Shown here: positions 1 through 54,376 of the stretch, piece by piece
Numbering within the stretch: position 1 is the stretch's first letter
How the letters are laid out: every line of letters begins with the position of its first letter
Assembly: GCF_021129175.1 (NCBI RefSeq)
Contig: NZ_JAJOHV010000028.1
Location: forward strand, 1 to 54,376
DNA length: 54,376 nt
Direction: 5' to 3'
Source of the DNA: Chromobacterium piscinae
GTDB taxonomy: Bacteria; Pseudomonadota; Gammaproteobacteria; Burkholderiales; Chromobacteriaceae
Notes under the pieces: model-generated
Databases searched by the model: none
Told to the model about the DNA's origin: nothing
Seen by the model: only the letters and a program-made list of their open reading frames with translations
Made by a program: the position numbers and the translations under genes

Positions 1-550
1 CGCCGGCCAGCCACCGCATCGCCGGCTGCTCGGCCGGCGCCGGAGCCTGCGGTTTGGCGCCCGGCCACCACAGCCCGGCGGTCAGCGCCGCCAGATGCAG
101 GGCTGCGCACAACAGCAGAGCCAGTCCCTTCCAGTGCCGGGCGGACAGCCTGCGCCAGCCCGACGGCTCGCCGGGATGGGACGGCCGGCTCAGCAGATAC
201 AGCAAGACCGATAGCTCGATCGCGGCCACCAGCCACGGCACCCAGTGCGGCGGCCGCGCCAGCAGCAGCGCGACGAATCCCCCGCCCATGCCCAGCGCGG
301 CGAAACACTTGGCCTTGCGCGGCACGATGCGCTGCTCGCGCCAGCGCCGCAGGCCCGGGCCATAGCGCGGATGATCGAGCAGCTTCTGCTCCAGCCGCGG
401 CGAGGACTTGCTGAAACAGGCCAGCGCCAGGATCAGGAAAATGGTGGTGGGCATCACCGGCAGCAGCGCGCCTATCACCGCCAGCGCCACCATCAGGCAG
501 CCGCCCAGCAGGTACAGCCAGCGCACCGCCGGGTGCCGCGCCGCGTTCAA
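1..550 (-). CDS. DUF454 (YbaN-type) inner-membrane protein, 3' end outside the window
   Basis: Read on the minus strand, this frame opens with a TTG at 550 whose bases overlap the TGA of the haem oxygenase gene, and it stays open to the window edge (about 183 residues seen). The N-terminal part has hydrophobic segments around residues 10–50 with the motif LLPVMPTTIFLILALACFSK, typical of the DUF454/YbaN family, followed by a basic stretch (HPRYGPGLRRWREQ) and two more hydrophobic segments. Family members are usually about 120–130 residues, so this one carries a C-terminal extension with another membrane segment and a proline/alanine-rich tail. The function of the family is not established. 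Translational coupling to the haem oxygenase gene suggests iron-regulated co-expression. The start is inferred from the overlap; a downstream ATG (residue 20) is less likely. Confidence 0.7.
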   Translation of the reverse strand, partial: MNAARHPAVRWLYLLGGCLMVALAVIGALLPVMPTTIFLILALACFSKSSPRLEQKLLDHPRYGPGLRRWREQRIVPRKAKCFAALGMGGGFVALLLARPPHWVPWLVAAIELSVLLYLLSRPSHPGEPSGWRRLSARHWKGLALLLCAALHLAALTAGLWWPGAKPQAPAPAEQPAMRWLAG

Positions 551-1125
551 GCGTACACCCGGTCCAGGTGGCCGTTCATGCAGGCGAAGGCGGCCACCGC
601 GCCGGCGGTGACGCGGGCTTCGGCGTCGCCGTCCAGCTCCAGGCCGTCCAGCGCCGAGGTGAACGCGCGCCAGTGGCGGGCGCGGCCGTCCGGATGGCCG
701 GCCAAGTGGCGGGCGCCGAAGTTCTCGTCCAGGCCCAGCTTGCCGGCCAGCTTGTACAGGATGGCCGCGCCCAGCTTGGAACCTTCCACCACGTACAGCC
801 AACCCATCGCGCTGGCCACGTCCAGCGCGCCGCTAATCGGCGCCTCGGCCAGTTGCGGCAGCGCGCGGTCCAGATCGCCCATGTCGGCGGCGATGCTGTG
901 GTAGCGGCGGCGCTCGGAAAGATCGGGGAACAGCTTGGCCAGCTCCGGGTTGTCGTACAGCGCGTCGGCGTCGCGCAGGAAGCGGTACTGGGCGTCGAGG
1001 AAACGGGCGTAGTTGTCGCGGCTGGCGAAGGGCTGGTTGGCCATGATGCGCTGGTCCAGCTGGTCGTGGGTGTCGTGGGTGCGGGCTTTCAGGTCTTGGG
1101 TGCGGGTGCGTTCGATGGTGGTCAT
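547..1125 (-). CDS. Biliverdin-producing haem oxygenase
   Basis: This protein of 192 residues opens haem to release iron, biliverdin and CO in the cytoplasm. The motif LKARTHDTHDQL near residues 12–23 matches the haem-ligand helix, with His20 as the likely proximal ligand, and MGWLYVVEGSKLGA carries the glycine-rich distal helix with the GSxLG signature. Length fits bacterial HemO/HmuO proteins. The ATG at 1125 was chosen because AGAAGAAAG precedes it at a suitable distance; a TTG at 1164 would begin inside an inverted repeat. It lies downstream of the haem receptor, with a Fur-like site in the gap, and its stop overlaps the start of the DUF454 gene. Its place next to a haem receptor and ECF sigma pair supports a role in using haem as an iron source. 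Confidence 0.92.
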   Translation of the reverse strand: MTTIERTRTQDLKARTHDTHDQLDQRIMANQPFASRDNYARFLDAQYRFLRDADALYDNPELAKLFPDLSERRRYHSIAADMGDLDRALPQLAEAPISGALDVASAMGWLYVVEGSKLGAAILYKLAGKLGLDENFGARHLAGHPDGRARHWRAFTSALDGLELDGDAEARVTAGAVAAFACMNGHLDRVYA

Positions 1126-1149
1126 GCCAATGCTTTCTTCTACTGTGCT

Positions 1150-1169
1150 GGGCTTTGCGGACAAAGCCC
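1150..1169 (-). other. Inverted repeat in the leader of the haem oxygenase gene
   Basis: A perfect 8-bp inverted repeat (GGGCTTTG with a 4-base loop) lies between the Fur-like site and the haem oxygenase start. No run of T follows it on the minus strand, so it may be a weak terminator or mRNA-stability stem behind the receptor gene rather than a strong terminator. Confidence 0.4.
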
Positions 1170-1176
1170 ATTAAAT

Positions 1177-1195
1177 GTTAATGATAACTATTTTT
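1177..1195 (-). promoter_or_regulatory. Fur-box-like site upstream of the haem oxygenase gene
   Basis: The plus-strand sequence GTTAATGATAACTATTTTT matches about 14 of 19 positions of the classical Fur consensus. It lies in the AT-rich gap between the receptor stop and the haem oxygenase start. This suggests that the haem oxygenase and DUF454 genes also have their own iron-regulated promoter. Confidence 0.55.
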
Positions 1196-1218
1196 GTTTA
1201 TTTAGGGAAACGCGCCGC

Positions 1219-4140
1219 TCAGAATTGCCAAGTCGCGTTCAGCCGCGCGGTGCGTCCCGGCCCCGGCATCAGGCTCAACGCCAGCGGGTCCAGGTAGTAG
1301 CGGTCGGTCAGGTTGTCGATGGCCAAATCAACGCTGACGCCCTTGGAGATCCGATAGCTGGCGAACACGTCCACCAGCGTGTAGGCGCGGGTCAGCACCT
1401 GGTTGGCGGTGCCGTTCCAGCTCTCCCAGCGGCTGCCGTCCACGCTGGCGCCCTGCTTGGCCACCGGCTCGCTGTTGTAGGTGACGCGGCTGCCGAAGCT
1501 GAGCCTGCGGTCGAGCGCGCGGCCGCCCAGCGTCAGGTTCAGGTTGAAGCGCGGCGGGATATGGTTGCGGACGTAGCTGCTGGAAAAGCCGCTGGGCGTG
1601 CATTCCGGCGTGTTAGCCATCGGATGCTCGCCGCCGAACCAGGTGATGCCGCGGAAATACTCGGCCGACGCACGGTCGCAGATCCGGGTCTTGCGGTTGT
1701 AAGTGGCGGACAACTCGCCGAACAGCGTGCCGCCGTCGTACGACGATTGCAGCTCGACGCCGGACAGCTGGTAGCGGTCCATGTTCACCATGCTGAAGTT
1801 CTGCTCCCACGCCTCTTTGCCGGGAATCGGCCGCCGGGTGATGTAGTCGCGGGTGGTGTTGTCGAAATAGGCGAGCTTGAAGCGGAAGCGGTCGTCGCCG
1901 CGCAGCAGGCCGTCTTTCAGCACACTGACGCCGACTTCCCAGTTCTGGCTGCGTTCCGGCTTCAGTTCGCCAAGGAAAGGCGAGGAGGAGCCCAGCGTCG
2001 ACTCCATCAGGCTGGGCATGCGCAGGCCTTCGACGTAGCGCAGATAGCCGGTGACCGAGGGGCTCAGCTTCAGGTTGACGCCGAAGGACGGCGCGAAGCC
2101 GCTGTCGCGGCGGCGGTAGGGCTGGCTGCGGCGGTACTGGCGCGACGCCAGCTCCTGGTTGTCGCGCCAGCTCGCCTCCGCCTCGCTGGATTTGGCGCCG
2201 GCCAGCGGCTGCGCCTGGCCGTTGGCGTCGACATAGGTGGCGCCCGGCTGCTTGAAGGGATTGGTGGCGTCGCTGAAATTGCCGGCGGCATCCGGCTTCC
2301 ACTCAACCTCGCCCAGGTATTCGAAGGTGTCGTCGCTGTAGAGCTGGGCGGTCTTCGACACCGTGCGGTAGGTATCCAGCTTCTTGACCTCGACGTTGTT
2401 GTCCTGGGTGGCGAAACGCAGATAGCGGCCGCCCAAGTCGAAGCTCAGCCAATCCACCGGCGCCCAGTTGACGCCGACGAAGGCGCTCTGCTCGTCGCGG
2501 CTGCCGTCCCGCAGATTGCGGTTGTTGAGGATGTCGTCCTCGTCGCGGATGAAGCCCTTGCCCGGCGCCAGCCGCTCATGCTGCAGCGACACCCCGTAGT
2601 CGAATTTCAGCGCGCCCAGCCGGCTGCGCAGCAGCGAGGTATTGCTCAAATCCGCGCCGGTGCGCTGCGCCTGCGCCGGCGCCAGGTAGGAAAAGTCGAT
2701 GCAGTCTGCGCAATCACCCCAACCGGGGCGCGGCTTGCCCTGGGTGGGGTTGCGGAACACGTCGCCGTTGTAGGCGCGGCTGTCCATGTCGGTGTGCCAC
2801 AGATTGGCCTGCAACTTGATCAGCGGATTGTCGTCCGGCTGCCACTTGAAGCGGGCGGTGTAGGCATCCACCCGCACCTGGCTGCGCGGCCACTGCGGAA
2901 TGGAGTCGCCATCGTTGCGGACGATCTGCGAGGTCATGATCTCGCCGTAATCGCTGTCGTAGCGGCGGAAGCCCAGCTCCAGCGAGCGCTCGGCGTCCGG
3001 CTTCAGCGTGCCCTTCAGCAGCAGCGAGCGGCTGCGGTTGGCGGTATTGAGCACCTCCTCGCCGGGCTTGAAGATGCGGGTGACGCCGACATCCTCCTGG
3101 GTGCCGGACGACATCCAGTCGTTCTTCACCACATAACGCTCATGGCCGTGCTTGCCGGAGAAGTAATTGCCGATGTCGCGGTAGGCGAAGGCGCCGACCA
3201 GCTCGTAGCGGTCTTCGCGCAAGGCGGCGGCGACGCTGCCGTGGCCGGCGCGGCCGTCCAGCGCCGGGCTATGCTGGCGCGGCGTCGCGTTCAGTTCGGC
3301 CGGAGGCGCGGCGCTGTTGCTCTGCAAGCCGCCGCGCAGGCGCACGCCGCGGCGCTCGCCCGGCAGCAGGATATCCTCCGCCTTCAGCGTGTCCATCTTC
3401 ACCAGGCCGCCGATCGCCCCGGCGCCCTGCGCCGACAAAACCGGCCCCTTGTCGACGGTTACGCCGCCTATCAAGTCCGGGTCCAGATAGTTGCGGTCGG
3501 CGACGCCGCCGTAGCCGCGATAGGCGGTCACCGACTGCACGCTGCCGTCTATCACCACCGGCACCCGCCCCTGGCCCTGCAGGCCGCGCACATTGACGTC
3601 CACCGAGCCGCTGTTGCGGCTCTCGCCCACCTGCACCCCGGCCACGCCCTTGAACATATCGGCCGGCGAGGTGCCGCGGAAACGCTCGATCTGCTCGCGC
3701 GTCACCGCCGCCGACGAGCCCGGCTTCAGATACGGCCGGTCGAACAGCGACATCTCATCGTCGGACAGCGCGCCCGGCGCGCTGCTGGCGCCGCGCACCC
3801 GCAAGGCGCCGATGCCGACCGCCCCGCCCGCGGCCGACGGCGCGGCCTGCACCACGATGCCCTCGGCGCGCAGGCTGGCGGCCAGGCCACTTCCCTCCAA
3901 CAGCCGACGCAGCGCGTCGCGCACCGTGTAGCTGCCCTGCAACCCCGGCGCGGCGCGGCCGCCGGCCAAGGCCGGGTCGAACAGCAGATTCATGCCGGCC
4001 TGGCTGGCCAGCTGCTGCAAAGCGCCGGCCAGCGGCTGCGGCGCGATCTGGAAGGCGACGACGCGGGACTGGGCCTGCGCGGGCTGGACGCAAGCCAGGC
4101 CCAGCAGCAGAGCGGCGGCCCCCGGACGGGAAATCGACAT
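1219..4140 (-). CDS. TonB-dependent outer-membrane haem/haemophore receptor with N-terminal signalling (STN) domain
   Basis: This 973-residue outer-membrane receptor has a signal peptide (residues 1–23, ending AQA), an STN domain at about 25–100 (IAPQPLAGALQQLASQAG, LRRLLEGSGL), a plug domain at about 130–255 (GVAGVQVGESRNSGSVDVNV) and a large beta-barrel ending in Phe (NATWQF). In the barrel, YVEGLRMPSLMES followed by LKPERSQNWEVG resembles the FRAP/NPNL region of HasR-type haem receptors, with RMP in place of FRAP. STN receptors signal through a FecR-like anti-sigma to an ECF sigma; both are encoded just upstream, and haem oxygenase downstream. Haem or a haemophore is therefore the likely ligand; a siderophore receptor is the main alternative. 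GAGGTA precedes the ATG. Confidence 0.9.
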   Translation of the reverse strand: MSISRPGAAALLLGLACVQPAQAQSRVVAFQIAPQPLAGALQQLASQAGMNLLFDPALAGGRAAPGLQGSYTVRDALRRLLEGSGLAASLRAEGIVVQAAPSAAGGAVGIGALRVRGASSAPGALSDDEMSLFDRPYLKPGSSAAVTREQIERFRGTSPADMFKGVAGVQVGESRNSGSVDVNVRGLQGQGRVPVVIDGSVQSVTAYRGYGGVADRNYLDPDLIGGVTVDKGPVLSAQGAGAIGGLVKMDTLKAEDILLPGERRGVRLRGGLQSNSAAPPAELNATPRQHSPALDGRAGHGSVAAALREDRYELVGAFAYRDIGNYFSGKHGHERYVVKNDWMSSGTQEDVGVTRIFKPGEEVLNTANRSRSLLLKGTLKPDAERSLELGFRRYDSDYGEIMTSQIVRNDGDSIPQWPRSQVRVDAYTARFKWQPDDNPLIKLQANLWHTDMDSRAYNGDVFRNPTQGKPRPGWGDCADCIDFSYLAPAQAQRTGADLSNTSLLRSRLGALKFDYGVSLQHERLAPGKGFIRDEDDILNNRNLRDGSRDEQSAFVGVNWAPVDWLSFDLGGRYLRFATQDNNVEVKKLDTYRTVSKTAQLYSDDTFEYLGEVEWKPDAAGNFSDATNPFKQPGATYVDANGQAQPLAGAKSSEAEASWRDNQELASRQYRRSQPYRRRDSGFAPSFGVNLKLSPSVTGYLRYVEGLRMPSLMESTLGSSSPFLGELKPERSQNWEVGVSVLKDGLLRGDDRFRFKLAYFDNTTRDYITRRPIPGKEAWEQNFSMVNMDRYQLSGVELQSSYDGGTLFGELSATYNRKTRICDRASAEYFRGITWFGGEHPMANTPECTPSGFSSSYVRNHIPPRFNLNLTLGGRALDRRLSFGSRVTYNSEPVAKQGASVDGSRWESWNGTANQVLTRAYTLVDVFASYRISKGVSVDLAIDNLTDRYYLDPLALSLMPGPGRTARLNATWQF

Positions 4141-4159
4141 GGCGGACTACCTCACGGAT

Positions 4160-4178
4160 GAAATTAATAATTATTCGC
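4160..4178 (-). promoter_or_regulatory. Possible weak Fur-like or AT-rich operator upstream of the receptor
   Basis: An AT-rich patch (GAAATTAATAATTATTCGC on the plus strand) lies about 20 bp before the receptor ATG. It matches roughly 12 of 19 Fur consensus positions, close to what an AT-rich sequence gives by chance. It may instead be part of the ECF-sigma-dependent promoter region expected in the 100-bp gap between the anti-sigma and receptor genes. Confidence 0.25.
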
Positions 4179-4241
4179 ATCCATGAAGACGCAGCCGCCC
4201 GCGCCATCCTGACGTCGGCCGGCAAATATTTTTTGTCCAGA

Positions 4242-5228
4242 CTATTTTCTGGCGTCGATCAGCGTCTCCCCGCCCCTCTTGCGCAGCGCCACCGGCAACA
4301 CCCGCGGCAGGATGCGGGCGAAAGCGGCGGCGTCGTGGCTGGCGAAGCTGCCGCTCAGACGCAGCGCGCCCAGATCTGGCCGCGCCAGCTTGAGGCCGGT
4401 CGGGCCGTAACGCTCGAACTCCGCCAGCACCTCCGCCAGCGGGCGGTCGGAGAACGCCAGCCTGCCCGTGCGCCAGGCCGCCACGGTTTCCGGCGGCACC
4501 GCCACCTCCGGCCGAAGCGAGCCATCGCGCCAGACCGCGCGCTGGCCATCGGTCAGCAGCAGCTTGCTCCGCGCCTCGCCTCCCGTGCCCGCGGCCGCTT
4601 CGGCGTCGCCGTGGTCAGCCACCGCCACCTTGCCGTGCTCCACCCCCACTTCAACCGCGCCATACAGATGGCGCGCCGCGAAACGCGTGCCCAGCACCGT
4701 CACCCGCACCGGCCCGGCCGCCACGCGGAACGGCCGCCCGGCATCCGGCGCCACCGAGAACATCGCCTGTCCGCGCAGCAGCTTGGTCTCTCGGCGATCC
4801 TTGAAATACGCGACCTCCACCACGGTGTCCACGTCCAGGCTCAAGCGGCTGCCGTCGGCCATCACCCGCTCCAGCTGCTGGCCGCGCGCGCTGGCCAGCG
4901 TCTGCGTCCACTGCGGCTGGCCGGCCCGCCAATGCCAGCCCAGCGTACAGGCGAGCAGCAATGCCGCGCAGGCGGCAAGGCCATGGCGACGCAAGCGGGA
5001 TGGCGGGGGAACCGCCAATCTTCGCCTCTGCTCGCCGCTCATCTCCGACAACAAGGCGTCGACTCGGGCGTGCGCGGCGTAAGCTCTGCGGCGCTCGCCG
5101 GACGCGTCCAGCCAGGCGGCCAGTTCCGCCCGCCCCGCCTCGTCCAGCCCCTCCCGCTGCCGCAAGCGCCAACGCGCCGCTTCCGCGTCGGCCAGCTCTT
5201 CGTTCGCCGCTTCACGCTCGCGCCTCAT
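4242..5228 (-). CDS. FecR-family anti-sigma factor / signal transducer
   Basis: This 328-residue inner-membrane regulator links the STN receptor to the ECF sigma. The cytoplasmic N-terminal part (about 1–75) has the DUF4880-type pattern with AAWLDASGERRRAYAAH. A membrane segment follows (LAACAALLLACTLGWHW, about 83–99), then a periplasmic FecR domain (GQQLERVMADGSRLSLD ... VTVLGTRFAARH) and a C-terminal secretin-like half (RPLAEVLAEFERYG, LRLSGSFASHDAAAFARIL). The ATG at 5228 overlaps the sigma-factor TGA (ATGA), so the two are translationally coupled. An in-frame start further upstream would lie inside the sigma gene and is rejected. Known family role: holds the sigma inactive, or helps activate it, until the loaded receptor signals. 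Confidence 0.9.
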   Translation of the reverse strand: MRREREAANEELADAEAARWRLRQREGLDEAGRAELAAWLDASGERRRAYAAHARVDALLSEMSGEQRRRLAVPPPSRLRRHGLAACAALLLACTLGWHWRAGQPQWTQTLASARGQQLERVMADGSRLSLDVDTVVEVAYFKDRRETKLLRGQAMFSVAPDAGRPFRVAAGPVRVTVLGTRFAARHLYGAVEVGVEHGKVAVADHGDAEAAAGTGGEARSKLLLTDGQRAVWRDGSLRPEVAVPPETVAAWRTGRLAFSDRPLAEVLAEFERYGPTGLKLARPDLGALRLSGSFASHDAAAFARILPRVLPVALRKRGGETLIDARK

Positions 5229-5722
5229 CGGCCCTCCTCCTGTTCCAGCGCCCGCTTGCACGCCAGCATGCCGTTGATGATGTGCTTCTCCACCATGTTC
5301 CGGGAAATGCCCATTTCCCGCGCGATGTCAGCCTGGCTCAGCCCTTCCAGCTTGAACAGCACGAAGGCCTGGCGGCAGCGCGGCGGCAAGCCCGCTATCG
5401 TCCGCTCCAGCAAAGCCAATTGCTGCCGCGCGGCCAGCCGCCGCTCCGGTTCGCAATGCGCGGGCGCGGCCAGCTCGATGTCCGCAATATCCAGCTGCGG
5501 CCTCGCCTGCTCGCGGCGGTGGCGGTCTATCAGCAGATTGCGCGCGGCGGCGTACAGCAGCGCGCGGGGAGAGCGCACCGCCGCGCCGCCGGCTTCGCCT
5601 CCCGGCGCCTGCAGATTCAGCACTTTCAGATAAGCGTCCTGCGCCACATCCTCCGCGCGCTGGCGCGAACCGGTGGCCCGGGTGAGGAAATTGAGCAGTT
5701 CGCGATAATAGCCGTCCAACAC
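5225..5722 (-). CDS. ECF RNA polymerase sigma factor, FecI type
   Basis: This sigma-70 region 2 plus region 4 protein is about 165 residues long. Region 2 begins at YYRELLNFLTRATGSRQRAEDVAQDAYLKVL and region 4 includes LPPRCRQAFVLFKLEGLSQ and DIAREMGISRNMVEKHI. The frame is open to 5827, but that longer version would place the promoter and Fur box inside the gene and add a hydrophobic leader not expected in a sigma factor. A GTG at 5722 (VLDGYYREL) is the best start; TTG codons at 5740 and 5719 are alternatives, and no site has a strong ribosome-binding sequence. It should direct transcription of the downstream receptor operon in response to haem. Confidence 0.87.
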   Translation of the reverse strand: MLDGYYRELLNFLTRATGSRQRAEDVAQDAYLKVLNLQAPGGEAGGAAVRSPRALLYAAARNLLIDRHRREQARPQLDIADIELAAPAHCEPERRLAARQQLALLERTIAGLPPRCRQAFVLFKLEGLSQADIAREMGISRNMVEKHIINGMLACKRALEQEEGR

Positions 5723-5749
5723 CAGCGTCGCCCGTGACAAAAAGGGCGC

Positions 5750-5789
5750 AGCATAGCGCAAGAAACAAATGATAACAATTATCGTTATC
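5750..5789 (-). promoter_or_regulatory. Fur-controlled sigma-70 promoter of the ECF sigma gene
   Basis: On the minus strand TTGTTA (5778–5773) and TATGCT (5755–5750) are separated by exactly 17 bp, a good sigma-70 promoter. A near-perfect Fur box, GATAACAATTATCGTTATC at 5771–5789, overlaps the -35 element and is itself a palindrome. Repression by iron-bound Fur would block RNA polymerase directly. The position also shows that the sigma gene must start downstream of about 5745. Confidence 0.82.
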
Positions 5790-5813
5790 AGCAATATAGG
5801 GGATGGAAATGCG

Positions 5814-5840
5814 AAGGGCCCGGACAATAGCCGGGCCCTT
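5814..5840 (-). terminator. Hairpin after the tRNA-Lys array
   Basis: A perfect 10-bp inverted repeat (AAGGGCCCGG, 7-base loop) lies 12 bp past the last tRNA of the minus-strand array. The run of T behind it is short, so termination may be partial. It also insulates the sigma promoter from the tRNA transcript. Confidence 0.6.
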
Positions 5841-5851
5841 GCGGGAATTCT

Positions 5852-5927
5852 TGGTGGGTCGTGCGGGATTCGAACCTGCGACCAACGGATTAAAAGTCCG
5901 CTGCTCTACCAGCTGAGCTAACGACCC
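5852..5927 (-). tRNA. tRNA-Lys (anticodon UUU), fifth of array
   Basis: This 76-nt gene includes an encoded CCA. The 7-bp acceptor stem is GGGTCGT/ACGACCC, the anticodon loop CTTTTAA gives UUU, and the T-arm is CAGGTTCGAATCCC-like. It is the promoter-distal member of five tandem tRNA-Lys genes. Confidence 0.97.
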
Positions 5928-5963
5928 ATTGGGGTATTCATATCGGGGAGGGTGCAGGGATGG

Positions 5964-6039
5964 TGGTGGGTCGTGAGTGGCTCGAACACTCGACCTACGG
6001 ATTAAGAGTCCGCTGCTCTACCAACTGAGCTAACGACCC
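5964..6039 (-). tRNA. tRNA-Lys (anticodon CUU), fourth of array
   Basis: It is 76 nt with an encoded CCA. It shares the GGGTCGT/ACGACCC acceptor stem with the UUU copies, but the anticodon loop CTCTTAA gives CUU and the T-stem differs (GAGTG with CACTC). It reads AAG codons. Confidence 0.96.
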
Positions 6040-6074
6040 ATCCGGTCTGCACAAAAGACAGAAATGAACTTGAT

Positions 6075-6150
6075 TGGTGGGTCGTGCGGGATTCGAACCT
6101 GCGACCAACGGATTAAAAGTCCGCTGCTCTACCAGCTGAGCTAACGACCC
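6075..6150 (-). tRNA. tRNA-Lys (anticodon UUU), third of array
   Basis: It is 76 nt with an encoded CCA, and its sequence appears identical to the copies at 5852–5927 and 6292–6367. The loop CTTTTAA gives UUU. Confidence 0.97.
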
Positions 6151-6178
6151 GCACAACGTACGGCGGCATGTCTTTGGA

Positions 6179-6254
6179 TGGTGGGTCGTGAGTGGCTCGA
6201 ACACTCGACCTACGGATTAAGAGTCCGCTGCTCTACCAACTGAGCTAACGACCC
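6179..6254 (-). tRNA. tRNA-Lys (anticodon CUU), second of array
   Basis: It is 76 nt with an encoded CCA, and its sequence appears identical to the copy at 5964–6039. The loop CTCTTAA gives CUU. Confidence 0.96.
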
Positions 6255-6291
6255 GTCCGGGACATGCGACTACACTATATCAAGCTTTCTC

Positions 6292-6367
6292 TGGTGGGTC
6301 GTGCGGGATTCGAACCTGCGACCAACGGATTAAAAGTCCGCTGCTCTACCAGCTGAGCTAACGACCC
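6292..6367 (-). tRNA. tRNA-Lys (anticodon UUU), first of array
   Basis: It is 76 nt with an encoded CCA and is the promoter-proximal member of the array, beginning 15 bp downstream of a strong -10 element. Confidence 0.97.
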
Positions 6368-6381
6368 ATCGAGAGCTCGCA

Positions 6382-6410
6382 ACTATAATGAAACGTTTCA
6401 GATGCGTCAA
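6382..6410 (-). promoter_or_regulatory. Promoter of the tRNA-Lys array
   Basis: On the minus strand TTGACG (6410–6405) and TATAGT (6387–6382) are 17 bp apart, a near-consensus sigma-70 promoter. The spacer contains the palindrome GAAACGTTTC. No other promoter this strong is seen in the short spacers between the tRNAs, so one transcript probably covers all five. Confidence 0.85.
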
Positions 6411-6497
6411 GCCGTATCGCAAAAAATTTCTCTCCGCCGCCGCCCCGCCAGGGGAACGAAAACGGGCGGAAAACAGTCGGAACAAACCGGGCCGGAA

Positions 6498-6842
6498 TCA
6501 TTCGGCACTTGAAACTACGCTGTTCGATACCCATGTGAGATAAGAGGGCAATCCCTGCGCCACAGGCAGCGCGACAATCTCCGGCACTTCGTACGGATGC
6601 AGCGCCGCCAGCCTGGCCTCCAGTTGCGGATACGCGTCAACGCGAGTCTTGATCAGCAGTGGAATCTCCTCGGCCCGCTCCACCGCGCCCTGCCAGCGGT
6701 ACACTGAACGGCAGGGCCCCAGAATATTGACGCAGGCGGCCAGTTGCTCGGCTACCAGCGTCGTCGCGACGCGCTCGGCGGTTTCCTCGTCCGGCGCGTT
6801 GCAGACAACCAATAAACAATCGTTAGATGGAATCGGATTCAA
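6498..6842 (-). CDS. cutA: Divalent-cation tolerance protein CutA
   Basis: This 114-residue cytoplasmic protein is of the trimeric CutA family. Conserved stretches are CNAPDEETAERVATTLV, AACVNILGPCRSVYRWQG and the C-terminal LHPYEVPEIVALPV. The family has been linked to copper and other metal tolerance, though its exact biochemical role is unclear. The TTG at 6842 has GGGAG ten bases upstream. Its 5' end lies only one base from that of the divergent fxsA, so each gene's promoter must lie within the other or close to it. Confidence 0.9.
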   Translation of the reverse strand: MNPIPSNDCLLVVCNAPDEETAERVATTLVAEQLAACVNILGPCRSVYRWQGAVERAEEIPLLIKTRVDAYPQLEARLAALHPYEVPEIVALPVAQGLPSYLTWVSNSVVSSAE

Positions 6843-6843
6843 G

Positions 6844-7284
6844 ATGCGCGTTCTCCCGCTGCTGTTATTGATTTACCCGTTCGCCGAAATCGCCGCCCTG
6901 GTGGCGCTAGCCGACCGAATCGGCGGCCTGGCGGTGTTCCTGCTGGTGGTGCTGTCCTCGATGCTGGGCCTGTGGATGCTGCGCAACCAGAAGCTGGGCG
7001 CGCTGCTGACGCTGGGCAGCGTGATGCGCCAGGGCGACAAGGTTTCGCTGTATTCGCTGCTGTGGCCGCTGCGTTACGCGCTGGCCGGCCTGCTGTTCCT
7101 GCTGCCCGGCCTGCTCAGCGATCTCGCCGCCATCCTGCTGCTGCTGCCGCTGAAAGGCCCGGACATCTCGCCGCGGACCTCCAGCGCGGGCCCGTCCGCC
7201 GGACCGGCCGGCAACGGCGACATCATAGAAGGCGAGTTCAAGCGCGTGGACGAAACCACGCCGCCGGGACGCCGCCTTCAGTGA
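6844..7284 (+). CDS. fxsA: FxsA-family membrane protein
   Basis: This 146-residue inner-membrane protein matches FxsA: MRVLPLLLLIYPFAEIAALVALADRIGG, further hydrophobic segments at about 27–45 and 75–105, and a polar C-terminal tail (GDIIEGEFKRVDE). In E. coli FxsA blocks exclusion of phage T7 by the F plasmid; its normal role is unknown. The ATG at 6844 is the first methionine fitting the family N-terminus. The last 7 bases overlap the convergent DUF167 gene. Confidence 0.88.
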   Translation: MRVLPLLLLIYPFAEIAALVALADRIGGLAVFLLVVLSSMLGLWMLRNQKLGALLTLGSVMRQGDKVSLYSLLWPLRYALAGLLFLLPGLLSDLAAILLLLPLKGPDISPRTSSAGPSAGPAGNGDIIEGEFKRVDETTPPGRRLQ

Positions 7285-7574
7285 AAACCCAGACGGTCCA
7301 GCGCCGCCGCGTCATCCAAGCCGCAGGCGATCCGCACCACCTTGTGCCGGCTCTTGTCGCCGGACAGCAGCTCCACATCGCGCTTGGCGACGCCGAAGCG
7401 ATCGGCCAGCCAGGCCAGCAGCGCGGCATTGGCCTTGCCATCCACCGGCGGCGCGGCCAGCCTAACCTTCAGGCAGTCGCCGTGCTCGCCGGCCGCCTCG
7501 GTCTTCTTGGCGCCCGGCTGCACGTGCAGCGTCAGCCGGACGCAGCCGTCATGGCAAGACAACCAAGGTTTCAT
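7278..7574 (-). CDS. DUF167 / YggU-family protein
   Basis: This 98-residue protein contains [42 protein letters not shown] and [16 protein letters not shown], the typical DUF167 blocks. Function is unknown. The ATG at 7574 was chosen over upstream starts because homology begins there and GGGAAATGGG lies just before it. A 6-bp inverted repeat (TTCCCG/CGGGAA, 7580–7598) overlaps that ribosome-binding region and could affect initiation. The gene is divergent from dps. Confidence 0.85.
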
Positions 7575-7650
7575 CCCATTTCCCGCCCAAAACGGGAAGT
7601 GTAGTCCAAAACGCGGCCTGGAAGCAGCGCCGCCAAAAAGGAGCATCGTT

Positions 7651-8118
7651 ATGGATATCGGCATCAACGAACAAGATCGCCAGGAAATCGCCCATGGCCT
7701 GTCCCGCCTGCTGGCGGACAGCTACACCCTGTACCTGAAGACGCACAACTTCCACTGGAACGTCACCGGGCCGATGTTCAACACCCTGCACCTGATGTTC
7801 GAGACCCAATACAACGAGCTGGCGCTGGCCGTGGACGCCGTCGCCGAGCGCATCCGCGCGCTGGGGCACTACGCGCCGGGCAGCTACGCCGACTACGCCA
7901 AGCTGACCGCTATCCCCGAATCCGCCGGCGCGCCGCCCAAGGCCGAGGAGATGATCCGTCAACTGGTGGAGGGCCACGAAACCGTATGCCGCACCGCCCG
8001 CAGCGTGTTCGCCGTGGTGGAGCGCGCCTCCGACGAACCCAGCGCCGATCTGCTGACCCAGCGCCTGCAAGTGCATGAGAAAACCGCCTGGATGCTGCGC
8101 AGCCTGCTGGAAAAATAA
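7651..8118 (+). CDS. dps: Dps-family DNA-binding ferritin-like protein
   Basis: This 155-residue protein stores iron and protects DNA from peroxide. The ferroxidase signature [13 protein letters not shown] followed by [19 protein letters not shown] is intact, giving the His, Asp and Glu ligands shared between subunits. A strong AAAAGGAG lies 8 bp before the ATG. It stands alone, divergent from the DUF167 gene, with a strong terminator after it. Family members form dodecamers. A role in iron and oxidative stress fits the nearby haem locus, but no operator was recognised. Confidence 0.95.
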
Positions 8119-8140
8119 GCCGGCCGCGCGCCGCCGCCGA

Positions 8141-8165
8141 AACGCCGCCTCCGCGCGGCGTTTTT
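8141..8165 (+). terminator. Terminator after dps
   Basis: An 8-bp GC-rich stem (AACGCCGC/GCGGCGTT, 6-base loop) runs into TTTTT at 8161–8165, a canonical intrinsic terminator. Confidence 0.85.
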
Positions 8166-8209
8166 GCATGGCCGGCATGCTACACTCTGGCAAAATCCGG
8201 AAACCCGCG

Positions 8210-9040
8210 ATGGCCGATCACCTGTACCGTCCCCGCCCATCCGCGTCCGGCGCCCCGCTGCTGTGGCTGGCGCTGGGCGTGTCGCTGCTGGCCCACCTGC
8301 TGCTGCTCAGCCTGGGCGGCCGCCTCTCCGCGCCCGACCGGCCCGGCGAAGCGCCCGCGTCGCAGATCAATATCCGCCTGGTCCGCCACCCTGCCCCAGC
8401 CGCGCCGCCGACAGAGCGGCTGGCCGAAATCGATCATGCAGGTTCGGGCAACAGCGCCGAGCCGCGCCAGCTGCTCAGCCGCCGCGAGCCGCCCAAACCC
8501 CGCCCCGCCGCCGAAACACCGCCGCCGGCGCCGGCCAACCCGATCGCCCGCCCGTCCGCGGCGCCAGCCAAGGTCCAGCCCTCGCCGCCCAGCGGCCAGG
8601 TCAGCACCGGCTCGCTGCTGGCCCAGGTCGGCGCGCTGTCGCGCGGCGGCGACAGCGCCATCGTCGACAACGACAAGGAGAGCGGCCAGGCCGGCAACGC
8701 GCTCGGCGAGGCGGCCCGCGGCTATCCGTGGGCGCGCTACCAAGCCGACTGGCGGCTGAAAGTGGAGCGCATCGGCAACCTGAATTACCCGGATGAAGCG
8801 CGCCGCCAGGCCCTGCACGGCGCGGTGACGCTGGAAGTGACGATAGCCGCCGACGGCAGCCTGCAGGGACAGCGGGTCACCCGCAGTTCCGGCAGCCGGG
8901 TGCTGGACGAAGCCGCCCAGCGCATCGTCGAGCTGTCCTCGCCGTTTCCGCCGTTTCCGCCCGCGCTGGCCCGCGCCCCGGCGATGCGCATCAACCAGCG
9001 CTTCGTCTTCACCCGGGACAACCTCTTATCCAGCCATTGA
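8210..9040 (+). CDS. TonB-family energy transducer
   Basis: This 276-residue protein has one N-terminal membrane anchor (LLWLALGVSLLAHLLLLSLGG, about 16–36), a proline/alanine-rich periplasmic linker (about 60–140) and a C-terminal TonB domain (NLNYPDEARRQALHGAVTLE ... FPPFPPAL). TonB proteins pass energy from ExbB/ExbD to outer-membrane receptors. No exbB or exbD lies next to it, so this may be an additional TonB that borrows ExbBD from elsewhere. The ATG at 8210 follows CCGGAAA; an extended -10-like TGCTACACT lies at 8178–8186. It is followed after 14 bp by a small unknown gene, probably in the same operon. Confidence 0.88.
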   Translation: MADHLYRPRPSASGAPLLWLALGVSLLAHLLLLSLGGRLSAPDRPGEAPASQINIRLVRHPAPAAPPTERLAEIDHAGSGNSAEPRQLLSRREPPKPRPAAETPPPAPANPIARPSAAPAKVQPSPPSGQVSTGSLLAQVGALSRGGDSAIVDNDKESGQAGNALGEAARGYPWARYQADWRLKVERIGNLNYPDEARRQALHGAVTLEVTIAADGSLQGQRVTRSSGSRVLDEAAQRIVELSSPFPPFPPALARAPAMRINQRFVFTRDNLLSSH

Positions 9041-9054
9041 ACCAAGGAAGCATC

Positions 9055-9432
9055 ATGTTTGAAGTCAACCGCAGCATCGCGCTGCTGCGCCCGCAGGCCC
9101 CCTTCCTCGCCTGGCTGAAAAGCCTGCCCGGCGGCATCGATCCGCAACTGACGCTGGAAGCGCTGGCCGCCGACAGCAACGCGCTGCTGATCCCGCCGGC
9201 GGAAGACGCCGACGCCGCCCGCCGCTTCGTGCAGCAACGCCATCGCCAGCTGTTCGAGGCCGAGCTGGCCGACTGGTGCGAAGACGAGAGCCTGTGGCCG
9301 CAAAACATCAGTCCCAACCTGTTCCAGCAATGGTTCAAGGTGGAAATCCACTCGGTGCTGACCGATCTGGTCGAAGAGCCGCTGGAGCGAGAGGCCTTCG
9401 TGCCGCTGGATCTGGACGGCAGCGCCGATTAA
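9055..9432 (+). CDS. Conserved hypothetical protein, 125 aa
   Basis: The start ATG at 9055 has AAGGAAG upstream and lies 14 bp after the tonB-like stop. The protein is acidic and soluble in appearance, without signal peptide or membrane segment; it contains AARRFVQQRHRQLFEAEL and LWPQNISPNLFQQWFKVEI. I do not recognise the family. It looks like a real gene, with good ribosome binding and tight operon spacing. A neighbouring thioesterase follows after 27 bp. Confidence 0.75.
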   Translation: MFEVNRSIALLRPQAPFLAWLKSLPGGIDPQLTLEALAADSNALLIPPAEDADAARRFVQQRHRQLFEAELADWCEDESLWPQNISPNLFQQWFKVEIHSVLTDLVEEPLEREAFVPLDLDGSAD

Positions 9433-9459
9433 CCGCCACGCGCAATAGAGGGGAAACAC

Positions 9460-9873
9460 ATGGCGCACCACACCCGGATCAAGGTCCGCGGCTATCACCT
9501 GGACCTGTTCGGCCACGTCAACAACGCGCGCTACCTGGAATTTCTGGAAGAAGCGCGCTGGAGCCAGTTCGAAGAGCAAGGCGGACTGGACTGGTTCCTG
9601 AAATCCGGCCTGGCGCTGGCCGTGGTCAACATCAACATCGACTATCGCCGCCCGGCGCTGATGGGCGAGCAACTGCTGATCGAAACCGGTCTGAAGTCCA
9701 TCGGCAACCGCAGCGCAGTGATCCACCAACGCGTGCTGCTGGAAGGCGCGGACACCGTTGTTGCCGAGGCCGACGTCACCTTCGTGGTTTTCGACGCCAA
9801 GCAGAACAAGGCGGTGGTGCTGGAAGGACAATTGAAGGACATGCTGGAACAGATGACCGCCTCTCCGGTCTGA
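9460..9873 (+). CDS. Acyl-CoA thioesterase, 4-hydroxybenzoyl-CoA thioesterase (hot-dog) family
   Basis: This 137-residue hot-dog-fold enzyme has the active-site motif DLFGHVNNARYLEFLEEARW (residues about 15–34), with the aspartate/histidine/asparagine cluster of YbgC-like thioesterases. These hydrolyse short or medium acyl-CoAs. Substrate cannot be told from the sequence. GAGGGGAAAC precedes the ATG. The gene lies in a plus-strand run with the small unknown gene and the TlpA-like gene. Confidence 0.87.
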   Translation: MAHHTRIKVRGYHLDLFGHVNNARYLEFLEEARWSQFEEQGGLDWFLKSGLALAVVNINIDYRRPALMGEQLLIETGLKSIGNRSAVIHQRVLLEGADTVVAEADVTFVVFDAKQNKAVVLEGQLKDMLEQMTASPV

Positions 9874-9902
9874 ACCAGCGGCAGACACGACAGGAAATCG
9901 AA

Positions 9903-10388
9903 ATGAAGAAGGGTTTGATCATTGCGCTGGCGCTGCTGGTCGCCGCCGGCGCCGCCTACAAGCTGATGTTCTCCGGCAACCCGGCCCCCGAGGTGAAGCT
10001 GACCTCGCTGACCGGCGCCGCCACCAGCACCTCGGCGCTGAAAGGCAAGGTGGTGCTGGTCAACTTCTGGGCCACCAGCTGTCCCGGCTGCGTCGAGGAG
10101 ATGCCGGAAATCAAGAAGCTGCACCAGGACTACGGCGGCAAGGGGCTGAACGTGCTGGCGGTGGCGATGAGCTACGACCCGCCCAACTACGTGCAGAACT
10201 TCGTCGCCAAGAACCAGCTGCCCTTCTTCGTCGCGCTGGACCCGCAAGGAACCACGGCCAAGGCTTTCGGCGACATCCAGCTGGCGCCGACGACTTTCCT
10301 GATCGACAAGCAGGGCAATATCATCAAGCGCTACGTCGGGGTGATGAACTTCCCCGAGGTGCGCAAGCTGATCGAGCAGCATCTGTAA
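9903..10388 (+). CDS. TlpA/ResA-type membrane-anchored thiol-disulfide protein
   Basis: This 161-residue protein has an N-terminal hydrophobic anchor (residues 3–18) and a periplasmic thioredoxin-like domain with the active site FWATSCPGC, cysteines at 60 and 63. The CPGC motif is a variant of the usual CxPC/CGPC. Further conserved points are the cis-proline region LAPTTFLIDKQG. Family members reduce periplasmic disulfides, often for cytochrome c maturation. Substrate is unknown, and no cytochrome biogenesis genes are adjacent. A second TlpA-like gene is at 31710. Confidence 0.87.
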   Translation: MKKGLIIALALLVAAGAAYKLMFSGNPAPEVKLTSLTGAATSTSALKGKVVLVNFWATSCPGCVEEMPEIKKLHQDYGGKGLNVLAVAMSYDPPNYVQNFVAKNQLPFFVALDPQGTTAKAFGDIQLAPTTFLIDKQGNIIKRYVGVMNFPEVRKLIEQHL

Positions 10389-10433
10389 CCACAGAGTGGA
10401 AGCGCCTGCCAAGGCGCTCCGCTCGCAACAGCT

Positions 10434-10760
10434 TCAGATTTTGGTCCTAGACTCCCACCGTCCAGGCAGCTTGTAATTCGCTCCCGACTGGATCTTCAGA
10501 TGGACAGGAAGATAAGCGCCAAAAACCGCTTTTTCTACCTTCTGTCGAAAATCCTGCTTAGTCGCATCCGGCATCGTCGGATGCTGCTGGATGGCGTCAT
10601 CAATGTCGTCAGCCAAGGCGTACAAATCGTCCAACAAATCCACCACAGGCCCCCAACCTGCCTCATCCACGCCATCCTTCAAGGCTGATTGTCCCTCACT
10701 CTGCGCCGCTTGCGCCTGGCTATACAGCCTGTCCAGCAGTCCCTGGATGCTATGTTCCAT
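10434..10760 (-). CDS. Hypothetical protein, 108 aa
   Basis: A clear AAAGGAGAG lies 9 bp before the ATG at 10760 (a GTG one codon earlier is also possible). The protein is acidic, probably helical (LLDRLYSQAQAAQSEGQSAL, LLDDLYALADDIDDAIQQ), without signal or membrane segments. Its base composition is AT-richer than the neighbours, especially in the second half and in the promoter region at 10770–10830, which suggests lateral gain. I do not recognise the family. Confidence 0.7.
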   Translation of the reverse strand: MEHSIQGLLDRLYSQAQAAQSEGQSALKDGVDEAGWGPVVDLLDDLYALADDIDDAIQQHPTMPDATKQDFRQKVEKAVFGAYLPVHLKIQSGANYKLPGRWESRTKI

Positions 10761-10839
10761 CACGCCGCTCTCCTTTATTCATCGCCACTAAAAAATACCA
10801 AGCGAATAATAACAGCAAAAAGCTGGCCAGATCGCAAGT

Positions 10840-11604
10840 TCACGCGCCCCCGCACACCGCGCAAGCCGGGTCCCGCGGCACGCGAATCTGCTTGAAGCCG
10901 CCATTCAGCGCGTCGTACAGCGTCAGCTTGCCCAGCGCCGGCGGAACGCCGGCCAGCAATTTGACAGCCTCCACCGCCTGCAGGCTGCCAATCACGCCCA
11001 CCAAGGGCGACAGCACGCCAAAGGTGGCGCAAGGGCCGTCGCTGGCCTCGCCCTCGTCCGGAAACAGGCAGTGATAGCAGGGCGAGGCGGCATCGCGGCT
11101 GTCGAACACCGCCAGCTGGCCGGAGAAACGCACCGCCGCACCCGACACCAGCGGCACTCTGGCGGCCACGCAGGCGCGGTTGACCGCATGGCGGGTGGCG
11201 AAATTGTCCGAGCAATCCAGCACCAGGTCGTGCGCGGCTACTTCTTCGATCAAGCGATCGCCGGACAGGCGCTCGGCCAGCGGCCAGACCTCGATCGAAG
11301 GATTCAAGGCCCGCATCCGCTCCGCCGCCGACTCGGCCTTGCCCTGGCCCAGGCTGACGGTGTCGTGGGCGATCTGGCGCTGCAGATTGGACAACTCCAC
11401 CGCGTCGTCATCGACGATGGTGATCCGGCCGACGCCTGCACTGGCCAGGTACAGCCCCGCGGGCGAGCCCAGGCCGCCGGCGCCGACGATCAGCGCGCGC
11501 GATGCCAGCAGCCGGCGCTGGCCTTCGATGTCGATCTCGGGCAACAGGATGTGGCGGCTATAGCGCAGCAGCGCCTCATCGTCCAGTTCGCGGTCTTGCT
11601 CCAT
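10840..11604 (-). CDS. moeB: MoeB/ThiF/HesA-family sulfur-carrier adenylyltransferase
   Basis: This 254-residue E1-like enzyme is most like MoeB, which adenylates the C-terminus of MoaD in molybdopterin synthesis. The ATP-binding loop VGAGGLGSPAGLYLASAGVG, the VELSNLQRQ motif, the DCSDNFATRHAVN segment and two zinc-binding CxxC pairs (SPCYHCLFPD and ACAVCGGA) are present. The ATG at 11604 is preferred because GGAG lies 7 bases before it; the ATG two codons earlier has only one base of spacing. No moaD or moaE is adjacent, and ThiF or a related activator cannot be excluded. Confidence 0.85.
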   Translation of the reverse strand: MEQDRELDDEALLRYSRHILLPEIDIEGQRRLLASRALIVGAGGLGSPAGLYLASAGVGRITIVDDDAVELSNLQRQIAHDTVSLGQGKAESAAERMRALNPSIEVWPLAERLSGDRLIEEVAAHDLVLDCSDNFATRHAVNRACVAARVPLVSGAAVRFSGQLAVFDSRDAASPCYHCLFPDEGEASDGPCATFGVLSPLVGVIGSLQAVEAVKLLAGVPPALGKLTLYDALNGGFKQIRVPRDPACAVCGGA

Positions 11605-11627
11605 GCTCATGCTCCAGAATGCGAAAC

Positions 11628-11648
11628 GCCAGCCGGAAAGGCTGGCGT
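11628..11648. repeat. Short inverted repeat between moeB and ntrX
   Basis: CGCCAGCC and GGCTGGCG form an 8-bp stem with a 5-base loop. It is part of a 150-bp gap that also holds the REP-like palindrome at about 11698–11728. Confidence 0.45.
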
Positions 11649-11697
11649 CGATAAGCGATTTGTATCGAGCAAAACGCCTGAAACAAGGCGCGCCTCG

Positions 11698-11728
11698 TAG
11701 CTTGGGCCGAGCAAAGCGAAGCCCAACA
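11698..11728. repeat. REP-like palindromic element
   Basis: The segment GTAGCTTGGGC ... GAAGCCCAAC folds on itself and resembles the 'TTGGGCTTCGC' intergenic repeats found in many proteobacterial genomes. Only one copy was noticed in this window, so calling it a dispersed repeat rests on that general resemblance. Confidence 0.4.
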
Positions 11729-11758
11729 TTACCGCGACGCGACATCGGGCGTTTTGCC

Positions 11759-13027
11759 TTACTCCTCAGCCACCTTGCGGGCGAACTTGATGCCCAGCTG
11801 CTTCAGCTTGCGGTACAAGTGAGTGCGCTCCAGGCCCACCTTCTGCGCCACCCGGCTCATATTGCCGTTCTCCAGCGAGATGTGGTACTCGAAATAGCGG
11901 CGCTCCAGCTGTTCGCGCAACTCGCGCAGCGGGATGTTGAAGTCGAAGCCCGACTCCTCCACCGGCTTTTCGTGGCGGAACTGGGCCAGCACCTTGTTGA
12001 CCTCGCCGGCGTCGACTTCGTCGGACTCGGCGGTCAGCGCCAAGCTCTTGATGATGCTGCGCAGCTGTTCCAAATTGCCCGGCCAGTCATACTGGCGCAT
12101 CGCGTTCAGCGCGGCGGTGGTCAGCTTGCGCGCCGGCACCTGCTTGGATTCCACCAGCTCCACCAGGATCTGCTCGGCGATGAAAGTGATGTCCTCGGCG
12201 TGCTCGCGCAGCGGCGGGATCGGCACGATCACGCTGGACAGCGCAGTCAGCAGGCGGTTGTCGCACTCCGGGTCCACCAGCAGTTCCTGCAGCGGACGGC
12301 TGCAGGAGCAGATCAGACGCACGTTGAAGCGGTCGAGCTTGGACAGTAGAAACAGCAGGCCCTGCTGCACACGGCGGCTGTACTGGCCGATCTCCGGCAG
12401 GTAGAGCACGCCGTTGTTGGCCTTCTGCAAGAGTTCCAGCGGCGCGTCGGCCAGCTGCTCCAGCTTGGCCGGCGTCACCCACGGCGTATTGCCCTGGTGG
12501 AAAAAACGCGCCACCAGCTCGAAGCCGGAGCCGGACTCGCCGGTCAGCAGCACCGGCGACTTCACCTTGGCCACTCGCTCCAGCTGGCGCTTGAGCTCCT
12601 GGATCGGCTCGCTGCGGCCCAGCTTGTCCAGGTTCAGCGAGGTATTGGCCTGCATGTCGCCGTACTTCAGCGCGCGCTGAACCGTGGTCAACAGCTTCTG
12701 CAGCGCGATCGGCTTTTCCAGGAAATCAAAGGCGCCGATGCGGGTGGCTTCCACCGCGGTGTCTATGCTGGCGTGGCCGGACATCATCACCACCGGCATG
12801 TTGAGCAGGCCGGACTTGGCCCATTCCTTCAGCAGGGTGACGCCGTCGCAATCGGGCATCCAGATATCCAGCAGCACCAGCGCCGGCCGGGTCTGATTGC
12901 GCAATTGGCGGGCCACTTCGGCGTTTTCCGCCAAAGCCACGGTATAACCTTCGTCCTGCAGGATCTCGGAGAGCAGCTCTCGGATGCCGATCTCGTCGTC
13001 CACAATCAAAATGTCGCTGCTACGCAT
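11759..13027 (-). CDS. ntrX: NtrX-like response regulator with degenerate AAA+ domain
   Basis: This 422-residue regulator has a receiver domain (phospho-acceptor Asp54, DD at 10–11, Lys105), a central sigma-54-activator-like domain and a C-terminal Fis-type helix-turn-helix (NMSRVAQKVGLERTHLYRKL). The central domain is altered. The Walker A motif reads GESGSGFE (163–170), with Phe where Lys should be. Walker B reads LYLPEIG, with Pro replacing Asp. The GAFTGA loop is absent, because the segment between them is much shorter than usual. It should therefore not activate sigma-54 and may act as an ordinary DNA-binding regulator. Its start overlaps the ntrY stop by one base. Confidence 0.9.
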   Translation of the reverse strand: MRSSDILIVDDEIGIRELLSEILQDEGYTVALAENAEVARQLRNQTRPALVLLDIWMPDCDGVTLLKEWAKSGLLNMPVVMMSGHASIDTAVEATRIGAFDFLEKPIALQKLLTTVQRALKYGDMQANTSLNLDKLGRSEPIQELKRQLERVAKVKSPVLLTGESGSGFELVARFFHQGNTPWVTPAKLEQLADAPLELLQKANNGVLYLPEIGQYSRRVQQGLLFLLSKLDRFNVRLICSCSRPLQELLVDPECDNRLLTALSSVIVPIPPLREHAEDITFIAEQILVELVESKQVPARKLTTAALNAMRQYDWPGNLEQLRSIIKSLALTAESDEVDAGEVNKVLAQFRHEKPVEESGFDFNIPLRELREQLERRYFEYHISLENGNMSRVAQKVGLERTHLYRKLKQLGIKFARKVAEE

Positions 13028-15138
13028 TAGGCCTCCAGCAATGGCAGGGAGAGAAGGACGCGCGCGCCATGCTGCCCGGCGTTCCCCAAAATGACCTGTC
13101 CATGGTGTTCTTCCATAATCTTCTTGACCACGGCCAGTCCAAGACCGGTTCCCTTGGCTTTACTGGTCACATATGGCTCGAACGCGCGTCGGAGGATGTC
13201 CGGGCCGAAGCCCGCGCCATTGTCCTCGACGCTGACGAGCGCGTTTCCTTCTTCTTGTCGGCTGCTAATTTGAATCATCGGGATGCCAACGTCAAGGACT
13301 GCATCCTGGGCGTTTTGCATCAGGTTATGCAGCACCTGCCGCAACAGAGCCGCATCCCCCATGATCATCAGCGGAACTTCGTCCAGCGCAATCTTAACAG
13401 CAGGATTGGATTCGTAAAGGGCCATCACCTCCCGGATCACCTGATTGAGATCAAGTTTCACCAGTTTGATCTTGGGCGCGCGGGCATAGTCTCGGAACGC
13501 CTCCACCATGCTTTTCAGCGCGCCCACCTGCTTGATGATGGTGTCGGTGGAGCGCTTGAGCATGTCGGCGTCCGGGCCTTCCAGCTTGTCCGCCAGCTTC
13601 ATCGCCAACCGCTCGGCGGACAGCTGGATGGGCGTCAACGGATTGCGGATCTCGTGCGCCAGGCGCTTGGCCACCTCGCCCCAGGCCGCGTCGCGCTGGG
13701 CGCGGGCCAGTTCGGTGATGTCGTTGAACACCAGCACGTAACCGTCGCTGGAATGCTCGGGCAGCCGCGCGCCGCGCACCAGCAGCGTGCGCTCGCCCTG
13801 GGCGGTGTCGTAGCCGAGCTGGGTCTGCCAGTCGCTTTCGACGTCGCTGTCTGCGTGCTGCATCACCGTTTCCACCAGGCTGGCCACCGCCGGTATCAGG
13901 CCGCCCCACTCGGGAAAACGGTGCTCGGCCAACTGGCTGAAATCGAAGCCCAAAATGCGCGAGGCGCTGGTATTGGCGGCGCGGATCTGCCAGTCGCCGC
14001 CGAAAGCGATCACCCCGGCCGACAAATTCGCCAGTATGCTTTCCAGATAAAGCTTGCCGCCCTCGAGCTCGCCGCGGCTCTTTTCCGCCAGCTGCCGCGC
14101 CTCGTCCAATTGCTGCGTCATACGGTTGAACAGCGTGGTCAGCATGCCCAGCTCGTCGCGGCGGTAGACCGGATGGCGCTTGGAAAAGTCGCCCTGCGCC
14201 ACCGCACGGGTGCCCGCCGCCAGCTCGGACAAGGGCGCCGACAGCCGCTCCGATAGGAACAGCGCGAAAGCCAGCGCCGCCGTCAGCGCCAGCAGCACCG
14301 CCAGCGCCAGCGTCAGCATGTAGAAGGTGCGCAAGCCCTGCCGCGCCAGCAGCAATTGCCGATATTCGGAGCGAGCGCTTTCGATCTGTTCGGCGTCGCG
14401 GCTGATATCGGCCGGCGCCGCCTGCAGCAGCTGCAGCACCCGCGTCTGCTCGCCCGGGCCCCGGTAAGCCAGCAGCACTCTCAGCGCCAAGCCGTTGTTG
14501 CCGTCGTTCTCTATGCTCTGCTGCGGCGTGCGCAGCTTGACTCCCCGCAGCGCTTCATGGCCTGGGGATTGCGGCAGTCCGCGCGCGTCGCCGCCGGCGA
14601 AAGCCAGCAGCTGGCCGTTGCCGCGGTTGAAGATGGCGATTTCCTTCAGGCCCAGCTGCTCGCGCAGCCGTTCCAGCCGCACCGGCAGCACGCCGTCCGG
14701 CAGCGCCTCCACCTCGTCCTGCACCATCCGCCCCTTGCGGCCGACATCGTCCAACACGTAGTTGAGCGCGCTGCGGCCCAACACCAGGCCGCGGTCCAAC
14801 GCCGCCTCGACGCGCACGTCGAACCAGCTTTCAATGCTGCGGGTCAGGAATTGCGCCGACACGGTGAAAACCAGCAGGCCCGGCACCAGCGCGACGCCGG
14901 CGAACATCAGCGCCAGCTTCTGCGTCAGCTTGGCGCCGAACACGCGGTTCTTCACCCGCTGGCGCAAGCGCCACAGCTGGCGGCCCACCACGCCGAGCAG
15001 GGCCAGCAGCAGCAGGCTGTTGAGGCCGAAAACCCACCAGTAGTAATCGTTGAGCTTGGAAGCGTTGCCGGTGGCCACCGCCAGCAGATAAAGCAGGATG
15101 GCCCCGACCGTCGCCATCGCGATGGTGGCGTAGCGCAT
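13027..15138 (-). CDS. ntrY: NtrY-like membrane sensor histidine kinase
   Basis: This 703-residue kinase has N-terminal membrane segments (about 5–22, 38–55 and 73–95), a periplasmic or linker region, another membrane segment near 270–292, a HAMP domain (LSAPLSELAAGTRAVAQGD), a PAS domain and a HisKA domain with the phospho-histidine in AKRLAHEIRNPLTPIQ. The ATPase domain carries LMQNAQDAV (N box), VEDNGAGFG and KAKGTGLGLAVV. It pairs with NtrX; the two genes overlap by one base. The signal is unknown; in related bacteria the pair has been tied to nitrogen or redox control. Confidence 0.93.
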   Translation of the reverse strand: MRYATIAMATVGAILLYLLAVATGNASKLNDYYWWVFGLNSLLLLALLGVVGRQLWRLRQRVKNRVFGAKLTQKLALMFAGVALVPGLLVFTVSAQFLTRSIESWFDVRVEAALDRGLVLGRSALNYVLDDVGRKGRMVQDEVEALPDGVLPVRLERLREQLGLKEIAIFNRGNGQLLAFAGGDARGLPQSPGHEALRGVKLRTPQQSIENDGNNGLALRVLLAYRGPGEQTRVLQLLQAAPADISRDAEQIESARSEYRQLLLARQGLRTFYMLTLALAVLLALTAALAFALFLSERLSAPLSELAAGTRAVAQGDFSKRHPVYRRDELGMLTTLFNRMTQQLDEARQLAEKSRGELEGGKLYLESILANLSAGVIAFGGDWQIRAANTSASRILGFDFSQLAEHRFPEWGGLIPAVASLVETVMQHADSDVESDWQTQLGYDTAQGERTLLVRGARLPEHSSDGYVLVFNDITELARAQRDAAWGEVAKRLAHEIRNPLTPIQLSAERLAMKLADKLEGPDADMLKRSTDTIIKQVGALKSMVEAFRDYARAPKIKLVKLDLNQVIREVMALYESNPAVKIALDEVPLMIMGDAALLRQVLHNLMQNAQDAVLDVGIPMIQISSRQEEGNALVSVEDNGAGFGPDILRRAFEPYVTSKAKGTGLGLAVVKKIMEEHHGQVILGNAGQHGARVLLSLPLLEA

Positions 15139-15734
15139 CAGCCGGCGTCCTTGACGTCCAGCTTGATCCAGCCGGAATCCAGCGACCAGTCGTCAGAGCC
15201 CAGCGCGTTCATCTGGAAGGGTTTGGGCAGATCGCCGATGTCCAGCAGCAGCCGGACCTGGCCGGCCACCTGGCCGGGCCTCTTCGGATCCAGCGTGCCG
15301 GGATTGAGCACTCGCCAGCCCTGGATCGCGCCGAGAGCGGACAAGGCTTCGCGCAAGGTGGGATAGTAATTGGACAGGCTGCCGATGGTGACGCGGTAGC
15401 GACCGGTCAACGGCTGGTAGGACAGTTTGAAAGCCAGCTGCGCGTGCGGGTCGAACCACTCGCGCAGCGACAGGTAATATGACGTGGCGCGGGGCTTGGT
15501 CAGCTCGAACTCCAAGCGGAAGCCCAGCACCACCCCCTGCTCCAGCGCCTCGCTGAGGCTGGGGGTGAGTTTGGTGAGGAACCGGGTGCTGACCGCCAGC
15601 GTGCCGTCCGGCATCACTTCGGCCTCCGCGCGGCGCGAGCCTATGGTGTCGGCCAGCGCCGGCGGCAGCAGGCAACAGAGCAGAGCCAACAGCAGGCTAA
15701 TGTTTCTCAAGCAGCGCGTAATAGAAGCCGTCAT
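15138..15734 (-). CDS. DUF4390-domain secreted protein
   Basis: This roughly 198-residue protein has a signal peptide (ISLLLALLCCLLPPALADT) and the DUF4390 pattern TRFLTKLTPSLSEALEQGV, LEFELTKPR and SLREWFDPHA. It is predicted to be periplasmic, function unknown. It sits between rsmB and ntrY in an order often seen in betaproteobacteria and may modulate NtrY sensing. The ATG at 15734 lies inside rsmB (38-bp overlap); a GTG three codons earlier is possible. Its stop overlaps the ntrY ATG. Confidence 0.85.
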   Translation of the reverse strand: MTASITRCLRNISLLLALLCCLLPPALADTIGSRRAEAEVMPDGTLAVSTRFLTKLTPSLSEALEQGVVLGFRLEFELTKPRATSYYLSLREWFDPHAQLAFKLSYQPLTGRYRVTIGSLSNYYPTLREALSALGAIQGWRVLNPGTLDPKRPGQVAGQVRLLLDIGDLPKPFQMNALGSDDWSLDSGWIKLDVKDAG

Positions 15735-16947
15735 GTCGCTCACAAGGCAGCAGTTGTTCTTCTTTCAGGCACACCGCGTCCGCGTGGCGCTTGAGGAAGC
15801 CCTCCAATTGCTGGCGGTTTTCTTCGGGAAAAATCGAGCAGGTAGCGTATAGCATTTTTCCCCCGCTGGCGAGCAGCGGCCACAGCGCGTCGGCCATCGC
15901 CGCCTGCTGCTCTCCCAGCGCGGCGAAATCCCCGGGCCGGCGCAGCCACTTGATGTCCGGATGGCGTCTCACCACGCCGGAAGCCGAGCACGGCACGTCG
16001 GCCAGGATGCGGTCGAACGGACGGCCGCCCCACCAGTCGTCCGGCCGCGACGCGTCGGCCTCGATCAGCTGGGCGGACAGGCCCAGCCGCCGCAGATTGT
16101 CGCCGACGCGGGCCAGGCGCGTGGCGTCGATGTCCAGCGCGGTCACCTCCACGTCGGCGCGCTCCAGCATGTGGCCGGTCTTGCCGCCCGGCGCGGCGCA
16201 AGCGTCCAGCACCCGCAGGCCCGGCTGCAGGTCCAGCCAGTGCGCGGCGCGCTGCGCGCCCTCGTCCTGCACCGAGGCCAAGCCGTCGGCGAAGCCGGGC
16301 AGATCGCGCACCGCCACCGGCCGCGCCAGTTGCACCGCGTCGTCGCCCAGCGCCTTGGCCGCCAGGCCAGCCTCCTCCAGCCGGCCCAGATAATCCTCCA
16401 CCGAAATGCGGCGGCGGTTGACGCGCAGCGTCAGCGGCGGGTGGACATTGCTGGCGTCCAGGATGCCGCGCCATTCCGCCGGATAAGCCGCCTTCAGCCG
16501 CGCCACCCACCAGTCCGGATGGTTGGCCTGCGCCACCTCGTCGGCCGCGGCGTTGGCCAGCAGCTCGTCGCGGCGGCGCTGGAAGTTGCGCAGCACGCCG
16601 TTTACCAGCGCCTTGAACTTGCCGCGCGCCATCATGCCGGCCAGCGTCACCGCCTCGTGCACCACCGCGTACTGCGCGGCGCGGGTGTATTGCAGCTGGT
16701 ACAGCGCGATCAGCAGCAGGCGCTCCACCTGCGGCTCCGGCAGCGGATGCGGCACCAGCTGGCGCAGGCAGTGGCGCAGCACGCCCAGATGGCGCAGGCT
16801 GCCGTAGCTCAGGTCCTGCAGCGCGCCGCGCTCGGCGGGCGTCAGCTTGCCGGCCTGGCGATGGGCGTCGGCCAGCGCGTCGGTGAGGGTGGTGCCGGCC
16901 TCGATGCGGGCCAGGATCTCGGCGGCCAGTTGCTGGATTTGATGCAT
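15697..16947 (-). CDS. rsmB: 16S rRNA (cytosine-967-C5)-methyltransferase RsmB
   Basis: This 416-residue enzyme has an N-terminal NusB-like RNA-binding domain (about 1–135) and a C-terminal SAM-dependent methyltransferase domain. Key motifs are VLDACAAPGGKTGHMLE (SAM binding), LADVPCSASGVVRRHPDIKW (motif IV cysteine) and YATCSIFPEEN (motif VI catalytic cysteine). It methylates C967 of 16S rRNA. The start ATG at 16947 fits the family N-terminus. It heads the rsmB–DUF4390–ntrYX run, and in many bacteria rsmB follows fmt, which is nearby here. Confidence 0.95.
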   Translation of the reverse strand: MHQIQQLAAEILARIEAGTTLTDALADAHRQAGKLTPAERGALQDLSYGSLRHLGVLRHCLRQLVPHPLPEPQVERLLLIALYQLQYTRAAQYAVVHEAVTLAGMMARGKFKALVNGVLRNFQRRRDELLANAAADEVAQANHPDWWVARLKAAYPAEWRGILDASNVHPPLTLRVNRRRISVEDYLGRLEEAGLAAKALGDDAVQLARPVAVRDLPGFADGLASVQDEGAQRAAHWLDLQPGLRVLDACAAPGGKTGHMLERADVEVTALDIDATRLARVGDNLRRLGLSAQLIEADASRPDDWWGGRPFDRILADVPCSASGVVRRHPDIKWLRRPGDFAALGEQQAAMADALWPLLASGGKMLYATCSIFPEENRQQLEGFLKRHADAVCLKEEQLLPCERHDGFYYALLEKH

Positions 16948-16960
16948 GGTGTGTCTTTCG

Positions 16961-16990
16961 ATGAAACAAGGCCAGTCCTGGGGACTGGCC
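16961..16990 (-). terminator. Terminator after htpX
   Basis: A perfect 9-bp stem (GGCCAGTCC/GGACTGGCC, 3-base loop) at 16970–16990 is followed on the minus strand by TTGTTTC. It lies between htpX and rsmB, so rsmB probably has its own promoter or depends on read-through. Confidence 0.65.
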
Positions 16991-17013
16991 GCGGGTCGGT
17001 TCAGGTGCTTGCG

Positions 17014-17868
17014 TCAACAGGCGCCGCGCGCCAGCGCGTGCAGCCGTTCAATGCGGTCGGCGGTATGCGGGTGGGTGCGGAACAAATCGCCGACGCCGCC
17101 GCCGGACAGCGGATTGATGATCATCATCTGCGCGGTCTCCGGGTGCGCCTCTGCGGCCGGCATCGCAATGCCCTGGGCATAATATTCGATTTTCTGCAAA
17201 GCGGAAGCCAAAGCCAGCGGATCGCCGGAAATTTCAGCTCCGCCCCGGTCGGCTTCGAACTCGCGCGCGCGCGAGATCGCCATCTGGATCAGGCTGGCCG
17301 CCACCGGCGCGAGAAAAGCCACCGCCAGCCGCGGCAGCAGGCCGACCGGCTGGCCGTTCTCGTCGCGGCCGCCGAAGAACATGGCGAAGTTGGCCAGCGC
17401 GGAGATCGCGCCCGCCATCGTCGCGGAGAGGGTGGAGATCAGCGTGTCGCGGTGCTTGACGTGGGCCAGCTCATGGGCCATCACGCCGCGCAGTTCGCGG
17501 TAGTCGAGCATGCGCATGATGCCGCTGGTGGCGGCCACCGCGGCGTTCTCCGGATTGCGGCCGGTGGCGAAGGCGTTGGGCTGGTCCTCGTGGATCACGT
17601 AAACGCGCGGCATCGGCAGGCCGGCGCGCTGCGCCAGCTCCGCCACCATGCTATAGAATTCGGGCGCGCTGTTGGCGTCCACTTCCTGCGCGTTGTACAT
17701 CGACAGCACCATGCGGTCGGAATTCCACCAGGCGAACAGATTCATGCCGCCGCCGAACAACAGCGCCAGCAACATGCCGCCCTTGCCGCCCAACATGCCG
17801 CCGATCAGGACGAACAGGGCCATGATCGCGGCCATCAGCAGCGTGGTCTTCAGCCAGTTATCGTTCAT
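17014..17868 (-). CDS. htpX: Zinc metalloprotease HtpX
   Basis: This 284-residue integral membrane protease of family M48 has the zinc motif [11 protein letters not shown] (His132, Glu133, His136) and the third ligand in REFEADRGG. Hydrophobic segments lie at about 9–30 and 30–48 and around 150–195. HtpX degrades damaged membrane proteins alongside FtsH. The ATG at 17868 has GAGAGGAGAG right before it, better than the start five codons upstream. It stands between fmt and rsmB, which are often adjacent in relatives. Confidence 0.95.
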
Positions 17869-17992
17869 GCTCTCCTCTCGCAACTGCGGGTTTGCCTATT
17901 TTTTAGAGACTGCGCGCGATCTTTTTTCCAGACTTGCGGCCAACGGAGAACCGCCGCCACGAGAAAAAGACCGTAAGTAGACTCTTAGTGCG

Positions 17993-18916
17993 TCAAACGC
18001 CCAGGCGGGTTCCCGCCGGCAGGCTCTTGCCGGCGACGAAATCGCGCGCGGCCAGCCGCTTGCCGCCGGCGGCCTGCAGCACGGTCAGCCGCACCAGGCC
18101 CTGTCCGGCCCCCACCAGCACGCCGTCGGCGTCGGCGGACACCACCGCGCCCGGCTCCGCGGAACCGGCCTCGGCGCTGGCCAGCCACAGCTTCAGCGGC
18201 TCGCCGCCAAACTGGGTGAAGGCCCCCGGCGCCGGGTTGTAGGCGCGGATCGCGCGGGCGACATCCTCTGCCGACAGCGTCCAGTCGACCTCGGCTTCGG
18301 CCTTGGACAGCTTTTGCGCGTAGGTGACGCCGTCTTCCGGCTGCTTTTGCGGCAGGATCGCGTCCAGGCGGCCCAGCGTCTCGACGATGGCCTGCGCGCC
18401 GCAGGCGGCCAGCTTGTCGTGCAGCGTGGCGGCGGTTTCGTCGGCGGCGATCGCCAGCGGGTGGATACTCAGCATGTCGCCGGTGTCGAGGCCGACGTCC
18501 ATCTGCATGATGGTGATGCCGGTTTCCGCGTCGCCGGCCAGGATGGCGCGCTGGATCGGCGCCGCGCCGCGCCAGCGCGGCAGCAAGGACGCGTGGATGT
18601 TCAAGCAGCCGCGCGCCGGAATCTCCAGCACGTCCTGCGGCAGAATCAGGCCGTAGGCGGCCACCACCATCACCTCGGCGCCGACGTCGCGCAGCATCTG
18701 CTGCGCTTCCAGGTTGCCGCGCAGCTTTTCCGGCTGCTCGACGCGCAGGCCATGCGCCAGCGCCACTTCCTTGACCGGGCTCGGCTTCAGCTTCATGCCG
18801 CGGCCTGCCGGCCGGTCGGGCTGAGTCAGCACCAGCGCGATCTCGTGGCCGGCGTCTATCAGCGCGCGCAGCGCGGCGGCGGCGAATTCCGGCGTACCGG
18901 CAAAAATCAGTTTCAT
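17993..18916 (-). CDS. fmt: Methionyl-tRNA formyltransferase
   Basis: This 307-residue enzyme transfers a formyl group from 10-formyl-THF to initiator Met-tRNA. The N-terminal hydrolase-like domain has FAGTPEFAAAALRALIDAGH, the catalytic stretch LNIHASLLPRWRGAAPIQ and the ITIMQMDVGLDTGDML motif; the C-terminal OB-type domain follows from about residue 210. Length is normal. It lies 73 bp downstream of def in the usual def–fmt order. Confidence 0.97.
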   Translation of the reverse strand: MKLIFAGTPEFAAAALRALIDAGHEIALVLTQPDRPAGRGMKLKPSPVKEVALAHGLRVEQPEKLRGNLEAQQMLRDVGAEVMVVAAYGLILPQDVLEIPARGCLNIHASLLPRWRGAAPIQRAILAGDAETGITIMQMDVGLDTGDMLSIHPLAIAADETAATLHDKLAACGAQAIVETLGRLDAILPQKQPEDGVTYAQKLSKAEAEVDWTLSAEDVARAIRAYNPAPGAFTQFGGEPLKLWLASAEAGSAEPGAVVSADADGVLVGAGQGLVRLTVLQAAGGKRLAARDFVAGKSLPAGTRLGV

Positions 18917-18989
18917 CTTGATCAGTTCCCCGACAACGACAGCGGCGCCGTCGCGCGGCGCCGCCTGCTCCTGGCCATCCGGCCGGAAA

Positions 18990-19493
18990 TTACATGTTCT
19001 GCTTTTCGCGCTTTTTCAACTTGGTCTTGATGCGGGTCTGCTTCATCTGCGACAGCCGCTCGACAAACACCACGCCGTTCAGGTGGTCGATCTCATGCTG
19101 GATGCAGATCGCCAGCAGGCCGTCGGCCTCCAGCTCGAACGGTTTGCCGTCGCGGTCCAGCGCCTTCACTTTGACGTGCTCGGCGCGGGTCACCTTGTCG
19201 TAGATGCCGGGCACCGACAGGCAGCCTTCCTCATAGACGGTCTCGCCGTCCTTGGCGACGATTTCCGGGTTGATGAACACCCGGCGCTCGTCGCGCTCCT
19301 CCGAGATGTCCATCACCACCAGGCGGCGATGGTAATCGACCTGCGTGGCCGCCAGGCCGATGCCCTTGGCCTCGTACATGGTCTCGAACATATCGTCTAT
19401 CTGCTGCTGCAACGCGGCGTCGAAAACCTCCACCGGCTTGGCCACCGTGTGCAGTCTTTCGTCCGGGTAATGCAAAATGTTCAACAGCGCCAT
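18990..19493 (-). CDS. def: Peptide deformylase
   Basis: This 167-residue metalloenzyme removes the formyl group from new proteins. All three motifs are present: [19 protein letters not shown] (metal Cys) and [12 protein letters not shown] (two metal His and the catalytic Glu). GGAGTGAG precedes the ATG. It is divergent from the LysM gene and co-oriented with fmt, which acts at the opposite end of the same cycle. Confidence 0.97.
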
Positions 19494-19513
19494 TGCTATC
19501 CACTCACTCCAAG

Positions 19514-19543
19514 TTGTCGTATTGCCGCGCCCGCGTCGATAAT
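19514..19543 (+). promoter_or_regulatory. Likely promoter of the LysM–dprA–smg run
   Basis: TTGTCG (19514–19519) and GATAAT (19538–19543) are 18 bp apart, in the divergent gap with def and about 75 bp before the LysM ATG. Confidence 0.5.
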
Positions 19544-19619
19544 AGAGCGGTTCGGCGCAGCTTCGTTCCTCTCCGGCGCCGCGCCTTGGCGCGCCGGCAT
19601 CAAAATTGGGATTCCTCGC

Positions 19620-20654
19620 ATGCGTAAACGCATTATATCGCTTGCCCTGCTGATGGGGCTGGCCTTTCCCGCCTTTTCAGACGATCTGACCGTCAAGCCC
19701 GACGCCCCCACGCGCTACACGGTCGCGCGCGGCGACACGCTGTGGAGCATCGCCGGCCATTACCTGCAAAGCCCTTGGCGCTGGCCGGAGCTGTGGCGGA
19801 TGAACCGCGACCAGGTCCGCAACCCGCACTGGATCTACCCGGGCAATGTGCTGGTGCTCGATTACGTCAACGGCCGGCCCAGGCTCAGCCTGGCTTCCGA
19901 CATCCAGCGCGAGGTCAAGCTGTCGCCCCAGGCCAGGCCCGAGGAGCAGGACCGCGCGATCGCCAGCATCCCCGCCGAGGCGATCGAGCCCTTCCTCGCG
20001 CGGCCGCTGGTCGTCGATCCCGCCCAGTTCGCCACCGGGCCGAGGCTGGTGGCCGGACCGGACGAGCGGCTCAGCATCACCCAGAGCGACCGCGTCTACG
20101 CCAGCGGCGTGACCGAGAACGGCACCTGGCAGGCTTACCGGCTGGGCAAGCAGCTGGTGGACCCCGACAGCAAGGAAGTGCTAGGGGTCGAAGCCGTATA
20201 TGGTGGCGATCTGGCGGTAGACAAGCTGCGTCCCGACATCCAGACGCTGACCGTCCGCAGCGTGGCCGGCGAAGTGCTGGTCGGCGACCACCTGGTGCGC
20301 GCGCCCAAGGCCGCCTTCGTCAACTATGTGCCGCGACGCCCGGAAGAAGACCTGCGCGGCAAGATCATCGCCGTCTATCAGGGCATAGACGGCGCCGCCC
20401 AGTACTCGACGGTGGCGATCAACCTCGGCGAGCGCAACCACATCGAGCCGGGCCTGGTGTTCGGCATCTACAAGAAGGGCAATTCCATCACCATCGCCGA
20501 CGCCGCCGGCAAGAAGCGCGAAACCCAGCTGCCGACCGAGCAGGCCGGCTCGCTGTTCGTCTACCGCGTGTTCGACAAGGTGTCCTACGCGCTGGTGCTG
20601 GACAGCAAGGGCGCCCTCTACGTCGGCGACAGCGTCGCCACGCCGGAAGACTGA
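19620..20654 (+). CDS. Secreted LysM-domain protein
   Basis: This 344-residue protein has a signal peptide (residues 1–20, [14 protein letters not shown]) and one LysM peptidoglycan-binding domain at about 32–81 ([31 protein letters not shown]). The remaining 260 residues are a conserved region seen in LysM proteins next to dprA in proteobacteria, with no recognised catalytic motif. It is likely periplasmic and bound to the cell wall. Its TGA overlaps the dprA ATG (TGATG), so the two are coupled, although a functional link is not obvious. Confidence 0.88.
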
Positions 20655-21733
20655 TGACGACTGAACTGCAAGGCTGGCTGACGCTGGCGCTGACCCCCGG
20701 CATCGGACCGGTCGGATTTCTCAAGCTGATCGACGCGTTCGGCTCGGCCGGACACGCCGCCGCCGCCCGCGCCGCCCAAACCGAAAAGCTGGTGGGCCGC
20801 GAAGCGGCGGAAGCGCTGCAAGCCGGCGCGGCCGCGGAAGACGTTCAGGCCGCGCTGGCCTGGGCCGCGGGCGACGGCTGCCATTTGATCACGCTGCAGG
20901 ACGACGACTACCCGCCGCAATTGGCGGAGGCCGCGTCGCCGCCGCCGCTGCTGTTCGGCCGCGGCCGGCGCGAACTGCTGGCGCGGCCGATGCTGGCCGT
21001 GGTCGGCAGCCGCGCCGCTACCCCGCAGGGCAAGCGCAACGCAGAAGACTTCTCGTCCGCGCTGGCCGCCCACGGCTACACCATCGTCAGCGGCCTGGCC
21101 AGCGGCATCGACGCCGCCGCCCACCACGGCGCGCTCGCGCATCCGGCGTCCACCATCGCGGTGATCGGCACCGGCATCGACCGCGTCTATCCGGCGTCCA
21201 ACCGCCAGCTGGCGCACCGCGTCGCGGCGGAGGGCCTGATCCTGTCTGAGTTCCCGCTGGGCATGGGGCCGCTGGCCGGCCACTTCCCGCGCCGCAACCG
21301 CATCATCGCCGGCCTCGCCCTCGGCTGCCTGGTGGTGGAGGCCGGCACCGCCTCCGGCTCGCTGATCAGCGCGCGGCTGGCGATGGAGAGCAACCGCGAC
21401 GTGATGGCGATACCGGGCAGCATCCACAATGCCCAGGCTCGCGGCTGCCACCGGCTGATCAAGGACGGCGCGCGGCTGGTGGAAACCGTGGACGACGTGC
21501 TGGACGAGATCGGCCGGCTGCCCGCCGCGCCGGCCGCCATCGCGCGGGACGCTGAGCCGGAAGCGCCGCCGCTGCTGCTCAGCATGGGTTGGGAGCCGGT
21601 GCTGGCGGATTCGCTGGCCGGGACGCTCGGGTTGACTCCCGGAGAGGTTTACGCGATGCTGCTCGAACTGGAACTGGCAGGCCGCGTGGCCAGCCTGCCG
21701 GGCGGCCGCTTCCAGCGGCTCGCACAACTCTGA
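20654..21733 (+). CDS. dprA: DNA-processing protein DprA
   Basis: This 359-residue protein protects incoming single-stranded DNA and loads RecA during natural transformation. An N-terminal helical domain is followed by the Rossmann-like DprA fold with LAVVGSRAATPQGKRNAEDF, SGLASGIDAAAHHGAL and FPRRNRIIAGLA, and a C-terminal winged-helix-like domain (SLAGTLGLTPGEVYAMLLEL). Length is normal. Start overlaps the LysM stop. Presence of an intact dprA suggests competence potential. Confidence 0.95.
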   Translation: MTTELQGWLTLALTPGIGPVGFLKLIDAFGSAGHAAAARAAQTEKLVGREAAEALQAGAAAEDVQAALAWAAGDGCHLITLQDDDYPPQLAEAASPPPLLFGRGRRELLARPMLAVVGSRAATPQGKRNAEDFSSALAAHGYTIVSGLASGIDAAAHHGALAHPASTIAVIGTGIDRVYPASNRQLAHRVAAEGLILSEFPLGMGPLAGHFPRRNRIIAGLALGCLVVEAGTASGSLISARLAMESNRDVMAIPGSIHNAQARGCHRLIKDGARLVETVDDVLDEIGRLPAAPAAIARDAEPEAPPLLLSMGWEPVLADSLAGTLGLTPGEVYAMLLELELAGRVASLPGGRFQRLAQL

Positions 21734-21762
21734 GCGCCCAGCGTTCTTCACGAAAAATACCG

Positions 21763-22221
21763 ATGTTTGACGTACTCACCTATTTATTCGAGCAATACAG
21801 CGACCCCGCCGCCTTCGGCGATCGCGGCGCCCTGACCCGCCAGCTGAACGCCGTCGGCTTCGACGACGACGACATCGGCGAAGCGCTGGACTGGCTGGAC
21901 AGCGTCAGCGAAACCAGCGTCGAGCCTTATCTGGGCGCCGACGAGGGCAGCGGCCTGCGCGTCTACGCCGACAGCGAACTGGAGCACCTGCCGCCCGACG
22001 TGCGCGGCTTGATCCAGTTTTTGGAAGACAACGGCGCGCTCAGTCCCGCCCAGCGCGAAATGGTGATCGACCGCCTGCTGGAGCTGGACCCCGAGGATCT
22101 GGACGTCGATACCGCCAAGCTGCTGGTGCTGATGGTGTTGTGGGCGCAACAGGCGGAACTGCCCATCCTGCTGGGCGAGGCGCTGCTGGAAGCGGTGCAT
22201 GGCGAACCAACCATGCAATAG
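21763..22221 (+). CDS. smg: Smg (DUF494) family protein
   Basis: This 152-residue acidic cytoplasmic protein matches Smg: MFDVLTYLFEQYSD, LTRQLNAVGFDDDDIGEALDWL and LPPDVRGLIQFLEDNG. Smg is regularly found after dprA and before topA in proteobacteria. Its role is not established. It starts 29 bp after dprA and is followed by a strong terminator. Confidence 0.92.
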   Translation: MFDVLTYLFEQYSDPAAFGDRGALTRQLNAVGFDDDDIGEALDWLDSVSETSVEPYLGADEGSGLRVYADSELEHLPPDVRGLIQFLEDNGALSPAQREMVIDRLLELDPEDLDVDTAKLLVLMVLWAQQAELPILLGEALLEAVHGEPTMQ

Positions 22222-22284
22222 CTTGTCAGCCTCGGTGTAGCGGGCTTAACATGCCGCCGACCGATCGTGACCCTATTTAGCATT

Positions 22285-22314
22285 CAAGAGCGCCCTTGCG
22301 CTCTTGTTTTGTTT
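22285..22314 (+). terminator. Terminator between smg and topA
   Basis: A 9-bp stem (CAAGAGCGC/GCGCTCTTG, loop CCTT) runs into GTTTTGTTT, a canonical intrinsic terminator closing the LysM–dprA–smg operon. Confidence 0.85.
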
Positions 22315-22377
22315 GACGGATATAACAAGATGTGTCGGCCGGGCGCGTCCGGCCTCGAATTTTGCTGAAAAGATAAT

Positions 22378-24681
<2,304 letters not shown>

Positions 24682-24706
24682 GTCTGGCTCTCCCGAACCG
24701 ATCAAC

Positions 24707-24744
24707 AAACAGCCCTGCCGGCGTTGCCGGCAGGGCTGTTTTTC
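24707..24744 (+). terminator. Terminator after topA
   Basis: A perfect 15-bp stem (AAACAGCCCTGCCGG, 5-base loop) ends in TTTTT. It would also work on the minus strand against the convergent orphan gene. Confidence 0.9.
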
Positions 24745-24796
24745 GTCTCCGGCGAGTCAATCCATCAGGCCAACTAAGCTGACTTAGCCAGCAAGC

Positions 24797-26092
24797 TCAC
24801 TCCCCAGCGCCCAACAGAGTGAAGTGCCCCAATGGCATATGCACGCTTTGCAATGCCGGCACCGCGTGGGCTGCGCCGAGCAAAGTCACGGCTTGCAGGT
24901 ATTGAGGGTGCGAATGAGGCACGCACCAAAGCAGGCTGATATCCACCGCGGCATCGCTCGGCAGCAGCTTGCCATCCGGTCCCTCCAGATGCAGCTTGAG
25001 ATGGCCAGCATAATGCGGCGGTGTAATCGTGGAAACATGCAGCTCCTGGAAATTGTTCACCACATTCACCAGACCGCTATCAAAGGCCGCCGCCGGATCT
25101 TCCGAATACATCCGCAACTTGGATCCAGGCGGCACGCGACGGCATTTCAAGACAAAACTGAACTGTTCAGGCGTTGCGTCCTGATTATGAAACACCAGAG
25201 ATTCATCTCCGCTCTTGAGCTGCGGGTCAACATTCCTCCAGGCCATTGCGCCGTTATACTGAATCCACTGAGCGGAATTCCAGTTCCCCGTCGTATAAGT
25301 CAGCGGATTATTTTTGCTGAAAAATGGATAAGACGCCGTAGAGACTATGCACACATGCTGAGGGGTTCTCAAATCAAGAATAAAGCCTTCCGACGCCCCT
25401 TTATCTCCCATATTCAAAAGAGCAAGTCCGCCACGTTCATTTAAAACCTCGCCCTGCCGCTTCCCGCCATTTACAGTACGACATTGCACCCAAGAGGAAG
25501 GCGGCTGATTGAATCCACCATCAACATAAAACATTTGCACGCTTATATTGCTTATCTTGCCATTGAATGCCCTATTTTGACAACGAGTATAAATATAATT
25601 CTTGCCGACTTTAGGCGTCTTATAAAACTCGGACTCCCATTGACTGATCAATTGCTCAGCCGTCAATGGAACATCTTGATTGCAAACAATGTCCAAGGAG
25701 TCAGTGTAAACCGCTTGAGGAACACTGCCTGCATCGTATTTGTTTTTTCGGCATAAAATGCCCCGCCACTGCTTCATGGCACTCCTGGCATAGGGCAAGG
25801 ATGTATCATAACGAATGCCCAACGCCTCGGTCAGGTGATGAGCCATCACTTCAGGATGCTGGCCATCATCTTGCCAATAGGAATCGATATAGACTCCAGC
25901 AAACACATTCGCCATATCCTGAACCGTAAGACTGGGCGATAATTGATCGTATATCTGCTCCATCGCCAAGACATCGCTGATTGGAATGGGAGGATTATCA
26001 TGCAGTCGGCACTTGATGACGGCCTGCCACAATTGATCCATATTTTGGATCTGATCCAAACCAATTGCTGATTCTTTCAAAAAATCATTCAT
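24797..26092 (-). CDS. Orphan protein of unknown function, 431 aa
   Basis: I do not recognise this protein. The ATG at 26092 has TTTGGAGTC nine bases before it; 38 codons of open frame upstream lack a better start. There is no signal peptide or membrane segment. Residues about 1–110 look helical (LDQIQNMDQLWQAVIKCRL), while the rest looks beta-rich, with many Gly/Asn/Trp/Tyr turns (MFYVDGGFNQPPSSWVQC, YTTGNWNSAQWIQYNGAMAW). Eight or more cysteines are scattered. The gene is clearly AT-richer than its surroundings except toward the C-terminus, and it borders a long low-GC gap, so lateral gain is likely. A toxin, effector or surface-binding role is only a guess. Confidence 0.75.
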   Translation of the reverse strand: MNDFLKESAIGLDQIQNMDQLWQAVIKCRLHDNPPIPISDVLAMEQIYDQLSPSLTVQDMANVFAGVYIDSYWQDDGQHPEVMAHHLTEALGIRYDTSLPYARSAMKQWRGILCRKNKYDAGSVPQAVYTDSLDIVCNQDVPLTAEQLISQWESEFYKTPKVGKNYIYTRCQNRAFNGKISNISVQMFYVDGGFNQPPSSWVQCRTVNGGKRQGEVLNERGGLALLNMGDKGASEGFILDLRTPQHVCIVSTASYPFFSKNNPLTYTTGNWNSAQWIQYNGAMAWRNVDPQLKSGDESLVFHNQDATPEQFSFVLKCRRVPPGSKLRMYSEDPAAAFDSGLVNVVNNFQELHVSTITPPHYAGHLKLHLEGPDGKLLPSDAAVDISLLWCVPHSHPQYLQAVTLLGAAHAVPALQSVHMPLGHFTLLGAGE

Positions 26093-26349
26093 GATATAGA
26101 CTCCAAAAATAATCAAAAACCAAGAATTAGGAGAAGTCGATTTCACGCGCAAATACCTTCTCCTATTTTGTGCGCCACCCCATATATTGGCTTTGGCCCA
26201 CTGCACTCACACTCCTACCATTCATACATTCAAATCGGCATGCCAAAGAGTGTATAAATAGCAGTTGAATGAGTTATCGGCACTCATCAGGAGAAGGTTG
26301 AGAGATTTTGAAATAAATTAGGCTGATAGAAAGATCAGTCAAAATAACT

Positions 26350-26523
26350 ATGGAAACTGCTCTTTATGACAGAATTTTACTGAGACTTTCCATGATATTG
26401 AGATTTATAAATAGTGAACCACAATATGGAGTACCACCTTTTGAAAAACCAGGATTCTACGGATTGACAATTGCTGGCGCGGAAGAAAGGCATGATTTTT
26501 ACGGGCTCAGACCGCCAGGATAA
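26350..26523 (+). CDS. Possible small protein or gene remnant, 57 aa
   Basis: An ATG frame in the low-GC gap encodes METALYDRILLRLSMILRF and ends with GLRPPG before TAA. Composition resembles real protein (INSEPQYGVPPFEKPGFYG) rather than random translation, but there is no good ribosome-binding site. It could be the remnant of a larger acquired gene. I do not recognise it. Confidence 0.3.
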   Translation: METALYDRILLRLSMILRFINSEPQYGVPPFEKPGFYGLTIAGAEERHDFYGLRPPG

Positions 26524-26555
26524 AATTCCAAATGAATGGCAATGAGCAATGGAAT

Positions 26556-26578
26556 TGCCAATTGTTATGAAATTGGCA
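26556..26578. repeat. Hairpin downstream of the small ORF
   Basis: TGCCAATT and AATTGGCA form an 8-bp stem with a 7-base loop, 33 bp after the TAA of the small ORF. There is no T-run, so it is at best a weak terminator. Confidence 0.35.
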
Positions 26579-26834
26579 GAAAGTGACCATGATGGCCCGG
26601 AAGAATCCGTTCGCTGCCGATTTTGTTGCGGATCGGCATCATCCAGGCAAACACGGCCGTTGCAGGCAGCAAGCCGGCAGCATGATTAAGTTATTGATTA
26701 TATGGAAAGCCACTCGCCCTCCAGCGCTATAATCGCCGTCTATGGCCCCCCCACCCTCAATCCAATTCGTCCCGGCGGATCGCCGCCGCGACACACCACC
26801 TGCGCAGGTCCTGGGAGCCGCCGAGTCCGCACCA

Positions 26835-27223
26835 ATGGATAGAAACCATGAAAGTCAGCAGCCACTTCCCGCTCACCGGCGCCGCATCCTCACCCTGCTT
26901 GGCTTCGCGGGCCACGCCTACCTGATCCTGCCCGTTGCCTTCCTGATCGCCTTCTTCGGCCTGTCCGCGGCCGACCGCGCGCAGATCGCCGACATGACGC
27001 CGCACGCCGCAGCGATGCTGCTGCCGGCCTCCGAGCACCCGTTGTTGCCGCTGGACGCCTTCCGCGGCCAGGATCTGATGTTCTACCAAGCCGCAGCCCG
27101 GTGTACCGCACCCTGGTCGCGCGCGACTCGTGCTGGCAGCTGCTGGGCAAACAAGGCAAGGTCGCGGAGGAACCGGGCTGCACCCGCGTCTATCCCGGCT
27201 ATCCAGACCACAGACAATGCTGA
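26835..27223 (+). pseudogene. Frameshifted small membrane protein gene
   Basis: From the ATG at 26835 the frame encodes a polar N-terminus and one membrane segment (FAGHAYLILPVAFLIAFFGL), reaching FRGQDLMFYQ near 27090. The frame then turns into low-complexity Arg/Ala/Ser sequence, while a sensible continuation (SPVYRTLVARDSCWQLLG ... VYPGYPDHRQC) appears in the -1 frame and stops at 27221–27223. One missing base around 27091–27097, possibly one A of a short A run, would restore a protein of about 129 residues. It is a true frameshift or a sequencing error. The family is unknown. Confidence 0.6.
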
Positions 27224-27230
27224 GGCCCGG

Positions 27231-27599
27231 TCAGGCAGCGGCCCGGCCTGCCTCCGCTTCGCGAATCTCGCGCGCCAGGAAGTAATTGAGCGCGGTGCGC
27301 AGCACTGCGATGGCGCCTAGCTTGCCGATCTGGTCCCAGCTGGGCGCCACCGCGGTGGACAGGATGTCGGCCGCCAGCTGCAGCTCCAGCGCCAGGGCGA
27401 GGAAGCGCGCGAAGGTCAGCCGCAGCCGGTTGTAGTCGCTATGCTGCCCGGCCAGGCTCTGCCGCAGCCAGCGGCCCGCCACCAGCAGCACGCCGGCGGC
27501 GATCGCCAGCGCGCCGCAGGCCTCCACCGCCAGTTTCAGCCACAGCGCCAGGTTCTGCACCAGCTCTTCGACGCCGGCCTGTTGCGGGGAAATCCACAT
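27231..27599 (-). CDS. DUF1622 membrane protein
   Basis: This 122-residue protein has two or three membrane segments (AVEACGALAIAAGVLLVAGRW at about 24–44, and LALALELQLAADIL) and the conserved end LGAIAVLRTALNYFLAREIREAE of DUF1622. It is an inner-membrane protein with unknown function. The RBS AGGAGAGCG precedes the ATG. It is convergent with the frameshifted gene and follows the dgkA terminator. Confidence 0.82.
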   Translation of the reverse strand: MWISPQQAGVEELVQNLALWLKLAVEACGALAIAAGVLLVAGRWLRQSLAGQHSDYNRLRLTFARFLALALELQLAADILSTAVAPSWDQIGKLGAIAVLRTALNYFLAREIREAEAGRAAA

Positions 27600-27620
27600 A
27601 TCGCTCTCCTGTTTCCGGAC

Positions 27621-27649
27621 AAAACAAAGGCCCCGCCGCGGCGGGGCCT
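27621..27649 (-). terminator. Terminator after dgkA
   Basis: A perfect 9-bp GC stem (AGGCCCCGC/GCGGGGCCT, loop CGCG) is followed on the minus strand by TTTGTTTTG. Confidence 0.85.
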
Positions 27650-27683
27650 GGTTGTCAGAACCGGACGACCAAGTTCGGTTCCC

Positions 27684-28067
27684 TCAGCCGAACAGCACGA
27701 TGCCCCAGACCGTGGCCAGATTGATCAGGCCCAGCAGTTGGGCGGCGCTGCCCATGTCCTTGGCCCGCTTGGCCAGCGGATGGCGCTCCAGCGAAGTATG
27801 GTCGACCGCCGCCTCGATCGCGGAATTGAGCAGCTCGATGATCAGCGTGGCCAGGCTGCTGGCCACCAGCAGCGCGCGGGCCAGCGGCGTGGTATGGACG
27901 ATGAAGGCGGCCGGGATCAGGATCAGCGCCAGGATGGTCAACTGGCGGAACGCGTCCTCATGGCGGAACGCCGCCTTCAGGCCGTCCAGCGAATAGCCTA
28001 AGGCATTGACCAGCCGGGTGATGCCGGTCTTGCCCTTGAACGGACTTTCCTGCGGTTTTCCCATCAT
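27684..28067 (-). CDS. dgkA: Diacylglycerol kinase
   Basis: This 127-residue trimeric inner-membrane enzyme phosphorylates diacylglycerol to phosphatidic acid. The motif IIELLNSAIEAAVDHTS holds the catalytic glutamate and metal-binding residues, and there are three membrane segments plus the amphipathic N-terminal GYSLDGLKAAFRHEDAFRQ. The ATG at 28067 or the next codon may be used. Confidence 0.94.
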   Translation of the reverse strand: MMGKPQESPFKGKTGITRLVNALGYSLDGLKAAFRHEDAFRQLTILALILIPAAFIVHTTPLARALLVASSLATLIIELLNSAIEAAVDHTSLERHPLAKRAKDMGSAAQLLGLINLATVWGIVLFG

Positions 28068-28140
28068 CGCTCCACAATCCGGCGGCGCCGGCTTTCAAAA
28101 GACCGGCATGGTAGCGCGGATGCGCCGCGCGGCAAAGCGC

Positions 28141-29085
28141 TCAATGCTGGCAGCGCCGCTCCAGCGCGTCGAGGTACAGGCCGGCGACGTTGATGCCGGT
28201 CTGGTCCATGATCTCGCGGAAGCAGGTCGGGCTGGTGACGTTGACCTCGGTCAGGTAGTTGCCGATCACGTCCAGGCCGGCCAGCAGGATGCCGCGCTTC
28301 TTCAGCTCCGGCCCCACCGCCTCGGCGATCTCGCGGTCCCGCGCGCTCAAGGGCCTGGCCTCGCCGCGGCCGCCGGCCGCCAGGTTGCCGCGGGTCTCGC
28401 CGGCGGCGGGAATGCGCGCCAGGCAGTGGTCGACCGGCACGCCGTCTATCACCAGGATGCGCTTGTCGCCGTCGCGGATCTCGGGGATGTAGCGCTGCGC
28501 CATCACCGTGCGCTTGCCGCGCCAGGTAATGGTTTCGATGATCACCGACAGGTTGGGATCGTCCGGCTTGACGCGGAAGATGCTGTCGCCGCCCATGCTG
28601 TCCAGCGGCTTCAGGATCACGTCCTGGTGCTGGTTGACGAAGGCGCGCAGGCGGTGGGCCTCGCCGGTGATCAGCGTCGGCGAGATCAGCTCCGGGAAGT
28701 GCAGGATGGCCAGCTTCTCATTGAAGTCCCGCAGCGCCTGGCCGCTGGTGAACACCTTGACGCCCTGCTCCTCGGCCAGCGAGAACAGCTGGGACGCGTA
28801 CAAGTATTCCATGTCGAACGGTGGGTCCTTGCGCATCACCACCGCGCTGAAGGCGGTCAGCGGCTGGCGCAGCTTCTGGCCCAGCTTGTACCAGTTCTGG
28901 CGATCCTCGGTGATGGCCAGGTCGCAGGCGTCCACCTGCAGGCGGCCGCCCTCCACCGACAGCTGGCGCGCCTCGGCGAAGCTGAGCGCGTGGCCGCGGC
29001 GGTGCGCCTCCTCCATCATCGCGAAGGTGGTGTCCTTGTAAATCTTGAAATGTTCCAGCGGGTCGGCAATGAACAGGATGCGCAT
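28141..29085 (-). CDS. gshB: Glutathione synthetase
   Basis: This 314-residue ATP-grasp enzyme joins gamma-glutamylcysteine and glycine. It starts [20 protein letters not shown] and contains [32 protein letters not shown] (ATP-grasp loop) and the C-terminal [15 protein letters not shown], all typical of bacterial GshB. It begins 19 bp after gshA; the two form an operon making glutathione. Confidence 0.97.
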
Positions 29086-29104
29086 GTCTATGCTCCAGCG
29101 GGGG

Positions 29105-30391
29105 TTATTCGGCGTCCGGATCGGTGGCTTCCAGCTCCAGCGAGGCCGCCAGCAGCGCCAGCCGCGAGATCACGCCGTAGGCGTAGAAGCGGTTGGGCGC
29201 GCAATCGGGCAGGCCCTTGCGGTCCGGCAGGCACGGCGTCTCGAACGACAGCGGCACAAAGTGCATGCCCGGCGCGTTCAGGTTCTCGTCGATGCCGCGG
29301 CCGGTGTGCACGCGGTAGAAGCCGCCGATCACGTAGCGGTCCATCATGTAGACCACCGGCTCGGCCACCGCCTCGTTGACGGTCTCGAAGGTGTAGACGC
29401 CCTCCTGGATGATCACCTCGGACACTTCCAAGCCTTCCTTGACCACCGACATCTTGTTGCGCGCCTTGCGATTGAGGCCGATCACCTCGTCCGGGCTCTT
29501 CACGCTCATCACGCCCATGCCGTAGGTGCCGGCGTCGGCCTTGACGATGACGAAGGGGTCGTTGTCGATGCCGTATTCGCGGTATTTGCGGCGGATCTTG
29601 TCCAGCATCTGCGACACGGTCTCAGCCAGCTGTTCCTCGCCGGTGCGGGCGTGGAAATCCAGGCCGCCGCAGCTGGCGAAGTAGGGATTGATGGTCCATG
29701 GGTCGATGGAGATCAGCCGGGCGAAGTCGTCGCACACCTTGTTGTACGCTTCGAAATGATGGGTCTTGCGGCGCACCGCCCAACCGGCGTGCAGCGGCGG
29801 CAGCAGCGTCTGCTCCAGGTTCTTCAGCAGGTCGGGAATGCCGCCGGACAAGTCGTTGTTGAGCAGCACCACGCAGGGGTTGAAACCATCGGCCAACACC
29901 AGGCGGTTGCCGCGGCGCTCCAGCGGCTCCAGCGTCAGCTTGTCGCCATTGGCGGCGATCAGCTCGGTCGGCTCGGTGATCTCAGGATTCAGCGAGCCCA
30001 GGCGGACCTTCAGGCCGGCCTGCTCGAAGATGTGCACCAGCGTGGCGACGTTCTGCAGGTAGAAAGTATTGCGGGTGTGATTCTCCGGGATCAGCAGGAT
30101 GCTGCGCGCTTCCGGACATACCTTGTCCACCGCGCTCTGCGCCGCTTGCACCGCCAGCGGCAGGAATTCCGGGTTCAGATTGTTGTGGCCGCCGGGAAAC
30201 AGGTTCATGTCCACCGGCGCCAGCTTGAAGCCGCTGTTGCGCAGGTCCACCGAGCCGTAGAACGGCGTGGCGTGGGCATGCCACTGGCTGCGGAACCAGT
30301 GCTCGATCTGCGGCTGGGCGGCCAGGATTCGGCTTTCCAGCTCGTAAAGCGGACCGGTGAGAGCGGTGGCCAGGTGCGGAACAGGTGGCAT
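29105..30391 (-). CDS. gshA: Glutamate–cysteine ligase, proteobacterial type
   Basis: This 428-residue protein catalyses the first step of glutathione synthesis. The sequence ([52 protein letters not shown]) matches the ATP-grasp-like GshA of beta- and some gammaproteobacteria rather than the E. coli type. It is directly followed by gshB. The ATG at 30391 follows CAAGGGGAT. The 253-bp gap upstream is discussed separately. Confidence 0.93.
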
Positions 30392-30593
30392 GATATCCCC
30401 TTGGAACGGACGTTGAATTCGCTAATGGTGGGGGTGGCGACAGTCATATTCAAGTGCCGGCGCGCAATGCGGCCCGCCAGGCAGGCGAAAATCCGGTCCC
30501 AGCCGCAGAGCGGCGGCCCGCAGCGCAGGCATTCCCGCGGCGGCGATTTCCTCGCCTTTCGCCAGGACTCTCATCATAGCTCGCCGGACAAAC

Positions 30594-30619
30594 AAAAAGG
30601 CGCCGCGAAACGCGGCGCC
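30594..30619 (-). terminator. Terminator after the PfkB kinase gene
   Basis: A perfect 9-bp stem (GGCGCCGCG/CGCGGCGCC, 3-base loop) is followed on the minus strand by TTTTTG. Confidence 0.88.
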
Positions 30620-30644
30620 CTCCAAGGCATGACGGCCAGCCTGA

Positions 30645-31589
30645 TTACAGCGGCCATTCCTCGCCATAGGCTTCGAAGTAGATGTCCTTCAAAGAGTCCC
30701 AGTCGAAGAAGTGGTTCTGGCAACCCGGCGTGGTGACCTTGATCGCGCCGATCACATTGGCCAGGCGGCCGGTGATCTTCCAGTCCACGCCGCGGCTGAT
30801 GCCCCACAGCAGGCCGGCGCGGAACGCGTCGCCGCACCCCATCGGATCTACCGGCTTGATGGGCATCTGCACGCGCGGAATCAGGTGCACGGTGTCGTCG
30901 ACGTAGATCTCCGCGCCCTTGGAGCCGCGGGTGACGATCAGGGCCTTCACCTTCTTGCGCAGGTCGTCGACGGTCAGGCCGGCGCGCTCGCGCATCAGCT
31001 CGCTCTCGTAGTCGTTGATCGCCACGTAGCTGGCCAGCTCGACGATCTCGTGGATCTCGTCGCTGGACAGCAGCGGCAGCTCCTGGCCCGGATCGAAGAT
31101 GAACGGAATGCCCGCCGCCGCCAGCTCCCGCGAGTGCTGGATGAAGGCGGTGTAGCCACCCGGCGACAGGATGGCCAGCTCGATCGGGTCTTTGATGTCG
31201 GACACGTGGTTCTCGGTGGCGAAATCCATCGCGCCCGGATGGAAGGCCATCAGCTGGTTGCCGTCCTTGTCGGCAATGCCGAAGCATTGCGGGGTATACT
31301 GCTTGCGGATCAGGCGGATGAAGCGGTCGTCCACGCCCACCCGCTTCAGGTGCTGGCGATATGGCTCGAAGTCCTCGCCCACCACGCCCATCACGATCGG
31401 CGTCTCGCCCAGCAGGCACAGGCTGTAGGCGATGTTGCCGGCCATGCCGCCGAATTCGCGGCGCATCGTCGGAGCGAGGAAGGTGGTCGAAATCTTGTGC
31501 AGCTGATCCGGCAGGATCTGGCTGTCGAATCGGCCATGGAACGAGAACAGGGTATCGTATGCGAGCGCCCCGCAGACGAGGATAGACAT
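30645..31589 (-). CDS. PfkB/ribokinase-family carbohydrate or nucleoside kinase
   Basis: This 314-residue kinase has the N-terminal PfkB signature region (REFGGMAGNIAYSLCLLG) and the C-terminal catalytic motif PMGCGDAFRAGLLWG with the base Asp. Substrate residues such as GNIAYSLALLG-type segments resemble adenosine-kinase-like members, so adenosine or a sugar is possible. The ATG at 31589 is preferred because GGAG lies 5–6 bases before it; the GTG two codons earlier would overlap that site. It stands alone. Confidence 0.85.
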   Translation of the reverse strand: MSILVCGALAYDTLFSFHGRFDSQILPDQLHKISTTFLAPTMRREFGGMAGNIAYSLCLLGETPIVMGVVGEDFEPYRQHLKRVGVDDRFIRLIRKQYTPQCFGIADKDGNQLMAFHPGAMDFATENHVSDIKDPIELAILSPGGYTAFIQHSRELAAAGIPFIFDPGQELPLLSSDEIHEIVELASYVAINDYESELMRERAGLTVDDLRKKVKALIVTRGSKGAEIYVDDTVHLIPRVQMPIKPVDPMGCGDAFRAGLLWGISRGVDWKITGRLANVIGAIKVTTPGCQNHFFDWDSLKDIYFEAYGEEWPL

Positions 31590-31709
31590 GCCCACTCCGC
31601 AAAGTAATCAATCGAACATTTTAACATAAAGTTTATTTTTCGATCATCCCCGGATCGCCGCAAGTTACGGAAATCCAAGACAATTCCAATGACATCACAG
31701 GAAAAGCCG

Positions 31710-32189
31710 ATGAACACCAAACGCCTGTTCGCCTCCCTGCTGCTGGCCGCGCTGCCGCTGGCCGCCCAGGCGGCGCCCTCGCTGGAGCAAAGCCGCTTCG
31801 CCGACCTCAACGCCAAGCCGGTGGCCGTATCCGCCTACAGGGGCAAGGTGACGGTGCTGAACTTCTGGGCCACCTGGTGCGGCCCGTGCCGCGAAGAGAT
31901 GCCGATGCTGAACGGCCTGCGCAAGAAACTGTCGCCGAAGGGCGTGGAAGTGGTGGGCGTGGCGCTGGACAGCAAGGAACAGGTGGAGCCCTTCGTCAAG
32001 CAGCTGAAGATCGGCTACCCGATCCTGCTGGGCAACGACGACACGCTGGATCTGATGCGCAGCCTGGGCAACAAGACCGGCGGTCTGCCGTACACGCTAG
32101 TGCTGGATCGCCAAGGCAAGGTGGCGGCGACGCTGACCGGCAAGCTGGACGAGAAGAAACTGGAAGCGGCGGTGAAGCCCTACCTGTAA
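31710..32189 (+). CDS. Periplasmic TlpA-like thiol-disulfide protein
   Basis: This 159-residue protein has a signal peptide (residues 1–21, ending QAA) and a thioredoxin-like domain with the active site FWATWCGPC (Cys57 and Cys60). The cis-proline segment is TGGLPYTLVLDRQGK. Domain layout fits reductases of the TlpA/ResA group, here soluble or weakly anchored. AGGAAAAG lies before the ATG at 31710; an upstream ATG at 31689 has none. Compare the CPGC variant at 9903. Confidence 0.88.
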   Translation: MNTKRLFASLLLAALPLAAQAAPSLEQSRFADLNAKPVAVSAYRGKVTVLNFWATWCGPCREEMPMLNGLRKKLSPKGVEVVGVALDSKEQVEPFVKQLKIGYPILLGNDDTLDLMRSLGNKTGGLPYTLVLDRQGKVAATLTGKLDEKKLEAAVKPYL

Positions 32190-32266
32190 TCGCTTCTCCC
32201 GCAGCCCTTCCCTCATGCAAAAAAGGGAGGGGCCGGCTCTTCGCCAACCCACGCCCCTCTCACTGC

Positions 32267-32794
32267 TCAGCCGGCGCGCCGCAAGCGAACCTGCTCCGCC
32301 AGCTCCGCCATTTCATCCGGCACTTCCCGCTCGATCAGCCAGTAGCGGCGGCAATCGTCGGTGCGGCCTATCCAACCGCCCTCCACCAGCTCGCGCCGGA
32401 TCAGCACGTGATCGCCGAAAGCCTCCAGCGCGCGGATCGCGGCGTTTGCCCCCGGCTCATCCCATTCCTCGCCGCGCGGCAAACCCGACCACAACGCCCA
32501 CAGGCAGGCGCGCTGCTCGCTGAATTTCTTCGGCCAGCGCGCGAGCCGGCCCTCGGCGTCGAAGTGGCGCAGCAGCCGGCGGGCTTCATTCGACACGGTT
32601 TGCGGCTCGGCCGGGAGCGGGCGGTCGTGCTCGGCGCGCAGGTGCTGGAAATTCTGGAAGCCGGCGGCGCGGGCCAGCATGTTGAGAATCTGCAGATGGC
32701 CGGGCGCTTCGGCCTCCGCCATCCACTGCCGCTTCAGGGAACGGGCAAGGGACGAGATATCGCTGCTGTAGAACGGATAAACGGTGCGAGACAT
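32267..32794 (-). CDS. DUF2087-domain protein
   Basis: This 175-residue protein has an N-terminal stretch (FYSSDISSLARSLKRQW ... HLQILNMLARAAGFQNFQHL), which looks like a short helical domain, followed by a DUF2087 region from about 90 (RLLRHFDAEGRLARWPKKFS, VLIRRELVEGGWIGRTDD, CRRYWLI). DUF2087 is often found with HTH regulators and may bind nucleic acid. The start at 32794 has AGGA nine bases upstream and excludes a basic run not related to the family. Confidence 0.8.
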   Translation of the reverse strand: MSRTVYPFYSSDISSLARSLKRQWMAEAEAPGHLQILNMLARAAGFQNFQHLRAEHDRPLPAEPQTVSNEARRLLRHFDAEGRLARWPKKFSEQRACLWALWSGLPRGEEWDEPGANAAIRALEAFGDHVLIRRELVEGGWIGRTDDCRRYWLIEREVPDEMAELAEQVRLRRAG

Positions 32795-33006
32795 GGTTCG
32801 AATCCTGTCTGCGTGCCAAGGTCGGGAAGGACTGCCGCGGTCGCCGTTGCGGCCTGGCACGAGGTTCGAGCCAAGCGAGATGATGAGTGCTGCAAGCCAA
32901 GACAGGTTTAGCGTGGCGAAATCGCCGGCGACGCCTGGGTGAACTGTTGACCCGCCGCCATGCTAACACCATGGCATGTCCTTGCAAAGCGCGGCGGCGG
33001 GCCGAC

Positions 33007-33038
33007 GCAAAAAAGCCGACGCGGTCGCGTCGGCTTTT
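33007..33038 (-). terminator. Terminator after secA
   Basis: A 13-bp stem (AAAAGCCGACGCG/CGCGTCGGCTTTT) is followed on the minus strand by TT and GC. It is almost symmetrical, so it may also stop plus-strand transcription. Confidence 0.85.
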
Positions 33039-33060
33039 GCTTGGCTGCCGGATCAGGCGA

Positions 33061-35772
<2,712 letters not shown>

Positions 35773-35828
35773 GTAGTCGAATCCAGAAACCAGCGGGCCG
35801 TTGGGAGTGTCCGCAAAAAATGCTGAAA

Positions 35829-35837
35829 AGTGTAGCA
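35829..35837 (-). promoter_or_regulatory. Possible extended -10 promoter of secA
   Basis: On the minus strand TGCTACACT (TGn plus TACACT) lies about 57 bp before the secA ATG, with no good -35. It is the best candidate in the gap. Confidence 0.4.
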
Positions 35838-36037
35838 CATTCGCAGACAAGGTTATGGGGGCATCCATGCGCCACATCAAGATGGGAGTCGAGAAATCGC
35901 TGTTGGTTTTACGCGACGACCACTTAGAGCAAACGCTCGATTCAATTGACCGCCCCATTCATGCAACTTAAATATTGACCCGCGATAATCCGCAACTTTG
36001 CGCATTCCTACAACAAGCGACAATCTCGGGAGAAACG

Positions 36038-38080
36038 ATGGATAGGCGGCAATTCCTCAAGTGGGGCAGTTTCCTGACGGTATCGGTGGCCGCGGCGGGC
36101 TGCGGCGGCGGCGGCTCGGACAGCTCCGACTCGGGCAGCCAGCGCCAGCTCGCGGCCGGCCAGGGCTTCGGCCTGGGCGTGGCGTCCGGCGATCCGCGCC
36201 CGGACAGCATCATCCTGTGGACCCGCGTCGACGGCGGCGATGGCGCAGCCTCGCTGTCGGTCACCGTGCAGCTGTCGGACAAACCGGACTTCTCCAACCT
36301 GCTGGTCAACCAGGCGCTGAGCGCCGACCCGGGCTGGGACTACACGGTGCGCCACAAGGTGACCGGCCTGGCCAGCGCCACCACCTATTACTACCGCTTC
36401 CTGACCGGCAAGACCGTCAGCGCGGCCGGCCGCACCAAGACCGCGCCGGCGGCCGGCACGCCATTGTCCCAGTTGAAGTTCGCCTACATCACCTGTCAGG
36501 ACTGGAGCGTCAACCACTGGGGCGCCTTCGACGAAATCGTCCAGCTGGACCTGGATTTCGTGATGCACGTCGGCGACTACATCTACGAGACCGTAGGCGC
36601 CGGCTTCCAGACCGGCAACAACGAAACCCGCCATCCGCCGCTGACGCTGCCCAACGGCACCAAGCGCGCCGACGGCGCGATCTACGCCACCACGCTGGCC
36701 GACTACCGCTACCTGTACAAGAGCTACCGCGCCGATCCGCGCATCCAGGCAGTGCACGCCAATTTCCCGGTGATCTCTATCTGGGACGACCACGAATTCT
36801 CCGACGACTGTTGGCAAGACCGCCAGGTGTACTACCCCGGCGACGACAGCGCGCCCAGCACGCCGCGCCGCCGCAGCGCCAACCAGGCCTGGTTCGAATA
36901 CACGCCGGCCGATGTCAGCATCGATCTGGCGACCCCCTCGTTCCAGAACATCCAGATCTACCGCAGCTTCGCCTTCGGCAACTTGGCTACGCTGGTGATG
37001 ACCGACCAGCGCCTGTACCGCTCCGACCACATCATCCCGGAAACCGCCGCGCCGAACACCGGCCTGGCCAACCTGGGCAGCCGCTACTTCGTGCCCAAAA
37101 CCACGCTGGCCCAGGCCGAGGCCGCCAAGATGGCGTCCACCGGCGGCAATCTGCTCAACGTGTCCATCCTCGGCGCCGCCCAGCGCGCCTGGTGGCAGCA
37201 GCAGATGCAAAGCGCCGCCACCACCTGGAAGCTGTGGGGAAACGAGGTGTCGCTGCTGCGAATGGGCGTGGACGGCACCATGGCTGTGGCCAGCCTGCTG
37301 GAACAGGGCCTGTCGGCCGCGCTGGCGCAGGATTTCGGCCTCAACCTCAGCGCCGCCCAGCAGCAACAGCTCACCGGCGCGCTGTACCAGGACCTGCTGG
37401 CCGCCGACACCAGCGGCGCGACGCCTGTGCTGAGCTACGCCAACACCCAGCCGTTGCTGGCCAGCTTCAGCGGCGGGGCGATCAGCGCCGGCGTGTTCGC
37501 CGCCGCGGTGAAACCCGTGCTAGACGCCAACCTGCCGCCGAGCATGCTGCTCAACCAATACATCCTCAACGCCGACCAGTGGGACGGCTACAACGCCGAA
37601 CGCAAGGCGCTGATGGCCTTTCTGAAGGGCAACAGCATCGGCAACGTGGTGGGCATCACCGGCGACATCCACGCCTTCTTCGCCGGACAGGTGTATGACG
37701 ACTTCGACGCCGCCAGCCCGACGCCGGTGATGGTGGACCTGGTGACCGCCGGCATCTCCAGCAACTCCTTCTTCAGCTACTTCAAGAACGTGGTCGACAC
37801 CGTGCCGGCATTCGCCAAGGCCGCGCCGCTGATCTACCAGACGGTGAACGGCCAGACGGTCAACACCTTCACCGGCACGCTGCAAACCTTCAACCCGTGG
37901 CTGAAATACGCCGACACCGACGCCCAGGGCTACGCGGTGGTGACGCTGACGCCGGGCAAGCTCAGCTGCGCCTTCCACAAGATGGCCAAGCTGGCGAACG
38001 GCGTCGCGCCGTCGCCAGCCACCGCCAGCGTCAAGACCGTCGAAGTGCTTGCCGGAACGCCGGCCGTCAACGTGCTGTAA
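36038..38080 (+). CDS. PhoD-family alkaline phosphatase, Tat lipoprotein
   Basis: This 680-residue phosphatase/phosphodiesterase begins MDRRQFLKWGSFLTVSVAAAGC, which holds a twin-arginine motif (RRQFLK) directly followed by a lipobox (AAGC), so it is probably a folded-exported lipoprotein. A Gly/Ser linker follows. The catalytic region has HVGDYIYE, SIWDDHEFSDD and TGDIHAFFAG, all typical of the PhoD metal site. GGGAG precedes the ATG. It faces away from secA. A phosphate-starvation role is plausible, but no Pho box was identified. Confidence 0.9.
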   Translation: MDRRQFLKWGSFLTVSVAAAGCGGGGSDSSDSGSQRQLAAGQGFGLGVASGDPRPDSIILWTRVDGGDGAASLSVTVQLSDKPDFSNLLVNQALSADPGWDYTVRHKVTGLASATTYYYRFLTGKTVSAAGRTKTAPAAGTPLSQLKFAYITCQDWSVNHWGAFDEIVQLDLDFVMHVGDYIYETVGAGFQTGNNETRHPPLTLPNGTKRADGAIYATTLADYRYLYKSYRADPRIQAVHANFPVISIWDDHEFSDDCWQDRQVYYPGDDSAPSTPRRRSANQAWFEYTPADVSIDLATPSFQNIQIYRSFAFGNLATLVMTDQRLYRSDHIIPETAAPNTGLANLGSRYFVPKTTLAQAEAAKMASTGGNLLNVSILGAAQRAWWQQQMQSAATTWKLWGNEVSLLRMGVDGTMAVASLLEQGLSAALAQDFGLNLSAAQQQQLTGALYQDLLAADTSGATPVLSYANTQPLLASFSGGAISAGVFAAAVKPVLDANLPPSMLLNQYILNADQWDGYNAERKALMAFLKGNSIGNVVGITGDIHAFFAGQVYDDFDAASPTPVMVDLVTAGISSNSFFSYFKNVVDTVPAFAKAAPLIYQTVNGQTVNTFTGTLQTFNPWLKYADTDAQGYAVVTLTPGKLSCAFHKMAKLANGVAPSPATASVKTVEVLAGTPAVNVL

Positions 38081-38097
38081 GCGGTTTCTCTCCCCAG

Positions 38098-38123
38098 GGT
38101 TGGCCGCGCTTGCGCGGCCAACC
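38098..38123 (+). terminator. Hairpin after the PhoD gene
   Basis: A perfect 12-bp stem (GGTTGGCCGCGC, loop TT) lies 17 bp past the stop. Only ATTTC follows, so termination may rely on the stem strength. Confidence 0.6.
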
Positions 38124-38414
38124 ATTTCAGTCAGTACATTTCGTCACAAAATCCCTACAAAGCCTCCTGGTTTTTAACATTCGTTTTATGGCTTCTCTGG
38201 TAGCATCCATGCCCTGAAACCGGAGGCGCGACCCTGCTTCCGGGATTGCTTGCAATGCTCTCCAGCACGGCTTTTGACATGGCGGACGCATCGTTGCGCG
38301 ACGCTCGGCATGCCGAACGTCGATGACGCCATCCGCCACCCGCTCCAGAGTTGTCATAATAGAAGCGGGCCGGTTGCCGCCCGCCGCGATAAACATAGAA
38401 AACGGAGAGGCCTG
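38124..38414. other. Gap upstream of the ABC importer containing a 57-bp imperfect dyad
   Basis: The 334-bp space between the PhoD stop and the permease gene holds the terminator above and a dyad at 38281–38337. The dyad's centre is the 12-bp palindrome TCGGCATGCCGA (38305–38316), flanked by CGACG/CGTCG and, at the ends, GGCGGA/TCCGCC. A CATAAT at 38355–38360 could be a -10, without a good -35. The dyad may be an operator or leader stem. No other gene is seen. Confidence 0.45.
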
Positions 38415-40154
38415 ATGACCACCGCCGTCCGCTACTTCATGCCCGCCACCGCCCGGCGGCTGATCCCCAACCGCTGGGACCTGATCGCGTTTCCGCTGAT
38501 CCTGGGCTTTTTGCTGATGGCCACCACCGGCATCCGCGAAACCTGGGCCCCGATCACCGCGCTGCAGACCGCGCCGATCTCGCTGGAGCCTGGCAACCTG
38601 CCCGAATACGCGCTGCGCACCACGCTGCGCATGCTGGCGGCGATGGCCGCCGCGCTGGCCTTCACCCTGGTCTACGGCACGCTGGCCGCCAAGAGCCGCC
38701 GCGCCGGCCTCTTGCTGGTGCCGATACTGGACATCCTGCAATCGGTGCCGGTGCTGGGCTACATCTCGTTCACCGTCACCTTCTTCCTGGCCTTGTTCCC
38801 CGGCCGGGTGCTGGGCGCCGAGTTCGCCGCCATCTTCGCCATCTTCACCAGCCAGGCGTGGAACATGACCTTCAGCTTCTACCAATCGCTGCGCACCGTG
38901 CCGCGCGACTTGCAGGAGGTATCGGTCAATCTCAGGCTGACCGCCTGGCAGAAGTTCTGGAAGCTGGAAGTGCCGTACGCGATGCCCGGCATGATCTGGA
39001 ACATGATGATGAGCATGTCCGGCGGCTGGTTCTTCGTGGTGGCGTCGGAGGCGATCACCGTCGGCGACAAGACCGTGATGCTGCCCGGCGTCGGCTCCTA
39101 CCTGGCGCTGGCGATCCAGAACAAGGATCTGGCCGCTGTCGGCTGGGTGATTCTGACCATGTCGGTGGTGATCCTGATCTACGACCAGTTCTTGTTCCGA
39201 CCCCTAGTGGCCTGGGCCGACAAGTTCCGCCTGGAGGACACCGCCAGCCAGAACGCGCCGGAATCGTGGGTGCTGAACCTGATCCAGCGCACCCATTTCA
39301 TCCAGCAACTGCTCAAGCCCTTCGGCAAGCTGCTGAAGAAGATCGCCCGCCTACGGCTGAACGTCAGCCTGCCCAAGGGCATCCACTCGGAAGACCACAC
39401 CCCGGTGTCGCGCGGCATCGACGTGCTGTGGTGGGCGCTGGTGGCGCTGCTCGCCGTCGCCGTCGCCAGCAAGCTGGTGCACTTCATCGCCACCGAAGTG
39501 GGCGCGTGGGAGGTATTGAGGGTGTTCGGCCTGGGCCTGATCACGCTGGTGCGCGTCAGCCTGCTGATCGCCGTCGCGTCGGTGATCTGGGTGCCGCTGG
39601 GCGTGCTGATCGGCCTGCGTCCCCGGCTGGCCGAAAAGGTCCAGCCGCTGGCGCAGTTCCTGGCCGCCTTCCCGGCCAACCTGCTGTTCCCGGTATTCGT
39701 GATCTTCATCGTCCACTACAAGCTGAACCCGGACATCTGGCTGTCGCCGCTGATCGTGCTGGGCACCCAGTGGTACATCCTGTTCAACGTCATCGCCGGC
39801 GCCACCGCCTTCCCCAACGACTTCAAGGAAGCCGCCGCCAACTTCCGCATCCGCGGCTGGCAATGGTGGCGCAAGGTGATGCTGCCGGGCATCTTCCCCT
39901 ACTACGTCACCGGCGCGATCACCGCGTCCGGCGGCGCCTGGAACGCCAGCATCGTGTCCGAATTCGTGTCCTGGGGCGACGACAAGCTGGCCGCCCACGG
40001 CCTGGGCGCCTACATCGCGCAGACCACCGCCGCCGGCGACTACCCCAAGATCCTGCTCGGCATCGTGGTGATGTCGCTGTTCGTGGTGCTGTTCAACCGC
40101 CTGCTGTGGCGCCCGATGTACGCCATCGCCGAAAACAAACTCCGTCTCAACTAA
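38415..40154 (+). CDS. Fused double ABC-transporter permease (nitrate/sulfonate/taurine type)
   Basis: This 579-residue membrane protein carries two binding-protein-dependent transport permease (MetI-like) domains in one chain. Domain 1 covers about 65–275 (EVSVNLRLTAWQKFWKLEVP, the EAA loop), a polar linker about 276–340, and domain 2 about 385–570 (EAAANFRIRGWQWWRKVMLP, the second EAA loop). At least ten membrane segments are seen. One chain may thus do the work of the usual permease pair. CGGAGAGG lies before the ATG at 38415. The ATPase gene follows after 13 bp, but no binding protein is encoded nearby. Confidence 0.9.
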   Translation: MTTAVRYFMPATARRLIPNRWDLIAFPLILGFLLMATTGIRETWAPITALQTAPISLEPGNLPEYALRTTLRMLAAMAAALAFTLVYGTLAAKSRRAGLLLVPILDILQSVPVLGYISFTVTFFLALFPGRVLGAEFAAIFAIFTSQAWNMTFSFYQSLRTVPRDLQEVSVNLRLTAWQKFWKLEVPYAMPGMIWNMMMSMSGGWFFVVASEAITVGDKTVMLPGVGSYLALAIQNKDLAAVGWVILTMSVVILIYDQFLFRPLVAWADKFRLEDTASQNAPESWVLNLIQRTHFIQQLLKPFGKLLKKIARLRLNVSLPKGIHSEDHTPVSRGIDVLWWALVALLAVAVASKLVHFIATEVGAWEVLRVFGLGLITLVRVSLLIAVASVIWVPLGVLIGLRPRLAEKVQPLAQFLAAFPANLLFPVFVIFIVHYKLNPDIWLSPLIVLGTQWYILFNVIAGATAFPNDFKEAAANFRIRGWQWWRKVMLPGIFPYYVTGAITASGGAWNASIVSEFVSWGDDKLAAHGLGAYIAQTTAAGDYPKILLGIVVMSLFVVLFNRLLWRPMYAIAENKLRLN

Positions 40155-40167
40155 GGGGGCATCAAGC

Positions 40168-41481
40168 ATGACTACCGAAAACAACGCCCTGGGACAGGAA
40201 ATCTTCAAGCTGAAGAACGTCTGCCGCGGCTTCTCCAAGGGCAGCGACGAGATCCAGGTGCTGGACGATGTGAACCTGACGCTGCGCGAAGGCGAGATCG
40301 TCGGCCTGTTGGGCCGCTCCGGCTCCGGCAAGTCCACGCTGCTGCGCATCATCGCCGGCCTGATCCCGCAAAGCGGCGGCGAGGTCAGCTACCAGGGCAA
40401 GCCGCTGAAGGGGCCGGCCGAAGGCGTGGCCATGGTGTTCCAGACCTTCGCGCTGTTCCCGTGGCTGACCGTGCTGCAGAACGTGGAGGCCGGCCTGGAG
40501 GCGCTGGGCGTGGACGCCAAGGAGCGCCGCCGCCGCGCGCTGGCCGCGATCGACCTGATCGGCCTGGACGGCTTTGAAAACGCCTACCCGCGCGAGCTGT
40601 CCGGCGGCATGCGCCAGCGCGTCGGCTTCGCCCGCGGCCTGGTGGTCAACCCGACGCTGCTGCTGATGGACGAGCCGTTCTCGGCGCTGGACGTGCTGAC
40701 CGCCGAGACGCTGCGCACCGACATGCTGGACCTGTGGAGCGAAGGCCAGCTGCCGATCAAGTCGGTGCTGATCGTCACCCACAACATCGAAGAAGCCGTA
40801 TTCATGTGCGACCGCATCCTGGTGCTGTCGTCCAACCCCGGCCGCGTGGTGGCCGAGATCAAGGTGCCGTTCCCGCACCGCCGCAACCGGCTGGACCCGG
40901 CCTTCCGCAAGATGGTGGACGACATCTACGCGCTGATGACCGCGCGCCGCAGCGCCCACACGCTGCACAAGCTGCCGCTCGAGATCGGCAGCCACCTGAC
41001 CGAGGTGTCCACCAACCTGATGGCCGGCCTGATCGAAGAAGTGGCGCAAGAGCCCTACTTCGGCAAGGCCGACATGCCGGAAATCGCCGAGAAGCTGCTG
41101 CTGGAGGTGGACGACCTGTTCCCGGTGGCCGAGGTGCTGGAGCACCTGGGTTTCGTCGAGCTGAAAGACGGCGACATGCTGCTGACCGCCGCCGGCAAGC
41201 TGTTCGCCGACTACGGCACCCAGGAGCGCAAGGTGATGTTCGCCGAACACCTGCTGCGCCACGTGCCGATGGCCGCCCACATCCGCAAAGTGCTGCAGGA
41301 GCGCCCGGGCCAGCGCGCGCCGCGGCTGCGTTTCGCCCAGGAGCTGGAAGACTCGCTGTCCGATCAGTCGGCCGAGGAAACGCTGGACACCGTGATCAGC
41401 TGGGGCCGCTACGCCGAAATCTTCTCCTACAACGACCACACCGAGACCTTCAGCCTGGAAGACGTCGAGGGCGGCCAGTAA
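40168..41481 (+). CDS. ABC-transporter ATPase with C-terminal AAA-associated domain
   Basis: In this 437-residue protein residues 1–260 are a nitrate/taurine-type ATPase: Walker A GRSGSGKST (49–57), Q-loop MVFQTFALFPW, signature ELSGGMRQRVG, Walker B LLLMDEPFS and switch His in IVTHNIEEA. Residues about 270–437 form an extra domain (LEIGSHLTEVSTNLMAGLIE ... LLLEVDDLFPVAEVLEHLG) like the 'AAA-associated C-terminal' domain, perhaps regulatory. It is the partner of the fused permease. The substrate is unknown. Confidence 0.9.
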   Translation: MTTENNALGQEIFKLKNVCRGFSKGSDEIQVLDDVNLTLREGEIVGLLGRSGSGKSTLLRIIAGLIPQSGGEVSYQGKPLKGPAEGVAMVFQTFALFPWLTVLQNVEAGLEALGVDAKERRRRALAAIDLIGLDGFENAYPRELSGGMRQRVGFARGLVVNPTLLLMDEPFSALDVLTAETLRTDMLDLWSEGQLPIKSVLIVTHNIEEAVFMCDRILVLSSNPGRVVAEIKVPFPHRRNRLDPAFRKMVDDIYALMTARRSAHTLHKLPLEIGSHLTEVSTNLMAGLIEEVAQEPYFGKADMPEIAEKLLLEVDDLFPVAEVLEHLGFVELKDGDMLLTAAGKLFADYGTQERKVMFAEHLLRHVPMAAHIRKVLQERPGQRAPRLRFAQELEDSLSDQSAEETLDTVISWGRYAEIFSYNDHTETFSLEDVEGGQ

Positions 41482-41501
41482 GCTTCCGCGGGCCACGACA
41501 A

Positions 41502-41530
41502 CGGGCGCCCGGACGGCGCCCGCTTTGTTT
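41502..41530 (+). terminator. Terminator after the ABC ATPase gene
   Basis: An 8-bp stem (CGGGCGCC/GGCGCCCG, 5-base loop) runs into CTTTGTTT. Confidence 0.78.
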
Positions 41531-41552
41531 CGCCGGCCGCAAGCCCGCTCGA

Positions 41553-41561
41553 TGCTACAAT
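41553..41561 (+). promoter_or_regulatory. Extended -10 promoter element before the DciA-like gene
   Basis: TGCTACAAT matches an extended -10 (TGn plus TACAAT) about 30 bp before the ATG at 41590. It lies within a small palindrome (GATGC/GCATC). Confidence 0.5.
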
Positions 41562-41589
41562 ACGGCATCGACCGTTTCCCCCCACGCCC

Positions 41590-42018
41590 ATGTCCGGACG
41601 CCCGCTCAACGACATCACCCGCCAGGACCAGACCCTGGCCCGCCTCTCCGCCGCCGCGCACGAGCTGATGGCGCTGGACCGCGCCTTCAAGAAGCTGATT
41701 CCGCCGGCGATGGGCGAGGCTTGCCGCGCGGTGCGCATCCGCGACGACGAGCTGGTGATCCACGCCGACAACGGCATCGTCGCCGCCCGGCTGCGGATGA
41801 CCGCGCCCGGGCTGCTGCCGCAGCTGGCGCAGCAGGGCTATCCGGCGTCCAAGGTGCGAGTCAAGGTGGCGCTGCAGCTGGTCCGCGTCAAAAAACCGAA
41901 GACGCTGGCGATCAGCGAAACCGCGCTGGACGGCATGGAACAGGCGTCAGACTGCATCAGCCACCCCGACGTCAAGCGCGCGCTGCAGCGGCTGATCGCG
42001 CGCCAGCGCCGCGGCTGA
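41590..42018 (+). CDS. DUF721 / DciA-family protein
   Basis: This 142-residue protein has the DUF721 pattern (LMALDRAFKKLIPPAMGEAC, LVIHADNGIVAARLRM, SKVRVKVALQL). DciA proteins help load the replicative helicase in bacteria lacking DnaC or DnaI, and DUF721 genes commonly lie near secA in betaproteobacteria, as here (about 6 kb away). Its assignment as the functional DciA is inferred. Confidence 0.75.
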   Translation: MSGRPLNDITRQDQTLARLSAAAHELMALDRAFKKLIPPAMGEACRAVRIRDDELVIHADNGIVAARLRMTAPGLLPQLAQQGYPASKVRVKVALQLVRVKKPKTLAISETALDGMEQASDCISHPDVKRALQRLIARQRRG

Positions 42019-42094
42019 CTGTACCGACAGCCAGTTTTCCCGCCACGCCTCGACGCCAATAGTCTCCTTTCAATTGATCTTGGCAGGAGGCGCC

Positions 42095-42271
42095 ATGACC
42101 GCTCTGCAACGCTTTTCTCCCGATCACCCCGCATCCGGCATCGCAGCCGCGCTGGAGCGCGACGGCGGCGTCATCGTAGAAGGGCTGCTCTTCCCCGAGC
42201 GGCTGGCCCGCTTCCGCACCGAGCTCTTCCCGCTGCTGGCCGAGGCGCGCGCCGCCATGCGAAACGATTGA
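42095..42271 (+). pseudogene. Truncated N-terminal fragment of a PhyH-like dioxygenase
   Basis: A strong AGGAGG lies before the ATG, and the protein of 58 residues (FSPDHPASGIAAALERDGG, VIVEGLLFPERLARFRTEL) looks like the beginning of a phytanoyl-CoA dioxygenase-family protein, which normally runs to about 250–300 residues. The stop at 42269 ends it before any metal-binding residues. The following DNA shows no continuation in another frame before the next gene at 42348, so most of the gene seems deleted. A short functional protein is less likely. Confidence 0.5.
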
Positions 42272-42347
42272 TCGCCTTCAGATAGACATCAAAGCGGAGT
42301 AAAGTGGCGGTTTCCCGCTGTACGTCCAGCACCACAGGATAATCGCC

Positions 42348-44000
42348 ATGTCCGAACACGATACGCCCGAAACCACTCCCGAAACCGCGCCGCAGGACCC
42401 GTCGCGCCGCCTCCTGTTCGAAGGCCTGGCCGCCATCGGCGCCGCCGGCGTGCTGCCCGCCGTCGCCAGCCAGGCGGCCGACGCCGCGCCGAGCGCCCAC
42501 GGCCCGCTGGACGACAGGCTGCGCCATCACGTGAAGAACGTGGTGGTGATCTACCTGGAAAACCGCAGTTTCAACAATCTGTACGGCAACTTCCCCGGCG
42601 TGAAGCACCCGCTGTCCAAGGCCCCGGCCGAAGCCTGTATCCAGCTGGACCGCGACGGCTCCAGGCTGAAGAACCTGCCCAAGATCTGGGGCGGCATGGT
42701 GCAGCGCGGCCAGACCGTGGCCGGCAAGTACTACCTGATCGAGGAAGACAAGATCCAGAACCTGCCCAACGGCCCGTTCCCGCTGAAGGACGCCGACGGC
42801 GAGCCGCTGCCGGAAGCCGTGATCACCCGCGACCTGTGGCATTTGTTCTACCAGAACCAGATGCAGATCAACGGCGGCCGAAACGACCAGTTCGCCGCCT
42901 GGGCCGACTCCGGCGCGCTGGTGATGGGCTATTACAGCGAAACCGCGAAGAACCTCAACCAATGGAAGATCGCCCAGCAATACACGCTGTGCGACAACTT
43001 CTTCATGGCGGCCTTCGGCGGTTCCTACTTGAACCACCAGTTCCTGATCTCCGCCCGCACGCCGGAATACTTCAACGCCAAGGACACCGCGGCGGCGAAG
43101 AAGATCGCCGTGCTGGACGACGGCCCCAAGGGCTACAAGCTGAAGGTGAAAGCGCCCAGTTCGGCGATGGACGGCCCGCCGCAATTCGTCAACAACGGCG
43201 CGATCACGCCGGACGGCTACGCGGTCAACACCATGGCCCCGCCATTCCAACCCAGCTACGTCAAGCCGGCCGAGGGCGGCGACAAGCGCTACGCCGACCC
43301 GGCCGACGCCAGCACCCTGCCGCCGCAAACCTACGACACCATCGGCGACCTGTTGTCGCGCAAGGGCGTCAACTGGGCCTGGTACGGCGGCAGCTGGCAA
43401 GCGGCGCTGGACGGCAAGGGCGGCCCGGACGCGCCCAACTTCCAGTACCACCACCAGCCGTTCAACTACTTCAAGAACTTCGCGCCCGGCACCAAGGCCC
43501 GCGAGGCGCACCTGCGCGATGGCGGCCTGGGCGACAGCCCGATCAGCAACCGCTTCATCGCAGACGCGGTGGCCGGCAAGCTGCCGGCGGTGGCCTTCTA
43601 CAAGCCGCAGGGCAATCTGAACATGCACGCCGGCTACTCCGACGTGGAGAGCGGCGACCGCCACGTGGCCAACGTGCTGCAGCACCTGATGAGCGGCCCG
43701 CAATGGAAGAACATGGTGGTGGTCATCACCCACGACGAGAACGGCGGCTGGTGGGACCACGTGGCCCCGCCCAAGGGCGACCGCTGGGGTCCGGGCAGCC
43801 GCATCCCGGCCATCGTGGTGTCGCCGTTCGCCAAAAAAGGCCATGTCGACCACACCTTCTACGACACCACCTCCATCATCCGCTTCATCAGCCGCCTGCA
43901 CGGCCTGCCGGAGCTGGAGGGCGTCAAGGTTCGCAACCAGGCCTTCCGCGAGCGCGGCGCGCAGCCGCCGGGCGACCTGACCGGCGCGCTGCAGCTCTAA
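42348..44000 (+). CDS. Acid phosphatase AcpA / phospholipase C-like phosphoesterase
   Basis: This 550-residue enzyme of the phosphoesterase family (PF04185 type) is most like Francisella AcpA. A twin-arginine-like signal (SRRLLFEGLAAIGAAGVLPA, residues about 19–38) suggests Tat export. Motifs are IYLENRSFNNLYG (metal and nucleophile region), GGRNDQFAAWADSG and VITHDENGGWWDHV. It may cleave phosphomonoesters or phospholipids in the periplasm or outside. The neighbouring PhoD-like gene also has a Tat signal. Confidence 0.88.
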   Translation: MSEHDTPETTPETAPQDPSRRLLFEGLAAIGAAGVLPAVASQAADAAPSAHGPLDDRLRHHVKNVVVIYLENRSFNNLYGNFPGVKHPLSKAPAEACIQLDRDGSRLKNLPKIWGGMVQRGQTVAGKYYLIEEDKIQNLPNGPFPLKDADGEPLPEAVITRDLWHLFYQNQMQINGGRNDQFAAWADSGALVMGYYSETAKNLNQWKIAQQYTLCDNFFMAAFGGSYLNHQFLISARTPEYFNAKDTAAAKKIAVLDDGPKGYKLKVKAPSSAMDGPPQFVNNGAITPDGYAVNTMAPPFQPSYVKPAEGGDKRYADPADASTLPPQTYDTIGDLLSRKGVNWAWYGGSWQAALDGKGGPDAPNFQYHHQPFNYFKNFAPGTKAREAHLRDGGLGDSPISNRFIADAVAGKLPAVAFYKPQGNLNMHAGYSDVESGDRHVANVLQHLMSGPQWKNMVVVITHDENGGWWDHVAPPKGDRWGPGSRIPAIVVSPFAKKGHVDHTFYDTTSIIRFISRLHGLPELEGVKVRNQAFRERGAQPPGDLTGALQL

Positions 44001-44008
44001 GCCCCATG

Positions 44009-44032
44009 GCCGGCCCGCCCCCGCGGGCCGGC
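44009..44032 (+). terminator. Hairpin after the AcpA-like gene
   Basis: A perfect 10-bp GC stem (GCCGGCCCGC/GCGGGCCGGC, loop CCCC) lies 8 bp past the stop; only TT follows. Confidence 0.6.
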
Positions 44033-44076
44033 TTCCCCCATCATTCCGCGTGCGCACCTTGGAAAAACATAAAAAC

Positions 44077-44487
44077 ATGACTCGATACGTCCTACGCCTG
44101 TCCGCCCTGCTGCTGCTCGGCCTCCTGTCCTTCCGCGCCTTCGCCTGCGCCGAAGAGGCGATGTACAGCCACCATTACGACCAGTGCATGGACCAGGCCG
44201 GCGGCGTCACCGCCGGCATGCTGGATTGCCTCTCGGCAGAACACGCGCGCCAGGACAAGCAGCTGAACGACACATACCGCAAGCTGATGGCCGCCTTGCC
44301 CGCCAAGCGCCAGCAAAGGCTGCAAACCGCCCAGCGGCTGTGGCTGAAATACCGCGCCGCCAACTGCAGCGCCTACGTCGATCCTGACGGCGGCACCGCC
44401 GAATCGCTGGTGGCCGCCGACTGCGAGCTGGCGTCCACCGCCGCCCGCGCCGCCGAACTGACCCGGCTGCAACCCAGCCCGCGCTGA
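44077..44487 (+). CDS. LprI/DUF1311-family periplasmic protein
   Basis: This 136-residue protein has a signal peptide (LSALLLLGLLSFRAFA) and the DUF1311 pattern with paired cysteines (YDQCMDQAGGVTAGMLDCLS, LWLKYRAANCSAYV, AADCELASTAARAAEL). LprI-type members can inhibit lysozyme. It is likely to be periplasmic with disulfides. No strong ribosome-binding site is seen before the ATG at 44077. Confidence 0.85.
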   Translation: MTRYVLRLSALLLLGLLSFRAFACAEEAMYSHHYDQCMDQAGGVTAGMLDCLSAEHARQDKQLNDTYRKLMAALPAKRQQRLQTAQRLWLKYRAANCSAYVDPDGGTAESLVAADCELASTAARAAELTRLQPSPR

Positions 44488-44562
44488 CGCGCGCGCCGGC
44501 GGATGCCGAACGGCTCCGGCTGTGCGATGATGCCGATATCATCGCCGCCGACCGGAGCCGCC

Positions 44563-46164
44563 ATGTCCCTGATCCGCCGCTGCCTGCTGCCGCTGTTGTT
44601 ATCGCTCCCGCTGCTTGTCCACGCCGCGGAACCCCGCGCCACCCCGTCCGCCGCCGACCAAGCCCGCACGCTGATGCTGGACAACCGCCCCATCTTTCTT
44701 TTCCTCGCCGGGCAAGGCAGCCTGACGCCGGAGCAACGGCTGCAACGCACGCTGGAGCGCATCAATGCGCTCCAACCTGAGGATCTGCGCCAACCGGTGC
44801 AAGCCGCGCCCTTCGCCGACGGCCGGCTGCGCGGCCTGGCGTTGAGCGTGCGCGGCAAGCCGCTGTTCACCATCCTGGAGGGCGATCTCGACCCAGGCGA
44901 TCAACTGACGCTGGAGCAAGCCGGGGAACGAGCGCGCGACAGGCTGAACGAACTGCGGCAGGCGGTGCTCGAGCAACGCTCGCCGCAGCGCATCGTCCAG
45001 TCTTCGCTGCTGGCCCTGCTGGCCTGCGCGCTGTTCGCCGCCGCGCTGTACCTGATCGCCCGCGCCCGCGCGGCCTCGCGGCGGCGCCTAGCCCAATCGC
45101 CGGCGGACGCGTTGCCGCTGCTCGCCGGCCGCCTCCAACTGCGCCGCTTTCTGCTGGCAGCCGAACGCCAGCTGGTGGACATCACCGCTCTGCTGTCCGC
45201 GCTGGTCGCCGGCTATGTCTGGCTCGGCTACACGCTGGCGCAATTCCCCTATACCCGGCCGCTGGGACGCAAGCTGGCCGCCGCCTTCTACCAATTGCTG
45301 GCCACCATCGCCGACGACTTCCTGTCGGCGCTGCCCGGACTCGCCATCGTCGCCGTGATCTTCTTGCTCGCCCGGCTGATCGGACGCGGCCTCGGGCTGC
45401 TGTTCGGCACGGTGGAGCGCGGCCAGTTGGAGCTGCCCGGCCTGCACGCCGAAACCGTGGGCGCCACCCGCCGGCTGGCGTCGGTGATCTTGTGGCTGTT
45501 CGCGCTGATCGTCGCCTACCCCTACCTGCCCGGCGCCAACAGCGACGCGTTCAAAGGCGTCAGCGTGTTCTTCGGCCTGATGGTGACGCTGGGCTCGGCC
45601 GGATTGATGAACCACGCGATGAGCGGCCTGGTGCTGATCTACTCCCGCGCGCTGCGCCCAGGCGATTACGTGAAGATAGGCGAGGCCGAAGGCACCGTCA
45701 GCGAGCTGTCGGCGCTATCCACCAAGATCCGCACCGGCCAAGGCTTCGAAGTCACCATTCCCAACGCGGTGGCGGTGGGCGGGCTGGTCAACAATTACAG
45801 CCGCCACGACGGAGAAGCCGGCGCGATGGTCGCCACCCGCGTCACCATAGGCTACGACACGCCCTGGCGGCAGGTGGAGGCGCTATTGGAGCTGGCCGCG
45901 CGCCGCACGGCGGGCATCGACCCGGCCGCGCCGCCTCAGGTGCGCAAGCTGGCGCTGCAAGACTTCTACATCGAGTACGAGCTGCAGGCGAAGCTGGCGC
46001 GCGGCGAACAGGCGCCGGCGGTGCGCGACGCGCTACACGGCGAGATTCTGGACGCCTTCAACGAATTCGGCGTGCAGATCATGTCGCCGCACTTCGTCGA
46101 GCAGCCGGCCCAGCCCATTACGGTGCCGGCCGAACGCTGGCGCGAACCGCCTGCCCGACAATAG
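44563..46164 (+). CDS. MscS-family mechanosensitive channel
   Basis: This 533-residue protein has a signal peptide (residues 1–22), a periplasmic region to about 145, and membrane segments at about 148–168, 208–230, 262–285, 305–325 and the pore region 335–360 (FFGLMVTLGSAGLMNHAMSG). The MscS beta domain follows (LRPGDYVKIGEAEGTVSEL, VTIPNAVAVGGLVNNYSR). It releases solutes under osmotic shock. CCGGAGCC lies before the ATG at 44563. Confidence 0.9.
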   Translation: MSLIRRCLLPLLLSLPLLVHAAEPRATPSAADQARTLMLDNRPIFLFLAGQGSLTPEQRLQRTLERINALQPEDLRQPVQAAPFADGRLRGLALSVRGKPLFTILEGDLDPGDQLTLEQAGERARDRLNELRQAVLEQRSPQRIVQSSLLALLACALFAAALYLIARARAASRRRLAQSPADALPLLAGRLQLRRFLLAAERQLVDITALLSALVAGYVWLGYTLAQFPYTRPLGRKLAAAFYQLLATIADDFLSALPGLAIVAVIFLLARLIGRGLGLLFGTVERGQLELPGLHAETVGATRRLASVILWLFALIVAYPYLPGANSDAFKGVSVFFGLMVTLGSAGLMNHAMSGLVLIYSRALRPGDYVKIGEAEGTVSELSALSTKIRTGQGFEVTIPNAVAVGGLVNNYSRHDGEAGAMVATRVTIGYDTPWRQVEALLELAARRTAGIDPAAPPQVRKLALQDFYIEYELQAKLARGEQAPAVRDALHGEILDAFNEFGVQIMSPHFVEQPAQPITVPAERWREPPARQ

Positions 46165-46255
46165 CCAATCTACATTCCGACTGTCTCTGTTCGCTGTCAG
46201 CGCTTTGGTTTAAGCTGCAAACAATCAGAAAACAACAGCACCGGGACACTTCGCC

Positions 46256-47515
46256 ATGAACGTCAAAGAATACATGCAGCAACTGGGCCAGGCCGCGCGC
46301 AAAGCGTCGCGCCTGCTGGCCCGCGCCGACGCCAACCAGAAAAACGCCGCGCTCCACGCCATCGCCGACGCCATCGTCCGCGAACAGGACGCGCTCCTGG
46401 CCGCCAATCGCCAGGACCTGGACGCCGCGCGCCAGGCCGGCCTCGACGACGCGATGCTGGACAGGTTGACCCTCAACGCCAAGGGCGTGGCGGCGATGGC
46501 CGACGGCCTGCGCCAGATCGCCGCCTTGCCGGACCCGGTCGGCGAGATCGACGAGATGAGCTACCGCCCGTCCGGCATCCAGGTGGGCAAGATGCGGGTG
46601 CCGCTGGGCGTGGTGGGCATCATCTACGAAGCCCGCCCCAACGTCACCGCCGACGCCGCCGGCCTGTGCCTGAAATCCGGCAACGCCACCATCCTGCGAG
46701 GCGGCTCCGAGGCCTTCCACAGCAACCAGGCCATCGCCGCCTGCGTGCATGAGGGTCTGGCCGCCGCCGGCCTGCCGGCCGAAGCGGTGCAGGTGCTGGC
46801 CACCACCGACCGCGCCGCGGTGGGCGAACTGATCGCGATGCCGGAGTACGTGGACGTGATCGTGCCCCGCGGCGGCAAGGGCCTGATCGCCCGCATCAGC
46901 GCCGAGGCGCGGGTGCCGGTGATCAAGCATCTGGACGGCAACTGCCATGTCTACATCGACGACACCGCCAATCCGGACAAGGCGTTCAACATCGCCATCA
47001 ACGCCAAGACCCACCGCTACGGCACTTGCAACACCATGGAAACGCTGCTGGTGCACAGCGCCTTCGCCGAATTCATGCTGCCGCGGCTGGCCGGCGCCTA
47101 TTGGGAGAAAGGCGTGGAGCTGCGCGGCTGCGAACGCACCCGCGCCATCCTGGGCGAGCAGGTCAAGGCCGCCACCGACGAGGACTGGGCCACCGAATAC
47201 CTGGCGCCGGTGCTGGCGGTGAAAGTGGTGAAAGACATGGACGAGGCGATCGAGCACATCAATCACTGGGGCAGCCACCACACCGACGCCATCGTCACCG
47301 AGGACTACGGCCGTTCGCGCCGCTTCCTGCGCGAGGTGGACTCCGCCAGCGTGATGGTCAACGCCTCCACCCGCTTCGCCGACGGCTTCGAATACGGCCT
47401 GGGCGCTGAAATCGGCATCTCCACCGACAAAATCCACGCCCGCGGCCCGGTCGGCCTTAACGGCCTGACCAGCCAGAAATGGATCGTACTGGGCGACGGG
47501 CAGATTCGGCAGTAA
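46256..47515 (+). CDS. proA: Gamma-glutamyl phosphate reductase
   Basis: This 419-residue enzyme makes glutamate-5-semialdehyde for proline. Typical motifs are [28 protein letters not shown]-like [13 protein letters not shown], and the catalytic-cysteine region [16 protein letters not shown], ending with [18 protein letters not shown]. It is of normal length. No proB is adjacent. An inverted repeat follows the gene. Confidence 0.97.
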
Positions 47516-47534
47516 GCGAAACACCTCTCTGGCT

Positions 47535-47566
47535 CAGGGCGGCGCATAACCTTATGCGTCGCCCTG
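47535..47566 (+). terminator. Long hairpin after proA
   Basis: 15-bp arms with one mismatch (CAGGGCGGCGCATAA and its complement) surround a 2-base loop 20 bp past the stop. There is no T run. Confidence 0.6.
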
Positions 47567-47655
47567 CGGCTGTGTGCCCCCTCTCTCCTCCCGGTCGACT
47601 TCCAGCCGATCAACACTCCTTGCCATGCTACGCATCCACGCATCGCCCGTCCCTC

Positions 47656-47832
47656 CCCCTTCCGACCCGCGCCGTTCCGTTGGCGGATGGCTTTAAGCCG
47701 TCGCATGTTTGAGCCCCGCGACGCTAGCGCGGGGCGAGTTCGACGGCGCCTTGCCATCCGTCAACGGAACGGGAATTCGCGGTCGCAGGGGCGGCCTGGG
47801 GTTGCAAGGGGGCTGGCCGCTCAGCCCCCTTG
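47656..47832. repeat. Dispersed structured repeat, copy 1
   Basis: The left flank CCCCTTCCGACCCGCGCC is followed by nested stems: an outer arm of 17 bp (47674–47690 with 47754–47770, 16 of 17 paired), an inner arm GCCGTCG/CGACGGC (47697–47703 with 47741–47747) and a core stem GCCCCGCG/CGCGGGGC (47713–47735). Beyond it lies a G-rich block and a perfect 11-bp stem (47805–47832). Copy 2 is at 54233–54376; flanks, CTTTAAGCCG motif and the G-rich block are alike, while the outer arms differ. Confidence 0.72.
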
Positions 47833-48003
47833 CCTGCGCGGCGGGCAGCCCCGCCATGAAAATCATCCGTCCGCGCAGCGGACACAAAACCACCTCGTAG
47901 CGGCCTCTTCCAATCATGTCCCTGCAGCAACGCCACTCGCCCGGACACAATTCCCCCGTTTCGCGCCATAATCGCGCTTTGCTTTTCACGCGCTCGTCAA
48001 AAA

Positions 48004-48480
48004 ATGAAAACCCTGACCAATCAAGACCTCGCCGACCTGTCCGCCAAGGCCGCCTGTGCGCCGCGCCTGCGCGCCCACCACAACATCCACGCCGAGCTGG
48101 ATGACGTCGTCCAGCGCCTAGCCATCGCCATGGAGCCGGATACCTATGTCCGCCCGCATCGCCACCCCGGCAGCCCGGAATTGCTGATCATGCTGTCCGG
48201 CGCGCTGGACTGGATCGAATTCGATGCCGCCGGCGAAACCGTGGTCGCCCGCTATCGGCTGGGCGATGGCGGCGCGCGCGTGTTCGAGATGCCTGCGAAC
48301 ACCTGGCATTCGGTGGTATCGCTGGAGCCGGGCAGCGTGGTGTTCGAAGTGAAGCGCGGCCCATATCAGCCGCTGCCGAACGCCGATGTGGCCGCCTGGG
48401 CCCCGGCCGAAGGCGACGCCCGCGTCGCCGACATGCTGGCCTTTCTGCGCCGCTGCCAGCCCGGCGACCGCTTCGCGTAA
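48004..48480 (+). CDS. WbuC-family cupin-fold metalloprotein
   Basis: This 158-residue protein matches WbuC: MKTLTNQDLADLSAKAACAP at the start, and cupin motifs with metal ligands in YVRPHRHPGSPELLIMLSG and MPANTWHSVVSLEPGSVVFE. WbuC genes occur in surface polysaccharide loci, although no such locus is nearby here. No clear ribosome-binding site is seen before the ATG. The catalytic role is not established. Confidence 0.85.
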   Translation: MKTLTNQDLADLSAKAACAPRLRAHHNIHAELDDVVQRLAIAMEPDTYVRPHRHPGSPELLIMLSGALDWIEFDAAGETVVARYRLGDGGARVFEMPANTWHSVVSLEPGSVVFEVKRGPYQPLPNADVAAWAPAEGDARVADMLAFLRRCQPGDRFA

Positions 48481-48562
48481 CATCGCTTAACATCTTGCCG
48501 CCGCGGAAGACGGAACCCGCGGCGGCTATTGGCGCACCAAAAAGGCATTGTTTCACCAACCG

Positions 48563-48931
48563 ATGCCGAAGCCGATGTTCCTATTCCGCGCCGTACTCCC
48601 CCTCGTCGTCTCCTTGTCCCTGCTGGCCTGCGCCACCCCGCTGCGCGCCGCCCCCTCGCTCAGCCTGAACAGCCAGCGCCCGCCGCAGCAGGTGGCCGAC
48701 TGCCTGCAGCAAGGCTTGCAAAAGCTGCACATCCCCGATGATTTCGTCGAGCGCCGCGACGAGCGCGACGGCAGCCGCAGCCTGGCGCTGCGCAACCCGG
48801 TCAGCGACGCCTCCGGCACCCGGGTGGACATCCTGCCGCAAGGCGAAGGCAGCCTGCTTGAGGTCAGATTGAACGGCATGCCGCTCAGCCCGGCCTGGAA
48901 GAAGCAGATTCACGGCTGCGCCCGCAAATGA
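48563..48931 (+). CDS. Putative lipoprotein or secreted small protein
   Basis: This 122-residue protein has a signal peptide with a possible lipobox (VVSLSLLAC). The mature part (VADCLQQGLQKLHIPDDFVE, LRNPVSDASGTRVDILPQG, SLLEVRLNG, QIHGCARK) has two further cysteines. I do not recognise the family. Starts at 48563 or 48575 are both possible, with no strong ribosome-binding site. A run of DnaA-like 9-mers begins 2 bp after the stop. Confidence 0.68.
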   Translation: MPKPMFLFRAVLPLVVSLSLLACATPLRAAPSLSLNSQRPPQQVADCLQQGLQKLHIPDDFVERRDERDGSRSLALRNPVSDASGTRVDILPQGEGSLLEVRLNGMPLSPAWKKQIHGCARK

Positions 48932-48932
48932 C

Positions 48933-49104
48933 TGTGGATAAGTCCGACATTCAGTGACTGGCTGTGGATAAACTGGATATCCCGGGATAAGACTGTGGGC
49001 AACTCGCAGAAAAGTGCCTATCCCTTTGCGACAATGTGGGTAAGTGATTTCATCCACAACAGCCTGTGCATAATGTGGACAATTTCAGAACAAGCTGTGA
49101 ATAA
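48933..49104. promoter_or_regulatory. Cluster of eight DnaA-box-like 9-mers
   Basis: Two perfect boxes TGTGGATAA (48933 and 48963), then TGTGGGCAA (48994), TGTGGGTAA (49035), an opposite-strand box (49050–49058), TGTGCATAA (49065), TGTGGACAA (49074) and TGTGAATAA (49096). Start-to-start distances between same-strand boxes are 30, 31, 41, 30, 9 and 22 bp, close to whole helical turns. dnaA, dnaN and an AT-rich unwinding region are not present, so an origin is not claimed. Confidence 0.7.
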
Positions 49105-49206
49105 GCGTCGGCGGCGGAACCTGGCTGGCTTACCGAACCGTGTCGGGGGCGCGCCGCCCGCCCCGCGCGGTTACACTGACGGCATACGCCACGAACGGAC
49201 CCGCCG

Positions 49207-50601
49207 ATGACCACCGCCTCCCATCCCAAGTACGATCAGCACTACGCCGACGGCAAGGCCCGTCGCGGCCAATGCCCGCGCTCCAGCCAGGCCGAACTCC
49301 ACCTGGCGCCGGAACGCGACGTGGTGGCGCTGGTGGAGTCCACCTCGCAGGGCCGGGTGCCCGCGCTGGTGTCGCTGCGCTACGCGCGCATGCATGCGTC
49401 GCCGTTCGCCTTCTTCCGCGGCATGGCGATGATCCAGGCCGCCGACCTGGCCGCCGGCCCCGACAGCGGCCTGCGCCTGCAGATCTGCGGCGACGCCCAC
49501 CTGATGAACTTCGGCTTCTTCGCCTCGCCGGAACGGCAACTGGTGTTCGACATCAACGATTTCGACGAGACCCATCCCGGCCCCTGGGAATGGGACGTCA
49601 AGCGGCTGGCGGTCAGCCTGGTTCTGGCCGGCCGCAGCCGCGGCTTCGACGCCCAGGCCACCCGCGAGATCGTTCAGCGCCTGGCCGCCACCTATCGCCG
49701 CCGCCTCGGCGTTTTCTCGCAGATGAGCCAGCTGGACCTGTGGTATTGCCGCGTCGATTTCGAACAATTGCTGTCCCAGGCCACCGACGAGGGCATGCGC
49801 CAGCAATTGAACAAGGTGGCCGGCAAGGCGCGCAACCAGACCCAGGAGCGGCTGCTGCCCAAGATGACCGACCTGGAGGACGGCGGCTTGCGGCTGCGCG
49901 ACAACCCGCCGGTCATCTTCCACCTCGACGACCGGAACGGTCCGCTGGCCGCCTGCGACGACTGGCTGGGCGGCGACAGCCTGGCCAAGATCCAGCGCAT
50001 GCTGACCAGCTACATCGACACCCTGAAGGAAGACCGCCGCGAGCTGCTGCAACGCTTCCGGCTGGTGGACGCCGCCTTCAAGGTGGTGGGCGTCGGCAGC
50101 GTCGGCACCCGCTGCCTGGCGCTGCTGCTGCAGGACGACTACGACCAGCCGCTGTTCCTGCAGTTGAAGGAGGCGCGGCCGTCGGTGCTGGAGGCCTTCA
50201 CCCAGCCATGCGTGCACGGCAACCAGGGCAAGCGGGTGGTGTTCGGACAACGATTGATGCAGGCCACCAGCGACCTGTTCCTGGGCTGGACCCAGGGCGC
50301 CGACGGCCATCACTTCTACATGCGCCAGCTGCGCGACATGAAGGCCGCTCCGGCGCTGGAAGCGTTCACCAATGCCGAAGAGCTGGCCAGCTACGGCCAG
50401 GCTTGCGGCTGGACGCTGGCGCGCGCCCACGCCAAATCCGGCGGCTGCGCGGCCGAAATCGCCGGCTATCTGGGAGAGTCGGACAAGTTCGACCAGGCGC
50501 TGGCCGACTACGCGCAGGCCTACGCCGACCAGGTGGAGACCGACTACCGGCTGTTCGACGCGGCGGTCCGCGGCGGGCGTTTGCCGGTCTCCGCGGCATA
50601 A
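49207..50601 (+). CDS. DUF2252-family protein
   Basis: This 464-residue cytoplasmic protein has the DUF2252 blocks ASPFAFFRGMAMIQAADL, CGDAHLMNFGFFASPE and VFDINDFDETHPGPWEWDVK, then VVGVGSVGTRCLALLLQ and FYMRQLRDMKAA. The GDAHxxNFG and FDxNDFDE motifs recall the catalytic and metal-binding loops of kinase-like folds, so a phosphotransferase role is possible but unproven. Its promoter region is the DnaA-box cluster upstream. Confidence 0.87.
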   Translation: MTTASHPKYDQHYADGKARRGQCPRSSQAELHLAPERDVVALVESTSQGRVPALVSLRYARMHASPFAFFRGMAMIQAADLAAGPDSGLRLQICGDAHLMNFGFFASPERQLVFDINDFDETHPGPWEWDVKRLAVSLVLAGRSRGFDAQATREIVQRLAATYRRRLGVFSQMSQLDLWYCRVDFEQLLSQATDEGMRQQLNKVAGKARNQTQERLLPKMTDLEDGGLRLRDNPPVIFHLDDRNGPLAACDDWLGGDSLAKIQRMLTSYIDTLKEDRRELLQRFRLVDAAFKVVGVGSVGTRCLALLLQDDYDQPLFLQLKEARPSVLEAFTQPCVHGNQGKRVVFGQRLMQATSDLFLGWTQGADGHHFYMRQLRDMKAAPALEAFTNAEELASYGQACGWTLARAHAKSGGCAAEIAGYLGESDKFDQALADYAQAYADQVETDYRLFDAAVRGGRLPVSAA

Positions 50602-50710
50602 ATGCCGGGTTAGGGAAAATTGCGATGTTGACGGTTGCGTCCTGAACTAGACTGTAACAACAGAAACGCATAATCAGCCGGCGCCGGACCGTCTCCGACG
50701 GGCCCGCGCC

Positions 50711-50738
50711 GCCGCCGCATCTGCGGCGGCTTGTTCCC
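50711..50738 (+). terminator. Hairpin between DUF2252 and the chemoreceptor gene
   Basis: A perfect 8-bp stem (GCCGCCGC/GCGGCGGC, loop ATCT) is followed by TTGTTCC. It could terminate DUF2252 transcripts or form a leader stem just before the chemoreceptor. Confidence 0.5.
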
Positions 50739-50757
50739 TTATACCTGAGTGTCGAAA

Positions 50758-52368
50758 ATGCAGCTGAATACTCGCCTGATCATCATCATCGTCGCCAGCT
50801 TGGTGGCGCTGCTCGGACTGTCCACCGTCGCCTTGCTTTCCACCCGCGCCACCCTGCATCAAGAAAAAAGCGAGCAGATCGTCCACCTGCTGAAAATGGC
50901 GGAGAACAGCCTCACCCATTTCCAGCAGCTGGAGGCCAAGGGCATGCCGCGCGCCGAGGCGCAGAAGCAGGCCATCGCCGCGCTCTCCGCGCTGAAGGTG
51001 GACGACATCTACTTCTTCGGCCGCAACCGCGAGCATCGCGTGCTGTTCCACCCCAGCAAGGACCGCGTCGGCAAGCTGGACATGGGCAGCAAGCTGCCGG
51101 ACGGCCGCACCACGGTGGAAGCCTACGACGATGCGATGAAGGACGCCCACTACGGCGTGCTGGTGATCCAGACCAAGCGCAAGGGCAGCGGCGACCAGGA
51201 ATTCCCCAAGCTGAACGGCGTGTTCCGCTTCGAGCCGTGGGACTGGACGATAGGCACCGGCATCTTCATCGACGACATCGACCAGCTGTTCTGGAGTGAG
51301 GCCCGGACGTTGATGGCCGTCGCGGTGATCTGCGTGGTGGTGCTGGGCGCGCTGGTAGGCTGGATGTCGCGCTCGATACTGCAGTCGCTGGGCGGCGAGC
51401 CGCGCTATGCCGCCGACGTGGTCAAGGCGATCGCCGACGGCGACCTCAGCGTCGATATCCAGGTCAAGGGCGGGCCCAACAGCCTGCTGGGCGCGATGAA
51501 CGACATGCGCGGCAAGCTGCGCCTGATGATAGAGGAGATCGGCCGCGCCACCTCCAGCATCAACCACTCCTGCCACCAGCTGTCCAGCGACATGGACAAG
51601 GTGCATGAGGTATCCGGCATCGCCAGTTCGTCCACCACCTCGGCCGCCGCCGCCATCGAGCAGCTGTCGGTCAGCATAGACCATGTCAGCGCCAGCACCC
51701 GCGACACCGAGACCGGCGCGCGCGACACCGCCCAGCTGGCCGGCGAGGGCAAGATTCTGGCCGGCAACGCCGCCGACGGCATCCGCCAGATCGCCGACCA
51801 GATCCACGGCGCCAGCGACATGGTGGGCCAGCTGGCCGAACGCAGCCGCAGCATCAGCAGCATCGCCGAGACCATCCGCGACATCGCCAACCAGACCAAT
51901 CTGCTGGCGCTGAACGCCGCCATCGAAGCCGCGCGCGCCGGCGAGATGGGCCGCGGCTTCGCGGTGGTGGCCGACGAAGTGCGCAAGCTGGCCGAGCGCA
52001 CCGCCAGCGCCACCGACGAGATCAGCAGCATCGTGCAGGCGGTGATCAACGAAACCGGCAACGTCTCCGGCCGCATGGACGAGATCCGCCCCGCGGTGCA
52101 GGCCGGCGTCGAGCAGGTGCAGCAGGCGGCCGAAACGCTGGAGTCGATCAGCCAGCAGGCCAGCACCGCGCTGGAGCACGTGCACAACGTGGTGGTGGCG
52201 ATGGGCGAGCAGAGCCAGGCCGGCACCAATATCGCCGGCAACGTCGAACAGGTAGCCGGCGTGGTCGAGGAAACCCAGAACTCGGTCAGCCACGCGGTGG
52301 AGGCGGTGCGCGCCATCGACCAGCAGGCCACCAATCTGCACCAGACCGTCAGCCGCTTCCGGCTCTGA
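50758..52368 (+). CDS. Methyl-accepting chemotaxis protein with Cache sensor
   Basis: This 536-residue chemoreceptor has a first membrane segment (residues 7–27), a periplasmic single-Cache-type domain to about 180 ([38 protein letters not shown]), a second membrane segment (about 182–202), HAMP and a signalling domain with the conserved hairpin [20 protein letters not shown] and [18 protein letters not shown]. The Cache type often binds short organic acids or pyruvate. A GTG three codons earlier is an alternative start. Confidence 0.93.
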
Positions 52369-52846
52369 GCGACCTGCGCGGCGTCTCTTTCCCGATAGCG
52401 GTCGTTTGCGGAAAACGGCCGCGGAACGCCCGCAAACAAGGTTGTAAACAGGCGCCACTCATCGCCGCACTTGCCGCCGCCGTTGCGGCTGGCATAATGG
52501 CTACGGGCACACGCTCCATGAAAGCAAGAAAAATACGAGCCTGTTTAAAGTCTTTTTGCGAACAGCGCAGCCCAGCCAGTAGGCCAGATGCAAGGCGGAG
52601 GGCGTGGGCCTTGGTGATTCCAAGGCCCAGCCTGACAACGCCGCAGATGGCCTACTGGCTGGGTTGCCTTTCGGGGCTGCTTTCTGCCGGCGCATGACTT
52701 TGTCAAACGCCCCTTGCAGTGAATAACACTGCGGCGGGCCGTTTTTCGCGCCATGCATCCGGTAGAAAATAGCCGCTGCCACAAAAAGGCTTTGAACAGG
52801 CTCGAAGGACAGACAGGAACCCCAGCACGCTTCAGTGGAGAATCGT
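52369..52846. other. Gap of 478 bp, largely filled by a MITE-like element
   Basis: After about 165 bp with no recognised signal, the gap is taken up by the inverted-repeat element at 52536–52804. The 42 bp between that element and the glutamine-synthetase-like ATG carry only GTGGAG as a ribosome-binding site, so any promoter of that gene probably lies in the element. Confidence 0.6.
52536..52804. mobile_element. MITE-like element with terminal inverted repeats
   Basis: The ends are inverted repeats of about 22 bp with 20 matching positions (left begins CGAGCCTGTTTAAAG, right ends CTTTGAACAGGCTCG), and the match continues weakly inward. Inside is a large hairpin at 52567–52667: an outer arm of 20 bp with one mismatch and an inner 10-bp stem (TGGGCCTTGG/CCAAGGCCCA, loop TGATT), and a smaller GCAGTG/CACTGC stem (52716–52732). 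There is no transposase. No clear target-site duplication was found. Confidence 0.7.
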
Positions 52847-54193
52847 ATGTCTGATGCCCGCATGCCGGCAGGCCTCATCGAATGGCTGCAACACAGCAAG
52901 GCGCGGGACGTCGAGCTCGCCTTTGCCGACGTCCATGGTTTTCCCCGCGGCAAGACCCTGCCCGCCGCCGCCTTCATCAAGGGGCAACCGCTGCGCATCG
53001 CGCGCGCGGTGCCGCTGCAAAGCTGTATCGGCGAATTTCCCGACTACAGCTTCTACGGCGAACACGATCCGGACGTCACGCTGGCGCCGGACTACAACAC
53101 GCTGCGTCCGGTGCCCTGGGCCAAGACCCCGCGCGCGATGGTGATCTGCGACTGCGTCGACCACGACGGCGGCCTGTCGCCGCTGGCGCCGCGCTCGGTG
53201 CTGAAGCAGGTGCTAGCACGCTACGACGCCCATGGCTGGACGCCAGTGGTCGCGCCGGAACTGGAGTTCTACCTGTTCGCCGCCCACGGCGATCCGGCGC
53301 AACCGTTCCAAGCGCCCCAGCTTGCCAGCGGCCGCCGCGAAGCCGGCTTCGACGCCTTCGGCTTCTCCGCGCTGGGCGAGCTGGAAGCCTTCTTCGACGA
53401 GCTGTACCAGGCCTGCGAGACGCTGGGCATCGCCACCGACACCTGCGTGCACGAGATGGGCCCCAGCCAGTTCGAGATCAACCTCAAGCACGGCGACGCG
53501 CTGAAGCTGGCCGACGACACCTTCCTGTTCAAGACCGCGCTGAAGGAGATCGCCCACCGCCACGGCCTCAGCGCCGTGTGCATGGCCAAACCGTTGCCCG
53601 GCCAGCCCGGCAGCTCGATGCACATCCACCAGAGCGTGGTGGACCGCCAGGGCCGCAACGCCTTCAGTCGCGCCGACGGCTCGGGAAGCCCGGAATTCTT
53701 CGGCTTCATCGCCGGCCTGCAGCGCTTCCTGCCCGAGCTGATGCCGCTGTTCTGCCCCAATCCCAACTCCTACCGCCGCTTCGTCAAGGGCATGGCGGCG
53801 CCGGTCAACCTCAGCTGGGGACTGGACAACCGCTCGGTCGGGCTCAGGGTGCCGGTGTCGGGCCCCGAGGCGCGGCGGGTGGAAAACCGCCTGCCCGGCT
53901 GCGACGCCAACCCCTATCTGGCGCTGGCCGCCAGCCTGGGCGCCGGCCTGGCCGGCATCGAGCAGAAGCTGGTCCCGGACGAGGCGGTGCACGGCAATGT
54001 GTTCAAGCAGCAAGCCGCCAGCCTGCCCACCACGCTGGACGCCGCCTGCGCGGCGATGGCCGCCGGCTGCGCCGAGTCCTTGTTCGGCGCGGACTTCAGC
54101 CGAGCCTATCTGGCGGTGAAGGAGGTGGAGCTGAACGACTATCACCGCCAGGTCACCGCCTGGGAACGGCAATATCTGGGGTTTCTGGTCTAA
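52847..54193 (+). CDS. Glutamine-synthetase-like ligase (gamma-glutamylpolyamine synthetase, PuuA type)
   Basis: This 448-residue enzyme has the glutamine synthetase fold: FADVHGFPRGKTLPAAAF at the N-terminus, VAPELEFYLF, MGPSQFEINLKHGDALK, GSSMHIHQSV, NPNSYRRFVKGMAAPVN and ENRLPGCDANPYLALAAS. The shorter length and the absence of the adenylylation loop of GlnA put it with PuuA/GlnT-like enzymes that join glutamate to putrescine or other amines. No puuBCD genes are adjacent. The ATG at 52847 follows GTGGAG; an in-frame ATG four codons earlier is less likely. Confidence 0.9.
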   Translation: MSDARMPAGLIEWLQHSKARDVELAFADVHGFPRGKTLPAAAFIKGQPLRIARAVPLQSCIGEFPDYSFYGEHDPDVTLAPDYNTLRPVPWAKTPRAMVICDCVDHDGGLSPLAPRSVLKQVLARYDAHGWTPVVAPELEFYLFAAHGDPAQPFQAPQLASGRREAGFDAFGFSALGELEAFFDELYQACETLGIATDTCVHEMGPSQFEINLKHGDALKLADDTFLFKTALKEIAHRHGLSAVCMAKPLPGQPGSSMHIHQSVVDRQGRNAFSRADGSGSPEFFGFIAGLQRFLPELMPLFCPNPNSYRRFVKGMAAPVNLSWGLDNRSVGLRVPVSGPEARRVENRLPGCDANPYLALAASLGAGLAGIEQKLVPDEAVHGNVFKQQAASLPTTLDAACAAMAAGCAESLFGADFSRAYLAVKEVELNDYHRQVTAWERQYLGFLV

Positions 54194-54232
54194 AGCGTCC
54201 TAACGTTGATTGTTTGTCGACAGGCACCACAT

Positions 54233-54376
54233 CCCCTTCGGCCCGTGCCGGCAAAACAGCCTTGCTCCAGGGGCCTTTAAGCCGCCGTTTTTTCGATCGG
54301 CGGCGCCTGGAGCAAGGCTGTTTTGCCGGGGTTTCTCGGGCCGCAGGGGTCGCCTAGGGGTGTCGGGGAGCTGGCG
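54233..54376. repeat. Dispersed structured repeat, copy 2 (cut by window end)
   Basis: The left flank CCCCTTCGGCCCGTGCC is followed by a perfect 24-bp inverted repeat (54248–54271 with 54306–54329), an inner stem GCCGCCG/CGGCGGC (54281–54287 with 54298–54304), a T-rich loop, then a G-rich block (GCAGGGGTCGCCTAGGGG) reaching the window edge. The order matches copy 1 at 47656, but the outer arms have unrelated sequences. Confidence 0.72.

Follow-up and report, generated by a model that had tools for sequence, protein, structure and literature searches.

Integron attC sites combine a variable hairpin with a conserved fold, are active on one strand, and adjoin gene cassettes. REP and REPIN sequences, the repeats with which RAYTs (REP-associated tyrosine transposases) are associated, are dispersed, intergenic, and hairpin-based, measure 20–40 bp, carry a GTAG or CGTC tag, and occur as inverted pairs. 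Small intergenic repeats such as ERIC and NEMIS/Correia (named in PMC3110155) and MITEs are short, non-autonomous, and variably present between genomes. The beta-proteobacterial repeat element (BRE), discovered via the transcript bprJ, is dispersed in Bordetella, Polaromonas, Acidovorax, and Delftia, is intergenic and suspected to be mobile, and consists of tandem units of 75–91 bp; Table 2 of its description contains no Chromobacteriaceae (PMC3110155). TM-ECO, searched for as DNA, is a mirror-symmetric three-strand intrastrand triplex motif that lies between genes and is tied to variable loci (PMC4666352).

The window, a stretch of 54,376 nucleotides from Chromobacterium piscinae, holds two copies of a repeat that belongs to a mobile bacterial family, apparently without a name so far. 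Both lie at the positions given in a preliminary description, and direct comparison agreed with its account of like flanks, inner stem, and G-rich block combined with differing arms: the CCCC/GGGG clamp, TTTAAGCCG, the inner helix, and the G-rich block recur, while the arms are unlike. The 24 perfect pairs described for the copy 2 arm were found again, but the copy 1 arm comprises 20 pairs, one of them G.U, rather than 17; the loops do differ, the difference being an apical hairpin that is present in copy 1 and absent from copy 2. The whole element measures ~260–290 nt. Its 5' part consists of the clamp, outer helix, variable arm, TTTTAAG, inner helix, and apical hairpin, and its 3' part of an H-type pseudoknot, a small hairpin, and a terminal TCCGC..GCGGA hairpin; the core model spans 154 positions, to which the 3' domain adds ~100 nt. 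Copy 1 continues into the pseudoknot (47791–47833) and the two hairpins, making the element longer than first described, and in copy 2 the contig end falls inside the pseudoknot (Table 1). RNA folding gave −132.7 kcal/mol (z −7.56) for the copy 1 stretch and −105.5 kcal/mol (z −7.41) for that of copy 2, with none of 200 shuffles equally stable in either case.

Table 1. Features of the two element copies in the window
Copy	Feature	Position	Strand	Remarks
1	5' domain (covariance model core)	47655..47800	+	R1 match 128.3 bits, E 1.0e-21
1	CCCC/GGGG clamp, 5' side	47656..47659	+	partner 47788-47791; fold and covariation
1	variable arm, 5' side	47672..47691	+	19 Watson-Crick pairs and one G.U with 47753-47772
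1	variable arm, 3' side	47753..47772	+	pairs with 47672-47691
1	CTTTAAGCCGTCG: conserved joint and inner helix, 5' side	47691..47703	+	
1	CGACGGCG, inner helix, 3' side	47741..47748	+	
1	pseudoknot strand S1a GCGGCC	47791..47796	+	partner 47815-47820
1	stem S2 (47804-47815 with 47822-47833), loop = S1 partner GGCCGC	47804..47833	+	
1	hairpin GGCGG-GCAGCC-CCGCC	47840..47855	+	read from sequence; covaries
1	terminal hairpin GTCCGC-GCA-GCGGAC	47869..47883	+	
2	5' domain (covariance model core)	54231..54358	+	R1 match 113.7 bits, E 8.6e-19
2	variable arm, 5' side	54248..54271	+	24 perfect pairs with 54306-54329
2	variable arm, 3' side	54306..54329	+	
2	pseudoknot start (S1a TCGCC, S2a GTCGGGGAGCTG)	54350..54376	+	cut by contig end; S1/S2 type complete in other copies

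The covariance-model search proposed in the preliminary description located 28 core copies in the C. piscinae genome; within the Chromobacteriaceae, 51 of 61 genomes carry copies, and homologues also occur in many other beta- and gammaproteobacteria. Across 369 genomes of the class, only the genome of origin was matched by the covariance search, a result of little weight with 8 candidates scored in the matches listed, and the A/T-rich pseudoknot pattern occurred in 9, the genome of origin included, with no match to its control. The same pattern was found in at least 119 stretches of species genomes and in 2 stretches of viral contigs. One stretch, among 80 of the at least 119, comes from a Chitinophagaceae MAG and is perhaps mis-binned. 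An origin from a phage or plasmid was rejected, the window copy having no match in plasmids or phages. That no named family has this pattern was borne out by Rfam, where the elements gave weak matches below threshold and none at the gathering score; a literature search returned no account of such an element among the matches listed, and the literal motif strings appeared in no relevant paper among the matches listed. The repeat is widespread in bacteria, its covarying fold is very clear, and it seems nameless in Rfam and the searched literature; it illustrates how structure can be maintained while sequence stays free.

Selection on structure, which had been suggested from the paired change of the two arms, is supported by covariation in the A4 alignment, by its recurrence in a second clade, and by an excess of G.U mismatches. 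In A4, which consists of 116 rows (111 distinct) fitted to the structure of the covariance model R1, 94.0% of cells are paired versus 73.7% in shuffles, a count that includes three weak or antisense rows later dropped to leave 108 copies; double changes occur at 40 of 52 pairs, and the covariation score is 0.505, compared with 0.142 after shuffling and no more than 0.111 after sliding. In the second clade, 18 of 51 pairs covary among 15 elements (11 of the 15 that a motif filter yielded, plus 4 chosen by hand from 68). Arm mismatches comprise 86 G.U and 14 A.C in 71 arms, those of the 108 copies left after pattern finding, aligned by Watson–Crick matches only and hence blind to both mismatch types. 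Because G.U exceeds A.C by about 6:1, one strand appears to act in single-stranded form. The pairing of the pseudoknot is reached by 0 of 2000 permutations. Mirror symmetry alone points to a possible triple helix between loop 1 and stem 2. The family offers a natural range of pseudoknots that differ in the triplex they might form.

We tentatively favor, as a reading with a good though not preponderant chance of being right, that these are non-autonomous mobile intergenic elements of ~260–290 nt, one strand of which works as a folded single strand. The main rival is a structured RNA, in which the + strand is transcribed and its pseudoknotted product has a cellular role or serves its own movement, for example by being copied back into DNA or by guiding an enzyme, dispersal being secondary. 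Helices that covary on one strand were found; such covariation and the G.U bias are as expected of RNA, and the H-type pseudoknot, which may form a U.A-U triplex, and a fold alike across clades also speak for it. We nevertheless consider this reading a serious possibility that is probably not correct, given that −10-like words are in weak excess only, 21–24 nt upstream of the core (a promoter at the 5' end of the element was rejected on this ground in 108 copies), that a T-run terminator was not seen at the 3' end of the copies, that no Rfam family corresponds, and that purine-rich loop 1 variants would require G.G-C triples, a type more familiar in DNA. Pseudoknots with U.A-U triples, on the other hand, are better known from RNA, which counts against recognition as single-stranded DNA.

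The arms fall into 24 clusters, two of which hold 68 of the 108 copies (80% single linkage). The description of the arms as unrelated is accurate across lineages but not throughout, given these two clusters and the copy 1 arm, which equals that of its orthologue in another species at 13 of 13 comparable pairs; copies with conserved arms, which had been expected of an ordinary repeat, occur within lineages and are absent across them. At orthologous sites, whole arms have been exchanged as blocks, and these changes at one and the same site uphold the notion of an exchangeable stem. The arm sequence would be free because pairing alone is read; arms would drift through compensated changes and be replaced as a block once another lineage takes over the site. 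Quasi-palindrome correction, in which one arm serves as template for the other as the DNA replicates and paired change is a copying artefact free of selection, would explain both the 24 perfect pairs of copy 2 and the joint block change of both arms. We disfavor it as highly improbable: imperfect arms are common, template copying leaves the lean toward G.U on one strand (86 versus 14) unexplained, and covariation extends to the outer and inner helices, the apical hairpin, and the pseudoknot.

Copies have been repeatedly gained, lost, inverted, and replaced at the same sites (A, B, and C), and the element is therefore mobile, as had been proposed. Like MITEs, ERIC, and NEMIS/Correia, it is short and non-autonomous and its presence varies between genomes; the terminal inverted repeats (on a single copy) and target duplication that mark MITEs were not recognized by eye at sites A–C, where old insertion ends are blurred. 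The exact 5' end of the element was not found. At L194, a loss has left one hairpin behind. Loci L109–L148 were hand-picked for strong or clustered matches, so that figures for pair orientation and neighborhood do not come from a random sample; among them, 17 close pairs are head-to-head, 6 tandem, and 1 tail-to-tail, with orthologous loci counted more than once and L148 and L069 being one locus. An ordinary palindromic repeat with passive intergenic roles (transcript end, mRNA stability, insulation), shuffled by homologous recombination without mobility of its own, would fit the intergenic position, the block changes and deletions between copies, and the convergent flanking genes at 12 of 39 loci. 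However, 55 of 237 gene pairs away from elements are also convergent (genes were called with a simple script), so the excess is small; one short gap has been reached by differing subfamilies in differing orientations, and a pseudoknot with at least seven covarying helices exceeds the needs of a terminator. We therefore judge a passive repeat improbable.

The mobile element is best read as a new, outsized member of the REP/RAYT neighborhood. As with REP/REPIN, the repeats are dispersed, intergenic, hairpin-based, and found in inverted pairs (17 of 24 close pairs head-to-head at the hand-picked loci), with RAYT genes and GTAG palindromes each adjoining copies at three or four sites. Elements lie near RAYT genes in 8 of 39 Y1 loci, five of the eight being one orthologous site; the genes match NF047646, which detects RAYTs more sensitively than PF01797, and one RAYT lies at L129:8957–9475. 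At the orthologous site, the RAYT is bounded, by eye, by its own GTAG palindromes, and these could be what it truly acts on. The distribution of Y1_Tnp does not track the elements (21 of 51 genomes with and 4 of 10 without them), no Y1_Tnp match occurs in the element-rich genomes of genus g2, and outside the family a RAYT was found within the examined stretch at just 1 of 80 loci (80 of the at least 119 stretches). In contrast with REP/REPIN, the element is ~10x longer (REP size: PMC3733652), has a variable arm and a pseudoknot, carries no GTAG or CGTC tag by eye, and its hairpin is not solitary. TCCGCGNAGCGGA occurs 23 times in the genome, 17 times at model-found copies, 5 times at copies or remnants identified by visual inspection, and once in a coding stretch; the terminal hairpin belongs to the element and was rejected as a free REP. 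As regards the earlier suggestion of a REP/BIME-like element, the terminal hairpin does not stand alone as a REP, but copies have GTAG palindromes and RAYT genes nearby.

With less certainty, the folded strand would be recognized as single-stranded DNA by a RAYT-class HUH (Y1) transposase, much as REP/REPIN elements are. In inverted pairs, the 3' hairpins may serve as outer ends, and a pair could therefore enclose cargo, for instance defense genes. Whether the fold is read by an RNA-binding factor or a single-strand transposase is directly testable. Like attC, the element has a variable hairpin with a conserved fold, one active strand, and genes alongside, but it has a pseudoknot, and most close pairs are inverted, not direct. 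BRE, compared by description rather than sequence, is likewise dispersed, intergenic, and suspected to be mobile, but consists of tandem 75–91 bp units (PMC3110155). TM-ECO shares mirror symmetry, intergenic position, and variable loci, but differs in sequence and is described without a covarying 5' domain or pseudoknot (PMC4666352); its pattern CCCTCNCCC..GGGNGAGGG..GGGNGAGGG is absent from the element copies read, whose mirror symmetry uses other letters.

At the hand-picked loci, AT-rich and defense genes cluster next to copies (PADLOC input: 113 of 114 near genes and 113 of 256 far genes; 25 of 31 near-gene families listed). Since the elements adjoin defense genes at hot spots, they may be one exchange route for such genes. 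It is conceivable, though unlikely, that they represent a new class of mobile element centered on a large folded single strand, in which a trans-acting enzyme reads a conserved pseudoknot with its triple helix together with an exchangeable stem whose sequence is free, and inverted pairs acquire and exchange anti-phage defense genes at hot spots in beta- and gammaproteobacteria. Movement of the cargo as a single unit was rejected: L109, L118, and L125 have elements in common in their dCTPase regions but little cargo DNA. DUF1484 occurs in 6 of 113 near genes; it was rejected as the element's own protein, the C. piscinae genome having five such genes, two near elements and three away from them.

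That the element forms a repeat family with a defined fold, is used single-stranded and is mobile is well supported. Both copies reported in the window in the preliminary description were confirmed in sequence at the positions given there, the second being cut by the contig end. Within each, the variable arms pair far beyond chance (z −7.56 and −7.41, with 0/200 shuffles as stable in either case): those of copy 1 form 20 pairs, one of them G.U, and those of copy 2 form 24, all perfect. Searching with a short pattern, one mismatch being allowed, yielded nine more genome copies, and the proposed dispersed repeat was borne out by searching genome and relatives with R1, a covariance model of the 5' domain built on 11 copies, which revealed 28 copies in the same genome at E < 1e-6; 11 of 13 weaker rows were antisense echoes of places already found. 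R1 matches (E ≤ 1e-4) occur in 51 of 61 Chromobacteriaceae genomes and 7 of 10 genera, at 1 to 35 per genome. The full length of about 260–290 nt was taken from listed copies, not from copies of every genome, and some copies are missing the 3' end.

Coordinates of the element copies, neighbouring genes and minor features
Feature	Position	Strand	Remark
Element copy 1, span as first described	window 47656-47832
Element copy 2, span as first described	window 54233-54376
Run of five near-identical tRNA genes	window 5855-6367	minus
COG3860 cis-regulatory RNA	window 32900-32953	minus	RF02940, 62.6 bits
C4 antisense RNA	L018:738-825	minus	RF01695, 72.9 bits; near an element
DRT-type reverse transcriptase, SIR2-domain gene, anti-phage-type dCTP deaminase	L127:5839-7299, L113:7440-8801, L109:7763-9259		beside elements
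GTAG palindromes	L400:3440-3600 and 2700-2965		two kinds, 3' of elements in one orientation, bounding a RAYT gene
Palindrome GAGCGAATC..GATTCGCACGC	L109:10109, L117:8068, L137:7879, others		23-29 nt, within element loops
Doubled RAYT-element locus L398	G026:C34:334800-340800		two elements, two RAYT genes

The 5' domain runs from a CCCC clamp through an outer helix, the variable arm, TTTTAAG, an inner helix, TGTTYGA and an apical hairpin before returning to GGGG. Selection on structure, one of two explanations first offered for the paired change, was upheld in an alignment of 111 distinct rows that was fitted to the model and is thereby biased towards pairing: 94.0% of cells are paired where shuffles give 73.7%, double changes appear in 40 of 52 pairs compared with 32.0, and covariation scores 0.505, as opposed to 0.142 for shuffled and at most 0.111 for slid versions. 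Between copies, identity is 96% in TTTTAAG, 78–82% in the inner helix and 43–44% in arm columns. The account of the arms as unrelated thus held in part: they fall into 24 clusters, two of which contain 68 of 108 copies.

Downstream of GGGG, a strand (GCGGCC, for example) precedes loop 1 and a hairpin (S2) whose loop pairs with that strand (stem S1), which makes an H-type pseudoknot; next come a hairpin with a loop of GCGGAA or GCAGCC type and a terminal hairpin, TCCGC-GNA-GCGGA, with ACAAAA- or TTC-like bases after it. The S1 strands covary (GCGGCC/GGCCGC, TCGCC/GGCGA, CCGCC/GGCGG, TGGCC/GGCCA and others), pairing 5/5 in 72 of 94 elements, with a complementarity of 4.27 versus 3.54 for permuted partners (0/2000 permutations, 33 distinct types); a pseudoknot finder did not detect S1 in some copies. 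Loop 1 mirrors the 5' strand of S2 (TTTTCTTT by TTTCTTTTG, TTTAGGGG by GGAGGGGATATTTG, TAGGGG by GGGGAGCTG), scoring 5.06 versus 3.78 permuted (0/5000, 45 types), or 5.04 versus 4.05 (3/5000) in 13 collapsed types that include two near-duplicates. Direct similarity reaches 4.62 because the runs are symmetric. The mirror symmetry favours a triplex, short of proof.

Arms were aligned by scoring Watson-Crick matches only, so that G.U and A.C were handled alike. Mismatches in 71 arms, from related and not independent copies, comprise 86 G.U and 14 A.C, with G.U in excess in 47 arms and A.C in 4; 15 elements of other genera gave 54 and 1, on a structure that itself permits G.U. Since reading as duplex, or copying of arm from arm, should produce both equally, the plus strand as oriented is read single-stranded, as RNA or DNA. 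Structured RNA, which would suit such reading, is the main rival of the mechanism we prefer, in which the element would move as single-stranded DNA by RAYT-type action (RAYT, REP-associated tyrosine transposase).

Occupancy was compared at three sites. At site A, 3' of a 407-aa gene, two arm types occur in a single orientation and a different subfamily lies inverted in L169; the element was not seen in L172, L178 and L180. Site B carries head-to-head pairs in L189, L190, L191, L193 and L196; L194 has a lone terminal hairpin, L192, L197, L199 and L200 have internal remnants, and the rest have other sequence. At site C, G018, G000 and G027 share one subfamily; another lies inverted in G013 and G028 and upright in G019; G017 and G012 have a relic hairpin; and G024, G021, G026, G020 and G025 have a short gap without the element. 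Six further genomes have different neighbours there. By eye, imperfect inverted repeats (AGAACCTGCTCACGATCT / AGATCGTGAACAGATTCT) flank the inverted element of L169, as if it were MITE-borne.

The second explanation, an exchangeable stem, found support in arms swapped as a block at orthologous sites: L021/L115 and L123/L138 differ in 10 of 18 arm pairs within flanks 89–96% alike, and L140 and L135 in 12 of 16 within flanks 87–90% alike. Arms are identical between window copy 1 and L120 (13/13 comparable pairs) and between L020 and L119 (18/18), so paired change appears to be part replacement, part compensated drift.

The 61 genomes yielded 39 loci with Y1_Tnp (PF01797) matches, eight of which hold elements. 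Five of these share a common flank and represent one site, and L419 and L417 are separate, giving three sites, or four if L408 is counted. The L129 and L109 proteins are RAYTs (NF047646, E 2.3e-60 and 1.3e-59) related to the solved TnpA-REP structure 4er8 (E 6.9e-46), and tblastn detected RAYT-like stretches in 6 of 40 loci hand-picked for strong or clustered matches (L109–L148). Those 40 loci contain 31 GTAG palindromes, 16 of them, all in one orientation, at most 400 nt downstream of an element, 5 upstream, 9 farther and 1 beyond 3 kb. Against a direct link count this distribution; the GTAG palindromes that, by eye, bound the RAYT of the shared site; Y1 presence, which does not track the element (21/51 genomes with, 4/10 without, PF01797 being a weak model for RAYTs); and the scarcity of RAYTs beyond Chromobacteriaceae, where 1 of 80 loci has one. 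REP/RAYT elements are nearest in kind, but the element departs from the size, tag and free hairpin by which they are defined, which makes it a work-alike, not a member. The RAYT genes of L398 are about 91–92% identical to those of the window's genome.

An A/T-rich pseudoknot pattern matched 9 of 369 class genomes, including this one (control matches, 0), and at least 119 stretches in species genomes; genera among the listed matches are Variovorax, Acidovorax, Polaromonas, Thiobacillus, Dechloromonas, Azonexus, Methylomonas, Vogesella, Silvimonas and Rheinheimera. Upstream, the many loci read have the same plan with different conserved words (GAGGAGCGCAG, TGAGCG..CGAGTT, GAGCACCGCAG) and again variable arms; 18 of 51 predicted pairs in 15 such elements show double changes. 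Neither these relatives nor the element copies matched Rfam at gathering score.

Close pairs (24, from hand-picked loci, one counted twice) are head-to-head in 17 cases, tandem in 6 and tail-to-tail in 1. GC is below 0.5 in 32 of 114 genes within 900 bp of elements, versus 6 of 256 at least 3 kb away, and in 11 of 19 genes between copies; 8 of 20 cargo genes examined singly have no Pfam family. PADLOC (113 near versus 113 far genes, E ≤ 1e-20) matched dCTPase three times among near genes and, by at least one model, one member each of CBASS cyclase, 2TM effector, RT_UG17, NsnA, NsnB, PDC-S31 and ZorD; RtcR and TniQ models alone matched far genes. The ZorD match is probably a repair helicase, because three near genes have TRCF domains. 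That the element represents a new mobile-element class, with an enzyme-read pseudoknot-triplex and an exchangeable stem, whose inverted pairs exchange defence genes, we regard as rather unlikely. DUF1484 genes account for 6 of 113 near genes (L030-type, L109, L127, L130); of the 5 in the window's own genome, 2 lie near elements. The GAGCGAATC..GATTCGCACGC palindrome occurs in 23 copies in 80 loci.
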